Of a stretch of DNA of 64,000 bases, positions 1 to 64,000 are shown piece after piece. Source of the DNA: Micrococcales bacterium 73-13 (GTDB lineage: Bacteria; Actinomycetota; Actinomycetes; Actinomycetales; Microbacteriaceae); contig MKVN01000027.1 in NCBI GenBank assembly GCA_001898855.1, positions 21,301 to 85,300 of the forward strand, read 5' to 3'. How positions within the stretch are numbered: position 1 is the stretch's first letter; each line of letters opens with the position of its first letter. Made by a program: the position numbers and the translations under genes. The notes beneath the pieces were generated by a model that did not search any database, was not told the DNA's origin, and saw only the letters and a program-made list of their open reading frames with translations.

Positions 1-326
1 CCGATCTGCATGGTGCAGGGCTGCGAGGTCTTGTTCTCCAGGGTCAGCCAGAGCTGCGGGAGCTCGCCGGCGGCGTACTCGGTCTTGTCGGTGTCCGCGG
101 TCAGCGCGATCCGAGTCGGGTCGCAGGCGCCGCCGGCGGTCGCCGTCGGGCCCGGGGTCGCCCCGATCGACGTGGTCGGCGCCGGCGTCGACTGGCCGCT
201 GCCGCGGGGGATGAGGACGATGACGAGGATCACGACGATCGCGACGAGGATCCCGAGCACGAGCAGCCGCCGCCGCCAGTACACCTTCGGCGGCAGGGGG
301 CCCCGCGGACGCACGACGCTCGACAT
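1..326 (-). CDS. Membrane-anchored hypothetical protein (3' end outside window)
   Basis: The reading frame starts with ATG at 326 and runs off the left edge, so only 108 residues are visible. A basic N-terminus (about residues 7-20, ending WRRR) precedes one strong hydrophobic segment (about 21-40), then a Thr/Pro/Ser-rich stretch and the beginning of an extracytoplasmic domain with two cysteines (in GGACDP and SQPCTM). This is a single-pass protein facing outward; the small domain might be a beta-sandwich, but I do not recognise a family. A TACCCT -10 box lies 6 nt before the ATG, so the mRNA is probably leaderless. It is transcribed away from argA. Function unknown. Confidence 0.7.
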   Translation of the reverse strand, partial: MSSVVRPRGPLPPKVYWRRRLLVLGILVAIVVILVIVLIPRGSGQSTPAPTTSIGATPGPTATAGGACDPTRIALTADTDKTEYAAGELPQLWLTLENKTSQPCTMQI

Positions 327-395
327 GCCGTCAGGGTATGTCGGCGCACCGGCGCCCGCGGGGTGCGCGCCCGGCGTTGCGCGCGACCGTCGCGC

Positions 396-896
396 TCAGA
401 GCCGCTTCAGCATCCTGGTGTTGCCGAGGGTGTTCGGCTTCACCCGGGCGAGGTCGAGGAACTCGGCGACGCCCTCGTCGCTGGAGCGGACGAGCTCCGC
501 GTAGACGTCCGGGTCGACGGTCTCGGACCCCATGTCGACGAAGCCGTGCCGGCCGAAGAACGCCACCTCGAAGGTCAGGCAGAACAGCCGGGAGAGCCCG
601 TAGCCGCGCGCGTCCTCCTCGAGCGCCTCGAGCAGCGCGTGCCCGACGCCGTGGCCGCGCCACTCGTCGGCGACGGCGAGCGTGCGGATCTCCCCGAGGT
701 CCGACCAGATCACGTGCAGGGCGCCGAAGCCGACCACCCGCCCCTCGGCGTCGACCGCGACGCGGAACTCCGGGACCGCGCCGTAGGACTCGACCCACTC
801 CTTGCCGAGCAGGATGCGGCGCTCGACGAGCGGGGCGGCGATCGCGCGCATCGCCGGCACGTCGCCGGTCCGGGCGCGGCGCACGGTGACGGTCAC
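396..896 (-). CDS. argA: Amino-acid (glutamate) N-acetyltransferase, ArgA-type GNAT
   Basis: A 166-residue GNAT acetyltransferase. The acetyl-CoA loop is the RGHGVG segment near residue 80. The segments LHVIWSDLGEIRTLAV and EFLDLARVKPNTLGNTRML closely match what I remember of the short mycobacterial N-acetylglutamate synthase (Rv2747 type), which makes the first intermediate of arginine synthesis from acetyl-CoA and glutamate. The GTG start at 896 is chosen because TAGTCT lies 8 nt upstream (leaderless pattern) and because the family domain begins at once (VTVTVRRARTGDVPAM). An open extension to 1151 would overlap the divergent gene and lacks domain content. The gene stands alone, not in an arg operon, as is common for this short form. 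Confidence 0.88.
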   Translation of the reverse strand: MTVTVRRARTGDVPAMRAIAAPLVERRILLGKEWVESYGAVPEFRVAVDAEGRVVGFGALHVIWSDLGEIRTLAVADEWRGHGVGHALLEALEEDARGYGLSRLFCLTFEVAFFGRHGFVDMGSETVDPDVYAELVRSSDEGVAEFLDLARVKPNTLGNTRMLKRL

Positions 897-989
897 GGGG
901 GTCCAGACTACCCGGCGGCCGCGACCGGCGGGCGGCGGCGCGGGCGGGGCGCGATGCGATCCGGGAGCGATGCCGCGTACCCTGTTCGA

Positions 990-1409
990 GTGACATGGAG
1001 GGCGATCGACCGGCTGCAGGCCGAGATCGAGGAGTTCGCCGACCGGGTCACGGCGCGCATCCTGGTCGAGGTGCCCGAGTACTCCGCGGACGCGACGGCG
1101 CGGACGCTGCTCGGCCCGTCCGTGCAGCAGAACGCCGACGAGGTGCTGCACGTGCTGCGGGGCGAGCCGGCGGCGATGGCCGCGGCGCGGAACGTCGGGC
1201 TCGCGAGCGCGATCGGCACCAGCCTCCCGCTCGACGCGGTGCTGCGCGCCTACCAGGTCGCGCGCGACGCGTTCGTCGGGCGGCTCCGCGAGCTCGGCGA
1301 CGGCGAGGACCTCGGCGAGCCGCTCGGACGACTGGAGTCCGCCTACCGCGAGGCCGTCGCCTCGATCAGCGAGGAGTACCTCGCCGCGAAGCGACGGCTC
1401 GGCGGCTGA
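990..1409 (+). CDS. Solo RsbRD/PucR N-terminal-like sensor domain protein
   Basis: A 139-residue all-helical protein with GTG start at 990; TACCCT lies 6 nt upstream, so it is probably leaderless. The pattern (FADRVTARILVEVPEYS, then a helix ending VLHVLRGEP, then SLPLDAVLRAYQVARD) resembles the helical N-terminal domain of PucR/CdaR-type regulators and RsbRD-like proteins. Those usually continue into a GGDEF-like and an HTH domain. Here the protein ends after about 30 more helical residues, and the next 20 bp lead directly into the clpC stop codon, so no DNA-binding part is present. It is either a stand-alone helper domain or a truncated regulator. Family assignment is from pattern memory only. 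Confidence 0.6.
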   Translation: MTWRAIDRLQAEIEEFADRVTARILVEVPEYSADATARTLLGPSVQQNADEVLHVLRGEPAAMAAARNVGLASAIGTSLPLDAVLRAYQVARDAFVGRLRELGDGEDLGEPLGRLESAYREAVASISEEYLAAKRRLGG

Positions 1410-1430
1410 GCCCGGCCCGGAGGCCAGGCG

Positions 1431-3920
<2,490 letters not shown>

Positions 3921-4046
3921 CTGGAGGACTCCTTGAGCCGGAGTCGCCGGTGGACTCCGTTCATCGAGGCTAACGCCGCGGGCACGGCCGATGTGCCGGT
4001 GTTCGCCGTGGGCGCAGTGCGCGGGCTTGGCGCTAGAGTCGGCCGC

Positions 4047-4184
4047 ATGACGGACGAGAGCGGCCCGAGCGGATTCCTCGGGCGGTTGCGCCAGCGCAAG
4101 TGGATCGTCTGGCTCACCGTCATCGGCCTGCTCGTGCTCGCCGGCGGCGTGACGTTCATCACGATCGTCGTCCAGGCGCTCTGA
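4047..4184 (+). CDS. Small single-pass membrane protein (45 aa)
   Basis: A 45-residue ORF, divergent from clpC: an N-terminal polar part with a basic patch (RLRQRK), then one hydrophobic helix (about residues 19-42) and no further domain. TAGAGT lies 7 nt before the ATG, giving a leaderless promoter; this and the clean membrane topology (positive-inside) support a real gene. A 9-bp self-complementary GC block directly after the stop may end its transcript. No family recognised; similar tiny actinobacterial membrane proteins are common beside clpC. Confidence 0.65.
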   Translation: MTDESGPSGFLGRLRQRKWIVWLTVIGLLVLAGGVTFITIVVQAL

Positions 4185-4191
4185 CCCGGCG

Positions 4192-4209
4192 GAGCGGGGC
4201 GCCCCGCTC
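4192..4209 (+). terminator. GC-rich hairpin after the 45-aa membrane protein gene
   Basis: GAGCGGGGC is followed immediately by its exact reverse complement GCCCCGCTC, 7 bp after the stop at 4184. In practice this is a 7-bp stem with a 4-nt loop. There is no T-run, as is usual in high-GC actinobacteria, so terminator function is inferred. Confidence 0.4.
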
Positions 4210-4299
4210 GGCCGAGCGGCTCGACGGCCGTGGACGCAGCACGAGGAGCGAATATCATTTCGTTCTGTGACGAAGTATTCCGGGCCCGAAGGCCGGCGC

Positions 4300-5586
4300 A
4301 TGACGCTCACCCTCTTCATGGCCCTGACCGGCTACTTCAAGAAGTCGTGGACCCTGCCCGGCTCCCGCGCCGAGGAGCTCGGCGGGTTCCCGCTCTTCCT
4401 GGACGTCGCCCGGATGGCGGAGGACGCCAAGATCGACGCGGTCTTCCTCGCGGACGCGCTGGTGAACGACAACGTGGTCGCCGGCAACATCGAGTTCAAC
4501 GCCTTCCACGAGCCGCTCACCACGCTGGCGGCGACGGCCGCGCGCACCTCGAGGATCGGCCTGGTCGGCACGCTCTCCACCACCTTCAGCGAGCCGTACA
4601 ACGCGGCCAGGATGTTCAACAGCCTCGATCACATCAGCGGCGGCCGTGCCGGGTGGAACGTCGTCACCTCGCTCACCGGGGACAAGAACTTCGGCATGAC
4701 CGGGATGCCGGAGGCCGAGGAGCGCTACCGCCGCGCCGGCGAGTTCGTCGACGTGGTCCGCGAGCTCTGGGACAGCTGGGCCGACGACGCCATCACGGCG
4801 GACCGCGAGCGCGGCGTGTGGCTCGACCGCGACCGGGTGCACGACATCGAGCATCACGGCGAGTTCTTCGACGTCGTCGGATCGCTCACCATGGGGCGGT
4901 CGCCGCAGGGGCATCCCGTCCTCGCGCAGGCCGGCTCCTCGCCGACCGGGATGGACCTCGGCGCCCGCATCGGCGACCTGATCTACACGGCGCAGCCGGA
5001 CAAGGCCGAGGCCATCGCGTTCTACGACCGGATCAAGCAGATGGCGGCCGGGCACGGCCGCGCCCGCACCGACACGATCGTGCTGCCCGGCATCATCGCG
5101 GTCGTCGGCGAGACGGAGCGGGACGCCGCAGAGCTGGTGCGGATGCTCGACTCGGTCGTCGACTTCGAGCTCGGCCGCAGCACGCTCGGCAAGGCGATCT
5201 CGATCGACCTGTCGGAGCTCGAGCTCGACGAGCCGATCCCGGCCGAGCGCTGGGGCGAGTGGCAGGACTACAGCCGCTACGTGATGTACCGCCGGCTCGC
5301 CGAGGACCGCGGCCTGACGCTGCGCGACCTGATCCTCACCAACACCCGCTCGTTCGGGCACGGCTTCGTCGCCGGCACCGCGGCGCAGATCGCCGACCGG
5401 ATGATCGACTGGTTCGAGTCGGGGGCCTGCGACGGCTTCAACTTCAACCCGCCGTGGATCCCGGGCGGCCTGCGGAACATCTGCGAGCTGCTCGTCCCCG
5501 AGCTGCAGGAGCGCGGCTACTTCCACGCCGACTACGAGGGCGACACCCTGCGCGAGCATCTGGGACTGGCGCGCCCGGGGGCCTGA
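4300..5586 (+). CDS. LLM-class flavin monooxygenase, NtaA/SnaA/DszA type
   Basis: A 428-residue luciferase-like (TIM-barrel) FMNH2-dependent monooxygenase of the NtaA/SnaA/DszA group. Seen: SWTLPGSRAEE and FLADAL near the N-terminus, GLVGTLSTTFSEPYN and DHISGGRAGWNVVTS in the FMN-binding half, and SPTGMDLGARIGDLIYT. The usual size of the group is 430-460. ATG at 4300 has GAAGG 7 nt upstream; a GTG at 4267 in the same frame is the alternative start. Such enzymes need reduced FMN from a separate reductase; none is adjacent, but one is encoded at 8278-9465. An imperfect inverted repeat (GAATA..TTCG / CGAA.TATTC, 4250-4280) overlaps the GTG and may be an operator. Substrate unknown (aminopolycarboxylate, sulfur heterocycle or similar). 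Confidence 0.88.
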   Translation: MTLTLFMALTGYFKKSWTLPGSRAEELGGFPLFLDVARMAEDAKIDAVFLADALVNDNVVAGNIEFNAFHEPLTTLAATAARTSRIGLVGTLSTTFSEPYNAARMFNSLDHISGGRAGWNVVTSLTGDKNFGMTGMPEAEERYRRAGEFVDVVRELWDSWADDAITADRERGVWLDRDRVHDIEHHGEFFDVVGSLTMGRSPQGHPVLAQAGSSPTGMDLGARIGDLIYTAQPDKAEAIAFYDRIKQMAAGHGRARTDTIVLPGIIAVVGETERDAAELVRMLDSVVDFELGRSTLGKAISIDLSELELDEPIPAERWGEWQDYSRYVMYRRLAEDRGLTLRDLILTNTRSFGHGFVAGTAAQIADRMIDWFESGACDGFNFNPPWIPGGLRNICELLVPELQERGYFHADYEGDTLREHLGLARPGA

Positions 5587-5613
5587 GGCGCCCGCTCGGG
5601 AGCCGCTGCTCGG

Positions 5614-5790
5614 TCAGGACCGCGGCGGGAGGCCGATCCTGGCGCGCTCCTCGGCCTCGATCCGCGCCGCGACGGCGCGCTCCCTGCGGTCGGCGTGGAT
5701 CACCGAGCGCAGGATCAGCCAGAACACCAGCCCGAGCACGATGGTCGGGATCAGCGAGTAGACGGCGTTCGCCCAGAACTCCTGCGGCAC
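5614..5790 (-). CDS. Small conserved single-pass membrane protein (58 aa)
   Basis: A 58-residue ORF starting with GTG at 5790 (VPQEFWANAVYSLIPT) that has one hydrophobic segment (about 12-28) followed by an amphipathic, charged helix (HADRRERAVAARIEAEERAR) on the cytoplasmic side. An in-frame stop just upstream fixes the start near GTG. I have seen this kind of short PEFWANAVYSLIPT-like protein beside lysS in Microbacteriaceae, so it is likely a real conserved gene. Transcribed in the same direction as lysS and probably downstream in its transcript. Function unknown. Confidence 0.7.
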   Translation of the reverse strand: MPQEFWANAVYSLIPTIVLGLVFWLILRSVIHADRRERAVAARIEAEERARIGLPPRS

Positions 5791-5871
5791 CCCACCAGTC
5801 TCTCATCTCTTCCCGGGAGGCGGCGCCGCACGGCCGTGCGGCATCCCGGCGGCGGCGCGACGGGACGCGGC

Positions 5872-5961
5872 TCAGCGGGCGACGAGGAACCAGACGGCGA
5901 CGCCGATCACCAGCGCCGCGAGCACGACGCCCATCACGAGCCGGGAGCTTCGGCGGTCCAC
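5872..5961 (-). CDS. Very small membrane ORF downstream of lysS (29 aa)
   Basis: A 29-residue frame begins with GTG at 5961, 2 nt after the lysS stop: a basic N-terminus (VDRRSSR) followed by a single uninterrupted hydrophobic helix and a stop. The tight spacing suggests translational coupling to lysS. Topology and placement are typical of tiny membrane peptides, but the length is too small for certainty. Confidence 0.45.
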   Translation of the reverse strand: MDRRSSRLVMGVVLAALVIGVAVWFLVAR

Positions 5962-5963
5962 CG

Positions 5964-7463
5964 CTACTTCACCAGCGGGAAGAGGATCGTCTCGCGGATG
6001 CCGAGGCCCGTGATCGCCATCAGCAGCCGATCGAGGCCGACGCCGATGCCGCCGGTCGGCGGCATGCCGTGCTCGAGCGCGCGGAGGAACTCCTCGTCGA
6101 GCCGCATCGCCTCGTCGTCGCCGCGGCCGGCGAGCCGCGCCTGCTCGACGAAGCGCTCGCGCTGGATCACGGGGTCGACCAGCTCGGAGTAGCCGGTCGC
6201 GAGCTCGAAGCCGCGGGTGTAGAGATCCCACTTCTCGACGACGCCGGGCGTCGACCGGTGGTCGCGCACCAGCGGCGAGGTGTCGACCGGGAAGTCCATC
6301 ACGAAGGTCGGGCGGACGAGATCCGGCTTGACGAAGTGCTCCCAGAGCTCCTCGACGTACTTGCCGTGGATCGGGTGCCGCACCTCGATGCCGAGCTCGG
6401 CCGCCCAGGCCGCGAGCTCCTCGAACGGGGTCTCTGGGCCGACCTCGCGCCCCGAGGCGGCGGAGAGCGACTCGTACATCCGGATCCGGTCCCACCGGCC
6501 GCCGAGGTCGTACTCGGTGCCGTCCGCCCAGGTCACCGTCAGCGAGCCGGAGACGGCGAGCGCCGCGTCCTGCACCAGCTCCTGCGTCAGATCGGCCATC
6601 CGCCCGTAGTCGGCGTAGGCCTCGTACGCCTCGATCATGACGAACTCGGGGCTGTGCGTGGAGTCCGCGCCCTCGTTGCGGAAGTTCCGGTTGATCTCGA
6701 ACACCCGCTCGAGCCCGCCGACGACGGCGCGCTTCAGGAACAGCTCCGGCGCGATCCGCAGGTAGAGCTCGGTGTCGAAGGCGTTCGACCGTGTGACGAA
6801 CGGTCGCGCGGAGGCGCCGCCGTGCTGCACCTGGAGCATCGGCGTCTCGACCTCGAGGTAGCCGTTCGCGGCGAACGTCGCGCGCAGGCTCGCGCTCACC
6901 GCCGCCCGCGCGCGCACCGTCTCGCGCGCCTGCTCGCGGACGATGAGGTCGAGGTAGCGCGAGCGCACGCGCGACTCCTCGGAGAGCTCCTTGTACATGT
7001 TCGGCAGCGGCCGCAGGGCCTTCGCGGCGAGCTGCCACTCGTCGACCATGACGCTGAGCTCGCCGCGACGGCTCGAGACGACCTCGCCGTGCACGAAGAG
7101 GTGATCGCCGAGGTCGACGACGTCCTTGAAGTCCTCGAGCGAGCCCTCGCCGACCACCGCCGCCGAGAGCATCGCCTGGATGCGCTGGCCGTCGCCGGCC
7201 TGCAGGGAGACGAAGGACAGCTTCCCGGTGTCGCGGCGGAAGACGACGCGTCCGGCGAGGCCGACCGACTCGCCGGTCTCGGCGCCGGGCTCGAGGTCGG
7301 GGTGGCGTGCGCGCACCTCGCCGATCGTCGTCGTGATCGGCAGCGCGACGGGGTACGCGTCGGCGCCGCGTTCGATGAGCCGCGCCCGCTTGCCGAGACG
7401 GACGCGCATCTGCTCGCTGATCTCCTCGGCGGTCGGCTCGGCCGCCTCGATCTCCTCCGTCAC
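5964..7463 (-). CDS. lysS: Lysyl-tRNA synthetase, class II
   Basis: A 499-residue class II synthetase that charges tRNA-Lys. An OB-fold anticodon-binding domain (about 60-170) precedes the class II core: motif 1 around FAANGYLEVETPML, motif 2 around RVFEINRNFRNEG, motif 3 GIGVGLDRLLMAITG near the C-terminus. HGMPPTGGIGVG is the usual LysS active-site segment. GTG at 7463 is preferred because TAGGCT ends 8 nt before it (leaderless pattern); a TTG at 7472 is the longer in-frame option. In Microbacteriaceae lysS usually lies directly beside panC; here a 14-kb catabolic block separates them. Confidence 0.97.
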   Translation of the reverse strand: MTEEIEAAEPTAEEISEQMRVRLGKRARLIERGADAYPVALPITTTIGEVRARHPDLEPGAETGESVGLAGRVVFRRDTGKLSFVSLQAGDGQRIQAMLSAAVVGEGSLEDFKDVVDLGDHLFVHGEVVSSRRGELSVMVDEWQLAAKALRPLPNMYKELSEESRVRSRYLDLIVREQARETVRARAAVSASLRATFAANGYLEVETPMLQVQHGGASARPFVTRSNAFDTELYLRIAPELFLKRAVVGGLERVFEINRNFRNEGADSTHSPEFVMIEAYEAYADYGRMADLTQELVQDAALAVSGSLTVTWADGTEYDLGGRWDRIRMYESLSAASGREVGPETPFEELAAWAAELGIEVRHPIHGKYVEELWEHFVKPDLVRPTFVMDFPVDTSPLVRDHRSTPGVVEKWDLYTRGFELATGYSELVDPVIQRERFVEQARLAGRGDDEAMRLDEEFLRALEHGMPPTGGIGVGLDRLLMAITGLGIRETILFPLVK

Positions 7464-7516
7464 GACGTCCAAGCCTACCGGGGTCGCCCTCGCGCCCCCT
7501 GGTCCGGTCGCGGGCG

Positions 7517-8281
7517 TCAGCCCAGCATGATCGACCCGCCGTCGACGCTGATCGTCTGCCCCGTCACGAACGCGGCGTCCTCACCGAGGAAGAACAGGAT
7601 CGGCCCCGTCAGGTCGGCCGGCCGGCCGAGGCGGCCGAGCGCGACGTTCGAGAGGTGCTGCTCCATCGCCGCGGGCGGGATGCTCTCGATCTCCGCGCGG
7701 ATGCCCTCCACCTCGACCAGGCCCGGGGCGATGCAGTTCACCCGGATGCCGTGCTTGCCGACCTCCCGGGCGAGCTGCCGGGTCAGGCCGATCGCGCCGG
7801 CCTTCGCGGCCCCGTAGGCCTGGACGCCGGTGCGCGACGAGGTCCGCCCGGCGCCGGAGGAGATGATGACGAACGACCCCTGGAGGCCGGCGTCCTTGAT
7901 CCATCGGGTGGCCTCGCGCACGCAGTAGAACACGGCGTCGAGGTTGAGCGCGACCACCCGGTGCCAGTCCTCGTCGCCGATCTCCTCGACCGGCGCACGG
8001 CGGCTGCCCGGTCCGCCGGCAGCATTGAGCAGCAGCGTCGCCGGCCCGGTCGTGCGGGCGACCTCGGCGAAGAGCTCCGCCACCGCGGCGGAGTCGGTCA
8101 CGTCGAGCCGGCGGCGGATGATCCGTCCGGCGCCGACGGCCTCCTCGCTCGGCTCGGCGAACGCGAGGTCCACCGCCCAGACGGTCGCGCCCTCGGCGGC
8201 GAGCCGCTGCGCCGCGAGCCGCGCGATGTCCCCCGCGGCGCCGGTGACGACGGCGACCCTGCCGGCGAACCCCGCGCTCAC
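7517..8281 (-). CDS. SDR-family NAD(P)-dependent oxidoreductase
   Basis: A 254-residue short-chain dehydrogenase. The cofactor loop is TGAAGDIA (a mild variant of TGxxxGIG); LNAAGGPG replaces the usual NNAG; the active site has SSGAGRTSS and YGAAK (YxxxK). The C-terminus ends TGQTISVDGGSIM, normal for classical SDRs. Its GTG overlaps the end of the flavin reductase gene by 4 bp (GTGA), so it is the last gene of the operon that starts near 20.4 kb. A role in oxidising or reducing a hydroxyl or keto intermediate of the imported compound is inferred from context. Confidence 0.92.
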   Translation of the reverse strand: MSAGFAGRVAVVTGAAGDIARLAAQRLAAEGATVWAVDLAFAEPSEEAVGAGRIIRRRLDVTDSAAVAELFAEVARTTGPATLLLNAAGGPGSRRAPVEEIGDEDWHRVVALNLDAVFYCVREATRWIKDAGLQGSFVIISSGAGRTSSRTGVQAYGAAKAGAIGLTRQLAREVGKHGIRVNCIAPGLVEVEGIRAEIESIPPAAMEQHLSNVALGRLGRPADLTGPILFFLGEDAAFVTGQTISVDGGSIMLG

Positions 8282-9465
8282 GCGCGGACCCCGGCGGCCG
8301 AGGCGGCGACCGCGGTCAGGCGATCGATCATCGATCGCAGCCGGGCGCCCGAGGTCCGCTCGGGCAGTCCCCGCAGGGACAGGTAGACGGCGACCCTGCC
8401 GGTCGCGTCGAAGACGGGGGCCGAGATATGGCGCACGCGATACTCCTTCTCCGGTTCGATCTCGTCGATCTCGTACTCCGAGGGATCGTCGATCCGGGAA
8501 TCGATCGCTCGGAGATCCTGCATGGCGGAGGCGTCGCCCTCGGCCAGACGCGCGATGTGGCGCTCCATCTCGCTGGTCTCCGGCCGCACGAGGCTGACCG
8601 TCCAGCCGCGTTCGCGCACCCGGTCGAGGGCGGCGAGATGAGCGGCGACGAGCGACTCGTCGCGCGGGCCTGTCCCCTCGCGCAGCCATCGCCGGCGGGT
8701 CGCCTCGCCCTCCCAGGCCACCATGAGCGCGCCCTGCGGCGCCTCGAACGGCAGTCGCACGCCGATCGGCATCGGCGACTGGCCGCTGCTCGGCGTGCCG
8801 GCGCTCGCGAGCGCCACGACCCAGCGCTCGACGAGGCCGACCGCGATGCACTCGACCCCGAGCTCCTCGGCCAGGGTCTCCATCGGCGCGCGCACCGCGG
8901 CGACGACGCCGAGCACGCCGACGGCGTCGCGCGTCGTGGGGACCACCCGGGAGTGGGCGGAGAAGCGCCCGAAGCCGCCCTGGTAGAACACCAGCGGGAG
9001 CGCCGGCTCCGGCGACGAGGTGTCGAGGTCGACCACCCGGCCGATCACGATGTCGTGGTCGCCCGCGTCGACGACCTGCTCGAGCGCGCACTCGATCCAG
9101 GCGATCGAGCCGTCGACGATGGGCGCGCCGCCGGCGGCGGGATGCCATGGCACGCCCTCGAGCTTGGTCCGCGACCCCCGCAGGCTGAGGGTGCGGCAGA
9201 GCTCCTCCTGGTCGGCACCGAGCACGTTGACGCAGAAGCTCGGGAGGCCGCGGAGATCCGCGTAGCTCGTCGATTCCTTCGCGGGCATATACATGACCAG
9301 CGGCGGGTCGAGGGAGACCGAGCCGAAGCTGCCGACGACCATCGCGACCGGGATGCCGTCGGCGGCGACGGCGGTGATCGCGGCGACGCCGGTCGGATAG
9401 TTCCCGAGCACCCGGCGGAATCGCTCGGCGTCGAGCGCCGCGGGCACCCCGTCCTGCTCGGTCAT
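8278..9465 (-). CDS. Flavin reductase fused to an IclR-type effector-binding domain
   Basis: A 395-residue two-domain protein. Residues 1-165 form a flavin reductase (HpaC/RutF-like split-barrel) domain: YPTGVAAITAVAADG, SLDPPLVMYMPAKESTS, and SFCVNVLGADQEELC. Residues about 170-395 follow the IclR effector-domain plan: LPFEAPQGALMVAW where IclR has PLHATAxGKALLA, then LDRVRERGWTVSLV, then HISAPVFDATGRVAVYLSL. No helix-turn-helix is present. It should supply reduced flavin to the monooxygenase encoded at 12993-14180, and the C-terminal part may switch activity in response to a substrate. A comparable idea is known for the 4-hydroxyphenylacetate reductase C1, whose C-terminal MarR-like domain controls it. 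Overlaps both neighbours by 4 bp. Confidence 0.88.
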   Translation of the reverse strand: MTEQDGVPAALDAERFRRVLGNYPTGVAAITAVAADGIPVAMVVGSFGSVSLDPPLVMYMPAKESTSYADLRGLPSFCVNVLGADQEELCRTLSLRGSRTKLEGVPWHPAAGGAPIVDGSIAWIECALEQVVDAGDHDIVIGRVVDLDTSSPEPALPLVFYQGGFGRFSAHSRVVPTTRDAVGVLGVVAAVRAPMETLAEELGVECIAVGLVERWVVALASAGTPSSGQSPMPIGVRLPFEAPQGALMVAWEGEATRRRWLREGTGPRDESLVAAHLAALDRVRERGWTVSLVRPETSEMERHIARLAEGDASAMQDLRAIDSRIDDPSEYEIDEIEPEKEYRVRHISAPVFDATGRVAVYLSLRGLPERTSGARLRSMIDRLTAVAASAAGVRA

Positions 9466-10673
9466 GGGCGCCCGGCCGAGGTGCGGGTCAGTGCGAGCCA
9501 GGCGAGCGCGGCGGCGCCGTCGACCATGACCTCCTCGTCGAACTCGGCCTTCGCCGAATGGTTCGGATGGGTCCCGCCGTCCGCCGAGCGGGCGGGCGCC
9601 GCGCCGAGCAGGAGGAAGGCGCCGGGGACGCGCTGCATCAGGCGGCCCATGTCGTCGCCGGCCGGCAGCGGTGCGGCGAGCGGCTGGAAGCGGTCGTCGC
9701 CGAGCAGCTCGCGGATCGCGCGCTCGAAGGCCGCGACCTCCGAGGCGGCGTTGACCACGACCGGGTAGCCGGGCACGAACCCGACCCGAGCGGACACCCC
9801 GTGCGCGGCCGCCACCCCGAGCGCGACGCGCTCGATCATCGCCGGCACGAGCGCGGCCGAGTCCTCCGCGAAGGCGCGCACGGTGCCGCGCAGCACCGCC
9901 GTGCTCGGGATGACGTTCGGCGCGTCGCCCGCGTGGACGCTGCCGACGGTGAGGATCACCGGACGCGACACGTCGAAGGAGCGGGTGACCGCCACCTGGA
10001 GCTGCGTCACGAGGTCCGCGGCCGCGGGGATCGGGTCCCTGGTGGTGTGCGGGAACGCGGCGTGCCCGCCGGCCCCCTCGATCGTGATCTCGAAGGTGCC
10101 GCTCGTGGCGTGCGAGACGCCGGCGCGACCGGCGAAGACCCCGTTCGGCAGGGTGTCGGAGAGCACGTGCAGCGCGTAGCTGGCGACCGCGTCCGGCCCG
10201 ACGACGTCCATCAGGCCCTCGTCGAGCATCGCCTGCATGCCCTCGTAGCCCTCCTCGCCCGGCTGGAACACGCAGACCACCCGGCCGGCGAGCTCGGCGC
10301 GGAGCTCGTGCAGCAGCGCCGCCGCGCCGACGAGCATCGCGGCGTGCAGGTCGTGCCCGCAGGCGTGCATCCGGCCGTCGTCCTCGGATCGCGGGTCGTT
10401 GCCGTCGTCCTCGAGGATCGGCAGCGCGTCGAGATCCGCGCGCAGCACCACCGTCGGCCCGGGCCTCGCGCCTTCGATCACCAGCACCCGGGACGCGACC
10501 GCGCGCCCCGGCGTCGCCGCGAGCCCGTGCGCCGCGAGGGCCGCGTCGAGCGCCGCGACGGTCCGCGGCAGGTCGAGGCCGACCTCCGGATGGGCGTGCA
10601 GCGTCCGCCGGAGCGCGACGAGCTCGGCGCGCAACGAGGCCGCGCGGGCGAGCACCTCCTGCGCCGCGACCAT
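9462..10673 (-). CDS. M20-family amidohydrolase (N-acyl amino acid / carboxypeptidase type)
   Basis: A 403-residue M20D-type metallo-amidohydrolase, related to hippurate hydrolases, IAA-amino acid hydrolases and N-acyl-amino acid deacetylases. Metal and catalytic motifs seen: RADLDALPI, MHACGHDLHAAM, FQPGEEGYEGMQAML, and a dimerisation-domain segment GGHAAFPHTTRDPI. The final metal ligand lies in GGTHPNHSAKAEFDEE. ATG at 10673 overlaps the upstream stop by one base (TGATG); a GTG lies one codon earlier. No signal peptide, so it acts in the cytosol. In context it probably cleaves an amide bond of the imported compound or of the monooxygenase product. Confidence 0.92.
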   Translation of the reverse strand: MVAAQEVLARAASLRAELVALRRTLHAHPEVGLDLPRTVAALDAALAAHGLAATPGRAVASRVLVIEGARPGPTVVLRADLDALPILEDDGNDPRSEDDGRMHACGHDLHAAMLVGAAALLHELRAELAGRVVCVFQPGEEGYEGMQAMLDEGLMDVVGPDAVASYALHVLSDTLPNGVFAGRAGVSHATSGTFEITIEGAGGHAAFPHTTRDPIPAAADLVTQLQVAVTRSFDVSRPVILTVGSVHAGDAPNVIPSTAVLRGTVRAFAEDSAALVPAMIERVALGVAAAHGVSARVGFVPGYPVVVNAASEVAAFERAIRELLGDDRFQPLAAPLPAGDDMGRLMQRVPGAFLLLGAAPARSADGGTHPNHSAKAEFDEEVMVDGAAALAWLALTRTSAGRP

Positions 10674-11950
10674 CACCGCACCCAGGTCGCCTCGAGCGCC
10701 CGCAGCGTGTTCCCGCCGACGACCTTTCGGATGTCGTCGTCGGAGTACCCGTGCTGGACGAGCCAGCCGATCGCGTTCCGGAAGTTCTCCGTCGGGTTCT
10801 CCATGCCGGCGACGTGATCGTACGTCGTCACGGGGGTGTCCGGGTCGACCCCCTCGCGCGTCCCCGGCGCCGGCGGGGACGCGGGGTCCGGCGACGCCAC
10901 GTTCGAGCCGAAGTGGCCCGCGAACACGATGTGCAGCCTCCGATGATCGGCGTACAGCGTGTCCGGCCCCAGGGTCACATGGTCGATGCCCATGAGCTCG
11001 GCGCAGTACTCGAAGTGGCGCATCACGGTTTCGATGTTGTGGGCGTCGACCCCCGGGGCGAGCGTCGAATTGGGCGCCGACTCGATGCCGAGGAGGCCGC
11101 CCCGCTCGGCGAGCGCCCGGAGCACCGAGTCCGGCTTCATCCGCTCGCTCGGCCACACCCCCCGCGCGCCGGCATGCGTGATCATGACGGGCGCGGCCGA
11201 GGCGTGGATGGTGTCGAGCGAGGTGCGGTCGCCGGCGTGCGAGAGGTCGATCGACATGCCGAGCCGGTTCATCCGCTCGACGACGCGATGCCCGAACCGG
11301 GTCAGGCCGCCGTCGGAGGACTCCTTGAGGCCGCCGCCGACGAGGTTCGCCTCGTTGTAGACGAGCCCCATCTGCCGCACGCCCCAGCCGTAGAGCACGT
11401 CGAGCCGGTCGAGGTCGTTCTCGATCATCGTCGCCGCCTCGATGGTGAGCACCCAGCCCATGTGGCCGGAGCCGTGCATCGACCGCAGCTCGTCGATCGT
11501 GTGCACCGGACGGACGTAGTCCTGGTGCGCGATGTCGGCGAGCCGATGGCCGACGTCGTAGACGATGTCGCCCCAGGTCCAGCCGTAGTGGCTCGCGATG
11601 CAGCCGGTGGGGCCGGCCAGCGAGTCGAACATGACGTCGATCCCGGAGTAGGAGAGCGCCTCGAAGCCGACCGGATAGCGGCCGCCCTGCCCGTACTCGA
11701 TGGCCTCGGACATGTCGAGCGGGTAGATCTGCGGATGGTCGTGCAGGCTGATCACGAGCGAGTCCTGCAGCAGTCGCTCCGCCCGATCCCGCTGCTGCTC
11801 GGTCAGCCCGAGGTCGTGCAGCGGCAGCCGGTCGATCTCGGGGGTGAGCTCGTACGCCTTGTAGTCCTCGCCCGGCCGGAGGTAGTCGAACGATCGATAG
11901 CCGCGGTAGCCCTCGTGCTGCGCGAAGCCGCGGGTGCCCTCGCCGCTCAT
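10673..11950 (-). CDS. M19 membrane-dipeptidase-like amidohydrolase with variant metal motif
   Basis: A 425-residue protein of the renal-dipeptidase (M19) superfamily, longer than the usual 330-400. Recognisable positions: the metal-bridging Glu in VLTIEAATM, the two later histidines in SIDLSHAGD and MITHAGARGVW, and the Asp in HVTLGPDTLYADH. The first metal motif, normally HxD (GHND), reads SLHDHPQ, i.e. HxH, as in other amidohydrolases. There is no signal peptide, so despite the family name it is cytosolic. ATG at 11950 overlaps the upstream gene by 4 bp. A non-classical substrate (cyclic amide or modified dipeptide) is inferred. Confidence 0.85.
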   Translation of the reverse strand: MSGEGTRGFAQHEGYRGYRSFDYLRPGEDYKAYELTPEIDRLPLHDLGLTEQQRDRAERLLQDSLVISLHDHPQIYPLDMSEAIEYGQGGRYPVGFEALSYSGIDVMFDSLAGPTGCIASHYGWTWGDIVYDVGHRLADIAHQDYVRPVHTIDELRSMHGSGHMGWVLTIEAATMIENDLDRLDVLYGWGVRQMGLVYNEANLVGGGLKESSDGGLTRFGHRVVERMNRLGMSIDLSHAGDRTSLDTIHASAAPVMITHAGARGVWPSERMKPDSVLRALAERGGLLGIESAPNSTLAPGVDAHNIETVMRHFEYCAELMGIDHVTLGPDTLYADHRRLHIVFAGHFGSNVASPDPASPPAPGTREGVDPDTPVTTYDHVAGMENPTENFRNAIGWLVQHGYSDDDIRKVVGGNTLRALEATWVR

Positions 11951-12996
11951 CCGGCGGTCGCCGGGAGCTTGTCGGCGAACAGCGCGAGCGCGTTGTCCCG
12001 CAGGATCGCCCTCCGCTGCGCCTCGGTGAGGATGTCGCTGGTGCGCATGTCCGCGCACAGCTCCGCGCCCATCTGCGCGTTCGTGTAGGGGAAGTCGCTC
12101 CCCCACAGGATGCGGGTCGGGTCGGCGAGCGCGAGCAGCGACGCCATCTGATGCGGCAGCACCGAGCCGGCGGTGTCGAACCAGCAGGAGCGCAGGCTTT
12201 CGATCATGCTCGGGTAGCGCTGCTGGCCGGCCTCGGCGTTCCCGCGCTTCACGTTGCGCTCGATGCGCTGCGCGAGGGCCGGCAGCGCCGAACCCGCGTG
12301 CGGGATGATCATCCGCACCCCGGGGTTGCGCACCAGCTGACCGGAGAAGATCAGGTTGATGAACGTCCTGGTCGTGTCGAAGAAGTACTCGTACATCGAG
12401 CGCGACCAGCCGGGCATCACCTGCGCGGGGAAGGCGGCGGGCTCGGTCGGATGGACCAGCACCCGGGCCCGGTAGCGGCCGAGCGCCTCGAACACCGGCT
12501 CGAGCGACGGGTCGCCGAGGTAGACGCCGTTGGTGTGGGTCATCAGGCACACGCCCCAGGCGCCGAGCCGCTCGTACGCGTGCTCGATCTCCGCGATCGC
12601 CCGGTCGACGCCGTCCATCGGGATGGACGCGAAGAACCCGAGCCGGCCGGGGTGGTCGCGCGCGAGCTGCGCGCCCTCCTCGTTCGCGTCGCGCGCGACC
12701 TTCGCCGGGTCGTTGTTGGCCAGCTGCACCCCCGGCGTCGAGATGGAGAGCACCGCGGTCTCGATGCCGAGGTTCTCCATGTGCGCGAGCTGAGCATCCA
12801 GCGACCACGACGGCACGCCGGCGTGGTAGCCGTCCGGGTGCGTGATCCCGGCCGCGTCGATCGCGGCGCGGTAGGGCGCCGGGAAGTAGTGCGTGTGGGT
12901 GTCGATCGCACCCAGCGAGCGACGGGAGAGCGGGCCCGAGTCGAGCCGGGCCTGGTTCTCCTCGTCGGAGTGGAAGTCCATCGGGGCGGTGCTCAC
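11947..12996 (-). CDS. Amidohydrolase-2 family metal-dependent hydrolase/decarboxylase
   Basis: A 349-residue TIM-barrel protein of the amidohydrolase-2 (ACMSD-like) family. Zn-site motifs: IDTHTHYFP (HxH) near residue 27, a His in VLVHPTEPAAF, IIPHAGSALPALAQRI, and the catalytic Asp in ILWGSDFPYTN. Members include aminocarboxymuconate semialdehyde decarboxylase, gamma-resorcylate decarboxylase and some hydrolases, so the reaction is either non-oxidative decarboxylation or C-C/C-N hydrolysis. GTG at 12996 overlaps the monooxygenase stop by 4 bp (GTGA), which fixes the start. Likely handles the ring-opened or oxidised product of that monooxygenase. Confidence 0.9.
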   Translation of the reverse strand: MSTAPMDFHSDEENQARLDSGPLSRRSLGAIDTHTHYFPAPYRAAIDAAGITHPDGYHAGVPSWSLDAQLAHMENLGIETAVLSISTPGVQLANNDPAKVARDANEEGAQLARDHPGRLGFFASIPMDGVDRAIAEIEHAYERLGAWGVCLMTHTNGVYLGDPSLEPVFEALGRYRARVLVHPTEPAAFPAQVMPGWSRSMYEYFFDTTRTFINLIFSGQLVRNPGVRMIIPHAGSALPALAQRIERNVKRGNAEAGQQRYPSMIESLRSCWFDTAGSVLPHQMASLLALADPTRILWGSDFPYTNAQMGAELCADMRTSDILTEAQRRAILRDNALALFADKLPATAG

Positions 12997-14180
12997 CAGG
13001 ACCACCCCCGCTTCGCCGGCGCCTCGTAGACGCCTGCGGCTTCCAATACGGGGAACACCCCTTCTAGCATTGCGACCTCCTTGGGATCCCAGAGCATGTT
13101 GAGCATCATGTAGCCGCGCAGACCCGTGTACCGGTGGATCTCGATGATCTGCTCGGCGATCTCCTCGGCGGTGCCGACGAGCACCCGGCTGCCGGCGGCG
13201 AGCCCGATCTTCTTCGCGGCCTCGTCGAGCTCGGTGCCGAACAGCTGCGCGTAGGTCTGGCTCCCGCCGAGGAAGCCCTTGGCCCAGCCGCGCGCGGCCG
13301 GCATGTCGATGTGCTCGACGATCCAGTCGAGCTTGTCCTTGGCCGCCCGGCTGGTCTTGTCGACGACCACGCCGATGGAGCCCGCCGCGCTCACCGCGTA
13401 CGGCTCGCGGCCCGCGGCGGCGGCGCGCGCCTCGAGGCCGTCCACCAGCGACTTGGTGGCGTCGAGGTCGTCGGTCACCGCGAAGAAGGCGTAGTCGGCC
13501 GACCTGGCGATGAACTCCTGCCCGGCCGGCGAGGCGCCGGCGTTGAAGATCGCCGGCGACTCCTGCACCGGGTAGGGCCCGCGGGGCACGCCGCGCAGGT
13601 GGTAGTACTTCCCCTCGAAGTCGATCGGCTTGCCGTCCGCGGCCCACAGCGCGCGCACGGCGTCGAGCGTCTCGGCGACGACGGCGTAGCGCTCGTCGTG
13701 CTCGACGCCCTCGATGCCGAACAGCAGCTCCTCGCTCCCCTTCGACCCGGGGACGATGTTCCACCCCCACCGTCCTCCGGAGAGGACGTCCAGATTGGCG
13801 CCGAGCCGGGCGAGCACGACCGGCGAGAGGTAGCGCGCGTGCATCGTGGTGACGACGCCGATGTGCTCGGTGGCCGCCATCACGATCGGGGCGAAGATCG
13901 GCGCCGAGACGCAGGGCTCGCCGTGCCCGACCCGCGCGTTGTCCTCGCCGTGGTTGGTGTAGCCGTCGGCGAAGAAGACGAAGTCGAAGCCGACCCGCTC
14001 CGCGGTCCTCGCGAGCTCGGCGTGCGAGTTGAAGTCGAGGATGTCGGGGTTGCGCTCGGCGACGGCGCGCGAGGTGACGTTCGGCGACGGCGAGTTCGGC
14101 CACATCATGCCGAACCGGAGGTTCGCGTCCGGCCGACGCGGCTTCATCCGGCGCGGTCCGGTCGCTAGCGGTTGGTTCAA
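12993..14180 (-). CDS. LLM-class flavin monooxygenase, RutA-like
   Basis: A 395-residue luciferase-like monooxygenase. MHARYLSPVVLARLGANLD, LSGGRWGWNIVPGS and EHDERYAVVAETLDAVRALW follow the pattern of the RutA (pyrimidine ring-opening) group rather than the NtaA group. RutA-group enzymes use reduced flavin and O2 to cleave amide C-N or related bonds. TTG at 14180 is chosen because AGGAAG lies 9 nt upstream; ATG at 14147 is an alternative. It sits 22 nt downstream of the ketopantoate-reductase-like gene and overlaps the amidohydrolase-2 gene. The flavin reductase four genes downstream is its obvious partner. The identity of the substrate cannot be read from the sequence. Confidence 0.9.
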   Translation of the reverse strand: MNQPLATGPRRMKPRRPDANLRFGMMWPNSPSPNVTSRAVAERNPDILDFNSHAELARTAERVGFDFVFFADGYTNHGEDNARVGHGEPCVSAPIFAPIVMAATEHIGVVTTMHARYLSPVVLARLGANLDVLSGGRWGWNIVPGSKGSEELLFGIEGVEHDERYAVVAETLDAVRALWAADGKPIDFEGKYYHLRGVPRGPYPVQESPAIFNAGASPAGQEFIARSADYAFFAVTDDLDATKSLVDGLEARAAAAGREPYAVSAAGSIGVVVDKTSRAAKDKLDWIVEHIDMPAARGWAKGFLGGSQTYAQLFGTELDEAAKKIGLAAGSRVLVGTAEEIAEQIIEIHRYTGLRGYMMLNMLWDPKEVAMLEGVFPVLEAAGVYEAPAKRGWSW

Positions 14181-14202
14181 TGTCCGGTCTTCCTTTCCCA
14201 GG

Positions 14203-15225
14203 TCAGTTCGTGACGGCCAGCTCGGCGAGGTTGGCCCGGCCGAAGCCGCGCTCCCCCGCCTCGATCTCGCCGAGGAGTCGCTCGAGCCGCCTCAGGTGCG
14301 GCGCCTCGATGCCGTGCCGCTCGCCGGCGGCGATGACGGATCGGAGCTCCGGCCGCGCCTCGGTCGGTCGCCTCCGCACCGCGAGGTCGCGGAACACTCC
14401 GCTGCGCTCCTTGCCCGGCAGCGAGCCCGTGAAGCGGACCAGTGCGTCGAAGGCGAGCCGGCGCGCGTCGGGGTCGGCGTCGACGGTCAGGTCGAAGGCG
14501 TCGATCCCGTCGAACGGGTGCAGTGCGATGCCCTCCGCCCTGGTGACGGCGACCACCTCGGAGACGACGGCGCTCATCACGTCGCGGTGCTCGTCGATGA
14601 CCGTCGCGGTGTGCTCGTCGACGAGCGACGTCGCGCTGAGCACCGCTGCGATGCCGCGCTTCGACCAGAGATAGCCTTCGACGTCGTCGCTCGCCTCGAC
14701 CTCGCCGAATCCCCGCAGATCCTCGACGAAGACGGCGACCCGATCGGTCCGGTCGCCGCGGCGCTCCCCGATGACCATCATCCCTGGCCCGCCGGAGCGG
14801 ATCCGGCCGGGGGCGACGACGTCGGCGGCGAAGTTGACGAAGGCGCTGAGCACCCGGTCCGCGCCGAGCGACTCGGCGGCGAGGCCGAAGGTGTCGCCGT
14901 TCTGGCACAGCAGCACGGCGCCGTCCTCCGGCAGCATCGGCGCCAGCCATGCCGCGGCATCGGCGACGTGGTGCGACTTGGTCGCGAGCAGCACCCGCGT
15001 CAGGGTGCCGAGACCGGTCAGCTCCTCCGGCGTGTGCGCCGCGGCCACGAGGGCGGCGTCCTCCTCGCCGGTCACCGGGTCGACGAGCACGATCCCGTGC
15101 GAGCGGATCGCGGCGACGTGCTCGGCGTCGGCGTCGACGACGGTGACGGCGTGCCCGGAGCGCGCGAGGTAGTGCGCCAGGCTGCCGCCGATCGCGCCGG
15201 CCCCGAGGACGAGGTACTCGGTCAC
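14203..15225 (-). CDS. Ketopantoate reductase-like (ApbA/PanE family) oxidoreductase
   Basis: A 340-residue NAD(P)-dependent reductase with a Rossmann start VLGAGAIGGSLAHYLARSGH and a C-terminal helical domain of the ApbA/PanE type (the conserved Lys is probably in LLATKSHH; SKRGIAAVLSATS lies at the start of the C-domain). GTG at 15225 has an exceptional Shine-Dalgarno, AGGAGGTGATC, 4 nt before it. The true panE role is unlikely to require a place in this operon; a reduction of a 2-oxo acid or beta-keto product of the pathway is more probable. It follows an intercistronic hairpin. Confidence 0.85.
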   Translation of the reverse strand: MTEYLVLGAGAIGGSLAHYLARSGHAVTVVDADAEHVAAIRSHGIVLVDPVTGEEDAALVAAAHTPEELTGLGTLTRVLLATKSHHVADAAAWLAPMLPEDGAVLLCQNGDTFGLAAESLGADRVLSAFVNFAADVVAPGRIRSGGPGMMVIGERRGDRTDRVAVFVEDLRGFGEVEASDDVEGYLWSKRGIAAVLSATSLVDEHTATVIDEHRDVMSAVVSEVVAVTRAEGIALHPFDGIDAFDLTVDADPDARRLAFDALVRFTGSLPGKERSGVFRDLAVRRRPTEARPELRSVIAAGERHGIEAPHLRRLERLLGEIEAGERGFGRANLAELAVTN

Positions 15226-15273
15226 CGCGGATCACCTCCTCATCGGTCGCGGTGTCGGACTGGGGCCCACGAG

Positions 15274-15303
15274 GGCGGGGTGCGCACGACGGCGCACCCC
15301 GCC
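15274..15303 (-). terminator. Perfect 12-bp intercistronic hairpin after the SBP gene
   Basis: GGCGGGGTGCGC and GCGCACCCCGCC form a perfect 12-bp stem with a 6-nt loop (ACGACG), located 7 nt after the stop of the substrate-binding-protein gene and before the reductase gene. No T-run follows on the minus strand. Placed inside one operon, it most likely works as a partial terminator or 3' mRNA stabiliser that raises binding-protein levels over the enzymes. Confidence 0.6.
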
Positions 15304-15310
15304 CCGGGGA

Positions 15311-16915
15311 TCACTGGGACTTCCAGAGCTCCGAGTAGAGCAGCAGGGAGTCGCCCGTGAAGGTGATGCCCTTCACCGCCGGCACGGAGGCCATCGGCAG
15401 GCTCAGCTCGTTGATCGGGATGTGGATGCCCTGCTCCACGATGATCTCCTGAGCCTCGGCGAGCAGCTTGTTGCGCGCCGCCGGGTCGGTCTGCACCAGC
15501 TGCTGGTTCAGCACCTCGTCGAGCTTCGGGTCGAGCCCGCGGAACGCCGTGCGGAGCACGTCGCCGTCGCCGCGGGTGAGCGCCGAGATGCGCAGCTCGT
15601 AGTCGCCGCTCGTCCAGGCGGTCGTCTCGTCAGCATCCGGGAGCGGTCGCAGCACGAACTCGATCCCGATCTCTGCGGCCTGCTGCTGGATGAGCTCCAT
15701 CAGCGGGACGTACGGCGCCATCCGCTGGGCGGCGTAGAGCAGCGAGACGCTCGCGCGGACGCCGTCCTTCTCGCGGATGCCGTCGGCGCCGGCCTTCCAG
15801 CCGTCGGCGTCGAGCATCGACTTCGCGGCCGCCGGGTCGTAGGCCATCTTCGAGGAGAGGTCGGTGTAGCCCGGGGTGGCGGCGGACAGGACGCTCGTGG
15901 CGGCCGGCTGGTACTTCGTCAGGGTCGAGTCGACGAGCAGCTGCCGGTCGAACGCGGCCTGCAGCGCCTGCCGGATCACCGGGTCGACGAGCACGCCGGC
16001 CTTCGGATTCGCCATCAGGCCCTGGGTCACGCCCGGGTTGGAGCGCACCGAGATCGGCGTGTCGCCGAGCACCGCGAGATCGGGCTTGTTCACCTCGGTC
16101 ATCACGTCCGCGGCGCCCGAGACGACGGAGCCGGCGCGCACGCCGCTCTCCGGGACGATCTGCACCTCGATCGAGTCGAGGTAGGCGCGGCCCTGGTGCA
16201 GCGGCGCCGGCGCCCACGCGTAGTCGTCGCGCACGCTGAGCGACATGCCGTTGTCCTTGACGTACTTGTCGATCGTGAACGCCCCGGTGCCGCTGACGCC
16301 GGCGCACCGGGCGCCCTGGTCCTTGACGGCGTCCGCGTCCGAGATGATGCCCATCGACGGCGTGGCGAGCGAGGCGAGGAACGCCGCGTTCGGCGTCTCG
16401 AAGCCCACCTTCACGGTGTGGTCGTCGACGACCTCCGTGCCGGTCGACCCGGCGAGGTAGCTGGAGGCGAGGCGGGCCTTCGCGCCGAGGGCGATGATGG
16501 CGTCGAAGTTCGCCTTGACCGAGTCGGCGGTGAACGGCGTCCCGTCGGAGAAGGTCACGTCGTCGCGCAGGTGGAAGGTGTACTCGGTGCCGTCGGAGGA
16601 CACGTCCCACGACTCGGCGAGCCACGGCAGGATCTCGCCGCTGTCGGCGTCCTGGTAGACGAGGGAGTCGTAGGCCGAGCGCATGACGGACAGCAGCGAG
16701 CGCCCGATCAGCTGCTGCGGGTCGACGCAGCCCTCGTCGGAGGGGATGTCCGCGATGAGCGAGCCGCCGACGACCGGCGCGTTCGGGTCGGGCGCATCGC
16801 CCGTCGACGTCGGGGCCGGGCCCGCGGAGGGGCCGCAGCCGGCGAGGCCGACCGACATCGCGACCGCCGCGACGCCGAGCGCCCACGCGGTGGTGCGGGA
16901 CTTGAGATTCGACAC
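15311..16915 (-). CDS. ABC transporter substrate-binding lipoprotein, family 5 (peptide/nickel type)
   Basis: A 534-residue secreted lipoprotein. The signal peptide ends in a lipobox VGLAGC with Cys27, so it is anchored outside the membrane. The family-5 body is recognised by ILPWLAESWDVSSDGTEYTFHLRDDVTFSDGTPF split over the normal SBP_bac_5 positions (about 105-145) and by the DPVIRQALQAAFDRQLLVD segment. It captures the transported compound for the permeases encoded upstream. GTG at 16915 is preferred over upstream codons because GAGGAAC precedes it and the signal peptide then starts correctly. Family 5 covers di- and oligopeptides, opines, nickel chelates and some xenobiotics. Confidence 0.95.
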   Translation of the reverse strand: MSNLKSRTTAWALGVAAVAMSVGLAGCGPSAGPAPTSTGDAPDPNAPVVGGSLIADIPSDEGCVDPQQLIGRSLLSVMRSAYDSLVYQDADSGEILPWLAESWDVSSDGTEYTFHLRDDVTFSDGTPFTADSVKANFDAIIALGAKARLASSYLAGSTGTEVVDDHTVKVGFETPNAAFLASLATPSMGIISDADAVKDQGARCAGVSGTGAFTIDKYVKDNGMSLSVRDDYAWAPAPLHQGRAYLDSIEVQIVPESGVRAGSVVSGAADVMTEVNKPDLAVLGDTPISVRSNPGVTQGLMANPKAGVLVDPVIRQALQAAFDRQLLVDSTLTKYQPAATSVLSAATPGYTDLSSKMAYDPAAAKSMLDADGWKAGADGIREKDGVRASVSLLYAAQRMAPYVPLMELIQQQAAEIGIEFVLRPLPDADETTAWTSGDYELRISALTRGDGDVLRTAFRGLDPKLDEVLNQQLVQTDPAARNKLLAEAQEIIVEQGIHIPINELSLPMASVPAVKGITFTGDSLLLYSELWKSQ

Positions 16916-16962
16916 GGGTTTGTTCCTCTCGTTGTGTGCTGTGAATGCGTACTGGTGGTGCC

Positions 16963-18612
16963 TCAAGGCGCGACGGCCGAGTCCCGGCCGGGGATCGCGT
17001 CCAGGAGCTGTTGGGTGTAGGGGTGCTGGGGGTCGGCGAAGACCCGGGCGGTGGGCCCCGCCTCCACGACGCCGCCCGCGCGCATGACGACGACGTCGTG
17101 GCAGAGCTGGTGCACGACGGCGAGGTCGTGGGAGATGAAGAGGTAGCTGAGATCGAGCCGGCGCTGCAGGTCCACCAGGAGGTCGAGGATCTGCGCCTGG
17201 ACCGAGACGTCGAGGGCGGAGACCGGCTCGTCGAGGACCACCAGCTCGGGCTGGATCGCGAGCGCCCGGGCGATCGCGACCCGCTGACGCTGGCCTCCGG
17301 ACAGCTCGGCGGGTCGATGGTCCGAGTACGAGGCGGGCAGCGCGACGAGGCCGAGCAGCTCCTCGACGCGGGCCCGCCGCGAGGCCCGGTCGCCGATCCC
17401 GTACTCCCGCAGCGGCTCCTCGATGATCCGGCCGACGGTGAGCCTCGGGCTCAGCGAGGCGTACGGGCTCTGGTACACGAACTGGATGCGACGGCGCAGT
17501 GCCCGCAGCGCCCGGCCGCCGACCCTGGCGATGTCCTCGCCGTCGAACAGGATCCGGCCCTCGTCCGGGGTCTCCAGCCGCATGACGAGGCGCGCGGTCG
17601 TGGACTTGCCCGACCCGGACTCGCCGACGATGCCCAGGGTGCGACCGCGCTCGATCCGCAGGTCGACGCCGTCGACCGCTCGGAGCATGGTCGGCCGGTG
17701 GCCCGGCTCGCTGACGCGGAAGGCCTTGACCAGGCCGGTCGCCTCGAGGATCGGCCGGTCCGACGACGGCGCGGCCGCGAGATCGACGAGCACCCGGTCG
17801 GAGCGCAGGCCCGGGGCCGCGTCGAGGAGCCGCCGGGTGTAGGGGTCCGCGGGCGACTCCAGCACCCGGCGCGTCGGCCCGGACTCGACGACCGCGCCGT
17901 GAGACATCACGACGATCCGGTCGGCCCGGTCGGCGGCCACCCCCAGGTCGTGCGTGATGAGCAGCACGCCGGTGCCGAACTCGGCGGTGATCCCGTCGAT
18001 CGAGTCGAGGATGCGCTTCTGCACCGTGACGTCGAGCGCGCTGGTCGGCTCGTCGGCGACGACCAGGCTCGGCCGGCAGGCGAACGCCATCGCGATGAGC
18101 ACCCGCTGCCGCATGCCGCCGGAGAGCTGGTGCGGGAACTGCGCCGCCCGGATCTCCGGCTCGCGCAGCCCGGCCTCGCGGAGCAGCTCGACGGCGCGCG
18201 CCCTGGCCTGGGCCCGGTCGAGGCGGGTGTGCGCGCGCAGCGCGTCCGACACCTGATCCCCGACCTTGCGCAGCGGATTGAGCGAGGTCATCGGGTCCTG
18301 CGGGATGAATCCCATGACGCTGCCGCGCAGCGGGCGCAGCTGACGCTCGCTCGCCGCCGTGACGTCGTGCCCGCCGACCACGATCGTCCCGCCGGTCACG
18401 CGCGCCTCGGGCGGCAGGATGCCGAGCACGGCCTGCGCGACGGTCGACTTGCCGGACCCCGACTCGCCGACCACGGCGACGACCTCGCCCGCCGCGACCT
18501 CGAACGAGACGCCCCGGACCGCCGGCAGCACGCCGCGCCAGGTCTGATAGCCGATCTCCAGGCCCTCGACCCGGAGGGTCGGCGACGGGAGCGAGGGGCT
18601 CGTCTGCGTCAC
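16963..18612 (-). CDS. Fused dipeptide ABC transporter ATPase (DppD-DppF type)
   Basis: A 549-residue protein with two complete ABC ATPase modules. Module 1 (about 10-260) has Walker [10 protein letters not shown], signature LSGGMRQRV and Walker [12 protein letters not shown]; module 2 (about 275-545) has [18 protein letters not shown] and [11 protein letters not shown]. Each carries the oligopeptide-type C-terminal extension ([32 protein letters not shown]). The fusion replaces separate DppD and DppF chains. GTG at 18612 lies 4 nt after the stop of the DppC-like gene. It powers uptake through the two permeases. Confidence 0.96.
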
Positions 18613-18616
18613 GACA

Positions 18617-19504
18617 TCATCCCTTCAGCTCCCCCTCGAACGCGCGGGCGATCCGGTTCGTGCTGAGCACCGTCAACGCGATCGCGAGCCCCGGGAAGAT
18701 CGCGAGCCACCACGCCGCGACGATGAACTGGCGGCCGTCCGCCACGAGCGAGCCCCACTCCGGCGCCGGCGGCGGCGCGCCGAACCCGAGGAAGCTCAGC
18801 GAGGACACCGCGAGGATCGCGATCCCGAACTCGAGCGTCGCGAGCACGACGATGGGGCCGAGCGAGTTCGGGAGCACGTGCCGCAGCAGCAGGCTGTACC
18901 ACCGGGCGCCGGAGACCCCGGCGGCCTCCACGTAGGTCTGGGTCCTGACCCGCATCACCTCGGCGCGCATCACCCTGGCCATCTGGGCCACGCCGACGAT
19001 GCCGACCGCGAGCGCGACGTTCACCGGTCCGATGCCGAGCACCGCGATGATCGCCATCGCGAACAGCAGCGCGGGGAAGGCGAGCACGACGTCGACGACG
19101 CGCATGATGACGACGTCGACCCAGCGGCCGAAGTAGCCGGCCAGCAGGCCGAGCACGACTCCGCCGACGAACGAGACCACGAGCGCGATGAGCGCCGCCT
19201 GGAGCGAGGGCCCCGCGCCGTAGATGATCCTGGTCAGCAGGTCGCGCCCGACCGCGTCCGAGCCGAGCAGGAAGCCGGCGGTCCCGGGAGGCTGCAGGAT
19301 GTGCTGCGGATCGGTCCCGAGCGGATCCCGCGACGTGAACATCGCCGGGAAGAGCGCCGCGAGGATGGCGGTCAGCACGATGAGGGCGGCGAGCAGGATG
19401 CTCGGCCGGCGGACGAGCTGCCGCAGGGCGCGGCGCAGCCGCCGGCCGGGCGTGTCGGTCAGCACGACGGTGGCGTTCGACATCGTGGTCGGCTGCTCGC
19501 TCAT
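18617..19504 (-). CDS. ABC transporter permease, DppC type
   Basis: A 295-residue inner-membrane permease of the oligopeptide family. An N-terminal helix (about 36-55), an extracytoplasmic loop with the family's [19 protein letters not shown] motif (about 95-112), and five further helices follow. The EAA-type coupling loop is [23 protein letters not shown] at 19504 overlaps the DppB-type gene by 4 bp. It pairs with that subunit to form the membrane channel. Confidence 0.95.
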
Positions 19505-20424
19505 CGCCGCGCTCCCACGCTCGGCCGCAGTCGAGGGTCGACGACGGGATAGAGGAGATCGATGACGAGCGTGACCAGCGCGAAGACGATCGCCCCCAGC
19601 ACGACGACCGCCTGCACGGTGGGGATGTCGTGGCCGAGCACCGCCTTCACGGTGATCTGGCCCAGGCCGGCGCGGGAGAAGACGCTCTCGACGACGATGG
19701 ACCCGCCGAACATGTTCGCGATCAGCAGCCCGGCCATGGTGAGCGCCGGCAGCAGCGCGTTGCGCAGGCTGTCGCGGGTGTGGATCACCGAGGGCCGGAG
19801 CCCGATCGCCCGCGCCGTCGTGATGTACGGCTCGAGCCCGGCGGTGGTCAGGCTCTTGGCGAGCACCTGGGCGATCTGCGCCGCCCCGGGCAGCGCCAGC
19901 GTGATCGCGGGCAGCACGAGCGACTGGAAGCCGGTGTTGCCGACCGGTGGCAGCCATTTCAGGCTGAAGGCGAAGATCTGGACCAGGATGAGGCCGACCC
20001 AGAACGTCGGCATCGAGACGCCGAACGAGGGCAGCGTCAGCAGGAACTGGCGGAGCCAGCCGCGGCGGCTCCCGGTCGCCGCGAGCGCGAGCGCCACCCC
20101 GAGCACGATCGCGATGACGACGGCGAACGAGACGAGCGCGAGCGTCTGCGGGATCCCCTGGGCCAGCATGTCGACGACCGGCTGGCCGTTCCGGATGGAG
20201 CGGCCGAAGTCGCCGACGAGCGCGGCGCCGAACCGCGTGGCGAACTGCTCCCAGAGCGGACGGTCGAAGCCGAAGTCGGCCCGGATCCGTTCGAGCTCCT
20301 CCGGGTCGACGACGCCGGCGTCGCCGCCCGAGTACATGCCCGTGATGGGGTCGCCGGGCAGCGCGAAGAGGATCACGAACGAGACGATGTAGGCGGCCAC
20401 CATGACGAGGAGCGCTTGCAGCAC
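19501..20424 (-). CDS. ABC transporter permease, DppB type
   Basis: A permease of at least 307 residues of the DppB family: N-terminal helix followed by FVILFALPGDPI, the loop PLWEQFATRFGAALVGDFGRS (family position), then the channel helices and the EAA-like segment ARAIGLRPSVIHTRDSLRNA. It is the first gene of the catabolic operon. The start is uncertain: GTG at 20424 truncates the typical MLRYVGGR-type N-terminus, which is present in frame just upstream (LLRYVGGR) beginning with CTG at 20448 or 20445, behind a GAGGTGAGG ribosome-binding site. I give the GTG coordinate but think a CTG start is likely. Confidence 0.92.
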   Translation of the reverse strand: MLQALLVMVAAYIVSFVILFALPGDPITGMYSGGDAGVVDPEELERIRADFGFDRPLWEQFATRFGAALVGDFGRSIRNGQPVVDMLAQGIPQTLALVSFAVVIAIVLGVALALAATGSRRGWLRQFLLTLPSFGVSMPTFWVGLILVQIFAFSLKWLPPVGNTGFQSLVLPAITLALPGAAQIAQVLAKSLTTAGLEPYITTARAIGLRPSVIHTRDSLRNALLPALTMAGLLIANMFGGSIVVESVFSRAGLGQITVKAVLGHDIPTVQAVVVLGAIVFALVTLVIDLLYPVVDPRLRPSVGARR

Positions 20425-20448
20425 CCGGCCTCCGACGTATCGCAGCAG

Positions 20449-20606
20449 CGTCCCTCACCTCCCCCGGTCGACCTGGTAGATCGTTTGCACCCGCATTATT
20501 ATGTTGTAGAGGATCGGGCTCGCCCGTGTCAAGCGAGACCCGGGCACCGCTCGTCGCGAACGGCGGAGTTCAAGGAGACCGATCGATACGCCAGAATCGA
20601 GACATC
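20449..20606. promoter_or_regulatory. Divergent control region between ABC operon and tandem-MarR gene
   Basis: The intergenic space contains a short AT-rich island (ATTATTATGTTGTAGA, about 20495-20510) that stands out in the GC-rich surroundings. On the minus strand it gives CATAAT (20498-20503), a good -10 for the operon. The MarR gene reads away on the other strand, so a repressor bound here could control both sides. Exact operator halves could not be fixed by eye. Confidence 0.45.
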
Positions 20607-21569
20607 ATGGTTTCGCTCGACCTCGACGCTCCGGCCCCGGCCGAGCAGCTGCCTCCTCGGCTGTTCGACCGGGACGCGGTGCACCTGGTCCGGGTCAGCA
20701 AGCGCATCCACGACTTCGAGCGCAGCGCCCGGTTCGGGCAGCCGATCACCGCGCCGCAGTTCGCCGTGCTGCTCGCCGCCGCGCGGGTGCCCGGGTGCGA
20801 CCAGAGCACGATCGCGCAGCTGTCCGCCCTCGGCCCGTCCACCATCAGCGAGGTCATCCGGCGCCTGGCGCAGCAGCAGAAGGTGACCGTCGAGCGCAGC
20901 CCGGAGGACGCCCGCCGCTCCCGGATCTACGTCTCCGCGGGCGCGGTCGAGCAGGTCGAGCGATATCTCGCCGACCTGCTGCGCACCGACAGCCGGATCG
21001 TCGGCTGGCTCGACGCGGACGGCCCGCGGATGCTCGAGATCCTCCGGAAGCTGGCGTTCCGCGAGGACAAGGTCTTCCCGATGTCCCGGATGCCGGCCGA
21101 CGGGATGCCCGAGGCCGAGGCCGCGGGCCTGCTGCTCGCCGCCTCGGAGACGAATTTCGCCTTCGGCCGCCTGATCCGCATCGTGGGCACCCAGTCGACG
21201 ACGCTCTGGCACGAGCTGGAGCCCGTCGACTCTGCGCTCGTCCACGAGCTGCTGCGCAGCGTCATCGAGACGCCGCGCCTGTCGCAGAACCTCGCCGGCC
21301 GACGGCTCTACCTGGACCGGGCGACGACGGCGAAGATCGTCGCCCGTCTCGAGGAGCGCGAGCTGATCACGACCCAGGCGAGCGTCGTCGACCGGCGGCG
21401 CAAGGAGCTCGCCGCCACGCGGACGGGACAGGCGCTCGCCGACCGGCTGCAGGAGGTCAGGGACCGCGTCAACCGCTCGCTGCTGGAGCCGTTGACGACC
21501 GGGGAGCGGACGGCCCTGCTCGACGGCCTCCGGCGCATCGTCGTCACGGCCGACCTCGACCACGACTGA
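20607..21569 (+). CDS. Transcriptional regulator with two tandem MarR domains
   Basis: A 320-residue regulator, about twice the normal MarR size. Module 1 (about 25-150) has the recognition region CDQSTIAQLSALGPSTISEV and the wing SPEDARRSRIYVS. Module 2 (about 185-315) has RLSQNLAGRRLYLDRATTAK and the wing VVDRRRKELAAT. Both wings keep the D-x-R pattern that contacts the minor groove. One chain therefore mimics a MarR dimer. ATG at 20607 is chosen because the domain begins soon after; an in-frame GTG lies at 20526. Divergent from the 13-kb catabolic operon, it is its likely local repressor, with the imported compound or an intermediate as inducer. Confidence 0.9.
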   Translation: MVSLDLDAPAPAEQLPPRLFDRDAVHLVRVSKRIHDFERSARFGQPITAPQFAVLLAAARVPGCDQSTIAQLSALGPSTISEVIRRLAQQQKVTVERSPEDARRSRIYVSAGAVEQVERYLADLLRTDSRIVGWLDADGPRMLEILRKLAFREDKVFPMSRMPADGMPEAEAAGLLLAASETNFAFGRLIRIVGTQSTTLWHELEPVDSALVHELLRSVIETPRLSQNLAGRRLYLDRATTAKIVARLEERELITTQASVVDRRRKELAATRTGQALADRLQEVRDRVNRSLLEPLTTGERTALLDGLRRIVVTADLDHD

Positions 21570-21593
21570 GGCCTCCGGCAGCGCTCCGGCGCC

Positions 21594-22457
21594 TCAGCCG
21601 AGACGGAACCGGGCGTTGTCGATGAGCCGGGTCGCGCCGACGCGCGCGGCCACGATCGCGATGACCGGGCCGCGGAAGCCGTCGGGCACCGGGGCGAACG
21701 TCGTCGCGTCGACCACCGCGAAGTAGCCGACCTCGACGCCGGGCTCCTCCGCGAGCACCGCCTGCGCCGCGATCAGCACGGCGTCGATGCCGGCGTCGGC
21801 CTCGGACTCGGCCGCGGCGAGCGCGCGGGAGAGCGCGAGCGCCGAGTCGCGCTCGGCGGCCGAGAGGTAGCGGTTGCGACTCGACATCGCCAGGCCGCCG
21901 GGCTCCCGCACGATCGGGATCTCGACGACGCGTACCGGCAGGTCGAGGTCGCGGACCATGCGCTCGACCAGCCACAGCTGCTGGGCGTCCTTCCGGCCGA
22001 AGGTGGCCGAGTCCGGCGCGACGATGTGCAGCAGCTTGGCCACCGCGGTGAGCGCCCCGTCGAAGTGCCCCGGCCTCGCCGCCCCCTCGAACGTCGCGCC
22101 GACGGCGCCCGCGTGCACCGTGACGACGGCGCCGCCGTCCGGGTACATCTCCGCGACCGACGGCGCGAACACCGCATCCGCCCCGACGGCGGCGAGCTTC
22201 GCGACGTCGTCGTCGAGGGTCCTGGGGTAGCGCTCGAAGTCCTCGCCGGCGCCGAACTGGAGCGGGTTGACGAAGACGGAGACCACGACGAACGCCGCCG
22301 GGTCGAGATCGCGAACCCGCTCGACGTGGCTCAGGTGACCGGCGTGGAGCGCCCCCATCGTCGGCACCAGCGCGACGCCCCGGCCCTCGGCCCGCGCGCC
22401 GGCGACCGCCGCCCGGATGCCCGCGATGGTGTCGACGACGACGGGCCTGGCGGGCAT
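21594..22457 (-). CDS. panC: Pantothenate synthetase
   Basis: A 287-residue ATP-dependent pantoate-beta-alanine ligase, the last step of pantothenate synthesis. Signature segments: LVPTMGALHAGHLSHVERVR (HIGH-type), FVNPLQFGAGEDFERYPR, FGRKDAQQLWLVERMVRDL and MSSRNRYLSAAER (the flexible KMSKS-like loop). Normal length. TAGGCT is 7 nt before the ATG at 22457, so it may have its own leaderless promoter as well as belonging to the fol-panC gene string. Its stop codon nearly faces that of the tandem-MarR gene, marking one edge of the accessory block. Confidence 0.97.
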   Translation of the reverse strand: MPARPVVVDTIAGIRAAVAGARAEGRGVALVPTMGALHAGHLSHVERVRDLDPAAFVVVSVFVNPLQFGAGEDFERYPRTLDDDVAKLAAVGADAVFAPSVAEMYPDGGAVVTVHAGAVGATFEGAARPGHFDGALTAVAKLLHIVAPDSATFGRKDAQQLWLVERMVRDLDLPVRVVEIPIVREPGGLAMSSRNRYLSAAERDSALALSRALAAAESEADAGIDAVLIAAQAVLAEEPGVEVGYFAVVDATTFAPVPDGFRGPVIAIVAARVGATRLIDNARFRLG

Positions 22458-22510
22458 GCGAGCGAGCCTACTCGACCGCCCGCGGCGTGCTCGCGGGAGC
22501 GGACCCCGGC

Positions 22511-23215
22511 TCAGCCGCCCTCGTCGGGCGCGACCGCCCCGGCGGCGAGCGCCTCCTCGATCGTCGAGCGGATGAGCGGCGCGACGATCCCGCTCGGGCG
22601 ATCGACGCCGATGCCGGCGAGGATGCCGAGGCTCTGCCCGACGATCGATGCGGAGAACGCGGTGGCGGTGGCGACCGCCTCCGCGTACGCCGGGCGGTCC
22701 GCCTCCGCGATGACGACCGGCTCGGCGCCGAGCTCGACGACGAGGGCCTGGGCGATCGGCAGCACCGGCGTCGGCGCGGTGACGGCGCAGACCGCCTCCC
22801 GCAGTCGCACCAGGTCGAGCGAGGTGCCGGTGAAGACGATCGCCGGGTGGATCGCGAGCGGGATCGCGCCGCGCTCGACCGCGGGCCGCAGCGCCTCGAC
22901 GCCGAGCTCGGGGGCGGTGTGCGCGACGAGGGTGCCCGCCCGCCAGTGGCCGGACTCCGCGAGGCCGCGCACGAGCGGTCCGATCTCGCCGCCCGGGATC
23001 GCGAGGATCACCAGGTCGCTGCCGGCGAGCAGCTCCGGGATCGGCAGGATCGGCGCCGCGCCGAGCAGCGCCTCCACCCGGTCGCGGCCGGTCGCGGAGG
23101 TGGTCGCGACGCCGACGACGCGGTGACCGGCGCCGGCGAGCCCGGCGGCGAGCACCGGACCGACGCGTCCGGCGCCGATGACGCCGACGCCGAGGCGGCC
23201 GTCGCGGGCGGTCAT
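22511..23215 (-). CDS. Rossmann-like / DUF2520 domain protein
   Basis: A 234-residue protein with an N-terminal dinucleotide fold (LGVGVIGAGRVGPVLAAGLAG) and a C-terminal DUF2520-type helical domain (AIHPAIVFTGTSLDLVRL is the family's most conserved part). The fold resembles pyrroline-5-carboxylate and ketopantoate reductases. The constant place directly before panC in actinobacteria has led to suggestions of a ketopantoate-reductase-like role in pantothenate synthesis, but this is not proven. ATG overlaps the preceding PH-domain gene by 4 bp. Confidence 0.93.
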   Translation of the reverse strand: MTARDGRLGVGVIGAGRVGPVLAAGLAGAGHRVVGVATTSATGRDRVEALLGAAPILPIPELLAGSDLVILAIPGGEIGPLVRGLAESGHWRAGTLVAHTAPELGVEALRPAVERGAIPLAIHPAIVFTGTSLDLVRLREAVCAVTAPTPVLPIAQALVVELGAEPVVIAEADRPAYAEAVATATAFSASIVGQSLGILAGIGVDRPSGIVAPLIRSTIEEALAAGAVAPDEGG

Positions 23216-24660
23216 GCCATGGCTCCGAGGGTGCGGTGCTCGACGTCGCACCACATCGCCACCGCGTCGCCGGCGTCGAGCGCGCCGACGTGCGCGCGGA
23301 CGACGCCGGCGACGGTGTGCACGTCGACCCGCGCGAGGCGCATCGCGCGGGTGAGCGGGCCGTCCTCGACGGCGACCGACTGGACGCGCGCGAGCGGGAC
23401 GAGGGTGAGCCGACGCCAGAGGCGGCCCCGCCGGATCGCGACCGTCCGCGCGTCGAGGGCGAAGCCGTTGCGCCGCCAGGACCACCAGCGGATCCAGCGG
23501 CCGCGCACCGGGCTCGTCGTGAAGTCCGCCGGCTCCGTCCAGTCCGGCAGGATGAGGCCGACGACGCGCCGCACCTCCTCGGCGGTGCCCACCGGGAGGA
23601 GCGTGGCGCCCGACTGCCCGGCCGCGCCGTCCCGTCCGGGGCTCGCGGCGCGGTTGATGCGGACCCGCCACCAGCCGAACGGCCGCCAGAGCAACGGCTG
23701 CTGGAGCTCGATCGCGTGCACCCGGCCGGGCGGCAGCGTCTCGTTCGCGGTGGAGAGCAGGCCGAAGCCCACCCGGATGCCGTCGGGGGTCGAGGCGATC
23801 GAGTAGCGCAGCGATCGGATCACCTCGCGGCCCGCGAGGCCGTAGATGCCGATCACGACGGGGATGAGCACGATGAGCAGGAACGGCCGGGTGACCGCGG
23901 CGACCACGACGCCCGCGAGCACGAGCACGAGGACGTGGCCGAGTCGCAGCGCGGTCGCCCCGACCAGCCGGCCGGGGTGCATCTCGACGAGCGACTCCGG
24001 CGCCACCGTCTGGTCGAGCTCCGGCGCCAGCAGCTCGTTCGCCCGGGCGCTGATCCGGTCGGCGAGCCCGCGGGCCGGCGCCGCGGCGGCGGTCGGCGCG
24101 GTCGCCGGCGCCTGCCGACGCCGGCGCGCCGAGGCCGCCGTCAGGATCTCGGCGCGCAGCGCGTCCGCCCGCTCGGAGGCGAGGTACGAGAGCCGGATGC
24201 GCCCGTCGCTGCCGGCCATCGAGATCTCCAGCCGGGCGAGGCCGAACAGCCGCGGGACGAGCGGCCGGACGACGTCGACGCCCTGCACGCGGTCGAGCCG
24301 GCCGCGCCGGTGGCGCCGCCAGAGCACGCCCTCGCGCTCCTCGACCAGCTCGTCCGTCACGCGGTACGCGTGCAGCCGCCAGGAGAGCCAGCCGAGGCCG
24401 ACGATCGCCGCGAGCAGGGCGACGAGGATCCCGATCGCGGGCCAGGTGTTCGCCGCGAGCCAGCGCACCAGCGGGTCCTCGTGCGGCTGCTGGCCGACCG
24501 CCGAGCCGACCAGCGCCGTCACGATGAAGTCGCGGAACTGCACCACCAGGAACCCGGCGATGGCGACGCCCACGATGCCGCCGCGGAGCAGCGGCGTCGC
24601 CGGATGCAGGCGGTGCCAGCCGGACTCCTCCGGCGCCGCGCCCTGCGGCTCCTCGCTCAC
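23212..24660 (-). CDS. PH-domain (YdbT-like) membrane protein
   Basis: A 482-residue integral membrane protein with two pairs of hydrophobic segments (about 25-45, 75-95 and about 235-275) and bacterial PH-like (YdbS/YdbT, DUF304-type) domains: RRGRLDRVQGVDVVRPLVPR after the first pair and LPPGRVHAIELQQPLLWRPF, then LVPLARVQSVAVEDGPLTR, after the second. GTG at 24660 overlaps the upstream PH gene (GTGA). Bacillus homologues confer resistance to a heterologous antimicrobial; here the operon with folate and pantothenate genes is simply a conserved actinobacterial arrangement. Confidence 0.9.
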   Translation of the reverse strand: MSEEPQGAAPEESGWHRLHPATPLLRGGIVGVAIAGFLVVQFRDFIVTALVGSAVGQQPHEDPLVRWLAANTWPAIGILVALLAAIVGLGWLSWRLHAYRVTDELVEEREGVLWRRHRRGRLDRVQGVDVVRPLVPRLFGLARLEISMAGSDGRIRLSYLASERADALRAEILTAASARRRRQAPATAPTAAAAPARGLADRISARANELLAPELDQTVAPESLVEMHPGRLVGATALRLGHVLVLVLAGVVVAAVTRPFLLIVLIPVVIGIYGLAGREVIRSLRYSIASTPDGIRVGFGLLSTANETLPPGRVHAIELQQPLLWRPFGWWRVRINRAASPGRDGAAGQSGATLLPVGTAEEVRRVVGLILPDWTEPADFTTSPVRGRWIRWWSWRRNGFALDARTVAIRRGRLWRRLTLVPLARVQSVAVEDGPLTRAMRLARVDVHTVAGVVRAHVGALDAGDAVAMWCDVEHRTLGAMA

Positions 24661-25139
24661 AGCGCCGCCCTGCGGCTCTCGGCGAGCGCGACGAGCCGGT
24701 CGCGCAGCGTCTCGGCCTCGGCCTCGGGAAGGCCCGGGATGACGACGCCCGTGACCGCGGCCGCGGTGATGAAGCGCAGCTCGGCGAGGCCGAACGCGCG
24801 CGACAGCGGACCGCGGCTGACGTCGACCAGCTGCATCCGGCCGTACGGCACCGCGACCACGCGGTGCCACATGATGCCGCGGCGGAAGACGAGGTCGTCC
24901 TCGCGCAGCCGGTAGCCGATCGACCGGACCCGCTTCGGGGTGAGCGCGAGCACGAGCACCGCGATGACGGCGGAGACGGCGGGCAGCGCCCAGAGCCACC
25001 CGATGCCCGAGGCGATCGGGACGGCGCACAGGCCGCCGGTGACGACGACGCCCGGGACGAGGCGCGCGATCAGGTCGGCCCAGAGATAGCGCGGGGAGAC
25101 GCGCTGCCACGCCTCGCCCGCCGCGGCGAGCGCGCTCAC
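24657..25139 (-). CDS. PH-domain (YdbS-like) membrane protein
   Basis: A 160-residue protein with two hydrophobic helices (about 28-65) followed by a PH-like domain: GYRLREDDLVFRRGIMWHRV and VPYGRMQLVDVSRGPLSRAF are the characteristic strands. GTG at 25139 overlaps the DUF3180 gene by 4 bp. It is the short partner of the longer PH protein encoded next, as in ydbS-ydbT pairs. Confidence 0.9.
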   Translation of the reverse strand: MSALAAAGEAWQRVSPRYLWADLIARLVPGVVVTGGLCAVPIASGIGWLWALPAVSAVIAVLVLALTPKRVRSIGYRLREDDLVFRRGIMWHRVVAVPYGRMQLVDVSRGPLSRAFGLAELRFITAAAVTGVVIPGLPEAEAETLRDRLVALAESRRAAL

Positions 25140-25615
25140 GACGCGGACCCCGGCAGCACGTCGGGGTCGTGCTCCTCCTCGTCCCGCGGCGGGATGCGGC
25201 ACATGCCCTCGGCCACCAGGCCCGCGAGCAGCAGCGCCGCGCTCGCGGCGAGGCCGGCGACCGACTTCCACGCCAGGTCGTCGACGACCACCGGCCGGGT
25301 GAGCACGAAGACCAGCGCGCCGCCGAAGAGCCCGGCGAAGCCGGCCCCGGCGATGCCGGCCGACTTCGCGAGCGCGAGCACGCGGGTCGCGTAGAACGGG
25401 TCGACCCGCGCCCCGGGCAGGCCGCGCGCGACCCGGCGCACCGGCACCGCGACCGCGACGACCGCGACGGCGAGCACGACGAGCGCGCCGGAGAGCGGAT
25501 AGGGCGGCACCAGGATCGTGCGGCCGAGCGAGACGAGCAACAGCTCGACGAGCCAGCCGACGACGAGCCCGCCGACGCCGATCCCGAGCAGCAGCCAGAC
25601 CGAGGTGCGGCTCAT
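25136..25615 (-). CDS. DUF3180 membrane protein
   Basis: A 159-residue actinobacterial protein with four hydrophobic segments (about 7-28, 38-58, 83-108, 115-135) and a charged tail with PPRDEEEHDPD. The conserved LGRTILVPPYPLSG and RVDPFYATRVLALAKS segments match DUF3180, which is almost always found after folK. Overlaps the folBK stop by 4 bp. Function unknown. Confidence 0.92.
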   Translation of the reverse strand: MSRTSVWLLLGIGVGGLVVGWLVELLLVSLGRTILVPPYPLSGALVVLAVAVVAVAVPVRRVARGLPGARVDPFYATRVLALAKSAGIAGAGFAGLFGGALVFVLTRPVVVDDLAWKSVAGLAASAALLLAGLVAEGMCRIPPRDEEEHDPDVLPGSAS

Positions 25616-26487
25616 GCCAGCGGCTCCGCCGGGTACGGGTCGACCCGCTCGCCGGTGCGCTCGATCACCTCGGCGAGGAGGTCGACGACCGGGCCCCGGC
25701 CCGGCAGCACCGCGTGCTCGTCCATCGCGGCCCACGGCGCCAGCACGAAGGCGCGCTCGTGCGCCCGCGGATGCGGGACGACCAGGCTCGGCTCGGCGAT
25801 CCGCTCCCGGCCGTAGACGATCAGGTCGAGGTCGAGGGTGCGATCGCCCCAGTGCTCGGCGCGGATGCGGCCGTGAGCGGCCTCGACGCGGTGCAGCTCG
25901 GCGAGCAGCGCGCGCGGCGGGAGCACGGTCTCCAGCTCCACGACGGCGTTCAGATACGCGGGCGCCGTCTCGTCGACGCCGGCGGGCTTCAGCGCCGGGG
26001 TCTCGACGATCGGCGAGGCCGCGACGAGGCGGATCGACGGATGCGCGGCGAAGGCGAGCACCGCCTGCCGGATCATCGCCTCGCGATCCCCGAGGTTCGC
26101 GCCGAGGGCGACCACCGCGCGCGTCCACTGCCGCTGGATCGACACCCGCACGTCGCCGAACTCGACCGCGATCGGCGCCTCCGGCTTGTGCACGGTGACG
26201 TCGACGAGCCGCGCCGCCCGGTGACGCAGCACCACGAGCGCGACGCGCTCCGCGACGGTCTCGATGAGGTCGACCGGGTCCCGCTCGACGGCGTGCACGA
26301 TGTCCTCCGCGAGGACGCCGTAGTGGATCGTCGCCCCCAGGTCGTCGGCCGAGCCGGCGGTCGACAGGTCGAGATGGACGACGACGTCGATGACGAACGG
26401 CTGGCCCGTCTCGCGCTCGTGCTGATAGACCCCGTGGTGGGCGAAGGCCCGCAGGCCCGCCAGCTCCAGTCGGTCGAGCCGCGTCAT
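25612..26487 (-). CDS. folBK: Bifunctional dihydroneopterin aldolase / HPPK (FolB-FolK fusion)
   Basis: One 291-residue reading frame holds two folate enzymes. Residues 1-118 are dihydroneopterin aldolase (LRAFAHHGVYQHERETGQ; HKPEAPI near the end). Residues about 123-291 are 6-hydroxymethyl-dihydropterin pyrophosphokinase (VVALGANLGDRE and the signature DRTLDLDLIVYG, then VPHPRAHERAFVLAPW). In many bacteria these are separate, adjacent genes. Their two reactions are consecutive, so the fusion joins successive steps. Overlaps folP and the DUF3180 gene by 4 bp each. Confidence 0.96.
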   Translation of the reverse strand: MTRLDRLELAGLRAFAHHGVYQHERETGQPFVIDVVVHLDLSTAGSADDLGATIHYGVLAEDIVHAVERDPVDLIETVAERVALVVLRHRAARLVDVTVHKPEAPIAVEFGDVRVSIQRQWTRAVVALGANLGDREAMIRQAVLAFAAHPSIRLVAASPIVETPALKPAGVDETAPAYLNAVVELETVLPPRALLAELHRVEAAHGRIRAEHWGDRTLDLDLIVYGRERIAEPSLVVPHPRAHERAFVLAPWAAMDEHAVLPGRGPVVDLLAEVIERTGERVDPYPAEPLA

Positions 26488-27335
26488 CCCGGCACCCCCC
26501 GCCAGGCCCCGGCGACGTCGAGCGCGATCCGCGTCGCGCGCACGTCGTGCACCCGGACCGCCCAGGCGCCGGCGAGGGCGGCGAGCGCGCTCGTCACCGC
26601 GGTCGCGAGGTCGCGATCGGCCATCGGCACGTCCTCGCCGGACGCCCCCGCCGGCGACGACTCGGCGAGCAGCCGACGCACGAAGCGCTTGCGCGAGACC
26701 CCGATCAGGACGGGGTAGCCGGTCGCGGCGAGCGCGTGCGCACCGCGCAGCAGCGCCCAATTCTCCTCCGGCTCCTTCGAGAAGCCGAGCCCCGGGTCGA
26801 GGATGATCCGCTCGGGCTCGACGCCCTCGGCCTGCAGCGCCGCGGCGCGGCGCAGCAGCTCGGACCTGACCTCCTCGACCACGTCGCCGTAGCGGTGCGG
26901 CGTCGTCGGCGCGCCGAAGGAGTGCATCGTGACGTACCGCGCGCCGGTGCGCCGCAGCACGCCGGCCATCCCCGGGTCGCTGCCGAAGACGTCGTTGACG
27001 ATCGTCGCACCGGCCTCGACGGCCGCCTCCGCGGTGGACGCGTGGTAGGTGTCGATGCTCACCGGCACGCCGCGGTCGGCGAGGGCCGCGACGACCGGCA
27101 GCACCCGGCGCCGCTCCTCCTCGGGCGCGATCGGCTCGGACGCCGGCGCGGTCGACTCCCCGCCGACGTCGATCCAGTCGGCGCCGTCGGCGACCAGCGA
27201 GAGGCCGTGCTCGATCGCGGCCTCCGGCGCGTAGTGGTCGCCGCCGTCGCTGAACGAGTCCGGCGTGACGTTGAGCACGCCGAAGATCGCCGGGCCGGCG
27301 CCGCGCCGGCCGGAGGAGGCGGTCGGAGGGGTCAC
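26484..27335 (-). CDS. folP: Dihydropteroate synthase
   Basis: A 283-residue TIM-barrel enzyme joining p-aminobenzoate to dihydropterin pyrophosphate; target of sulfonamides. Pterin-site signatures are GVLNVTPDSFSDGG near residue 20 and WIDVGGESTAPAS; ILDPGLGFSKEPEEN and LIGVSRKRFVRR are also present. GTG at 27335 overlaps folE by 4 bp. Normal length. Confidence 0.96.
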   Translation of the reverse strand: MTPPTASSGRRGAGPAIFGVLNVTPDSFSDGGDHYAPEAAIEHGLSLVADGADWIDVGGESTAPASEPIAPEEERRRVLPVVAALADRGVPVSIDTYHASTAEAAVEAGATIVNDVFGSDPGMAGVLRRTGARYVTMHSFGAPTTPHRYGDVVEEVRSELLRRAAALQAEGVEPERIILDPGLGFSKEPEENWALLRGAHALAATGYPVLIGVSRKRFVRRLLAESSPAGASGEDVPMADRDLATAVTSALAALAGAWAVRVHDVRATRIALDVAGAWRGVPG

Positions 27336-28003
27336 GTCCGCTCCGGGGTCTCGATGCGGGCCTCGGGGTCCGCCGGGGCGGTCGCCGCCTCGGGAGCCGT
27401 CGCCTCGGCGCGCGCCACGGCGGGACCGAGCCCTCCGCCGATCAGCCGCATCGCCTCCGCGCGCCGCACCGGGTCCTCGAGCGCGCCGCGGGCCGCGAGC
27501 GTGACGGTCCGCGCCGAGCCCTGCCGGGGCCCGCGGGCGGAGACGCAGCCGTGCGCGGCCTCGAGCACGACGAGCACGCCGCGGGCGCCGAGCCCGGACA
27601 GGAGCGCGTCCGCGACGTCCTCCGTGAGCCGCTCCTGGAGCTGCGGTCGGGCGGCGGCGATCTCGACCGCATCCGCGAGCGCGCCGAGCCCGGCGAACCT
27701 CGCGCCGGGCAGGTAGGCGACGTGCGCCTCGCCGAAGAACGGCAGCAGATGGTGCTCGCACATGGAGCGGAACTCGATGCCGCGGAGCACGACGACCTCG
27801 CCCGCCCGCTCGGCGGAGTCCGGGAAGTCGGAGCGCGACGCGAGGGCCTCGGCCGGGTCCCGGCCGACCCCCGCGAAGAGCTCGCGATAGGCCGAGGCGA
27901 CCCGCCGCGGCGTCTCGCGGAGTCCCTCGCGACCGGGGTCGTCGCCGATCGCGGCGAGGAGCTCGGCGACGGCCGCCTCGATGCGGTCGGAGTCGATCGG
28001 CAT
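27332..28003 (-). CDS. folE: GTP cyclohydrolase I
   Basis: A 223-residue enzyme converting GTP to dihydroneopterin triphosphate, the entry into folate synthesis. Zinc ligands are in SMCEHHLLPFFG (Cys, His) and AAHGCVSARG (second Cys). The C-terminal 30 residues are an Ala/Glu/Pro-rich tail beyond the usual fold. ATG at 28003 has GGAGG 7 nt upstream. First gene of the overlapping folE-folP-folBK-DUF3180-PH-PH-DUF2520 string, so its promoter probably lies in the 100 bp behind ftsH. Confidence 0.96.
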   Translation of the reverse strand: MPIDSDRIEAAVAELLAAIGDDPGREGLRETPRRVASAYRELFAGVGRDPAEALASRSDFPDSAERAGEVVVLRGIEFRSMCEHHLLPFFGEAHVAYLPGARFAGLGALADAVEIAAARPQLQERLTEDVADALLSGLGARGVLVVLEAAHGCVSARGPRQGSARTVTLAARGALEDPVRRAEAMRLIGGGLGPAVARAEATAPEAATAPADPEARIETPERT

Positions 28004-28104
28004 CAGCAGTCCTCCGTGGCTCGGTGGTCTCGGGGTCTCGATCCGCGTCGTCGCAGCCGCCCGACCGGGTCCGTCTCGACGCTACTCGACCACCACGTCC
28101 CGCG

Positions 28105-30105
<2,001 letters not shown>

Positions 30106-30196
30106 GGTCTCCCCAGGCTAGTGCGCACGGCCGAACGGCGGCCGGGTGTCCGCTGTGGGCTAAACCCCCGCCGGACCCCGCCGCGCGGGCCTCGCG

Positions 30197-30748
30197 CTAC
30201 GCATAGATGTGCGGCGCGAGCACCGCGATGCCGCGCAGGTTCCGGTAGCGCTCCGCGTAGTCGAGGCCGTAGCCGATCACGAACCGGTTCGGGATGTCCG
30301 CGCCGACGTAGCGGGCGTCGACCTCGACCTTGAGCGCCTCGGGCTTGCGCAGCAGCGCGCAGATCTCGACCGATGCGGCGCCGCGGGACTCCAGGTTCTC
30401 CTTGAGCCAGGACAGCGTGAGCCCCGAGTCGATGATGTCCTCCGCGATGAGCACGTCCCGGCCGGTCACGTCGGTGTCGAGGTCCTTCAGGATGCGCACG
30501 ACGCCGGAGGACTGCGTGCCGGCGCCGTAGGAGGAGACCGCCATCCAGTCGAGCTCGACGTGGCGCCGCAGCCGGCGCGCGAGGTCGGTCATGAACGGCG
30601 CCGCGCCCTTCAGCACTCCGACGAGCAGCAGGTCGCGAGCGGCGTAGTCGGCGTCGACCTCGGCGGCGAGCCGGGTCACGATCGCGGCGATCTCCTCGGG
30701 GGTGAAGAGCACGTCCTCGATCTCGGTCGCGATGTCGGCGAAGTCCAT
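30197..30748 (-). CDS. hpt: Hypoxanthine phosphoribosyltransferase
   Basis: A 183-residue type I phosphoribosyltransferase for purine salvage. The PRPP loop is [17 protein letters not shown]; the flexible loop region is [14 protein letters not shown]; the purine-site part is [16 protein letters not shown]. Normal length. It starts 24 nt after the tilS stop, consistent with co-transcription. Confidence 0.97.
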
Positions 30749-30772
30749 GGGCCCAGTCTGCCGCGCTTCGGC

Positions 30773-31912
30773 TCAGTCCGCGGCCGTCGCGCTCGCGGCG
30801 CCCTCGCGGCGCCCATCGCCCGCGGCGCTCGGGCCGCCGGACCGGCTCGCGGCGCCGACCGTGTCCGCCGTGAACAGGATCCGGCCGCCGGACCGCCGCG
30901 CGGTCGCGCCCGGCAGGTCGATCGGGCCCTGGCCGTGCCAGTCGGTGACGAGGCGCGCGACCTCGAGCGTCCGCTCGCGGGTCAGGTGCGCGCCGAACTC
31001 CGCCGCGACGGCGAGCCGGATGAGGCGGTGGCGCAGCGCCGGCGGGTTCGCCGCGAGCGCGTCGACCGGCAGCGCGATCCCGGCGTCCGCGTGCTCGGCG
31101 AGGTCCTCGGCGACCTCCTCCGTCATCGCGTCCAGCGCCGCGGCGTCCTCCCGCAGCTGCTCGGCGGTCCGGGCGAGCGCCTCGGCCACGCCGGGCCCGA
31201 GCTCCGCCTCGAGCACCGGGAGCACCCGCTCGCGCACGCGGACCCTGGCGAACGCGGGGTCGGCGTTCTGCGGATCCGTCCAGGGCAGGAGGTCCTGGTC
31301 GGCGCACGCGGCGGCGGTCGTCGCCCGGCGGACGCCGAGCAGCGGTCGGCGGTAGCGGCCGCTCGCGGCGGCCATGCCCCGGAGGCTCCCGGCGCCCGAG
31401 CCGCGCGCGAGGCCGAGCAGCACCGTCTCCGCCTGGTCGTCGAGCGTGTGGCCCAGCAGCACGGCCGCGGCGCGGGTCTCGTCGATCGCCGCCTCGAAGG
31501 CGCCGTAGCGCGCCTCGCGCGCCGCCCCCTCGGGGCCGCCCGCCGTGCCGACCTCGACGCGGCGCACCAGGACCGGGTCGAGGCCGAGCGCCGCCGCCTG
31601 CGCCGCCGCCCGCTCGGCGACCTCCGCCGAGCCGGGCTGCAGCCCGTGGTCGACGACGATCGCGCCCGCCCGGACGCCGGCCCGCGGCGCCTCGAACGCC
31701 GCCGCCGCCGCGAGCGCGAGCGAGTCGGGCCCGCCCGACAGCGCGACCAGCACCAGCGGTCCCCCGCCCTGCGGCGCTCCGTCCGCCGTGCGGCGCTCAG
31801 GGCCTCGATCCGCCGTGTCCGGGCCGGTACGCCGCACCGGCGCGAGCGGCTCGAGCGACGCGCGGACCGCCCGGCGGACGTCGGCGATGGCCGGGGTCAG
31901 GCGCGGTCGCAT
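30773..31912 (-). CDS. tilS: tRNA(Ile)-lysidine synthetase
   Basis: A 379-residue enzyme that makes lysidine in the anticodon of the AUA-reading tRNA-Ile. The PP-loop is [15 protein letters not shown] (SGGxDS). [20 protein letters not shown] and WTDPQNADP are the other family motifs. A long Thr/Arg/Gly-rich insertion (about 25-45) precedes the PP-loop. ATG at 31912 is 6 nt from TACCGT, a leaderless promoter that overlaps the divergent ppa promoter region. Confidence 0.95.
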
Positions 31913-31960
31913 TCGATTACGGTAGTCCCCGGAGTCCACCGAGGTTCAGGAGCACAACGC

Positions 31961-32452
31961 ATGGGCGCGTACCCCGCCGTCATCGAGATCCCCGCGGGCA
32001 GCCGCAACAAGTACGAGGTCGACCACGAGACCGGGCGGGTGTTCCTCGACCGCTACCTCTTCACCCCGATGGCCTACCCCACCGACTACGGCTTCTTCGA
32101 GGACACGCTCGGCCTCGACGGCGACCCGCTCGACGTGCTCGTGCTCCTCTTCGAGTCGGTGCCGCCCGGCGTCGGGGTGACGGTCCGGCCGGTCGGCTTC
32201 CTCGAGATGGAGGACGACGGGGGCATCGACACGAAGATCATCGCGGTGCCCGCGAAGGACCCGCGCTGGTCGCACATCCAGGACTGCACCGACATCCCGG
32301 AGCTCCAGCGGGCCGAGATCCAGCACTTCTTCGAGCACTACAAGGACCTCGAGCCGGGCAAGTGGGTCAAGGTCGGCGCCTGGGGCGACGCCGCGGCCGC
32401 CGAGCAGGTCGTCGCCGAGTCGATCGCGCGGTTCCAGGCCGAGGGGCACTAG
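31961..32452 (+). CDS. ppa: Inorganic pyrophosphatase (family I)
   Basis: A 163-residue soluble Mg-dependent pyrophosphatase. The family I signature [10 protein letters not shown] is at about residues 53-62; the other metal-site parts are [10 protein letters not shown] and [21 protein letters not shown] at 31961 has CAGGAG 8 nt upstream. Divergent from tilS with only 48 bp between start codons. Confidence 0.98.
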
Positions 32453-32462
32453 CACCGCCGGT

Positions 32463-32496
32463 CCCGAGGCAGCCGCGGCCGCCGATCCGCCTCGGG
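32463..32496. terminator. Candidate bidirectional hairpin between ppa and M23 gene
   Basis: CCCGAGGC (32463-32470) and GCCTCGGG (32489-32496) form an 8-bp stem with an 18-nt GC-rich loop in the 88-bp gap between two converging genes. No T-run; function inferred from position. Confidence 0.35.
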
Positions 32497-32540
32497 CCGG
32501 GACCGTCCATCGAGATCCGCCCGGGCTGCCCCGATCCCTG

Positions 32541-33758
32541 CTAGAGGTAGATGCCCTGGGCCGCGAGGAATTCCTGCGGGTCGATGCGGCTGCCGTTCGC
32601 GCGCATCTCGAAGTGCAGGTGGCAGCCGGTCGAGTTGCCGGTGGTGCCCACGTAGCCGATGAGCTCCCCGGTCTCGACGTGCTGGCCGGCGTAGACGAGC
32701 TGACCGCCGTCCGGCTGGTGGCCGTAGTAGGACTCCAGGCCGCCGCCGTGGTCGATGATCGTCAGGTAGCCGTAGCCGCCGCTGTTCCACCCGGCGAACT
32801 CCACGGTGCCGGAGTGCGCGGCGACGATCGGGTTCCAGCAGGACTGCGCGAGGTCGACGCCGCTGTGGTAGCCGCCGTAGGAGTCGGAGTAGCCGAAGAC
32901 GGCGCTGATCCAGCCGCCGGCGGGGCGCGTCCAGCCCGACGAGGAGACCTGCGACCAGTCGACCCCGAGCTGCGCGAGCTTCTCCTCGGCGCGCTTCTGG
33001 ACGCCGGTCTGGTAGTCGGCCTCGGTCACCGCGCGCTTCTGCTGCAGCACCTCCAGCTGCGCCTCGAGCTGCTGCTGGTGCTCGCGCTGCTCGATGACGG
33101 CCTTCGTCGCCGCCTCCGAGGCGGCCTGCGCCTCCGCCATCGCGGCGGCGGCCTCCTGCTCGAGCCGCTGCAGCTCCGTCTCCATCACCTGCGCCTGGTC
33201 GGTGAGGGACTGCGCGGTGTTGCGCTGCTGGACGGCCTGCTCGTAGAGCGTGTTCGCCTGGTCGGAGATGCGCGCGGAGACGCCGATCGCGCTGAGCAGG
33301 TCGTCGGCCTGGTCGGACGCCGCGAACAGGCTCAGCGTCGGGTCGGTGCCGCCGATGCGGACGACCTGCGCGGCCCACTGGCCCGCGCGCGACTCGGCGT
33401 CGAGCGCGATCGCCTGCGCGTCCTCCGCCTGCTTGCGCAGCTGCGCCGTCTCGGCGGACTTCGCCTGGTACTGCGCGTCGAGCTGCTGCCACTTCTTCGC
33501 CTTGGCCTCGAGGTCGGCCTTCGTGCGCTCGACCTCGGCCTGGAGCTGGACGAGGAGGTTCTGGATCTGCGTGACGGCCGCGGCCGCGGCGGCCTCGTCG
33601 TTCTGCGCGGCGACGACGTCGTCCCAGCTCGGGTAGTCGTCGGCGTGCGCGACCGCGGGCACGATGAACGCGCCGACCAGCGCGAGGGCGGCGGCGCCCA
33701 CCAGCGCCTTGGCCCTGCGTCGCCTCGCGGTCCCGATCCGCGGCGTCCCGTCACGCAC
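32541..33758 (-). CDS. Secreted M23 (LytM-type) peptidase with coiled-coil
   Basis: A 405-residue exported protein. Signal peptide about 1-40 (ARRRRAK, hydrophobic core, AVAHA), then a long coiled coil (about 45-265, Ala/Gln/Glu-rich, as in NlpD/EnvC or RipC-like hydrolases), then an M23 domain with YHSGVDLAQ (Zn ligands H, D) and HLHFEMRANG (HxH). It probably acts on peptidoglycan or activates a hydrolase during division. GTG at 33758. Conserved at this position relative to ppa in related genomes as far as I recall. Confidence 0.94.
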   Translation of the reverse strand: MRDGTPRIGTARRRRAKALVGAAALALVGAFIVPAVAHADDYPSWDDVVAAQNDEAAAAAAVTQIQNLLVQLQAEVERTKADLEAKAKKWQQLDAQYQAKSAETAQLRKQAEDAQAIALDAESRAGQWAAQVVRIGGTDPTLSLFAASDQADDLLSAIGVSARISDQANTLYEQAVQQRNTAQSLTDQAQVMETELQRLEQEAAAAMAEAQAASEAATKAVIEQREHQQQLEAQLEVLQQKRAVTEADYQTGVQKRAEEKLAQLGVDWSQVSSSGWTRPAGGWISAVFGYSDSYGGYHSGVDLAQSCWNPIVAAHSGTVEFAGWNSGGYGYLTIIDHGGGLESYYGHQPDGGQLVYAGQHVETGELIGYVGTTGNSTGCHLHFEMRANGSRIDPQEFLAAQGIYL

Positions 33759-33832
33759 CCGTGCACCTTAACCCTCAAGTCCGGGATGAACCTCCGAGAA
33801 CCGCCGCGAGCGCCCGGATCCGCGACCGCGGT

Positions 33833-33862
33833 TTGTCCCCGGAGGGGCCTTGGCCCTATGCT
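33833..33862 (+). promoter_or_regulatory. Probable promoter of the tRNA cluster
   Basis: TTGTCC (33833-33838) and TATGCT (33857-33862) with an 18-bp spacer stand 34 bp upstream of mature tRNA-Glu. Match to the sigma-70 type consensus is fair and the position is right for a short tRNA leader. Confidence 0.45.
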
Positions 33863-33895
33863 TGAACGCCGGTAGTCGGAGCGATCCGAGCTTCC

Positions 33896-33968
33896 GGCCC
33901 CATCGTTTAGTGGCCTAGGACGCCGCCCTTTCACGGCGGTAGCACGGGTTCGAATCCCGTTGGGGTCA
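33896..33968 (+). tRNA. tRNA-Glu (TTC)
   Basis: The cloverleaf can be folded by eye: acceptor GGCCCCA pairs with TGGGGTC, anticodon stem CCGCC/GGCGG around loop CTTTCAC (anticodon TTC, 33930-33932), and T arm CGGGTTCGAATCCCG. Discriminator A at 33968. CCA is not encoded. Confidence 0.97.
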
Positions 33969-33998
33969 CATCGGTGGATGTGGAAATTCAATACGCAA

Positions 33999-34072
33999 GG
34001 CCCTGTAGCGCAGTTGGTTAGCGTGCCGCCCTGTCACGGCGGAGGTCGCGGGTTCAAGTCCCGTCAGGGTCG
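33999..34072 (+). tRNA. tRNA-Asp (GTC)
   Basis: Acceptor GGCCCTG pairs with CAGGGTC; the anticodon loop CTGTCAC gives GTC; T arm GCGGGTTCAAGTCCCGT; discriminator G as usual for Asp. It follows tRNA-Glu by 30 bp and is likely part of the same transcript. Confidence 0.97.
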
Positions 34073-34080
34073 CGGAAGGT

Positions 34081-34106
34081 CGCCCCGCCCGCTCGCGGGT
34101 GGGGCG
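34081..34106 (+). terminator. Hairpin between tRNA-Asp and tRNA-Phe
   Basis: CGCCCCGCCCGC and GCGGGTGGGGCG form a near-perfect stem (one G-T wobble) with a very small loop, 8 nt after tRNA-Asp. It may end the Glu-Asp transcript or mark a processing site, since tRNA-Phe begins only 11 nt later. Confidence 0.45.
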
Positions 34107-34117
34107 TCTCCGTACTC

Positions 34118-34190
34118 GGCTCTGTAGCTCAGTTGGTAGAGCGCACGACTGAAAATCGTGAGGTCACGGGATCGACGCCCGTCGGAGCCA
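34118..34190 (+). tRNA. tRNA-Phe (GAA)
   Basis: Acceptor GGCTCTG pairs with CGGAGCC (one T-G wobble); the anticodon stem ACGAC-type loop CTGAAAA gives GAA; T arm is GTCACGGGATCGACGCCCGT. Discriminator A at 34190. The sequence right after it is accessory, so this tRNA marks a boundary in the conserved gene order. Confidence 0.96.
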
Positions 34191-34251
34191 CCGTCGATGC
34201 TTCAGGACGATCGGCCGCCGAGTGTCCGCGGCACGGCCTAGCATCTCGGGC

Positions 34252-35133
34252 ATGAGCGGCACGCTGGACTGGGACCTGTTCTGCCGGTCCTTCGCGCCTG
34301 GGCTGCTCGATGAATGGGGCGCCCCGGAAGTGGCCGCGCGGCTCGCCCAGGACCTGATCGCCCGGGCGAGCTCCTTCGCCGAGAGCGGGCCGGCGGCGAG
34401 AGCGGTGCTTCGGGCGCCGTTCCTCGAGGAGGTGACCGGCTACGAGCCTGTCGGCGCGCCCGCCGAGTTGCTCGCGACAGTGTGCGTCATCGTGCGCTGC
34501 AGCGTGCTGGAGGAGGCGCACGTCGCAGGAGTGCTCCACGACGACGGGATCGAGGGCCTCACCTCCACCGCGACCGCACCGCTGTTCGACTGGTTGGGGG
34601 ACCATGCGGTCGACGCCCCGAACGACCCTGCCGGGGTGTTCGCCGGCCTGAACGTCCGATGGCCACGCGCCTGGGCAGCGCTCGGAGCACTCGCACGGTC
34701 GGCGGGCGGGGGCCGAGCAGCGTTCCGGATGCCCGTGGCGCCCGTCCCGGAGCGGCCGGACGACTCGGAGCGCTACGACGCGCGGACCGACGCCGAAGGA
34801 CGCTTCGTCGTCTCCGCGATGGATGCCCGGTTCGACCAGGGGGCGATGCGCCTGCTCGAGGCCGCCGGTCCGCAGGTCGTGCTCGTGGTCTCGAGCCTGA
34901 GCCGGCTCTCCCGTCATCTCGACAAGATGCTCCGGATGCTCGAGATCATCCTCAGTCGCGGCGGGAGCCTGCTCACCACGAACTCGCTGATCCGGCCCGG
35001 CGAGGTCTTCAGCCGATCCGGGGAGCTGCTGCGCCCGGACAGTTGGGACCTGTCGACGGCGTTGGAGCACACGCAGGGTCTGTCCGGCATCCACCGGAAG
35101 ACCCTGATGAGCGTCGTCGCACGCCTGGCCTGA
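34252..35133 (+). CDS. Hypothetical protein with a resolvase-like half domain
   Basis: A 293-residue protein; ATG at 34252, with TAGCAT 7 nt upstream (leaderless). The N-terminal 160 residues match nothing I know. In the C-terminal third, VVLVVSSLSRLSRHLDKML followed by a helix and GGSLLTTNSLI resembles the second half of a serine-resolvase catalytic domain, where LxRLxR carries two active-site arginines. The N-terminal motif with the nucleophilic serine (YxRVS) is not present; the nearest equivalent, RYDARTD, lacks it. It is therefore either a dead recombinase fragment or a protein reusing the fold. Its position directly after tRNA-Phe would suit a remnant of an integrated element. Confidence 0.55.
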   Translation: MSGTLDWDLFCRSFAPGLLDEWGAPEVAARLAQDLIARASSFAESGPAARAVLRAPFLEEVTGYEPVGAPAELLATVCVIVRCSVLEEAHVAGVLHDDGIEGLTSTATAPLFDWLGDHAVDAPNDPAGVFAGLNVRWPRAWAALGALARSAGGGRAAFRMPVAPVPERPDDSERYDARTDAEGRFVVSAMDARFDQGAMRLLEAAGPQVVLVVSSLSRLSRHLDKMLRMLEIILSRGGSLLTTNSLIRPGEVFSRSGELLRPDSWDLSTALEHTQGLSGIHRKTLMSVVARLA

Positions 35134-35160
35134 CTCTCGACGGAGCCTGCGTCGTCCCGG

Positions 35161-35367
35161 TCAGAACGGGTGCGGGATCGAGGGGAAGAACTCGTCGGGA
35201 TCGGCGCCCTCCGCGCCGAGCACGTCGCGCGCCTCGTCATCGAGGGCGGCGGGGCGCCCTTCCGCGTCGAGGCGACCCCGGCTCGGGTCGTCGTCGGCCA
35301 CGGCGGCCGGGTCCTCCGACCGCTCCGGCGTCGGCTCGTCGTGGCGGTGCCTGCGTCCGATCGACAT
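35161..35367 (-). CDS. Small acidic hypothetical protein (68 aa)
   Basis: A 68-residue hydrophilic, Asp/Glu-rich ORF beginning MSIGRRHRHDE and ending DEFFPSIPHPF. ATG at 35367 has GAGGAG 6 nt upstream. It is convergent with the preceding gene and divergent from the AraC gene. Probably disordered except for the aromatic tail. No family recognised. Confidence 0.5.
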   Translation of the reverse strand: MSIGRRHRHDEPTPERSEDPAAVADDDPSRGRLDAEGRPAALDDEARDVLGAEGADPDEFFPSIPHPF

Positions 35368-35431
35368 CGCGTGCTCCTCTCCGTCTCCGCGAGCGTAGCT
35401 CCGGGCGAGCCCGGCGGCATAGGCTCGGAGC

Positions 35432-35866
35432 ATGTCCCCAGACGACCTGGCGGCGCTGGTCAGGCTGCGGCGCGCACGGGACCGGATGGACCGCGACCAT
35501 GCCGAGCCGCTCGACGTCGCGACCCTCGCCCGCGAGGCGCTCATGTCGCCGGGCCACTTCTCGCGGAGCTTCCGCGCGGCCTACGGGGAGAGCCCCTATT
35601 CCTACCTGATGACGCGGCGGATCGAGCGGGCGAAGGCGCTGCTGCGCACCGGTCGGATGAGCGTCACGGAGGTGTGCTTCGCGGTCGGCTGCTCCTCGCT
35701 CGGCACGTTCAGCACGCGCTTCGCCGAGCTCGTCGGCGTGCCGCCGAGCGTCTACCGCGCGACGCCGCCGGAGGCGATCGCCGGCACCATGCCGTGCGTC
35801 GCCCGGCAGGTCACCAGACCGGTCAGGATTCGAGAAGCCGCGGCCACGGCCCCCGGGCTAGCGTGA
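35432..35866 (+). CDS. AraC-family helix-turn-helix regulator (short)
   Basis: A 144-residue protein made almost only of the AraC DNA-binding domain: first HTH LDVATLAREALMSPGHFSR, second HTH MSVTEVCFAVGCSSLGTFS, then FAELVGVPPSVYRA. There is no N-terminal effector domain. ATG at 35432 has TAGGCT 6 nt upstream. The stop lies 5 nt before the start of a VOC-family gene; such AraC/VOC pairs are common in actinobacteria and the regulator probably controls the pair. Confidence 0.92.
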   Translation: MSPDDLAALVRLRRARDRMDRDHAEPLDVATLAREALMSPGHFSRSFRAAYGESPYSYLMTRRIERAKALLRTGRMSVTEVCFAVGCSSLGTFSTRFAELVGVPPSVYRATPPEAIAGTMPCVARQVTRPVRIREAAATAPGLA

Positions 35867-35871
35867 CGCGC

Positions 35872-36282
35872 ATGGACATCAGGATTCACGCCAGCTTCCT
35901 CCCGCAGCTCGACGCCGACGCCTCGCTGGCCTTCTACCGCGACGTGCTCGGCTTCGAGGTGCGCCTCGACGTCGGCTACGGCGAGATGCGCTGGGTCACG
36001 GTCGGGCCGGCGGGGCAGCCCGACACCTCGATCGTGCTCTTCCCGCCGACCGCGGCCCCTGGCCTGACCGAGGACGAGCAGCGCATGCTGCTCGAGCTCG
36101 TCGCCAAGGGCACCTACTTCGGGGTGAACCTGGCGACCCCGGACCTCGACGGCGCCTTCGCGGCGATCGTCGCCGGCGGCGCCGACGTCGTCCAGGAGCC
36201 GATGGCGCAGGACTGGGGCGTGCGCGACTGCGCGTTCCGCGATCCCGCTGGGAACCTGATCCGGCTGCAGGAGGCCTCCTAG
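35872..36282 (+). CDS. VOC (glyoxalase/bleomycin-resistance fold) protein
   Basis: A 136-residue single VOC module: ASLAFYRDVLGFEVRLDVGYG, an internal TYFGVNLATPDLDGAF, and CAFRDPAGNLIRLQEA at the C-terminus, where metal ligands normally lie. ATG at 35872 has TAGCGT 7 nt upstream, and an in-frame GTG at 35863 overlaps the AraC stop. Possible roles are small-molecule resistance or isomerase activity; no substrate can be assigned. Confidence 0.9.
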   Translation: MDIRIHASFLPQLDADASLAFYRDVLGFEVRLDVGYGEMRWVTVGPAGQPDTSIVLFPPTAAPGLTEDEQRMLLELVAKGTYFGVNLATPDLDGAFAAIVAGGADVVQEPMAQDWGVRDCAFRDPAGNLIRLQEAS

Positions 36283-36329
36283 GCCGAGGCCGGCGGACCG
36301 GCGGACCGGCGTCCGGCCGAGCCGGGCGC

Positions 36330-37085
36330 TCACGCCTGCGGTCCGGGGAACAGCCCGAGCTCGACGCCGGCGACCGAGGCGATGCCAGTGACGGTCACCC
36401 AGCCGTCGGCGAGGCAGGCGGCGTCGGTCCCGGGGTCGGGACTCGAGGGCAGGTCCTCCACGGCGAGGCGGAGGTGGTGCTCCTCGCGCTCGGTCAGCGT
36501 GGTCTGCACGATCCCGAACGACGCGAGCCGCGCCTCCACGACGCCGCGGAGACGCGGGGCGTTCGGCACGTTCACGTTGACGACGGTTCCCCGGGGCCGC
36601 TCGAGGAGCCGGGGCACGAGCCCGACGGCGGCCGCCGCGGCGACGTCCCAGTGCAGCTCCAGCGGGCGCAGGCCCGCGTCGAGCGACACCGCCGCGCCCC
36701 AGGCGCCGTTGAGCGCGCCGGTGAGGGCGGCACCGACGGTGCCGGAGTGCAGGATCGCCCGGCCGACGTTGGCGCCGTGGTTCACTCCGGAGAGCACGAG
36801 GTCGGCCGGCTCGCCGAACGCGCCGCGCGCCGCGATCAGCGCGATGAGGCCGGGGCCGCCCTGGACCGCGTACGCCGGGACGTCCTCGAGGCCGGCGAGC
36901 GCGCGCGGCTCGACGGCGATCCGTCCGTCCGCCTCCACCGCGGTGATGGACGCGCTGGAGCCGCTGGACTGCGTCGCGGGCGCCGCGATCACGACGTCGA
37001 GCCCGGCGGCGCGGGCGGCCTGCGCCATGGCGCGCAGTCCCGGCGCCTCGATGCCGTCGTCGTTGGTGACGAGGGTGCGGGTCAT
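36330..37085 (-). CDS. surE: 5'/3'-nucleotidase SurE
   Basis: A 251-residue metal-dependent phosphatase. N-terminal LVTNDDGIEAPGL is the SurE signature (metal-binding DD); PATQSSGSSASITA and LVLSGVNHGANVGRAILHSGTVGAA are the other conserved parts. Normal length. ATG overlaps the PfkB-kinase stop by 4 bp. Dephosphorylates nucleoside monophosphates in known homologues; here coupled to a sugar/nucleoside kinase, so the pair may balance phosphorylation of one metabolite. Confidence 0.95.
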   Translation of the reverse strand: MTRTLVTNDDGIEAPGLRAMAQAARAAGLDVVIAAPATQSSGSSASITAVEADGRIAVEPRALAGLEDVPAYAVQGGPGLIALIAARGAFGEPADLVLSGVNHGANVGRAILHSGTVGAALTGALNGAWGAAVSLDAGLRPLELHWDVAAAAAVGLVPRLLERPRGTVVNVNVPNAPRLRGVVEARLASFGIVQTTLTEREEHHLRLAVEDLPSSPDPGTDAACLADGWVTVTGIASVAGVELGLFPGPQA

Positions 37086-38137
37086 CGGCGCGGCTCCCCG
37101 CCGGCGGACGGCCGGCGCGCCGGGAGCGGGATCCCTCCGGTCGCCAGGGCCGCGAGCCCCTCGGGGCTGACCCGGCCGCTGACCGGGTGGTCGGCGCCGT
37201 CCTGGCCGATCCGCCGGGTCGTGACGCTCCGCCGCAGTCGGGCGACCGCCTCGGCGTCGCCGCTGCCGAGGCCGTGGCGGGTGACGTTCAGCGCGCCGGC
37301 CGCGGCGCCGAGCACGACGGCGTCGCGGATCGTCTCGCCGCGGGCGAGCCCGCTGACGACGCCGGCGAACAGCGAGTCGCCGGCGCCCCGGTGGTCGGCG
37401 ACCTCCATCCGCGGCGGGGTGACCTCGAGCACGCCCTCCTCGTCGAGCAGCAGCAGCGGCTCGCCGGCCCGGGTGACGATGACGACCGCGGCGCCTCGCG
37501 CGCGCAGCTCGTGCATCGCCGCGACGATCGCCTCGACGCTCTCGCCGGCGAGGCCGTCGCGGCGCAGCTCCTCGTCGCTGACCTTGAGCACCGCCAGGCC
37601 GCCCTCGACGGCTGCGGCCAGCCTCGCCTGCGAGAGGTCCGCGGCGACGGTGGCACCGGCCGCCCGGAGGTCGGCCGCGAGTCGCCGATAGGTGTCCGGC
37701 GGCAGCGACGCGAGGTCGGCGGGGCCGCTCAGGATCGTCACCCGCGAGTCGGGCGCCGAGCCCAGCACGAGCCCGTACAGCTCGTCGAGCTCGTGACGGC
37801 CGAGCGGATCCCCCGCCTCCTCGGCGACCAGCCGGCGCTCGCCGCTGCGCCGGTCGTGCAGGTAGGCGGCGCCCCGCCCGGCGCGCTCGACGGCCCGGAC
37901 CGCGATGCCCTCGTCCTCCAGGAGGTGCCGCAGCACGACGCCGGTCTCGCCGGAGAGCACGCAGCACATGGTGACCGAGGTGCCGAGCCGGAGCAGCATG
38001 CGCGCCTGCCAGACGCCCTGCCCGCCGGCGTGGACGTGGATCTCGTCGCCGGCCGGGCGCTCCTCGACCGTGACGGTGAGGATGGGGGCGGGCGCGAAGA
38101 TCGTCACGTCGCGGCCGTCCGAGTCGTCGGGGGCCAT
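37082..38137 (-). CDS. PfkB-family carbohydrate kinase
   Basis: A 351-residue ribokinase-fold kinase. The substrate-side glycine motif is HAGGQGVWQARMLLRLG and the catalytic signature is DHRGAGDSLFAGVVSGLA with the base Asp in GAGD. The overall look (NIxHVxAGGQG-like N-terminus, phosphofructokinase-like) is close to 1-phosphofructokinase or tagatose-6-phosphate kinase types. TAGCGT lies 6 nt before the ATG (leaderless). Substrate unknown. Confidence 0.9.
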   Translation of the reverse strand: MAPDDSDGRDVTIFAPAPILTVTVEERPAGDEIHVHAGGQGVWQARMLLRLGTSVTMCCVLSGETGVVLRHLLEDEGIAVRAVERAGRGAAYLHDRRSGERRLVAEEAGDPLGRHELDELYGLVLGSAPDSRVTILSGPADLASLPPDTYRRLAADLRAAGATVAADLSQARLAAAVEGGLAVLKVSDEELRRDGLAGESVEAIVAAMHELRARGAAVVIVTRAGEPLLLLDEEGVLEVTPPRMEVADHRGAGDSLFAGVVSGLARGETIRDAVVLGAAAGALNVTRHGLGSGDAEAVARLRRSVTTRRIGQDGADHPVSGRVSPEGLAALATGGIPLPARRPSAGGEPRR

Positions 38138-38204
38138 ACGCCGACGCTAGGGTCCGCCGTCCGGGTGCGGCAGGGCGTTGACAAACGGGCCCCGACCCCT
38201 CCGC

Positions 38205-38540
38205 TCAGCCGCCGGCGCCCCAGCGGGCGAGCGCCTCGATCGGCCCGCGCAGCGCGCGGCCGCGCGAGGTCAGCGAGTAGGCGAGGACGTTGTGCGCCAT
38301 CGGCTCGCGGTAGACCAGTCCGGCGGCCTGCAGCTCGCGGAGCCGCGTGGAGAGGATGTTCGTCGGGGCGCCGAGCGCGCGCTGCAGGTCGCCGAAGCGC
38401 CTCGATCCGCCGAGCAGCTCGGCCACCACGAGCAGCGCCCAGCGCTGGCCGACGACCTCGAGCGCCGCGGCGAGGCCGGACGGTTCGGCGGGGTCTTCTG
38501 CGTCCTCGCTCGCGGGGTCGTCCGCGCGCCCCGCGCTCAC
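38205..38540 (-). CDS. HxlR-family transcriptional regulator
   Basis: A 111-residue winged-helix protein: ALEVVGQRWALLVVAELLGG, RRFGDLQRALGAPTNILSTR and LRELQAAGLVYRE fit HxlR. No conserved N-terminal Cys (as used by redox-sensing YodB/HypR) is present, so the signal is probably a ligand. GTG overlaps the VOC gene stop by 4 bp; the palindrome 9 bp before that VOC gene is the likely site of autoregulation. Confidence 0.92.
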   Translation of the reverse strand: MSAGRADDPASEDAEDPAEPSGLAAALEVVGQRWALLVVAELLGGSRRFGDLQRALGAPTNILSTRLRELQAAGLVYREPMAHNVLAYSLTSRGRALRGPIEALARWGAGG

Positions 38541-38950
38541 TCGGCGGGCGGGCCGCTCTCGGCGGCGACCGGGTCCATCCAGAACGGCTCGAAGTGGTTG
38601 CCGTCGGGGTCGTCGAACTGCCGCTGGTACATGAAGCCGAGGTCGCTCGTCTTGCCCACCTCGCCGCCGGCGGCCGCGACGCGATCGATGAAGGCGTCGA
38701 CCTCCTCCTTGGACGGCAGGTCGAACGAGACGAGCGCGAGCGAGGTCGTGACCGGGTCGCCGACCTGCTTGCCCTCGAGGAAGGTCGCGTAGAAGTCGCG
38801 CCGCAGCACCATGAGGAACTTGTCCTCGTCGAGGACGACGCAGGCGGCGTTCTCGTCGGTGAACTGCTCGTTGATGCTCCAGCCGATCGCGGTGAAGAAG
38901 GCCTTGGACCGCTCGACGTCGGCGACGGGGAGGTTCACGAAGATGTGCAT
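38537..38950 (-). CDS. VOC-family protein (lactoylglutathione-lyase-like)
   Basis: A 137-residue single VOC domain of the COG3607 type: MHIFVNLPVADVERSKAFF, NAACVVLDEDKFLMVL, and FDDPDGNHFEPFWMDP. These proteins are often paired with HxlR or ArsR regulators and respond to reactive electrophiles. ATG at 38950; the short 5' end begins just inside the palindromic operator. Confidence 0.92.
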   Translation of the reverse strand: MHIFVNLPVADVERSKAFFTAIGWSINEQFTDENAACVVLDEDKFLMVLRRDFYATFLEGKQVGDPVTTSLALVSFDLPSKEEVDAFIDRVAAAGGEVGKTSDLGFMYQRQFDDPDGNHFEPFWMDPVAAESGPPAE

Positions 38951-38958
38951 GCCGACAT

Positions 38959-38975
38959 ACTTGCAAAATGCAAGT
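38959..38975. promoter_or_regulatory. Palindromic operator ACTTGCA-AAA-TGCAAGT
   Basis: A perfect 7-bp inverted repeat with a 3-nt spacer lies 8 bp upstream of the VOC-HxlR operon. It is AT-rich against a GC-rich background. Size and symmetry fit a dimeric winged-helix repressor such as the HxlR protein encoded by the second gene. Confidence 0.75.
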
Positions 38976-39105
38976 GACCGGTCAAGCCCGGATCCGAGGG
39001 CGGTACGGCGGCCGATTTCCGATCTCGCCGGGTGCGGTGCATGATCGTGACAGGAATCGCGTCCGCGACGATGGGGACCGGTCCGGTGCGACGGATGGAG
39101 CATCG

Positions 39106-39558
39106 ATGCCTGAGGACGAGAAGTCGCTCGCAGAGCGGTGGTTCGAGGAGCAGCAGGCCTGGCAGAAGACCATGCGCGACTACGGGGACGCGATGGTCAA
39201 GGACGAGCAGTTCCTCATGCACCTCGGGAACGCGATGCGCGGCTCGCTGCTCGCGGGCGTGCCGTATCCGCAGCAGGCGGCGCCCGGCGCGCCCGGTGCC
39301 ACCCCGGAGCCGGCCTCCGACGCGCTCGCCGAGATCCTCTTCGCGCTGAAGCGGATCGACGGCCGGCTGCGCGACCTCGAGGCGAGCGTCGAGGCGCTCG
39401 GCGCGAGCCGGGCGGCCGCCGGCGCGACGCCGGCGAAGACGAAGGCGGCCCGGACCGCGCCCCGGACGCCGACCAGGACGAGCAGGACGACCATGCCGAC
39501 CAAGCCGACCGGGACCGCGGCCCGGCGGCGCGCCCCTCGGACCGCCTCCGGCGAGTGA
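39106..39558 (+). CDS. PHA synthase accessory subunit (PhaE/PhaR-like)
   Basis: A 150-residue protein, ATG at 39106 with ATGGAG 5 nt upstream. The N-terminal half is helical (LAERWFEEQQAWQKTM; QFLMHLGNAMRGSLLAGVPYP), a middle coiled-coil segment is ILFALKRIDGRLRDLEASVEAL, and the last 45 residues are Ala/Lys/Arg/Thr/Pro-rich, like the DNA-binding tails of PhaF-type phasins. It stands 10 bp before a Cys-type PHA synthase, where class III has phaE and class IV has phaR; the size is nearer to PhaR. Assignment is mostly from context. Confidence 0.65.
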   Translation: MPEDEKSLAERWFEEQQAWQKTMRDYGDAMVKDEQFLMHLGNAMRGSLLAGVPYPQQAAPGAPGATPEPASDALAEILFALKRIDGRLRDLEASVEALGASRAAAGATPAKTKAARTAPRTPTRTSRTTMPTKPTGTAARRRAPRTASGE

Positions 39559-39568
39559 GCGACCGCGC

Positions 39569-40726
39569 ATGAGCGACGCGACGACCTCGCCCGAGGGCAT
39601 CGGCGGGTTCGACGGATTCGATCCCGAGGCCGATCGCGACGCCAGCCTGGGCTTCCTGCTCGGCAAGAGCGCCGAGCATCGGCGCCGCCTCGACACCCTT
39701 CGGGAGCTGCTGCTCACCGAGGGGCACTACGGGGACGGCGCGACGCCCTCGACGGTGATCTACGACGAGGCCCCGATGCGCGTGCTGCGCCTGCTCGACG
39801 CCGACGGCCGGCCGTTCCAGGGCCCGCCCGTGGTCTTCGTCCCGGCGCCGGTGAGCCGCTACTTCATCCTCGACCTGCTGCCCGGCCGGTCGTTCGCCGG
39901 GCACGTCGCGGCCGCCGGGCACGACACCTACGTCATCGACTTCGGCATCCCCGGCGAGGAGGACCGCTTCGCCGACCTCGAGTGGTACGTCGAAGGGCTC
40001 ATGCGCCGCGCCCTCCGCGCCGTGCTGCGCTCCACCGGCACCGAGCAGGTGCACGTCATCGGCTACTGCCTCGGCGGCACGTTCTCGCTGCTCTACACCG
40101 CGCTGCACCCGGACCAGGTCGCCACCCTCACGGTGCTCACGACGCTCGTGGACTCCTCGGTCGAGGGCGGGATCGCCTGGGTCGCCACTCGGCTCGGCGC
40201 CGACGGCGAGTCCTACGAGCGGCCGCGGCTCGTCCCGGCCGCCACGGTGAAGTCCTGGTTCGAGGCGCTCGCCCCCGGGTCGAGCAGTCCCGAGGCGAGG
40301 ACGGCCGATCTGCTCCGGCAGCTCGACCTGCCGGTCGAGCAGCTGCAGTCGGTGCGCACGATGGCCTCCTGGGTGGACGACGTCGTGCCCGCCTCCGGCC
40401 GCCTGCTCGCCGAGATCGCCGGCAAGTTCGGCCCCGCCGCGAACGAGCTGATGACCGGGCGCACCACGGTCGGCGACGCCGAGGTCGACCTCGGCGCGAT
40501 CACGATGCCGGTGCTCTCCATCTCCGCGGCGCGCGACCACATCTCCCCGCCGGACGGCTGCGACGCGATCGCCGCGGTCGTGCCGCACGCCGAGATCGTC
40601 CGGATCCCCGGCGGCCACGTCGGCACCGTCGCCGGCAGCCGCGCGGTCGAGCTGTGGGACCGCGTGCTCGGCTTCATCCGGCTCCATCCCCTCCCCACGG
40701 CCGGGGCCCCTCCGGGCTCCGACTGA
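39569..40726 (+). CDS. phaC: Poly(3-hydroxyalkanoate) synthase catalytic subunit (class III/IV-like)
   Basis: A 385-residue alpha/beta hydrolase-fold protein with the PHA-synthase catalytic triad: nucleophilic Cys167 in HVIGYCLGGTFS (lipase box with Cys instead of Ser), Asp323 in ISAARDHISPP, and His350 in IPGGHVGTVAG. The length suits class III/IV synthases (about 355-365) rather than class I (about 590), and those need a PhaE/PhaR partner, which the upstream gene could supply. It polymerises (R)-3-hydroxyacyl-CoA into storage granules. ATG at 39569. First-class evidence for granule formation is the co-occurrence of phasin-like genes. Confidence 0.9.
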   Translation: MSDATTSPEGIGGFDGFDPEADRDASLGFLLGKSAEHRRRLDTLRELLLTEGHYGDGATPSTVIYDEAPMRVLRLLDADGRPFQGPPVVFVPAPVSRYFILDLLPGRSFAGHVAAAGHDTYVIDFGIPGEEDRFADLEWYVEGLMRRALRAVLRSTGTEQVHVIGYCLGGTFSLLYTALHPDQVATLTVLTTLVDSSVEGGIAWVATRLGADGESYERPRLVPAATVKSWFEALAPGSSSPEARTADLLRQLDLPVEQLQSVRTMASWVDDVVPASGRLLAEIAGKFGPAANELMTGRTTVGDAEVDLGAITMPVLSISAARDHISPPDGCDAIAAVVPHAEIVRIPGGHVGTVAGSRAVELWDRVLGFIRLHPLPTAGAPPGSD

Positions 40727-40757
40727 CTCCCCACCCGCACCGATGAAAGGAAGGGTC

Positions 40758-41036
40758 ATGACACCGTCGTCGCTCAACCCTCTTCAGCAGCAGGCCATCG
40801 AGGCCCTGAAGCAGCAGCAGGACGCCTACCTCGCCGCGGTGCGCGCGTGGAAGAAGGCCGGCGGGGAGCAGTTCGACTTCTCCTCGGGGATGCCGAACCT
40901 CGGCGCGATGCCGAGCTTCGAGAGCGTCCCGACGGCCGAGGAGCTCGCCGCCTCGAACCAGCTCTTCCTCACCCGGGTGTTCGAGGAGCAGCGGCGATTC
41001 CTCGAGTCGCTCGGCGACATCCTCGGGAGGTCGTGA
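40758..41036 (+). CDS. Small phasin-like protein
   Basis: A 92-residue, mostly helical, Gln/Ala-rich protein: NPLQQQAIEALKQQQDAYLAA at the start and LFLTRVFEEQRRFLESLGD at the end. AAGGAAGG sits 3-4 nt before ATG 40758, which decides this start over ATG 40743. Its stop overlaps the ligase ATG (TGATG). Amphipathic helices and location between PHA synthase and acyl-CoA ligase suggest a granule-surface protein. No formal family is recognised. Confidence 0.7.
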   Translation: MTPSSLNPLQQQAIEALKQQQDAYLAAVRAWKKAGGEQFDFSSGMPNLGAMPSFESVPTAEELAASNQLFLTRVFEEQRRFLESLGDILGRS

Positions 41037-43738
41037 TGCCCGCCGTCGATCGGCGCCCGTGGGTCGGCAGCTACGGCGGGATCCCGCCCGAGCTGCCCAC
41101 CGGCACCGGCAGCATCCTCGACGCCTTCCGCGAGGTCGTGCGGCGCGACCCTGCCGCCGTGCTCGTGCGCTACTTCGACACGGCCCTCACCGCCGGCGAG
41201 ATCGACGAGATGTCGGACGCGCTCGCGGTCGCGTTCCAGGAGCGCGGGATCGCCGCCGGCGACCGGATCGGGATGTACCTGCAGAACGTCCCGCAGGCGA
41301 TGATCACCCTGCTCGGCGCCTGGAAGGCCGGCGCCGTCATCGTGCCGTGCAACCCCATGCTGCGCGGGCGCGAGCTGACGAAGATCCTCTCCGACTCGGG
41401 CTCCCGCGGGATCGTGCTGCACGACGACCTCTACGCGGAGGTCGCCGCGCCCGTGCTGGGGGACACCGCGGTCGAGTTCGCGATCACGACGTGCGGGCTC
41501 GACCTGCTGCCGGAGGGCGATGCCCCGGAGAACCTCGCGGGCATGCAGCGGCAGCGCTTCGAGGCGACCGACGACCTCCTCGAGCTCGTCGCGGCCCACC
41601 GTGGGCGCGTCCCGGAGCCGGTCGAGCTCACCTCCGACGACGTCGCGTTCATGGTCTACACCTCGGGCACGACGGGCGCGCCGAAGGGCGCCATGAACAC
41701 CCACGGCAACGGGCACTTCGCCGCGAGCGTGTACCGGCAGTGGCTGGGCATCGGGCCGGAGACCGTGATCCTGGGCCTCGCGCCGCTGTTCCACGTGACC
41801 GGGCTCGTCGGGCACCTCGTGCTCTCGATGATCTCCGGCGCCCAGCTGCTGCTGTTCTACCGCTTCGACGCGGACATCGCCTGCCGGCTGACGGAGCGGT
41901 ACCGGGCGACGTTCGCGGTGACGGCGATCACGGCGTTCACCGCCCTGCTCGCCTCCGAGGCGATCAAGAAGTACGACATGTCCTCGCTCAGGACCGTCTA
42001 CACCGGCGGCGCGCCCACGCCGACGACGGTCATCGACCAGTGGCGGCAGGCGACCGGCTCGGCGATCCACCCGATGTACGGGCTCACCGAGGTGACCTCG
42101 CCGGGGACGATGACCCCGCTCGGCGCCGACTACCGGGCGGACCCGGAGATGGGGGTCGTCTCGATCGGCGTGCCGGTGCCGAACACGGTCATCCGGATCG
42201 TCAACGACGAGGGGGTCGAGGCCGCGCCGCGCGAGATCGGCGAGCTGCGCATCTCCGGCCCGCAGGTGGTGCCGGGCTACTGGCAGCTGCCGGACGAGAC
42301 CGCGGCGACCTTCGAGGACGGGGAGCTGCGCACCGGCGACATCGGCTTCATGGACGAGGACGGCTGGATCTACCTCGTCGACCGCGCGAAGGACATGATC
42401 ATCGCCTCCGGCTTCAAGGTGTGGCCGAGCGAGGTCGAGGAGGTGCTGCACCAGCACCCCGCCGTGCGGGAGGCCGGCGTGGTCGGCGTCCCGGACGCCT
42501 ATCGCGGCGAGACCGTCAAGGCCTTCGTGAGCCTCAAGCCCGGCGCCGAGGCGACCGCCGAGGAGATCAAGGCCTACGCGCGCGAGCGGATGGCGGCGTA
42601 CAAGTACCCGCGCATCGTCGAGATCCTCGACGACCTGCCGAAGACGACCTCGGGCAAGATCATGCGGCGCATGCTGCAGAACATGAGCGAGGCGGCGGCG
42701 CCCGCCGAGCCCGTGGCGACCGAGCAGGCCGAGGTCGACTACCCGGAGGTGCGCGCCGCGATCGAGGTGCGCACCGTGCTGGAGATCGGCGCGACCTGGC
42801 TGCGGCTCACGCAGGGCGGGATCGCGCCGCGCGAGGCCGCGGCGCTCTACCAGCGGCTGCGGGACGTGCTCGCGCAGCTCGACGAGACCGGCGCGACCCC
42901 GGACCGGGCCGCGTTCCTGTCGGCGAACGAGCGGTTCCACGAGGGCATCGTCGACCTGCTCGGCAACCGGTACCTCTCCGAGGGGTTCCGGCAGCTCGAC
43001 ATGGAGTCGCTGCTCGGCCGCGCGCTCGCCCGCGCCCCCCGGCTGGCGTCGGACTTCGTCGCGGTGCAGGAGCAGCTCAGCGACGCGATCGCCTCCGGCA
43101 ACGCGCAGGGCGCCCGGGCGGCGATCCTCGCCAGGGCGGCGTCCTCGCGGGACACCATCCAGGGCGCGCTCAAGCCGCAGGAGCGGGACGCGGCCGCCCG
43201 GCCCTGGTCGGCGGCCTCCCTGCTGCACGACGCCCAGCACGGGACGCCGGCCGAGCGCGACTTCGCGGCGGACGTCGACGCGCTGCTGCAGGCGCTCGAG
43301 GCGAGGGCGGCGATCGAGATCGGCATCACCCAGCTGCTGGTCTCGGCCGAGACGACGCTGCCGGAGCGGACGCGCTTCGTCGCCAGGCTGAAGGCGGCGA
43401 TCCCGCTGGTCCGCGGCACGGACAGCGCGCACGCCGCCCGGTACACGCGGTCGGACGACGCCTTCCACCGCATCATCATCGGCCTGCTGGAGAACGAGCG
43501 GCTCGTCGAGCTGTACAACCGGATCGACCTGCCGGAGGTGCTGTTCCGGGTGATGGAGGTCACGCCGGTCACGGTGCGCGACGCCCTCGACAACCATCAG
43601 GCGCTGACCGCCGCGCTGCTCGAGGACGAGGCCGATGGTGCGTGCCGGGCCATCGCATCCCACATGATAGAGGTGCGTGCCGCGCTCACGAAGGCTGTGG
43701 CGGCGCAGCACGAGGGAAGGCAGGGGCTCGAGGCTTGA
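41036..43738 (+). CDS. Acyl-CoA ligase fused to two FCD (FadR C-terminal-type) domains
   Basis: A 900-residue protein. Residues 1-550 are a complete ANL-superfamily acyl-CoA ligase: P-loop YTSGTTGAPKG (208-218), MYGLTEVT (347-354), LRTGDIGFMDEDGW (431-444), and the C-terminal Lys541 in KTTSGKIMRR. Residues about 570-712 and 745-890 are two helical modules with the plan of FCD ligand-binding domains of GntR regulators. The second keeps the likely metal set Asp807, His811, His854, His876; the first has Asn631 and His635 but lacks the other two His. No HTH is present. It should activate a carboxylic acid to its CoA ester for the PHA pathway, with the FCD part perhaps sensing an acid or CoA ester. 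Normal ligases end near residue 550. Confidence 0.9.
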   Translation: MPAVDRRPWVGSYGGIPPELPTGTGSILDAFREVVRRDPAAVLVRYFDTALTAGEIDEMSDALAVAFQERGIAAGDRIGMYLQNVPQAMITLLGAWKAGAVIVPCNPMLRGRELTKILSDSGSRGIVLHDDLYAEVAAPVLGDTAVEFAITTCGLDLLPEGDAPENLAGMQRQRFEATDDLLELVAAHRGRVPEPVELTSDDVAFMVYTSGTTGAPKGAMNTHGNGHFAASVYRQWLGIGPETVILGLAPLFHVTGLVGHLVLSMISGAQLLLFYRFDADIACRLTERYRATFAVTAITAFTALLASEAIKKYDMSSLRTVYTGGAPTPTTVIDQWRQATGSAIHPMYGLTEVTSPGTMTPLGADYRADPEMGVVSIGVPVPNTVIRIVNDEGVEAAPREIGELRISGPQVVPGYWQLPDETAATFEDGELRTGDIGFMDEDGWIYLVDRAKDMIIASGFKVWPSEVEEVLHQHPAVREAGVVGVPDAYRGETVKAFVSLKPGAEATAEEIKAYARERMAAYKYPRIVEILDDLPKTTSGKIMRRMLQNMSEAAAPAEPVATEQAEVDYPEVRAAIEVRTVLEIGATWLRLTQGGIAPREAAALYQRLRDVLAQLDETGATPDRAAFLSANERFHEGIVDLLGNRYLSEGFRQLDMESLLGRALARAPRLASDFVAVQEQLSDAIASGNAQGARAAILARAASSRDTIQGALKPQERDAAARPWSAASLLHDAQHGTPAERDFAADVDALLQALEARAAIEIGITQLLVSAETTLPERTRFVARLKAAIPLVRGTDSAHAARYTRSDDAFHRIIIGLLENERLVELYNRIDLPEVLFRVMEVTPVTVRDALDNHQALTAALLEDEADGACRAIASHMIEVRAALTKAVAAQHEGRQGLEA

Positions 43739-44655
43739 GCACGAAACACTCCGTCGGCGTGCCGGATTCCGCCGCCCCGTTCCTGCGCGGCGCCGACACG
43801 GACCAGCCGGTCTACGGCAGGTCGAACGGCATCTGGTGGCGGGCCTCCGGCTCCGGCGACCCGCTGGTGCTGGTGCAGGGCCTGGGCTACCCGGCGGCGA
43901 TGTTCCACCGGCTGGTGCCGCTGCTGGAGCCGCACTGCCGGGTCGTCGTGTTCGACCAGCGCGGGATCGGCAACAGCGCCGGCGCGAACGGCCTCGACTC
44001 CCTGACGATCGGCCGGATGGCCAGCGACGTGGTCGCCGTGATCGACGACGCCGCCGGGGGCAGCGCCGACGTGATGGGCGTCAGCCTCGGCGGCATCGTC
44101 GCGCAGGAGCTCGCGCTCGCCTATCCGCGGCACGTGCGGCGCCTCGTCCTGGCCGGCACGCACACCGCCGGCGCCGAGGTGGTGCTGGCCGAGCAGGAGG
44201 TGCTGGAGATGATGCAGCGCCGCTCGATGCTCGCCGACGAGGAGGCGCTGCGCTGCTCCCTGCCGTACGTCTACGCGCCCTCGACGCCGAAGCGGCTCAT
44301 CGAGGAGGACATCGCGGTCCGGCGCGCGATGCATGTCGGCTGGGACGGGTACAACGCGCAGCTGCGGGCGACGATGCAGTACAGCGGCACCGCCGCGCGA
44401 CTGCCGCGGATCCAGGCGGAGACGCTCGTGATCCACGGCGAGCTGGACCGGCTGGTGCCGCCCGGCAACGCCGTCGTGATCAGCGAGCGGATCCCCGGCG
44501 CGCGGCTGCGGATCCTGCCCGGCCTCAGCCACAACTTCTACAGCGAGGCGGCGAGGACGGCGGCGGCCGAGATCCTCCCGTTCCTGACGGCACCGCGGTC
44601 GGCGCACCAGCACGGCCCGATCGAGCTGGAGCACGCCGGCGCGAAGGTTGCTTGA
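43735..44655 (+). CDS. Alpha/beta hydrolase
   Basis: A 306-residue hydrolase. The nucleophile elbow is MGVSLGGIVAQ (Ser), acid in IHGELDRLVPPGN (Asp), and His in LPGLSHNFYSE. It looks like 3-oxoadipate enol-lactonase or esterase types. The TTG start at 43735 overlaps the ligase stop (TTGA), with AGGGAAGG and AGGGG upstream. As the last gene before the phasin promoter, it may be an intracellular PHA depolymerase, oligomer hydrolase or thioesterase, but no depolymerase-specific domain is seen. Confidence 0.88.
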   Translation: MSTKHSVGVPDSAAPFLRGADTDQPVYGRSNGIWWRASGSGDPLVLVQGLGYPAAMFHRLVPLLEPHCRVVVFDQRGIGNSAGANGLDSLTIGRMASDVVAVIDDAAGGSADVMGVSLGGIVAQELALAYPRHVRRLVLAGTHTAGAEVVLAEQEVLEMMQRRSMLADEEALRCSLPYVYAPSTPKRLIEEDIAVRRAMHVGWDGYNAQLRATMQYSGTAARLPRIQAETLVIHGELDRLVPPGNAVVISERIPGARLRILPGLSHNFYSEAARTAAAEILPFLTAPRSAHQHGPIELEHAGAKVA

Positions 44656-44680
44656 CAAACTACGCAAATGCGTTGTATCG
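44652..44680 (+). promoter_or_regulatory. Phasin promoter with operator between -35 and -10
   Basis: TTGACA (44652-44657), a perfect -35, is followed at 16 bp by TGTATC (44674-44679). Between them lies the palindrome ACGCA-AA-TGCGT (44662-44673). The -35 starts inside the last codons of the hydrolase gene. The arrangement is that of a strong, repressor-controlled promoter, as known for phasin genes controlled by granule-binding regulators. Confidence 0.75.
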
Positions 44681-44714
44681 TGGACACACCCCACGATCCC
44701 CGTCAGGAGCCGAA

Positions 44715-45020
44715 ATGTCCGAGTTCATCAAGCAGAACACCGAGGCCACCGAGCAGTACATGGCCTTCCTCGCCAAGACCCAGGAGCAGATCCTGGAGAG
44801 CGCCCGGCAGATCCCGGTCGCGAAGGCCCCCGCGTTCCCCGGCAAGGTCGAGGTCCCCTCGGCGGTCGCCGAGGTGCCCACCCCGCGCGAGCTGACGCTG
44901 GCCGCGTTCTCCTTCACCGAGAAGCTGATCGCCCAGCAGCGCTCGTTCATGGAGCAGTACCTCGACATCGCCGAGAGCAAGGCGAAGGAGTCGACCTCCG
45001 ACGCTCGCAAGAAGAGCTGA
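44715..45020 (+). CDS. Phasin (PHA granule-associated protein)
   Basis: A 101-residue amphipathic protein: FIKQNTEATEQYMAFLAKTQ, then a Pro/Val-rich hinge (PAFPGKVEVPSAVAEVPTP), then LTLAAFSFTEKLIAQQRSF and a charged tail with KAKES. Two helical parts around a hinge, low Cys/Trp and a coiled-coil-like second helix are typical of PhaP-type phasins that coat PHA granules. ATG at 44715 with CAGGAG upstream. It has its own strong promoter and a long terminator hairpin, consistent with high, separate expression. Confidence 0.82.
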   Translation: MSEFIKQNTEATEQYMAFLAKTQEQILESARQIPVAKAPAFPGKVEVPSAVAEVPTPRELTLAAFSFTEKLIAQQRSFMEQYLDIAESKAKESTSDARKKS

Positions 45021-45036
45021 TCGGGCCGAGCCCGAC

Positions 45037-45073
45037 GGGCCGGCGGCGGACGCGCATCGTCCGCCGCCGGCCC
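45037..45073 (+). terminator. Perfect 16-bp terminator hairpin after the phasin gene
   Basis: GGGCCGGCGGCGGACG and CGTCCGCCGCCGGCCC pair perfectly over 16 bp with a 5-nt loop (CGCAT), 16 bp downstream of the phasin stop and followed by CTCTGCTTT. It is the strongest hairpin noticed in the window. Confidence 0.85.
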
Positions 45074-45085
45074 TCTGCTTTGATG

Positions 45086-45097
45086 GACGGATCCGTC
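45086..45097. promoter_or_regulatory. 12-bp palindrome upstream of the XRE gene
   Basis: GACGGATCCGTC is fully self-complementary and lies 30 bp before the XRE start codon, between the phasin terminator and that gene. It is a candidate autoregulatory operator. It differs in sequence from the ACGCA-AA-TGCGT site of the phasin promoter. Confidence 0.5.
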
Positions 45098-45127
45098 GGA
45101 TGCGCCGACGGCACGGGAGGTGCCGAC

Positions 45128-45487
45128 ATGCAGGAGCCGGACCGCGACCAGCTGCGGGCGTTCGGGGAGTTCGTGCGCGCCCAGCGCAAGCTCGCCCAGG
45201 TCTCCCAGCGGCACCTCGCCCGCACCGCCGGGTTCAGCGACTCCTACCTCAGCCAGCTGGAGCGCGGCATGTACATGCCCTCCGCGCCGACCGTGCGCGC
45301 CCTCGCCGAGGCGATCGGCGTGCCGCCGAGCGTGCTGCTCGCCCAGCTCGGCCTGATGGACGAGGACGAGGGCGCGCACAGCGGCGTCGAGGACGCGATC
45401 CTCGTCGACCCGCGGCTCTCGCCGTCCCAGCGCGACGCCCTCATCGCCGTCTACCGCTCCTACGTCGCCTCCTCCGCCGCGGAGTGA
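45128..45487 (+). CDS. XRE-family transcriptional regulator
   Basis: A 119-residue repressor-like protein. The HTH_3 domain (about 10-72) reads AQRKLAQVSQRHLARTAGFS, SDSYLSQLERGMYMPS and TVRALAEAIGVPPSVLL; the remaining 45 residues form a short helical tail. ATG at 45128 has GGGAGG 7 nt upstream. Because it directly follows the phasin gene, it is the best local candidate to control the PHA promoter, perhaps with the role PhaR/PhaQ plays in other bacteria. Confidence 0.9.
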   Translation: MQEPDRDQLRAFGEFVRAQRKLAQVSQRHLARTAGFSDSYLSQLERGMYMPSAPTVRALAEAIGVPPSVLLAQLGLMDEDEGAHSGVEDAILVDPRLSPSQRDALIAVYRSYVASSAAE

Positions 45488-45550
45488 GCCGGAGGCGGCC
45501 CGTCCGGCCCGCCGCGAGCCCCGCTCGCCCCGCGAACGTAGGGTGGCAGC

Positions 45551-46552
45551 ATGCGCTCGCCGATCGCCTGGCTCCGCGGGGTGCGGCACCCTGAGGCCTA
45601 TCACGGCGGCGGCGTGCGACGGGGCTTCTTCGAGGGCTGGTACGTCAAGCTCGTGAGCGCCGATCGCGACCGGCGATGGGCGGTGATCCCGGGCGTCTTC
45701 CGCGCCGCCGACGGGGACGGGGCCGACGAGGCGTTCGTGCAGGTGCTCGACGGCCTGACCGGCCGCAGCTGGTACCACGGCTACCCGATCGACGAGTTCG
45801 ACGCGGACGACCGGCGGTTCGCCGTGCGCGTCGGGCCGAACCGCTTCGACGCGGAGGGCGTGCTGCTCGACCTCCCGCAGCTGCGCGGACGGATCCGGTA
45901 CGCCGACCCGCTCGTGCCGTGGCCCGTCACGCCGCGCGAGCCCGGGATCATGGGCTGGTACGGGCTGGTGCCGTTCATGGAGTGCTTCCACGGCATCGTG
46001 TCCTTCGGGCACGGGCTGTCGGGGACGCTCGAGGTCGAAGGCGTCGCGGCCTCCTTCGACGGCGGCCGCGGCTACATCGAGAAGGACTGGGGCAAGGCGT
46101 TCCCGAGCGGCTACGTCTGGCTCGCGAGCAACCACCTCGACACCGCCGACGGCGAGGATCCCGACGCGTCGCTGGTCGCCTCCGCGGCGATCATCCCGTG
46201 GCTGCGCGGCTCGTTCCGCGGCTGGATCATCGGCTTCCGGCACAGCGGCCGGCTGCACCGGTGGACGACCTACAACCGCTCGCGCGAGCGGCTGCTGCAG
46301 ATCGACGACGCGCACGTGCGCTGGGAGGTCGAGGGCCCCGACGGGATCCTCCGGCTCGAGGCCGAGCGCACCCGGGGCGGGCTGCTGCACGCGCCGCTGC
46401 GCAGCGCCATGCACCGCCGGGTCGAGGAGACGCTCGACGCGCGGATCCGGGTGCGGCACACCGGGCCGGACGGCGCGATCCGGCACGAGAGCGTCGCCGC
46501 GTGCGCCGGCCTCGAGGTGTTCGGCGACGTCGAGCGCCTGCTCGCGCTCTGA
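45551..46552 (+). CDS. Tocopherol-cyclase-like protein
   Basis: A 333-residue protein with the family hallmarks: RRGFFEGWYVKLVSADR near the N-terminus, CFHGIVSFGHGLSGTL, and RGYIEKDWGKAFPSGYVWL in the middle. Plant and cyanobacterial members cyclise the tocopherol precursor; most bacterial homologues have no proven role and no other tocopherol genes are seen here, so a lipocalin-like lipid or polyisoprenoid function is possible. TAGGGT lies 6 nt before the ATG (leaderless). Confidence 0.88.
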   Translation: MRSPIAWLRGVRHPEAYHGGGVRRGFFEGWYVKLVSADRDRRWAVIPGVFRAADGDGADEAFVQVLDGLTGRSWYHGYPIDEFDADDRRFAVRVGPNRFDAEGVLLDLPQLRGRIRYADPLVPWPVTPREPGIMGWYGLVPFMECFHGIVSFGHGLSGTLEVEGVAASFDGGRGYIEKDWGKAFPSGYVWLASNHLDTADGEDPDASLVASAAIIPWLRGSFRGWIIGFRHSGRLHRWTTYNRSRERLLQIDDAHVRWEVEGPDGILRLEAERTRGGLLHAPLRSAMHRRVEETLDARIRVRHTGPDGAIRHESVAACAGLEVFGDVERLLAL

Positions 46553-46582
46553 GCGCCGGCGCTCGGCAGGCCCCGCCGGCGC
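46553..46582. terminator. Bidirectional hairpin between converging genes
   Basis: GCGCCGGCG (46553-46561) and CGCCGGCGC (46574-46582) form a perfect 9-bp stem with a 12-nt loop, filling the whole 33-bp gap between the tocopherol-cyclase-like and alanine dehydrogenase genes. Confidence 0.55.
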
Positions 46583-46585
46583 GGC

Positions 46586-47683
46586 TCAGGCGACGCCGGC
46601 CGGCCTGCCCGGGAACGCGGCGGCGACCGCCGGGTTCGCGATCGCGCCGGCCACGGTGCTCAAGCCCCCGGCGAGCGCGGCGTCGGCGGCGGTCGCCGCT
46701 GCCCAGCCGCGGTCCGCGAGGGCGATCGCGTACGGCAGCGTCGCATTCGTCAGCGCGGGCGTCGAGGTCGCCGCGGCGGCGCCGGGCATGTTCGCGACGC
46801 AGTAGAAGATCGACCGCTCCACGGGGTAGGTCGGCTCGTCGTGCGTCGTCGGGCGCGAGTCCTCGAAGCAGCCGCCCTGGTCGATCGCGATGTCGACGAG
46901 CACGCTGCCCGGCCGCATCCGCGCGACGAGCTCACGGCTCACCAGCTTGGGCGCCTTCGCGCCGGGGATCAGGACCGCGCCGATGACGAGATCCGCCTCC
47001 TGGACGGTCCGCTCGATCTCGTACCGGCTCGAGGCGACGGTGCGCACCGCCCCGCGGTACTGGTCGTCGAGCTCGCGCAGCCGGCGCAGCGACAGGTCGA
47101 GGACCGTGACGTCGGCGCCGAGGCCGACCGCCTGCTGCACCGCGTTCGACCCGGCGGCGCCCGCGCCGAGCACGGCGACCCTCGCCGGTCGCACCCCCGG
47201 GACGCCCCCGAGCAGCAGGCCGCGGCCGCCGTTCGGACCGAGCAGGTGGTAGCCGCCGACGAGCACCGACATCCGGCCGGCGACCTCGCTCATCGGGGCG
47301 AGCAGCGGCAGCGAGCCGTCCGGCAGCTGCACCGTCTCGTACGCGATGCTCGTCGTGCCGGCCGCGAGCAGCGCGTCGACGAGCGGCTCGTTCGCCGCCA
47401 GGTGGAGATAGGTGAAGAGCGTCAGGTCCGCGCGCAGACGGCCGTACTCCGCGGCGATCGGCTCCTTGACCTTGAGGACGAGCTCCGCGTCCCACGCCTC
47501 CTCGACCCCGCCGAGCGCGGCGCCCGCCGCGAGGTAGTCGGCGTCGGCGATCGCGGAGCCGAGGCCCGCGCCCGCCTGCACGGTGACGCGATGGCCGGCG
47601 CGGACGAGCTCTGTCACGCCGGCCGGGGTGATCGCCACCCGGTACTCGTGGTTCTTGACCTCTGCGGGTACGCCGACGTGCAC
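46586..47683 (-). CDS. ald: Alanine dehydrogenase
   Basis: A 365-residue NAD-dependent L-alanine dehydrogenase (alanine to pyruvate plus ammonia, reversible). The N-terminal domain starts [45 protein letters not shown] is the pyruvate-site region spread over about 72-96; the NAD motif is [22 protein letters not shown]; later [18 protein letters not shown]. Typical length. GTG start at 47683 with AGAGGAA upstream. Monocistronic. Confidence 0.97.
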
Positions 47684-47907
47684 GGCGGTTCCTCTCGATT
47701 GCGACGGATGGCGCGCGAAGCGCAGCCATTCTCGTGACTTATCGACGGCGGCGCCAGGCCCGCGGCGCGGCGATCCGCGACGGCCCGACCCGGGCTCATG
47801 CCGGCGCTACTCCATCACGACGACGGCGCCTCCCGGGGCGCTGAGCCCGTCGCGGGCGAGCCGGGGGACCCGTTCAGGACGGAGGCCCGGGACCCGCGAC
47901 CGGATCC

Positions 47908-49062
47908 TCAGGCTCTCCGGTACCTGGCGACCATCGGGCAGTCGAACGGGTCGCGCGCGGCGAGGCCGACGCGGTTCAGATAGCGCACGACGATCGCGTA
48001 GGAGCGGATCAGGCTCGTCTCCGTGTACGGCACGTCGAGCGAGCGGCAGTGCTCCTGGACGATCTGCCGCGCCCTCGCGAGGTGCGGGCGCGGCATGCTC
48101 GGGAAGAGGTGATGCTCGATCTGGTGGTTGAGGCCGCCCATCAGCCAGGTCGCCCACCAGCCGCCGCGGACGTTCCGCGAGGTGCGCACCTGCTTGGAGA
48201 AGAAGTCGAGCTTCGCGTCGTGCGCGATGATCGGCATGCCCTTGTGGTTCGGCGCGAACGAGGCGCCCATGTAGACGCCGAAGACGGCGAGCTGGACGCC
48301 GACGAAGGCGAAGGCCATGCCGAGCGGCAGCACCAGGAACACCGGCACGGCGATCAGGGCGAGCCGGGCGACGATGAGGCCGAGCTCGAGCCAGCGCGAC
48401 TCCACACCGCGACCGGTGACGAGGTGCTTGAGCCCCAGCCAGTGCAGGTTCAGGCCCTCCAGGGTCAGCAGCGGGAAGAACAGCCAGCCCTGGTAGCGCG
48501 TGACGAGTCCGCGGAGCCCGCTCGCCTCGGCGGCGTCCTCCTCGAGGAAGGAGATGGTGTCGAGCTCGATGTCGGGATCCCGGCCGACCTGGTTCGGGTT
48601 CCCGTGGTGCCGGGTGTGCTTGGTGTCCCACCACGCGTAGCTCATGCCGGCGATCCCGCCGAGCACGCGGGCGAGGCGGCGGTTCGCGGGGCCGCTCGCG
48701 AGGATCTGCCGGTGGGCCGCCTCGTGCGCGAGGAACGCGACCTGCGTGAAGACGATCCCGAGCGCGCCGGCGACGAGCAGCTGGTACCAGCTGTCCTGGA
48801 ACAGCACGAAGCCGGTCACGCAGCCCCCGAAGGCGAGCGCCAGCAGCATTCCGACGCCGCCGTAGAACCAGGGCGTGCGCCGCAGCAGGCCCGCCTCCTT
48901 CGCGGCCTGCGAGACCTCGGTGTAGGCGCGGGTCAGCGGGGGGAAGGCCCCCGCCCGGGCGATCGGCCGCCGCAGCGGACCGGGGCGGACGGAGGGGAGC
49001 GATGCGGAGGAGGGGATGCGACACCTGCCTGATGAGCGACCGTCGGGCCGGATGAGAGCCAT
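47908..49062 (-). CDS. Membrane fatty acid (acyl-lipid) desaturase
   Basis: A 384-residue di-iron membrane desaturase. The three histidine boxes are FLAHEAAHRQ, TKHTRHHGNPNQ and NHQIEHHLFP, in the usual order and spacing. Four hydrophobic helices (about 70-110 and 205-260) hold it in the membrane. It introduces a double bond into acyl chains, probably for fluidity in the cold. The start is uncertain: ATG 49062 adds about 35 basic residues before the FPPLTRAYTEVSQAAKEAG core. It is transcribed away from the surface-protein gene's end. Confidence 0.93.
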   Translation of the reverse strand: MALIRPDGRSSGRCRIPSSASLPSVRPGPLRRPIARAGAFPPLTRAYTEVSQAAKEAGLLRRTPWFYGGVGMLLALAFGGCVTGFVLFQDSWYQLLVAGALGIVFTQVAFLAHEAAHRQILASGPANRRLARVLGGIAGMSYAWWDTKHTRHHGNPNQVGRDPDIELDTISFLEEDAAEASGLRGLVTRYQGWLFFPLLTLEGLNLHWLGLKHLVTGRGVESRWLELGLIVARLALIAVPVFLVLPLGMAFAFVGVQLAVFGVYMGASFAPNHKGMPIIAHDAKLDFFSKQVRTSRNVRGGWWATWLMGGLNHQIEHHLFPSMPRPHLARARQIVQEHCRSLDVPYTETSLIRSYAIVVRYLNRVGLAARDPFDCPMVARYRRA

Positions 49063-49170
49063 GGGCGGGTGCCGATCGCTGCTCCCGAGCCTAGGCCCAG
49101 GACCCGGCGTAGCACGTCACCGCTCGGCGGCTTCCCAGGCACGGGCGCCGCCGGGCGTCGTCGCCTCCGG

Positions 49171-50688
49171 TCAGGCGGCTCCCCGCCGGCGCTGCGCCAG
49201 GACGAACCAGATCGCGCCGCCGACGAGCAGCAGCAGGAGCACGACGCCCCCGACCAGCCACCAGATCCAGGACGACTGATCGGCCGGGACGGGCTTCAGC
49301 TGGACCGTCAGGTGGCTCACGCTGGTGCCGTCGAAGTCCGGCACGAAGCCGTCGTCGGGGTCCTGCATGAAGCCGGCCGTCGGGGTCGGCACGACGACCC
49401 GCAGGTCGCCCCGGGCCTTCACGTCCTCGAAGACGAAGAGCCCTGCCTTCGCGTGGACGGTCTGCACGAGCGTGTCCCCCTGCACCAGGTTCACGACGCC
49501 CTCCCACGGCGGGCCGTCGACCCCGTCGCTCGTCTCGACGACGGCGCCGGAGATCGATCCGCTCGCCTTGGGGACCGGGAGCTTGTAGAGGTAGAGGTCG
49601 ACGCCCGCCGTGCGCTCGCCGGCCTTGAGGGTCACCGGGCGCTCGTCGACCGAGAATCCGGCGGCGGCGGCCTGCACGATGGCCTCCCCGGGCGGGAGGC
49701 CGCCGATCGAGTAGACGCCGGCGGCGTCGGAGAGCACGGTGATCGGGTCGCCGGCCTTCGGGACGACCGTCACCGTCGCGTGCGCGACGGGGGTGCGGCT
49801 CTGCGACACGACGACGGTGCCGGTGAGCGAGGCCTTCCCCGCCGGCGGGGTGGGAGTGGGAGTCGGCGTGGGCTTGGGCGACGGGCTCGGGGTCGGGCTC
49901 GGCGAGGGCGAGGGCGACGGGCTGGGCGACGGCGAGGGCGACGGGGTCGGCGAAGGAGTCGGCGTCGGCGTGGGGGTCGGCGTCGGGCCGCCCTTCGGAG
50001 TGAGGCTGAAGTCCACGTTCGAGGCCCCGCCGGCCACCTGCGTCGCCTTGTCCGGCGTCGACGCGAGGTGGAAGTACTGCACGAGGTAGCCGTAGGCGAT
50101 CGCGAACGCGATCCCGCCCTCGCCGTCCTCGATCGTGAACGAGCCGTCCGCCCGCGTGTACGCGACGTCGTCCCCGACCACGACCATCGCGTCGGCGATC
50201 GGAGCACCCGCCAGGTCCTTGACGCTCCCGAGGATGTCGAGCCCGACCGGGGGCGGACCGGGCACGGCCGGGATGAGGCCGAGCTTCAGGCTCGGCTGCG
50301 GCACGGCGAGGAAGTCGGCGGAGGAGAGGTCGTGCGCGTACCTGCTCGGGTCGCTCGTGAAGAAGCGCTGGGTGAAGTCCTCCGCGTACGCCTGGAAGGT
50401 GTACTTGCCCGGCGGCAGCTCGACCTCGAACCTCCCCTGCGCGTCCGTCTGGAGGACCGCGATGACGTAGTACTTGCTGTCGAAGACCGTCACGCTCGCC
50501 TCGGGGACCGGCGTCGCGGAGATCGGATCGGTGATCGACGGCTGCGCCAGGATCTGGCCCGCATAGCGGCCGTCGTGCGGCTCGTCGGCCGCCGCGGCGG
50601 TGGCGGGCGCTGCGCCGAGGAGTGCGACGAGGGCCAGGCAGAGCGCCGTGGCGGACGCGGTCAACGAGCGGCGGGTCGGCATCGACAT
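49171..50688 (-). CDS. Surface protein with carboxypeptidase-regulatory-like repeats and Pro/Thr/Ser linker
   Basis: A 505-residue exported protein. Signal peptide about 1-33 (ending APATAAAA), two Ig-like carboxypeptidase-regulatory modules before a linker ([40 protein letters not shown]), a 50-residue linker of alternating Pro with Thr/Ser, two further modules ([32 protein letters not shown]), and a C-terminal helix ([20 protein letters not shown]) with a short basic tail. It is held in the membrane with a large outside part. TAGGGT lies 7 nt before ATG 50688 (leaderless). Function unknown; adhesion or cell-wall spanning is inferred. Confidence 0.88.
49846..49988 (-). repeat. Low-complexity repeat encoding a Pro-Thr/Pro-Ser linker
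   Basis: A run of short degenerate units (GGCGTG, GGCGAG, GGGCTC types on the + strand) encodes about 45 residues in which Pro alternates with Thr or Ser. Unit number is likely to vary between strains by slippage. It lies inside the surface-protein gene and is in frame. Confidence 0.85.
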
Positions 50689-50799
50689 GGCCCCGACCCT
50701 ATCGGGACCCGAGGCTCCGGCGCGCGTCCCGACGGGCTCGGGCCTGCGGCGGCCACGGCCCCGCTGCCGCTAGCCTCGATCCGTGCCCGGGATGCGCGG

Positions 50800-51723
50800 A
50801 TGATCGGCGTGCTCGAGGGCTTCGGGGTCATCGCGGTCGCCGTCGTCGTCGGCTTCGTCATCGGCCGGGCGCGGCTGCTCGGGGAGCGCGCCGACTACGT
50901 GCTCGGCCGGATCACGTTCTTCGTCCTCTCGCCGGCGCTGCTCTTCACGGTGCTCTCCCGCGCCGACCTGCATCGGGTGTTCTCCACCCAGCTGCCGGTG
51001 CTGGTGCTCAGCGCGGTCGCGATGTTCGCCGCGTTCGGCCTGGTCGCGCGCCTGGTCTGGCGGCGGGACGTCCCGGAGACGGTGATCGGGGCGCTCGCCG
51101 CCGGCTACCAGAACGGGAACAACATCGGCCTGCCGCTCGGCCTCTACATCCTCGGCGACGCGGCGGCCACCACGCCCGTCATCCTGCTGCAGATGGTCGT
51201 GTTCGCGCCGATCGCGCTGACGATCCTCGACCTGTCGACGGGCGGCCGAGGCGGGATCGCGCGCACCCTCGTCGCGCCGCTGCGCAACCCGCTGCTCATC
51301 GCCTCGCTGCTCGGCATCGTCTGCGCGGCGACCGGCTGGATGCCGCCGGATCCGGTGATGGCCCCCCTGGACATGATCGGCTCGGCCGCGGTGCCGATCC
51401 TGCTCCTCAACTTCGGGCTCGCGCTCTCCGCGGGCCGGGTGCTGGCGCCGAGCCGGTTCCGGCGGGACATCGTGCTGGCGAGCCTGCTGAAGCTGGTCGC
51501 GATGCCGCTGCTGGCCTGGGCGCTCGCCTCCTTCGTCTTCGGGCTCTCCGGTCACGCGCTGTTCACCGCGGTCGTCATCGCGACGCTGCCGAGCGCGAAC
51601 AACGTCTACAACTTCGCGCAGCGCTACGAGCGCGCCGAGACGCTCGCCAGGGACGCGGTGTTCATCACGACGCTCGGCTCGATCCCGGTGCTGTTCCTGG
51701 TGGCCTGGCTGCTCGGGGGCTGA
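50800..51723 (+). CDS. AEC-family transporter (auxin efflux carrier-like)
   Basis: A 307-residue membrane protein with about ten hydrophobic helices. Family signs: FFVLSPALLFTVLSRAD, GYQNGNNIGLPLGLYILGD (conserved NxGxxGLP), PLDMIGSAAVPILLLNFGLALS, and TLPSANNVYNFAQRYE in the second half. AEC carriers move malate, malonate or other organic acids, or are auxin-efflux-like. ATG at 50800. Divergent from the surface-protein gene; it might serve the neighbouring aromatic region, but the link is only positional. Confidence 0.92.
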   Translation: MIGVLEGFGVIAVAVVVGFVIGRARLLGERADYVLGRITFFVLSPALLFTVLSRADLHRVFSTQLPVLVLSAVAMFAAFGLVARLVWRRDVPETVIGALAAGYQNGNNIGLPLGLYILGDAAATTPVILLQMVVFAPIALTILDLSTGGRGGIARTLVAPLRNPLLIASLLGIVCAATGWMPPDPVMAPLDMIGSAAVPILLLNFGLALSAGRVLAPSRFRRDIVLASLLKLVAMPLLAWALASFVFGLSGHALFTAVVIATLPSANNVYNFAQRYERAETLARDAVFITTLGSIPVLFLVAWLLGG

Positions 51724-51827
51724 CGGCTCCGACCCGACCGGCCTCCGACCTGCCCGCGCCCTCGTGCGCGCCCGGCTCGTCGGATAGGCTCGCGACACCG
51801 ATTCGGGCGGGAGCGGAGGCGCCGAGG

Positions 51828-52796
51828 ATGGACGGGTACCGCAGGTTCTCGACCCTCGGCCTGTCCGGCGCCGAGCGCATCGAGCAGTGGGAGCGGCACA
51901 ACGCCGAGACGCTCGTCGGGCTCGCCGCCCGCTCGATCGACGGCTCGCCGCTGGAGGCGACCGAGGTGAACCTCCAGCTGCCGCACCTGCAGTTCGCGCA
52001 CGTGCGGGCGAACCCGCACATCGTCGAGCGGAACGCCGGGCACATCTCCGCCAGCGAGACCGCCGGCGTCGCGCTGTACTTCACGCTCGCCGGCGACGCG
52101 TTCTTCTACCACCAGAACGGCGTGCACCTGCAGCGGCCGGGCACGCTGCTCATCTGCGACGTCGACCAGCCCTTCCTGCGCGGCTTCGCCCGCGGCCTGC
52201 AGGAGTACGTGCTCGTCGTGCCGCGCGAGGTCTTCGAGGCGACGACCGAGATCCGCACGCCCGCCGAGCCGCTGGTGCTGCACTTCGCGGACGTGCCGGG
52301 CGGGGACGTGCACGCCGCGGCGCTCGCGCGCCTCGTCGAGCGCTCGCTCGCCGACCCCGACGAGGCCGCGCTCGCGGCGACCGAGGAGAGCGCGTTCGAC
52401 CTGCTGCGCACGATGCTCTCCCCCGACGCCGCGCACAGCTCCGCCGCCTACCGCCGCACCGCGCTCGCCTGGATCGAGCGCCACCTGCTCGACCCGACCA
52501 TCTCGGTGGCGCACGTCGCGCGCGCGATCGGGGTGAGCGAGCGCCACCTCGCCAGGGCGTTCGGCGAGACCGGCGCCGGCGTCGCGCGCACCATCCTCGA
52601 GCTGCGGCTCGAGCACGCCAGGCGCCTGCTCGAGGACGGCGGCCCGGCGACGATCGGCGAGGTCGCCCTCGCCAGCGGCTTCGTCTCGCACGCGCACTTC
52701 AGCCGGGTGTTCCGCGAGCGCTACGAGATGACCCCGGCGCAGTGGCGGCGGCTCGCCTCGGAGCCCTCGGCCTTGCCGGGCTCCGCCACCGCCTAG
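51828..52796 (+). CDS. AraC-family regulator with AraC-binding-like (AraC/XylS NahR-type) N-domain
   Basis: A 322-residue regulator. The N-terminal 200 residues form a cupin-like effector domain of the XylS/FeaR-like type (AGVALYFTLAGDAFFYHQNG; TLLICDVDQPFLRGFARGL). The C-terminal 100 hold two HTHs: ISVAHVARAIGVSERHLAR and IGEVALASGFVSHAHFSR, then FRERYEMTPAQWRR. ATG at 51828; GGAGGC is 8-9 nt upstream. It precedes the TfdB-type hydroxylase gene by 90 bp in the same direction and is likely its activator, with an aromatic compound as signal. Confidence 0.92.
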   Translation: MDGYRRFSTLGLSGAERIEQWERHNAETLVGLAARSIDGSPLEATEVNLQLPHLQFAHVRANPHIVERNAGHISASETAGVALYFTLAGDAFFYHQNGVHLQRPGTLLICDVDQPFLRGFARGLQEYVLVVPREVFEATTEIRTPAEPLVLHFADVPGGDVHAAALARLVERSLADPDEAALAATEESAFDLLRTMLSPDAAHSSAAYRRTALAWIERHLLDPTISVAHVARAIGVSERHLARAFGETGAGVARTILELRLEHARRLLEDGGPATIGEVALASGFVSHAHFSRVFRERYEMTPAQWRRLASEPSALPGSATA

Positions 52797-52886
52797 CCCA
52801 TTTGCGCCATGGGGCGCGGCACCGGCGCGCAGCCCGCAGACTCGCATCATGCGCACGACGTCGTGCGCGCGGATGGAGGATGACCG

Positions 52887-54647
52887 ATGGCGGTCTTCGA
52901 CGACGGCATCGCGGCGACCGAGCTGCCCACCCACGGGATCGTGGAGACGGACGTGCTCATCGTGGGCTCCGGGCCGGCCGGGTCCTCGATGGCGCTCGCG
53001 CTCGCGACCTACGGCGTGCCGAACATCATGATCACGAAGTACCGCTGGACGGCGAACACGCCTCGCGCGCACATCACCAACCAGCGCGCGATGGAGATGT
53101 TCCGCGACCTCGGCATCGAGGAGGAGGTGAACGCCGACGCGACGCCGCACCACATGATCGGCGACACCGTGTTCTGCGAGTCGATCGCCGGCGAGGAGTA
53201 CGGCCGCATCCTCACCTGGGGCACCAGCCCCGCGCGGCACGCCGACTACGAGGCGGCGTCGCCGACGCTCAACTGCGACATCCCGCAGACCTACCTCGAG
53301 CCGATCCTGCTGCGGAACGCCACGATGCGCGGCACGCAGACGCGGTTCTCCACCGAGTACCTCGACCACGTCCAGGACGCCGACGGCGTCACCACGACGG
53401 TGCTCGACCGGATCACCGGGCAGCAGTACCGGATCCGCTCGAAGTACCTCATCGCCGGCGACGGCGCCCGCACCAAGGTCGGCGTCGACGCCGGCCTGGA
53501 GTGGGAGGGCCGGATGGACATCGCCGGCTCGATGAACATCACGTTCAAGGCGGACCTCGAGGCGCTCGTCGGGCACCGGCCGTCCGTCCTCTACTGGGTG
53601 GTGAACGAGGGCGGGAACGTCGGCGGCATCGGCGCCGGTCTGGTCCGCATGGTGCGCCCGTGGGACGAGTGGCTCATCGTCTGGGGCTACGACATCACGC
53701 AGCCGCCGCCGAGGCTCGACGACGCCGCGGCGCTGGAGATCATCTACGAGCTGCTCGGCACCCGCGACATCGAGGTCGAGATCCAGGGCTACAGCCTGTG
53801 GGGCGTCAACGAGATGTGGGGCACCAAGCTGTCCAACGGCCGGGTGTTCGGCATCGGGGACGCGATCCACCGGCACCCGCCGTCGAACGGCCTCGGCTCG
53901 AACACCTCGGTGCAGGACTCCTACAACCTCGCCTGGAAGCTCGCCGCAGTGCTCGGCGGCTACGCCGGCCCGGCGCTGCTGGACACCTTCACCGCCGAGC
54001 GCGCACCGGTGGCGAAGCAGATCGTGCAGCGCGCGAACAAGTCCAGCCGCGAGTTCGGCGGCTTCTTCGAGGTGATGAGCGGCATCGACGAGCGCAAGCG
54101 GAACACGCCGGCCGGCGCGGCGAAGCGCCAGGCGCTCGCCGAGGCGATGGAGCTGAAGAACTACGAGTTCAACGCGCACGGCGTCGAGCTCGGGCAGTTC
54201 TACACGTCCTCCGCGGTGATCTCCGACGGCAGCCCGAAGCCCTCGACGCCGGGCCGCGATCCGGAGCTCTACTACACCCCGTCGACGGCGCCAGGCGCGC
54301 CGCTGCCGCACGCCTGGGTCGGCGACGAGCACCGCAAGGTCTCCACGCTCGACCTCGCGCCGAGCACCCGCTTCACGCTGTTCACCGGCATCGCCGGCGA
54401 GGCCTGGGCGCCGGCGGCCGAGGCCGCGGCCGCGAGGCTCGGCGTGCCGCTCGGGGCGGTGGTGATCGGGCCGGGTCGCGAGGTCACCGACCTCTACTTC
54501 GACTGGGAGCGGCTGCGGGGCATCCCCGAGGACGGCGCGATCCTGGTCCGGCCCGACAAGATCGTCGCCTGGCGCGCGACGAGCCTCGCGGAGGACCCCG
54601 AGGCCGCGGTCGCCGACGCGCTCCGGCAGGTGCTGAGCCTGGCCTAG
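52887..54647 (+). CDS. FAD-dependent aromatic hydroxylase, TfdB-type
   Basis: A 586-residue class A flavoprotein monooxygenase like 2,4-dichlorophenol 6-monooxygenase. FAD motif VLIVGSGPAGSSMALALA (about 24-41); NTPRAHITNQRAMEMFRDLG matches the TfdB segment; the DG motif is YLIAGDGARTKV; the second FAD motif is GIGDAIHRHPPSNGLGSN; a C-terminal thioredoxin-like domain follows (about 480-580). It hydroxylates a phenol ring ortho to an existing hydroxyl using NAD(P)H and O2. ATG at 52887 with GGAGGAT upstream. No ring-cleavage dioxygenase lies in the window. Confidence 0.93.
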   Translation: MAVFDDGIAATELPTHGIVETDVLIVGSGPAGSSMALALATYGVPNIMITKYRWTANTPRAHITNQRAMEMFRDLGIEEEVNADATPHHMIGDTVFCESIAGEEYGRILTWGTSPARHADYEAASPTLNCDIPQTYLEPILLRNATMRGTQTRFSTEYLDHVQDADGVTTTVLDRITGQQYRIRSKYLIAGDGARTKVGVDAGLEWEGRMDIAGSMNITFKADLEALVGHRPSVLYWVVNEGGNVGGIGAGLVRMVRPWDEWLIVWGYDITQPPPRLDDAAALEIIYELLGTRDIEVEIQGYSLWGVNEMWGTKLSNGRVFGIGDAIHRHPPSNGLGSNTSVQDSYNLAWKLAAVLGGYAGPALLDTFTAERAPVAKQIVQRANKSSREFGGFFEVMSGIDERKRNTPAGAAKRQALAEAMELKNYEFNAHGVELGQFYTSSAVISDGSPKPSTPGRDPELYYTPSTAPGAPLPHAWVGDEHRKVSTLDLAPSTRFTLFTGIAGEAWAPAAEAAAARLGVPLGAVVIGPGREVTDLYFDWERLRGIPEDGAILVRPDKIVAWRATSLAEDPEAAVADALRQVLSLA

Positions 54648-54704
54648 CGTTCGACGGCGCCGCCGGTTCGCGCCATGCTGGACGTGCGCGAGCACGCGCG
54701 GGGC

Positions 54705-54768
54705 TTGACAGCGAAGCCCTTCACCCCACAATATGAACAATCAACCGAATATGAACTGACTTTCAGTT
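54705..54768 (+). promoter_or_regulatory. Promoter and operators of the Liv-type transporter operon
   Basis: TTGACA (54705-54710) is followed after 18 bp by CAATAT (54729-54734). Directly downstream is GAACAATCAA (54735-54744), shared exactly with the 60.3-kb promoter, and then a perfect inverted repeat AACTGA-CTT-TCAGTT (54754-54768). The region is AT-rich. Binding of the TetR protein encoded at 59575-60273 is inferred from the shared element. Confidence 0.7.
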
Positions 54769-54810
54769 TTTTGCATCACACCAAGAGCCCCTCAGTCGAA
54801 GGAGACCCAG

Positions 54811-56130
54811 ATGGCCATGCACAACCGACTGCGCCTCGGCGCGGTCGCCGCGCTCGGAGCGAGCGCCCTCGTCCTCACCGGCTGCTCCGGCGGCCTCGGC
54901 GGCGGTGGCGGCACGACCCCGGCGACCGGCGGCGGCGAAGGCGCCCCGATCAAGATCGGCTTCGTCACCCCGCAGACCGGCGGCCTCGCCGCCTTCGGCG
55001 AGGCGGACGCGTTCGTCGTCGGCGAGATGCAGAAGTACTTCGCCGACAACCCCGTCGTGACCCCCGACGGCGTCTCGCACCCGATCGAGATCATCGTCAA
55101 GGACACCGGCTCCGACGGCACCGCGGCCGCGAACGCGGCGAGCGACCTCATCCTCAACGAGGGCGTTTCGATCCTGCTCGCCGGCTCCACCCCGGACAAC
55201 ACGAACCCGGTCTCCGACCAGTGCGAGGCGAACCAGGTCCTCTGCATCACGACCGTCGCGCCGTGGCAGTCCTGGGCCGGCCGCGACGGCGGCGACCCGG
55301 GCAAGGCGTCCTTCGACTACACGTACCACTTCTTCTGGGGCCTCGAGGACGCGCTCCGCGTGTACAACGCGATCTGGGACGCGACCGCGGAGCCCGGCGG
55401 CACCGTCGGACTGCTGCTCAGCAACGACCCCGACGGCAACGCCTGGCGCAACCCCGACGTGGGCGTCCCGCCGTTCGTCACCTCGGTCGGCCGGACGCCG
55501 CTGGCGACCGGCACCTTCGACCCGGGCACCACGAACTTCACCGCGCAGATCAACGAGCTGAAGAACGGGAACGCGCAGATCCTGACCGGCAACATGATCC
55601 CGCCGGACTTCATCTCGTTCTGGCAGCAGGCGGTCACCGCCGGCTACCACCCGACGACGGTGACGTTCGCCAAGGCGATCCTGTTCCCGTCGGTCCTCGA
55701 GGCGCTCGGCGACACCGGCAACAACCTGTCGACCGAGGTCTGGTGGGCGCCGACCTACCCGTACTCGAGCGGCCTGACCGGGCTGTCCGCGCAGCAGTTC
55801 GCCGACTCCTACACCAAGGCCACCGGCCAGCAGTGGACGCAGCCGCTCGGCTTCGTCGAGGCGCTCTTCGAGGTCGCCGTGGCGGTCATCGAGCAGTCGC
55901 CTTCGCTGTCCGGCGACGACCTGGCCGCGACCATGTCGAAGCTGAAGGTCGACACGATCGCCGGAACCATCGACTGGACCTCCGGCCCGGTGCCGAACGT
56001 CGCCAAGACGCCGCTCACCGGCGGCCAGTGGCGCCTGCAGCCCGATGGCTCGTACGATCTGGTCATCGTGGCGAACCCCGACGAGGAGCAGATCCCGCTC
56101 GGCGGCAAGCCGGAACCGATCGCCTGGTAA
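54811..56130 (+). CDS. Liv-type ABC transporter substrate-binding lipoprotein
   Basis: A 439-residue type I periplasmic-binding-protein-fold lipoprotein; lipobox VLTGC with Cys25, then a Gly-rich linker and the LivJ/K-like body (IKIGFVTPQTGGLAAFGEA; IIVKDTGSDGTAAANAASDL; ILLAGSTPDNTNPVSDQCE). Such proteins bind branched-chain amino acids but also amides, urea and aromatic acids such as benzoate or phenylpropionate. GAAGGAG is 6 nt before ATG 54811. First gene of a five-gene importer operon flanked by aromatic hydroxylases. Confidence 0.95.
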   Translation: MAMHNRLRLGAVAALGASALVLTGCSGGLGGGGGTTPATGGGEGAPIKIGFVTPQTGGLAAFGEADAFVVGEMQKYFADNPVVTPDGVSHPIEIIVKDTGSDGTAAANAASDLILNEGVSILLAGSTPDNTNPVSDQCEANQVLCITTVAPWQSWAGRDGGDPGKASFDYTYHFFWGLEDALRVYNAIWDATAEPGGTVGLLLSNDPDGNAWRNPDVGVPPFVTSVGRTPLATGTFDPGTTNFTAQINELKNGNAQILTGNMIPPDFISFWQQAVTAGYHPTTVTFAKAILFPSVLEALGDTGNNLSTEVWWAPTYPYSSGLTGLSAQQFADSYTKATGQQWTQPLGFVEALFEVAVAVIEQSPSLSGDDLAATMSKLKVDTIAGTIDWTSGPVPNVAKTPLTGGQWRLQPDGSYDLVIVANPDEEQIPLGGKPEPIAW

Positions 56131-56137
56131 GGACGAG

Positions 56138-56890
56138 ATGACCGAGCCGCTGCTCAGCACACACGGGCTCGGCCGCTCGTTCGGCAAGCTCGAGGTGCTC
56201 TCCGGGCTGGACCTCACGGTCCGGTCCGGGGAGGTCCTCGGCATCATCGGTCCGAACGGCGCCGGCAAGTCGACGCTGCTGTCCCTGCTCGGCGGGAGCA
56301 TCCCGCCGTCGACCGGGACGATCGACTACGCCGGCGAGGACATCACGGGGCGGAAGGCGCACTGGCGGGCCCGGCACGGCATCGCCACCAGCTACCAGAT
56401 CCCCCGGCCGTTCCTCGGCATGACGGTGCTGGAGAACCTCCTGGTCTCCGCCCGGTACGCCGCGGACCTCGGCAAGAAGGAGGCGGCCGGCGCCGCCTGG
56501 TACGCGCTCGAGCGCACCCAGCTCACCGAGCGCGCGGACGACCTCGCCGGCAGCCTGCGACTGCTGGATCGCAAGCGCCTCGAGGTCGCCCGCGCGCTCG
56601 CGGGCAAGCCCAAGCTGCTGCTGCTCGACGAGGTCGCCGGCGGGCTCACCGAGCAGGAGCTGCCGCCGATCATCGAGCTCGTGAAGGCGGTGCAGTCGAT
56701 CGGCGTCACCGTGGTCTGGATCGAGCACGTCGTGCACGCGCTGACCGCGGTCGCGACCCGGATGATCTGCCTCACCTACGGGAGGGTGCTCGCCGAGGGC
56801 ACCCCGCACGAGGTGCTCTCCTCCCCCGAGGTCCAGGCGATCTACCTCGGGATCGAGCCGGACATCCAGGAGGAGGCGGAGCATGCTTGA
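56138..56890 (+). CDS. Liv-type ABC transporter ATPase, LivG-like
   Basis: A 250-residue ATPase: Walker A GPNGAGKST, the family's YQIPRPFLGMTVLENL region, a variant signature LRLLDRKRLEVARAL, and Walker B LLLLDEVAGGLTEQE. The signature LSGGQ is replaced by LAGSLRLLD, which is common in LivG of aromatic-acid transporters. ATG at 56138 with AAGGA upstream, only 7 bp after the lipoprotein gene. Confidence 0.94.
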   Translation: MTEPLLSTHGLGRSFGKLEVLSGLDLTVRSGEVLGIIGPNGAGKSTLLSLLGGSIPPSTGTIDYAGEDITGRKAHWRARHGIATSYQIPRPFLGMTVLENLLVSARYAADLGKKEAAGAAWYALERTQLTERADDLAGSLRLLDRKRLEVARALAGKPKLLLLDEVAGGLTEQELPPIIELVKAVQSIGVTVVWIEHVVHALTAVATRMICLTYGRVLAEGTPHEVLSSPEVQAIYLGIEPDIQEEAEHA

Positions 56891-57569
56891 GGTCGAGGAC
56901 GTCGACGTCTACTACGGCCAGCTGCCCGCCGTCCGCGACGTCTCGCTCGCCGTCCCGGACAGCGGCATCCTCGCCGTCATCGGCGCCAACGGCGCCGGCA
57001 AGTCGACGCTGCTCAAGGCGATCGCCGGGCAGCTGCCGATCCGCAAGGGCCGCATCCTCTTCGGCGGCAGGGACATCTCGAGGCTGCCGGCGCACCAGCG
57101 GGCCCGGCTCGGCATCGCGCTGGTCCCGGAGGGCCGCCGCCTGTTCAAGTCGCTCACCGTCGAGGAGAACCTGCTCACGGCGCTGTCGACCAAGCGCAAG
57201 GGCCCCTGGTCGCTCGACGCCGTCTACGAGCGGTTCCCGCTCGTCGCCGAGCGGCGCGGCCGTCGCGCCGGCGACCTCTCCGGCGGCGAGCAGCAGGCGA
57301 CGTCCATCGCGCGCGCGCTGGTGACCAACCCCGAGCTGCTCCTCCTCGACGAGGTGAGCCTCGGCCTCGCACCCGCGATCATCGCCCAGATCTATGCGAG
57401 CGTGCCGCTCATCCGCGAGCAGGGCACCTCGATCCTGCTCGTCGAGCAGGACGTCCAGCAGGCCACCAAGGCCTCCCCCGACGTGCACTGCCTGCTCCAG
57501 GGCCGGACCTCCCTCGCCGGCCGAGACCTCGACCTCGCGGACATCACCCGCGCCTATTTCGGAGGCTGA
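56883..57569 (+). CDS. Liv-type ABC transporter ATPase, LivF-like
   Basis: A 228-residue ATPase: Walker A GANGAGKST, LVPEGRRLFKSLTVEENL, signature LSGGEQQAT and Walker B LLLLDEVSLGLAP. It overlaps livG by 8 bp. Together with the LivG-like protein it forms the heterodimeric motor. Size and motifs are normal. Confidence 0.95.
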   Translation: MLEVEDVDVYYGQLPAVRDVSLAVPDSGILAVIGANGAGKSTLLKAIAGQLPIRKGRILFGGRDISRLPAHQRARLGIALVPEGRRLFKSLTVEENLLTALSTKRKGPWSLDAVYERFPLVAERRGRRAGDLSGGEQQATSIARALVTNPELLLLDEVSLGLAPAIIAQIYASVPLIREQGTSILLVEQDVQQATKASPDVHCLLQGRTSLAGRDLDLADITRAYFGG

Positions 57570-57571
57570 CG

Positions 57572-58426
57572 GTGGACTACGTCAACGCGGTCGTCCAGGG
57601 CATCCTGCAGGGCGGGCTCTACGCGCTGTTCGCGGCGGGCCTGTCCTACATGTTCGGCGTGATGCGCATCGTCAACCTCGCGCACGGCGCCCTCGCGATC
57701 CTCGCCGCCTACGGCGCGCTGGTCCTGGTGCGGTCCGGCTTCGCCTCCCCGCTGCTCGCGCTGCTCGTGGTGGTGCCGGTGATCGCGGCGCTCGGCTACG
57801 TGCTGCAGCGCTTCGTGCTGCAGCGCACGCTGTCCGACTCGCCGCTGCCGTCGCTGCTGGTCACCTTCGGCATGGCGATCATCATCTCGAACGTCCTGCT
57901 GCTGACCATGACGGCGAACACCCAGCAGCTGAAGCTCGGCGGCCTGGGGACCGCGTCGCTGGAGCTCGGCTCGCTGCGGATCGGCGTGCTGCCGCTGGCG
58001 ATCCTGATCGTCGCCGTCGTCGCGCTCGGCACCCTCTCGCTCGTGATGGCGAAGACGCAGTTCGGGCGGCTGGTGCGGGCGGTCAGCGACGACGCCCCGA
58101 CCGTGGGCCTGGTCGGCGCCAGCCCGAAGCACATCTACGCGATCGCCGCGGCGATCGCCTTCGGCCTCGTCGCGATCGCCGGCGTCGCGTTCGGCGTCAG
58201 CCGCGGCTTCGACCCGACCTCGGGCGACCTGCTGCTCATCTACGCGTTCGAGGCGGTCATCATCGGCGGCCTCGGCAGCCTGTGGGGGACGTTCCTGGGG
58301 GCGATCATCCTCGGCGTGGTGCAGACGGTCGCCGCGACGTTCGACACGACGCTCTTCGACCTCGCCGGGCACGTCGTCTTCCTGGCGTTCCTGATCTTCC
58401 TGCCGAACGGCATCATCCGGAGGTAG
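57572..58426 (+). CDS. Liv-type ABC transporter permease, LivH-like
   Basis: A 284-residue permease with about eight hydrophobic segments; N-terminal NAVVQGILQGGLYALFAAGLS and the coupling region ARGFDPTSGDLLLIYAFEAV-type ending GGLGSLWGTFLGAIILG are LivH-like. GTG at 57572, 2 bp after livF. Confidence 0.95.
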   Translation: MDYVNAVVQGILQGGLYALFAAGLSYMFGVMRIVNLAHGALAILAAYGALVLVRSGFASPLLALLVVVPVIAALGYVLQRFVLQRTLSDSPLPSLLVTFGMAIIISNVLLLTMTANTQQLKLGGLGTASLELGSLRIGVLPLAILIVAVVALGTLSLVMAKTQFGRLVRAVSDDAPTVGLVGASPKHIYAIAAAIAFGLVAIAGVAFGVSRGFDPTSGDLLLIYAFEAVIIGGLGSLWGTFLGAIILGVVQTVAATFDTTLFDLAGHVVFLAFLIFLPNGIIRR

Positions 58427-58434
58427 GTGCGACT

Positions 58435-59508
58435 GTGACCGATCGACCCATGCCGACCCGACCCACGACCGCGATCCCGCTCGCGCCGCAGATCCGGCGC
58501 TTCACGCCCACCTCCGTGGTCGGCCTCGCGGTCTTCTGCGCGCTCGCGATCGTGCTCGCGATCCTGCCGTATCTGATCCCGCTGGGGCAGACCTCGCAGC
58601 TGACGACCCTGTTCATCTACATCGTCATCGCCTCGGCCTGGAACCTGCTCGCCGGCTACGGCGGCATGGTCTCCATCGGCCAGCAGGCGTACATCGGCCT
58701 CGGGGCGTACAGCATCGTCACGCTGGTGGGGCTCGCCGGCCTGAACCCGATCCTCTCCATCCCGATCGCGGCGCTGGTCTGCGCGATCATCGCGCTGCCG
58801 ATCTCCTACCTCGTGTTCCGCCTGGTCGGCGGCTACTTCGCGGTCGGCACCTGGGTGATCTCGGAGATCCTGCGGCTCACCACGATGCGGATCCCGGCGG
58901 TCGGCGCCGGCAACGGCATGTCGATCCAGAAGGCCGTCACCCAGGCGCTGCCGGACCGGGACCTGCGCATCGCGATCACGTACTGGGTGGGGCTCGCCCT
59001 GGTCGCCCTGGTCATCGTCGCGATCGTGCTGCTGGTGCGCTCGAAGCTCGGCCTCGCCCTGACCGCGGTGCGCGACGAGCCGATCGCGGCCGCGACGAGC
59101 GGCGTCAACGTCGTGACGGCCCGCCGCGTCGTGTTCATCGTCGCGGCCGGCCTCACCGGCGCCGCCGGCGCGGTGCTCGCGGTGCAGACCCTCAACGTGC
59201 TGCCGACGTCCGTCTACAGCGTCAACTACGCGGCGTTCATGATCTTCATGGTCGTGATCGGCGGCGTGGGCTCGATCGAGGGGCCGATCATCGGCGCGGC
59301 GATCTTCTGGACGCTCGAGCAGTTCCTCAAGGACTACGGCCCGGCCTACCTGATCGGGCTCGGGCTGCTCGCGATCGTCATGGTGCTCTTCGCGCCCGGC
59401 GGGATCTGGGGGCTCATCTCCGGCAAGCGGCAGGCGAACCTGTTCCCGATCGGCTATCGGCTCGACCGCAAGGCCAAGGCCGAGGCCGACGGCGCGACCG
59501 CGAAGTAG
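58435..59508 (+). CDS. Liv-type ABC transporter permease, LivM-like
   Basis: A 357-residue permease: SAWNLLAGYGGMVSIGQQAY is the LivM hallmark, followed by YFAVGTWVISEILRL and AVRDEPIAAATSGVNV. About nine hydrophobic helices. GTG at 58435 follows the livH stop (GGAGG 11 nt upstream, inside the livH end); ATG 58450 is a shorter option. It completes the importer. Confidence 0.95.
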   Translation: MTDRPMPTRPTTAIPLAPQIRRFTPTSVVGLAVFCALAIVLAILPYLIPLGQTSQLTTLFIYIVIASAWNLLAGYGGMVSIGQQAYIGLGAYSIVTLVGLAGLNPILSIPIAALVCAIIALPISYLVFRLVGGYFAVGTWVISEILRLTTMRIPAVGAGNGMSIQKAVTQALPDRDLRIAITYWVGLALVALVIVAIVLLVRSKLGLALTAVRDEPIAAATSGVNVVTARRVVFIVAAGLTGAAGAVLAVQTLNVLPTSVYSVNYAAFMIFMVVIGGVGSIEGPIIGAAIFWTLEQFLKDYGPAYLIGLGLLAIVMVLFAPGGIWGLISGKRQANLFPIGYRLDRKAKAEADGATAK

Positions 59509-59574
59509 CGGCCGTCGGCCGTCACGCCGCGGGCCGCGGGCCGTGCCGGTCGAGACCGGTCCCGGCGGGTCCGG

Positions 59575-60273
59575 TCAACGGCTCGGCGCCTCCCGGCGGG
59601 CGACCGGCGGCGGGTCCGCTGGCGCCGGCGGCAGCGGCGGCAGCTCGCGATGGGCGACCTCCCGCGCCTCCTCGGCCGGGATGCCGACCATCCGCAGCAG
59701 GTGCTCGGCGTAGAGCGCGCTGGGGTCGTCGGGGTGGTCGTCGGTCTCCAGGTAGGTGCGCATCGCCGACAGCAGCGAGCCGAACGTCATCGCGCTCGCC
59801 AGCGCGACGTCGTCGAGGGCGAAGCGGCCGGTGTCGACGCCGTACTGCAGGTCGCGCGACGCCCGCGGGCCGAGGATGCCGACCAGGCCCTCGTGCGCGA
59901 TGCCGAGGCGGACGAGGAACCATCCCCAGACCGGGTCGGAGATCGCCGTGCCCATCAGGTGCCGCAGCGAGAACGAGTACACCTCGGCGGCGTCCTCGAT
60001 CTCCGCTGTGAGCGCGTCGAGGCGCTGGCCGAGCGTCTCGACGATGTCGTAGATGACCGCGTCGATGATCGCCTCGCGGGACTCGAAGTAGTTGTAGAAC
60101 GTGCCGAGGCCGATCTCGGCGCGCTCGGCGAGCCCCGCGATGGTCAGCGACTCCGGGCCGCCCTCGGCCATCAGCGCGCGCGCCGCCTGGAGCAGCCGTC
60201 GCCGCGTCGCCTCGGCCTTCCGCTCGCGGAGGCCGGGACGGGGGGCGGACGCCCGGACCTGCTGCTGCGCCAC
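59575..60273 (-). CDS. TetR-family transcriptional regulator
   Basis: A 232-residue repressor: N-terminal HTH LTIAGLAERAEIGLGTFYNYF (about 42-62), then an all-helical ligand-binding domain typical of the FadR/KstR-like TetR group (DLQYGVDTGRFALDDVALAS). GTG at 60273 has GGAG 5 nt upstream; codons as far as 60303 are also open. Convergent with livM and divergent from the MhpA-type hydroxylase. It probably represses both the hydroxylase promoter and the transporter promoter through the shared element. Confidence 0.92.
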   Translation of the reverse strand: MAQQQVRASAPRPGLRERKAEATRRRLLQAARALMAEGGPESLTIAGLAERAEIGLGTFYNYFESREAIIDAVIYDIVETLGQRLDALTAEIEDAAEVYSFSLRHLMGTAISDPVWGWFLVRLGIAHEGLVGILGPRASRDLQYGVDTGRFALDDVALASAMTFGSLLSAMRTYLETDDHPDDPSALYAEHLLRMVGIPAEEAREVAHRELPPLPPAPADPPPVARREAPSR

Positions 60274-60296
60274 ATGGACTCCGATCGAATTGGCTC

Positions 60297-60357
60297 TTGA
60301 CAAAACCGTAGCGCGTGTTCAACTATGAACGAACAATCAAAAATGAATACTCATTCA
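60297..60357. promoter_or_regulatory. Divergent promoter/operator of TetR and MhpA-type hydroxylase genes
   Basis: TTGACA (60297-60302), 18 bp, then AACTAT (60321-60326), the same spacing as at 54.7 kb. Inverted repeats: GTTC-AACTAT-GAAC (60317-60330) within TGTTC...GAACA (60316-60335), and TGAAT-ACTC... ATTCA (60344-60357). GAACAATCAA at 60331-60340 is identical to 54735-54744. A repressor here would block the forward -10 directly. Confidence 0.72.
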
Positions 60358-60376
60358 CCTTTTGCGGGAGCTCTCC

Positions 60377-62002
60377 ATGACGCAGGAACTGCAGCCCACC
60401 GTCCTCCACGAGGCCGACGTCGTCGTCAACGGCCTGGGGCCCGTCGGCCTCCTCGCGTGCATCCTGCTCGGCCGGCGCGGATACACCGTGCACGGCGTCG
60501 AGCGGTGGCACCGGCAGTACGGCCGGCCGCGCGCGGTGACCTTCGACCACGAGATCGCGCGCGTGCTCGGGCTCATCGGCATCAACTCGGAGGACGACCC
60601 CGGCATCGAGCACCACGGCGACCACTACTACTGGGTCAACCAGGACTACGAGGTCCTGCTCGAGCCCGACTGGATCTCCTTCGAGGCGAACGGCTACCAC
60701 AACCGCTACTGGTTCAACCAGCCGGAGCTCGAGGAGCGGCTGCTGACCATCGCGCAGACCCTGCCGAACGTCCACCTGCACCAGGGCCGCGAGGCGGTCG
60801 CCTTCGAGCAGGACGCGGACGGCGTGACCCTCACCTACCGGGAGATCGTCAAGGACCGGTTCGTCGTCGAGTTCGAGCCCGGCGGCGAGACCGGCCGCAT
60901 CCGCGCGAAGTACGCGATCGGCTCGGACGGGGCGAACAGCTTCGTCCGCAACGCGGTCGGCGCCCAGCTCACCGACCTCGGCTTCCTGTTCACCTGGCTC
61001 ATCGTCGACACCCGCCCGCACGAGTACCCGAGCTACTTCACCGCGCACTTCCAGGTCTGCGACCCGGCCCGGCCGACGACGGTCGTCCCCGGCGGCCCCG
61101 GCCGGCGGCGCTGGGAGTGGATGCTCAAGCCCGGGGAGGACCCGGCGCAGTTCGGCTCGGAGGAGAACGTCTGGAAGCTCCTCGAGCCCTGGGGCATCCG
61201 CCCCGACAACGCCGAGCTGGAGCGCGCCGCGGTCACCCGCTTCGAGGCTAAGTACCTCGAGCACTGGCGCGTCGGGCGCGCGGTGCTCGTCGGCGACGCC
61301 GCGCACCTGATGCCGCCGTTCGCCGGCGAGGGCATGTGCGCGGGTCTGCGCGACGTCGTCAACCTGATCTGGCGCCTCGACCTGCTGCTGCGCGGCGAGG
61401 CCGGCACCGGGCTGCTCGACGAGTGGTCGCACGAGCGCCGGGAGCAGGCGAAGTACTACATCGACTTCTCCGTCGAGCTCGGCAAGGTCATCTGCATCGC
61501 CGACCCGGCCGAGGCCGCCGAGCGCGACGCCCGCATGAAGGCCGAGTACGCCGAGCAGTCGAAGACCGGCCCGCTGCCGACGCACGACACCGTGCTCGGC
61601 ACCGGGACCTGGATCGCCGACGACGAGCTCGCCGGGGTCACCTCGATCCAGGGCCGGGTCGCCTACCAGGGCCGCACCGGCCGCTTCGACGACGTGGTCG
61701 GCCGCGAGCAGTGGTTCCTGCTCAGCGCCCCGGGTGCCGGCGACGACCTCGACCCGGAGCGACGGCGACGGCTCGAGGAGCTCGGCGGCCGGGCGCTCAC
61801 GGTCGGCCCGGCCGGCAGCGGGGCCGAGATCGTCGACGTCGGCGGGACGTACACGGACTGGTTCGCCGCGCACGGCGTCCGGCACCTGCTCGTGCGGCCC
61901 GACTTCTACGTCGCCTTCACCGCGAAGGACGCGGCCGAGCTCGGCGCCCGCTTCGACGTGATCGCGCGCTCGATCCGATCCGGCGATACGGTGCTGGCAT
62001 GA
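60377..62002 (+). CDS. FAD-dependent aromatic hydroxylase, MhpA-type
   Basis: A 541-residue class A flavin monooxygenase resembling 3-(3-hydroxyphenyl)propionate 2-hydroxylase. FAD fingerprint [21 protein letters not shown] (about 15-35), a DG-type motif [13 protein letters not shown], and the second FAD motif [19 protein letters not shown] near residue 300. Normal length. GGGAG lies 6 nt before ATG 60377; a longer start at 60362 is less likely. Its stop overlaps the enoyl-CoA hydratase start. It would add a second hydroxyl to a phenolic acid imported by the Liv system. Confidence 0.94.
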
Positions 62003-62682
62003 GCATCGCGACCGTCACCATCGACAACCCGTCCGGCGAGGGCAACCTGCTGAACCCGGAGGTCATCGCGGGTCTCGTCGCGCAGCTGCGCGCCGCCGAC
62101 GCCGACCCGGGCGTGACCGGCATCGTCATCACGGGCGCGGGGGACATCTTCTGCAACGGCCTCGACATCCCGGCGATCCAGGCCGGCGGCGACCCGGTCG
62201 AGTTCGCCACGGCGCTGGCCGGCCTGCTCAAGCTGCTGCCGACGCTCGGCACACCGGTCGTCGCGGCGGTCAACGGGAACGCGGTCGCCTCCGGCGCCTC
62301 GATCGTGGCATCGGTCGACTACGCGGTCTCCCGGCCGGACGTGCTCATCGGCACCCGCGAGGTGAGCCTCGGCATCTGGCCGATGGTCGCGCAGGTGCCG
62401 CTGATCCAGCGCCTGGGCGTGCGCTGGGCGATGGAGAACGTCGGCTCCGGCGAGCCGTTCACGCCGCAGCGCGCGCGAGAGGTGGGCCTGGTCAACGAGA
62501 TCGTGCCGGCCGAGGCGCTGCTCGGCGCCGCGGAGGCGTGGCTGGCCAAGGCCGGACGGGCCGGGGCCATCGCCGCGACCGGTCGGCCGGCGTTCTACCG
62601 CTTCGCCGAGCTCGGCTACGACGAGGCGCTGGACGCCTCCGTCGCGCTGTTCGCGGAGATGAACCGGCCGGCGTCCGACTGA
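61999..62682 (+). CDS. Enoyl-CoA hydratase/isomerase family protein
   Basis: A 227-residue crotonase-fold protein, shorter than the usual 255-270. Oxyanion-hole segments are [14 protein letters not shown] and [15 protein letters not shown]; the catalytic-Glu region is [14 protein letters not shown] (one Glu kept). ATG overlaps the hydroxylase stop by 4 bp. Crotonase relatives in aromatic pathways include hydratases, decarboxylases and ring or C-C hydrolases, so its exact step is open. Confidence 0.92.
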
Positions 62683-62777
62683 GGCGGGGCGCGGAACGAC
62701 CGGGACTCCCGCGAGCGCCCGCGCTCGACCCCGCGGCCTCGGAACATGCGCCCACCCCGCGGCGTTATCGTGAAGCG

Positions 62778-64000
62778 ATGAACGTCGACGAGGTCGAGGC
62801 GCTCCTCGGCGCTCGGGGCGCCGAGCTCGACGGGCTGCTCGCGCGGGCCGCCGACCTGCGCGACGCCGGCCTGGCCGCGGCCGGACGGCCGGGGGTGATG
62901 ACCTACTCGCGGAAGGTGTTCATCCCGCTCACCACGCTCTGCCGCGACCGCTGCCACTACTGCACGTTCTTCGACACCCCCGGGCAGCTCGCGAAGCTCG
63001 GCAAGCCCGCCTACATGTCGCCGGAGCAGGTGCTCGCCGTCGCGCGGCAGGGCGCCCGCCTCGGGTGCAAGGAGGCGCTGCTGACCCTCGGCGACCGCCC
63101 GGAGGCGCGCTGGCCGGAGGCGCGCGCCTGGCTCGACGCGCACGGCTACGCCTCGACGCTCGACTACGTCGCGGCGACGGCGCGACTCGTGCTCGCCGAG
63201 ACCGGGCTGCTGCCGCACCTGAACCCGGGGGTGATGTCCCGCACGGAGCTCGACGAGCTGCGGCCGACCGCCCCCTCGATGGGCATGATGCTCGAGACCA
63301 CCTCGGAGCGGCTGTGGGCCGAGCCGGGCCAGGTGCACCACGGCTCGCCGGACAAGGAGCCGGCGCTCCGGCTGCGCGTCATCGAGGACGCGGGCGAGGC
63401 GCGCATCCCGTTCACCACCGGCATCCTGGTGGGCATCGGCGAGAGCCTGCGCGACCGGGCCGAGTCGCTGCTGGCGATCCGGGACGCCGCGGCGCGGCAC
63501 GGGCACGTGCAGGAGACCATCGTGCAGAACTTCCGGGCGAAGCCGCGGACCGCGATGCGCGGCGCGGACGACGCCGGGTTCCAGGAGTACCTCGCGGCGG
63601 TCGCGACCGCGCGCGTCGTGCTCGGCCGGGACGCGCGGATCCAGGTGCCGCCGAACCTCTCCGACCCGGCCGAGTTCGAGCTGCTGGTGCGGGCCGGCGC
63701 CGACGACTGGGGCGGCGTCTCGCCGCTGACCGTCGACCACGTGAACCCCGAGCGGCCCTGGCCGCAGATCGAGGAGCTCGAGCGGCTCACGGCGGCGGCG
63801 GGGTACCGGCTGCGCGAGCGGCTCACCGCGCACCCGGAGTACGTCCTGGACGCGGAGACCTGGATCGACCCGGGGCTGCACGCCGCGGTCGCCGCGCTGG
63901 CGGGCCCGGACGGCCTGGCCCGGGCGAGCGGCGATCCCGCCGCGGTGCGGCATCCTGCGCCCGGGGACGCCGCGCCGGCCGCCGCCGGCGCATCGGCGTC
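62778..64000 (+). CDS. fbiC: FbiC, CofG domain (7,8-didemethyl-8-hydroxy-5-deazariboflavin synthase), cut by window edge
   Basis: An open frame of more than 407 residues from ATG 62778 to the window end. The radical-SAM cluster motif is [13 protein letters not shown] (Cys55, Cys59, Cys62), followed by CofG-type segments [44 protein letters not shown] and [12 protein letters not shown]. The end ([12 protein letters not shown] then Ala/Pro-rich) looks like the linker to a CofH domain, so this is probably the fused FbiC that makes the F420 chromophore Fo. TATCGT lies 6 nt before the ATG (leaderless). Confidence 0.93.

Follow-up and report, generated by a model that had tools for sequence, protein, structure and literature searches.

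We found that a 900-residue protein encoded in a PHA cassette of Micrococcales bacterium 73-13 is a putative AMP-forming acyl-CoA ligase that ends in two consecutive FCD domains. FCDs have been described as the effector part of transcription factors. We propose that in this protein the FCD pair controls the CoA-activation step of the cassette's ligase post-translationally, a proposal to which we give an even chance of being right. The best reading of such control, and a plausible one, is that the FCD domains act as an allosteric gate on the ligase that responds to an acid or a CoA ester. Coordinates refer to the window, i.e., the whole stretch of 64,000 nucleotides that was analysed (contig MKVN01000027.1, positions 21,301 to 85,300), and those of the cassette and of the domains are collected in Table 1.

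Table 1. The ligase-FCD-FCD gene, its domains and the surrounding PHA cassette in the window.
Feature	Coordinates	Strand	Basis
PhaE-like/granule-type small protein, upstream of PhaC	39106..39558 (conserved part; ORF opens 38968)	+	46-62% identical partner gene
PhaC, class III-like PHA synthase	39569..40726	+	TIGR01836 E 8.2e-50; Cys lipase-like box GYCLG (Cys167)
Phasin-like small protein 1, 92 aa	40758..41036	+	Homologues in L030/L053 and L049
ANL-FCD-FCD fusion protein	41036..43738	+	Pfam; orthologues of same architecture
ANL acyl-CoA ligase part, residues 1-550	41036..42685	+	Pfam AMP-binding, AMP-binding_C; motifs
FCD domain 1, residues 570-706	42743..43153	+	Pfam FCD; hhalign vs FCD2
FCD domain 2, residues 744-890	43265..43705	+	Pfam FCD; TM0439 column alignment
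Alpha/beta hydrolase (PHA depolymerase / enol-lactonase-like)	43735..44655	+	Pfam Abhydrolase_1 2.2e-23
Phasin-like small protein 2, 101 aa	44715..45020	+	72% identical in L030, 32-38% in gammaproteobacterial cassettes
XRE-family regulator (HTH_3/HTH_31), ~119 aa	45128..45487	+	Pfam; 57-71% identical, cassettes of both phyla

The initial annotation had described a complete ANL ligase (residues 1-550) followed by two FCD modules, with no DNA-binding domain, and had proposed comparing the modules with Pfam FCD. Pfam analysis bore out each part of this description. The open frame runs uninterrupted from its ATG to a TGA, with a GC3 of 0.91-1.0 along its entire length. AMP-binding was matched at residues 31-416 (E 5.5e-82) and AMP-binding_C at residues 466-541 (E 4.5e-25), and FCD (PF07729) was matched in two stretches (E 2.9e-21). 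Scored separately, FCD1 and FCD2 reached 47.3 and 45.7 bits respectively, about twice the gathering cut-off of 24.3 bits, and both domains of the orthologues L030, L031 and L032 also exceeded it (6/6). Neither GntR (PF00392) nor any other HTH or DNA-binding domain was matched at E<=1 in the 900 residues; the protein lacks the winged helix (PF00392) that stands ahead of the FCD in regulators of the GntR/FadR family. The ligase part shows the sequence hallmarks of an ANL acyl-CoA ligase: besides the two Pfam domains, it has the P-loop TSGTTGAPKG, GLTE, the hinge Asp449/Arg450 and a catalytic-type Lys541 in PKTTSGK, core motifs that are invariant across 7-8 orthologues. It scored below every NCBIfam cut-off seen, PRK08314 coming closest (448.5 vs 705 bits). 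Only ~20 residues separate the lid of the ligase from FCD1.

A search for further proteins combining AMP-binding with FCD, also proposed initially, returned seven more copies in six other genomes, one of Micrococcales and five of Gammaproteobacteria, at 53-65% identity. With the window included, 8 loci in 7 genomes from two phyla thus encode the fusion architecture. Among genomes sampled once per species, three full-length relatives were detected, those of Micrococcales bacterium 31B (65% identity to the window protein), a gammaproteobacterial MAG (54%) and Candidatus Rariloculus versatilis (53%). Searching the gammaproteobacterial order added genomes G465, G479 and G522, plus a second copy in G444. 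This second copy, a diverged ligase-FCD-FCD protein of a gammaproteobacterial MAG (L050:1463-3937, minus strand), lies in an assembly with N gaps and was excluded from the FCD1 domain statistics. The fusion is rare: no further carrier was detected in four samples of 395 Actinomycetes, 296 genomes of the phylum, 369 Gammaproteobacteria and 349 Pseudomonadota, evenly drawn, each containing one known carrier and with few candidates scored per genome. Since carriers occur in two phyla and none was found among near relatives, the distribution points to horizontal spread. The C-terminal part had no close relative among plasmids and no relative in viral_contigs, phage records matched the ligase part only, and PADLOC reported no match to an anti-phage system.

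Conservation differed along the protein. Identity between the window protein and its seven relatives was 55-73% over residues 1-430 of the ligase and 75-87% over residues 431-550; against relatives, it was 37-57% in FCD1, 50-52% in FCD2 and just 11-19% in the spacer between them. Because the FCDs are conserved while the spacer diverges, both FCDs are under selection and the spacer is not.

In a HMMER alignment, the metal positions of FCD2 fall in the same columns as the histidines with which TM0439 binds metal. The full candidate metal set that had been read from FCD2, Asp807, His811, His854 and His876, was indeed found at these positions (codons at 43454, 43466, 43595 and 43661), and FCD2 displays the pattern of the metal-binding FCD subgroup, i.e., Asp/Asn-x3-His, His, and a further His 22 residues on. 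Its spacing (811-43-854-22-876) agrees with TM0439 and Ps5454, with a 22-residue step between the last two histidines. D807, H811 and H854 were kept in 8/8 orthologues and H876 in 7/8, the closest orthologue (L030) having Gln in its place. Arg757, 793, 802 and 848 of FCD2 were invariant. Metal residues have been reported for DgoR (D146/H150/H195) and LldR (H148/H196/H218) (PMC7674646, PMC4746285), and for Ps5454 (N144/H148/H192/H214) and TM0439 (H134/H174/H196) (PMC7674646). In known FCDs the metal lies within the effector pocket and is required to bind D-galactonate or citrate; DgoR needs its metal to bind ligand though not to bind DNA, and loss of His191 in CitO lowers metal, DNA and citrate binding (PMC7674646, PMC4746285).

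The alignment of FCD1 to FCD2 spans 127 columns with 27% identity (hhalign E 9.6e-15) and places N631, H635, Q678 and R700 at the metal positions; the subgroup pattern is absent from FCD1 of the window. N631 and H635 were invariant wherever readable among orthologues. At position 678 the two actinobacterial copies have Gln where the gammaproteobacterial orthologues have His; Arg or Trp occupies position 700. FCD1 had been said to have lost two histidines, and Q678 and R700 do occupy their aligned positions, both histidines being lost only in actinobacterial FCD1s. The further suggestion of one sensing and one structural module stood in part: the sequences separate a metal-competent from a degenerate domain, but gammaproteobacterial FCD1 retains Asn-His-His. 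Such a division of roles may be limited to the actinobacterial copies.

The ligase gene belongs to a seven-gene cassette with PhaC, a PhaE-like protein, two phasin-like proteins, an alpha/beta hydrolase and an XRE regulator, in line with the earlier assignment to a PHA locus. The cassette is shared by Actinomycetota and Gammaproteobacteria. Phasin-like protein 1 is encoded between PhaC and the ligase, its TGA overlapping the ligase ATG, and the start of the hydrolase overlaps the ligase stop. The same gene set surrounds the ligase in Micrococcales 31B, whereas the gammaproteobacterial cassettes have a different order (XRE, ligase, phasin-like, PhaE-like, PhaC, hydrolase). Directly 3′ of the window cassette lies a gene for a tocopherol-cyclase-like protein (PF14249; 45551-46552, plus strand).

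PhaC scored 169.8 bits against TIGR01836, below the curated cut-off of 365.3 bits, and by its sequence is a divergent relative of class III PHA synthase. It is 60-70% identical across all partner cassettes, and the window PhaC together with these relatives may form a PhaC subgroup of its own, linked to the cassette. In the gammaproteobacterial order, PhaC relatives of at least 60% identity (~62%) were found in exactly 4/97 genomes, the same four that hold the ligase, the next relatives being 29-34% identical; none of 58 other actinobacterial relatives had a matching PhaC. The PhaE-like protein gave no Pfam or NCBIfam match and lies beside PhaC in every cassette read, in both phyla; we infer its PhaE role from this position. 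Neither phasin-like protein matched anything in Pfam; both are conserved in the cassette across phyla, and they are a possible new phasin family. The hydrolase reached 80.6 bits with TIGR02240 (PHA_depoly_arom), under the cut-off, and a homologue was identified in all cassettes but those of L049, whose contig ends inside PhaC, and of L050. No protein above the cut-off of the acetoacetyl-CoA reductase family TIGR01829 was detected in any of the 7 carrier genomes, which makes the ligase a candidate monomer supplier. This result would be consistent with a cassette fed by acids that its ligase converts to CoA esters.

How could the FCD domains act in this setting? In Pseudomonas putida granules, an acyl-CoA synthetase is found alongside polymerase and depolymerase (PMC2788523), and control of enzyme activity has been suggested to prevent futile cycling (PMC3918157). 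A sensor built into the ligase would serve to limit such cycling. In the allosteric reading, FCD2 would hold a divalent metal and bind a carboxylate or hydroxyacid, be it a substrate, a pathway intermediate or a depolymerisation product, and would pair with FCD1 inside one chain in the manner of two GntR FCDs in a dimer. Ligand binding would then shift the FCD unit relative to the mobile AMP-binding_C lid directly before FCD1, a lid that has to change position between the conformations for adenylation and thioesterification. As a result, the supply of CoA ester for PhaC would be turned up or down, and a futile cycle with the neighbouring hydrolase would be averted.

We counted in favour of gating that the FCDs pass Pfam in every orthologue tested, that the metal set of FCD2 is kept and that the cassette is conserved. 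The Gln at the His876 position of L030 was counted against it, as was the low confidence of the structure models. AlphaFold models gave a mean pLDDT of 51 for the C-terminal part and 45 at full length, a low confidence explained by the mere 7 sequences in the alignment. The C-terminal part was predicted to be all-helical, and its high-probability Foldseek matches were solely FCD repressors (VanR/Atu1419, DhdR, DgoR, McbR, PdhR and TM0439), the best E being 0.03 with this poor query model.

Phylogenetic trees placed the ligase FCDs in one group, both with 42 domains (90/79) and with 47 domains (95/87). In both trees the FCD1s formed one group within it and the FCD2s another, so the pair arose by one tandem duplication predating the spread between phyla. 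Outside the orthologues, in two genomes a BenC-type reductase with an FCD at its C-terminus, and no GntR protein, was the best match to the C-terminal profile. The reductase has 2Fe-2S, FAD and NAD domains and exceeds the NCBIfam BenC cut-off; this BenC-FCD protein, without a DNA-binding domain, is encoded in Micrococcales (L038:1489-3060 and L010:1489-3060, both minus strand). Longer fusions were observed in plasmid records: a Pfam-scanned BenC-FCD-P450 protein of 929 aa in Paraburkholderia (L069:3001-5790, plus strand), equalled in length by a second Paraburkholderia protein (L071:3001 onward, plus strand), and a BenC-FCD-SDR protein of 860 aa in Tsukamurella, beside benA and benB (L070:3001-5583, plus strand). 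L069 and L070 are annotated as BenC only. The ligase and BenC FCDs joined against the GntR FCDs at 94/94 in the first tree, but support dropped to 78/75 when more GntR FCDs were included, leaving a shared enzyme-borne ancestor as one possibility. Like the ligase fusion, the BenC fusions carry an enzyme-borne FCD without a GntR DNA-binding domain, and their FCD keeps Asn-x3-His, His and His; unlike it, they have an oxygenase reductase as the enzyme and a single FCD. It is conceivable, though we hold it only tentatively, that PHA-cassette ligases, benzoate-dioxygenase-type reductases and P450/SDR fusions form an enzyme class in which metal-dependent FCDs sensing aromatic or hydroxy acids switch catalysis, the FCD pseudo-dimer throttling PHA synthesis against breakdown.

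The BenC-P450 and BenC-SDR fusions also suggest that an FCD could be a structural insert between enzymes, and they keep serious the main rival of the gating proposal. According to this rival, the FCD pair serves oligomerisation or scaffolding: it dimerises the ligase or docks it to PhaC, phasins or the granule, with no ligand effect. FCD is the dimerisation domain of FadR-type GntR proteins, e.g., the 'C-terminal dimerization domain' of PdhR (5tpm, a Foldseek match), and a spacer or assembly role would be natural for an FCD that links a reductase to a P450 or SDR. The granule-type proteins of the cassette and the actinobacterial FCD1, devoid of the metal set, would likewise suit a scaffold. 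However, FCD2 has preserved D-H-H-H in both phyla, which a pure scaffold would not require, although a structural metal could account for it. We judge this rival unlikely.

It is improbable that the FCD pair is instead the signalling head of a trigger enzyme, addressing the XRE regulator or another partner and so controlling cassette transcription. An XRE regulator (57-71% identity) accompanies every cassette read, and FCDs of GntR proteins relay the ligand state to DNA-binding domains; yet autorepressors of the XRE/phasin type could sense granules and act alone. Very improbable, too, is a role in capturing substrate or product, or in handing the CoA ester to PhaC, without allostery. FCD pockets bind acids through metal, the ligase substrate is an acid and the PhaC gene is adjacent, but the pockets are buried in helical bundles and are ill suited to channelling a CoA ester. 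Finally, two genes joined by assembly error or chance read-through can practically be dismissed, in-frame linkers being present at all 8 loci of both phyla and each tested orthologue passing Pfam; the seven further copies with the same fusion rule out an assembly error or frameshift.

Several known systems are close to the ligase-FCD-FCD protein. In FCD profile, and probably in fold, it resembles the metal-binding FadR-type GntR repressors (TM0439, DgoR, CitO, LldR/CGL2915, Ps5454 and VanR/Atu1419), with which FCD2 shares Asp/Asn-x3-His...His-x21-His and invariant arginines in pocket-forming helices. It differs from these repressors in being a fusion protein without a winged helix, with two enzyme-borne FCDs per chain. 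With ANL ligases of the FadD type (PRK08314/PRK06187) it shares full adenylation and lid domains and the core motifs, solved relatives being feruloyl-CoA synthetase (8wev), 3g7s and malonyl-CoA synthetase (4fuq); unlike them, it has a 350-residue C-terminal extension with two FCDs. The granule acyl-CoA synthetase of P. putida GPo1 is similar in that a CoA ligase stands beside polymerase, depolymerase and phasins in both, and the available part of its description reports no FCD (PMC2788523). The same functional pair occurs in mycobacterial PRK07868 (NF005898; 994 positions), a PhaC-like/acyl-CoA synthetase fusion to which the window PhaC is related through the PhaC-like portion (E 1.3e-17). Its fusion partners differ from those of the window ligase, and we know of no FCD in PRK07868.

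The initial annotation knew of no described enzyme with the ANL-FCD-FCD architecture, and we likewise found none: no paper in the open-access literature searched describes FCD as the fusion partner of a CoA ligase, a PHA enzyme, BenC or a P450. The component families are all known; their combination and the conserved cassette appear to be new. With its two FCDs and, in all copies read, an accompanying PHA synthase, this conserved ligase would exemplify the direct reuse of a repressor sensor for the control of catalysis. It would make a PHA question, how futile cycling of polymerisation and depolymerisation is avoided, testable in one protein, and the tandem FCD may provide a transferable acid-sensitive switch for CoA ligases. 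ACT and RAM domains are common to enzymes and Lrp-type regulators, and the reuse of a repressor sensor proposed here would be comparable in principle to that sharing.
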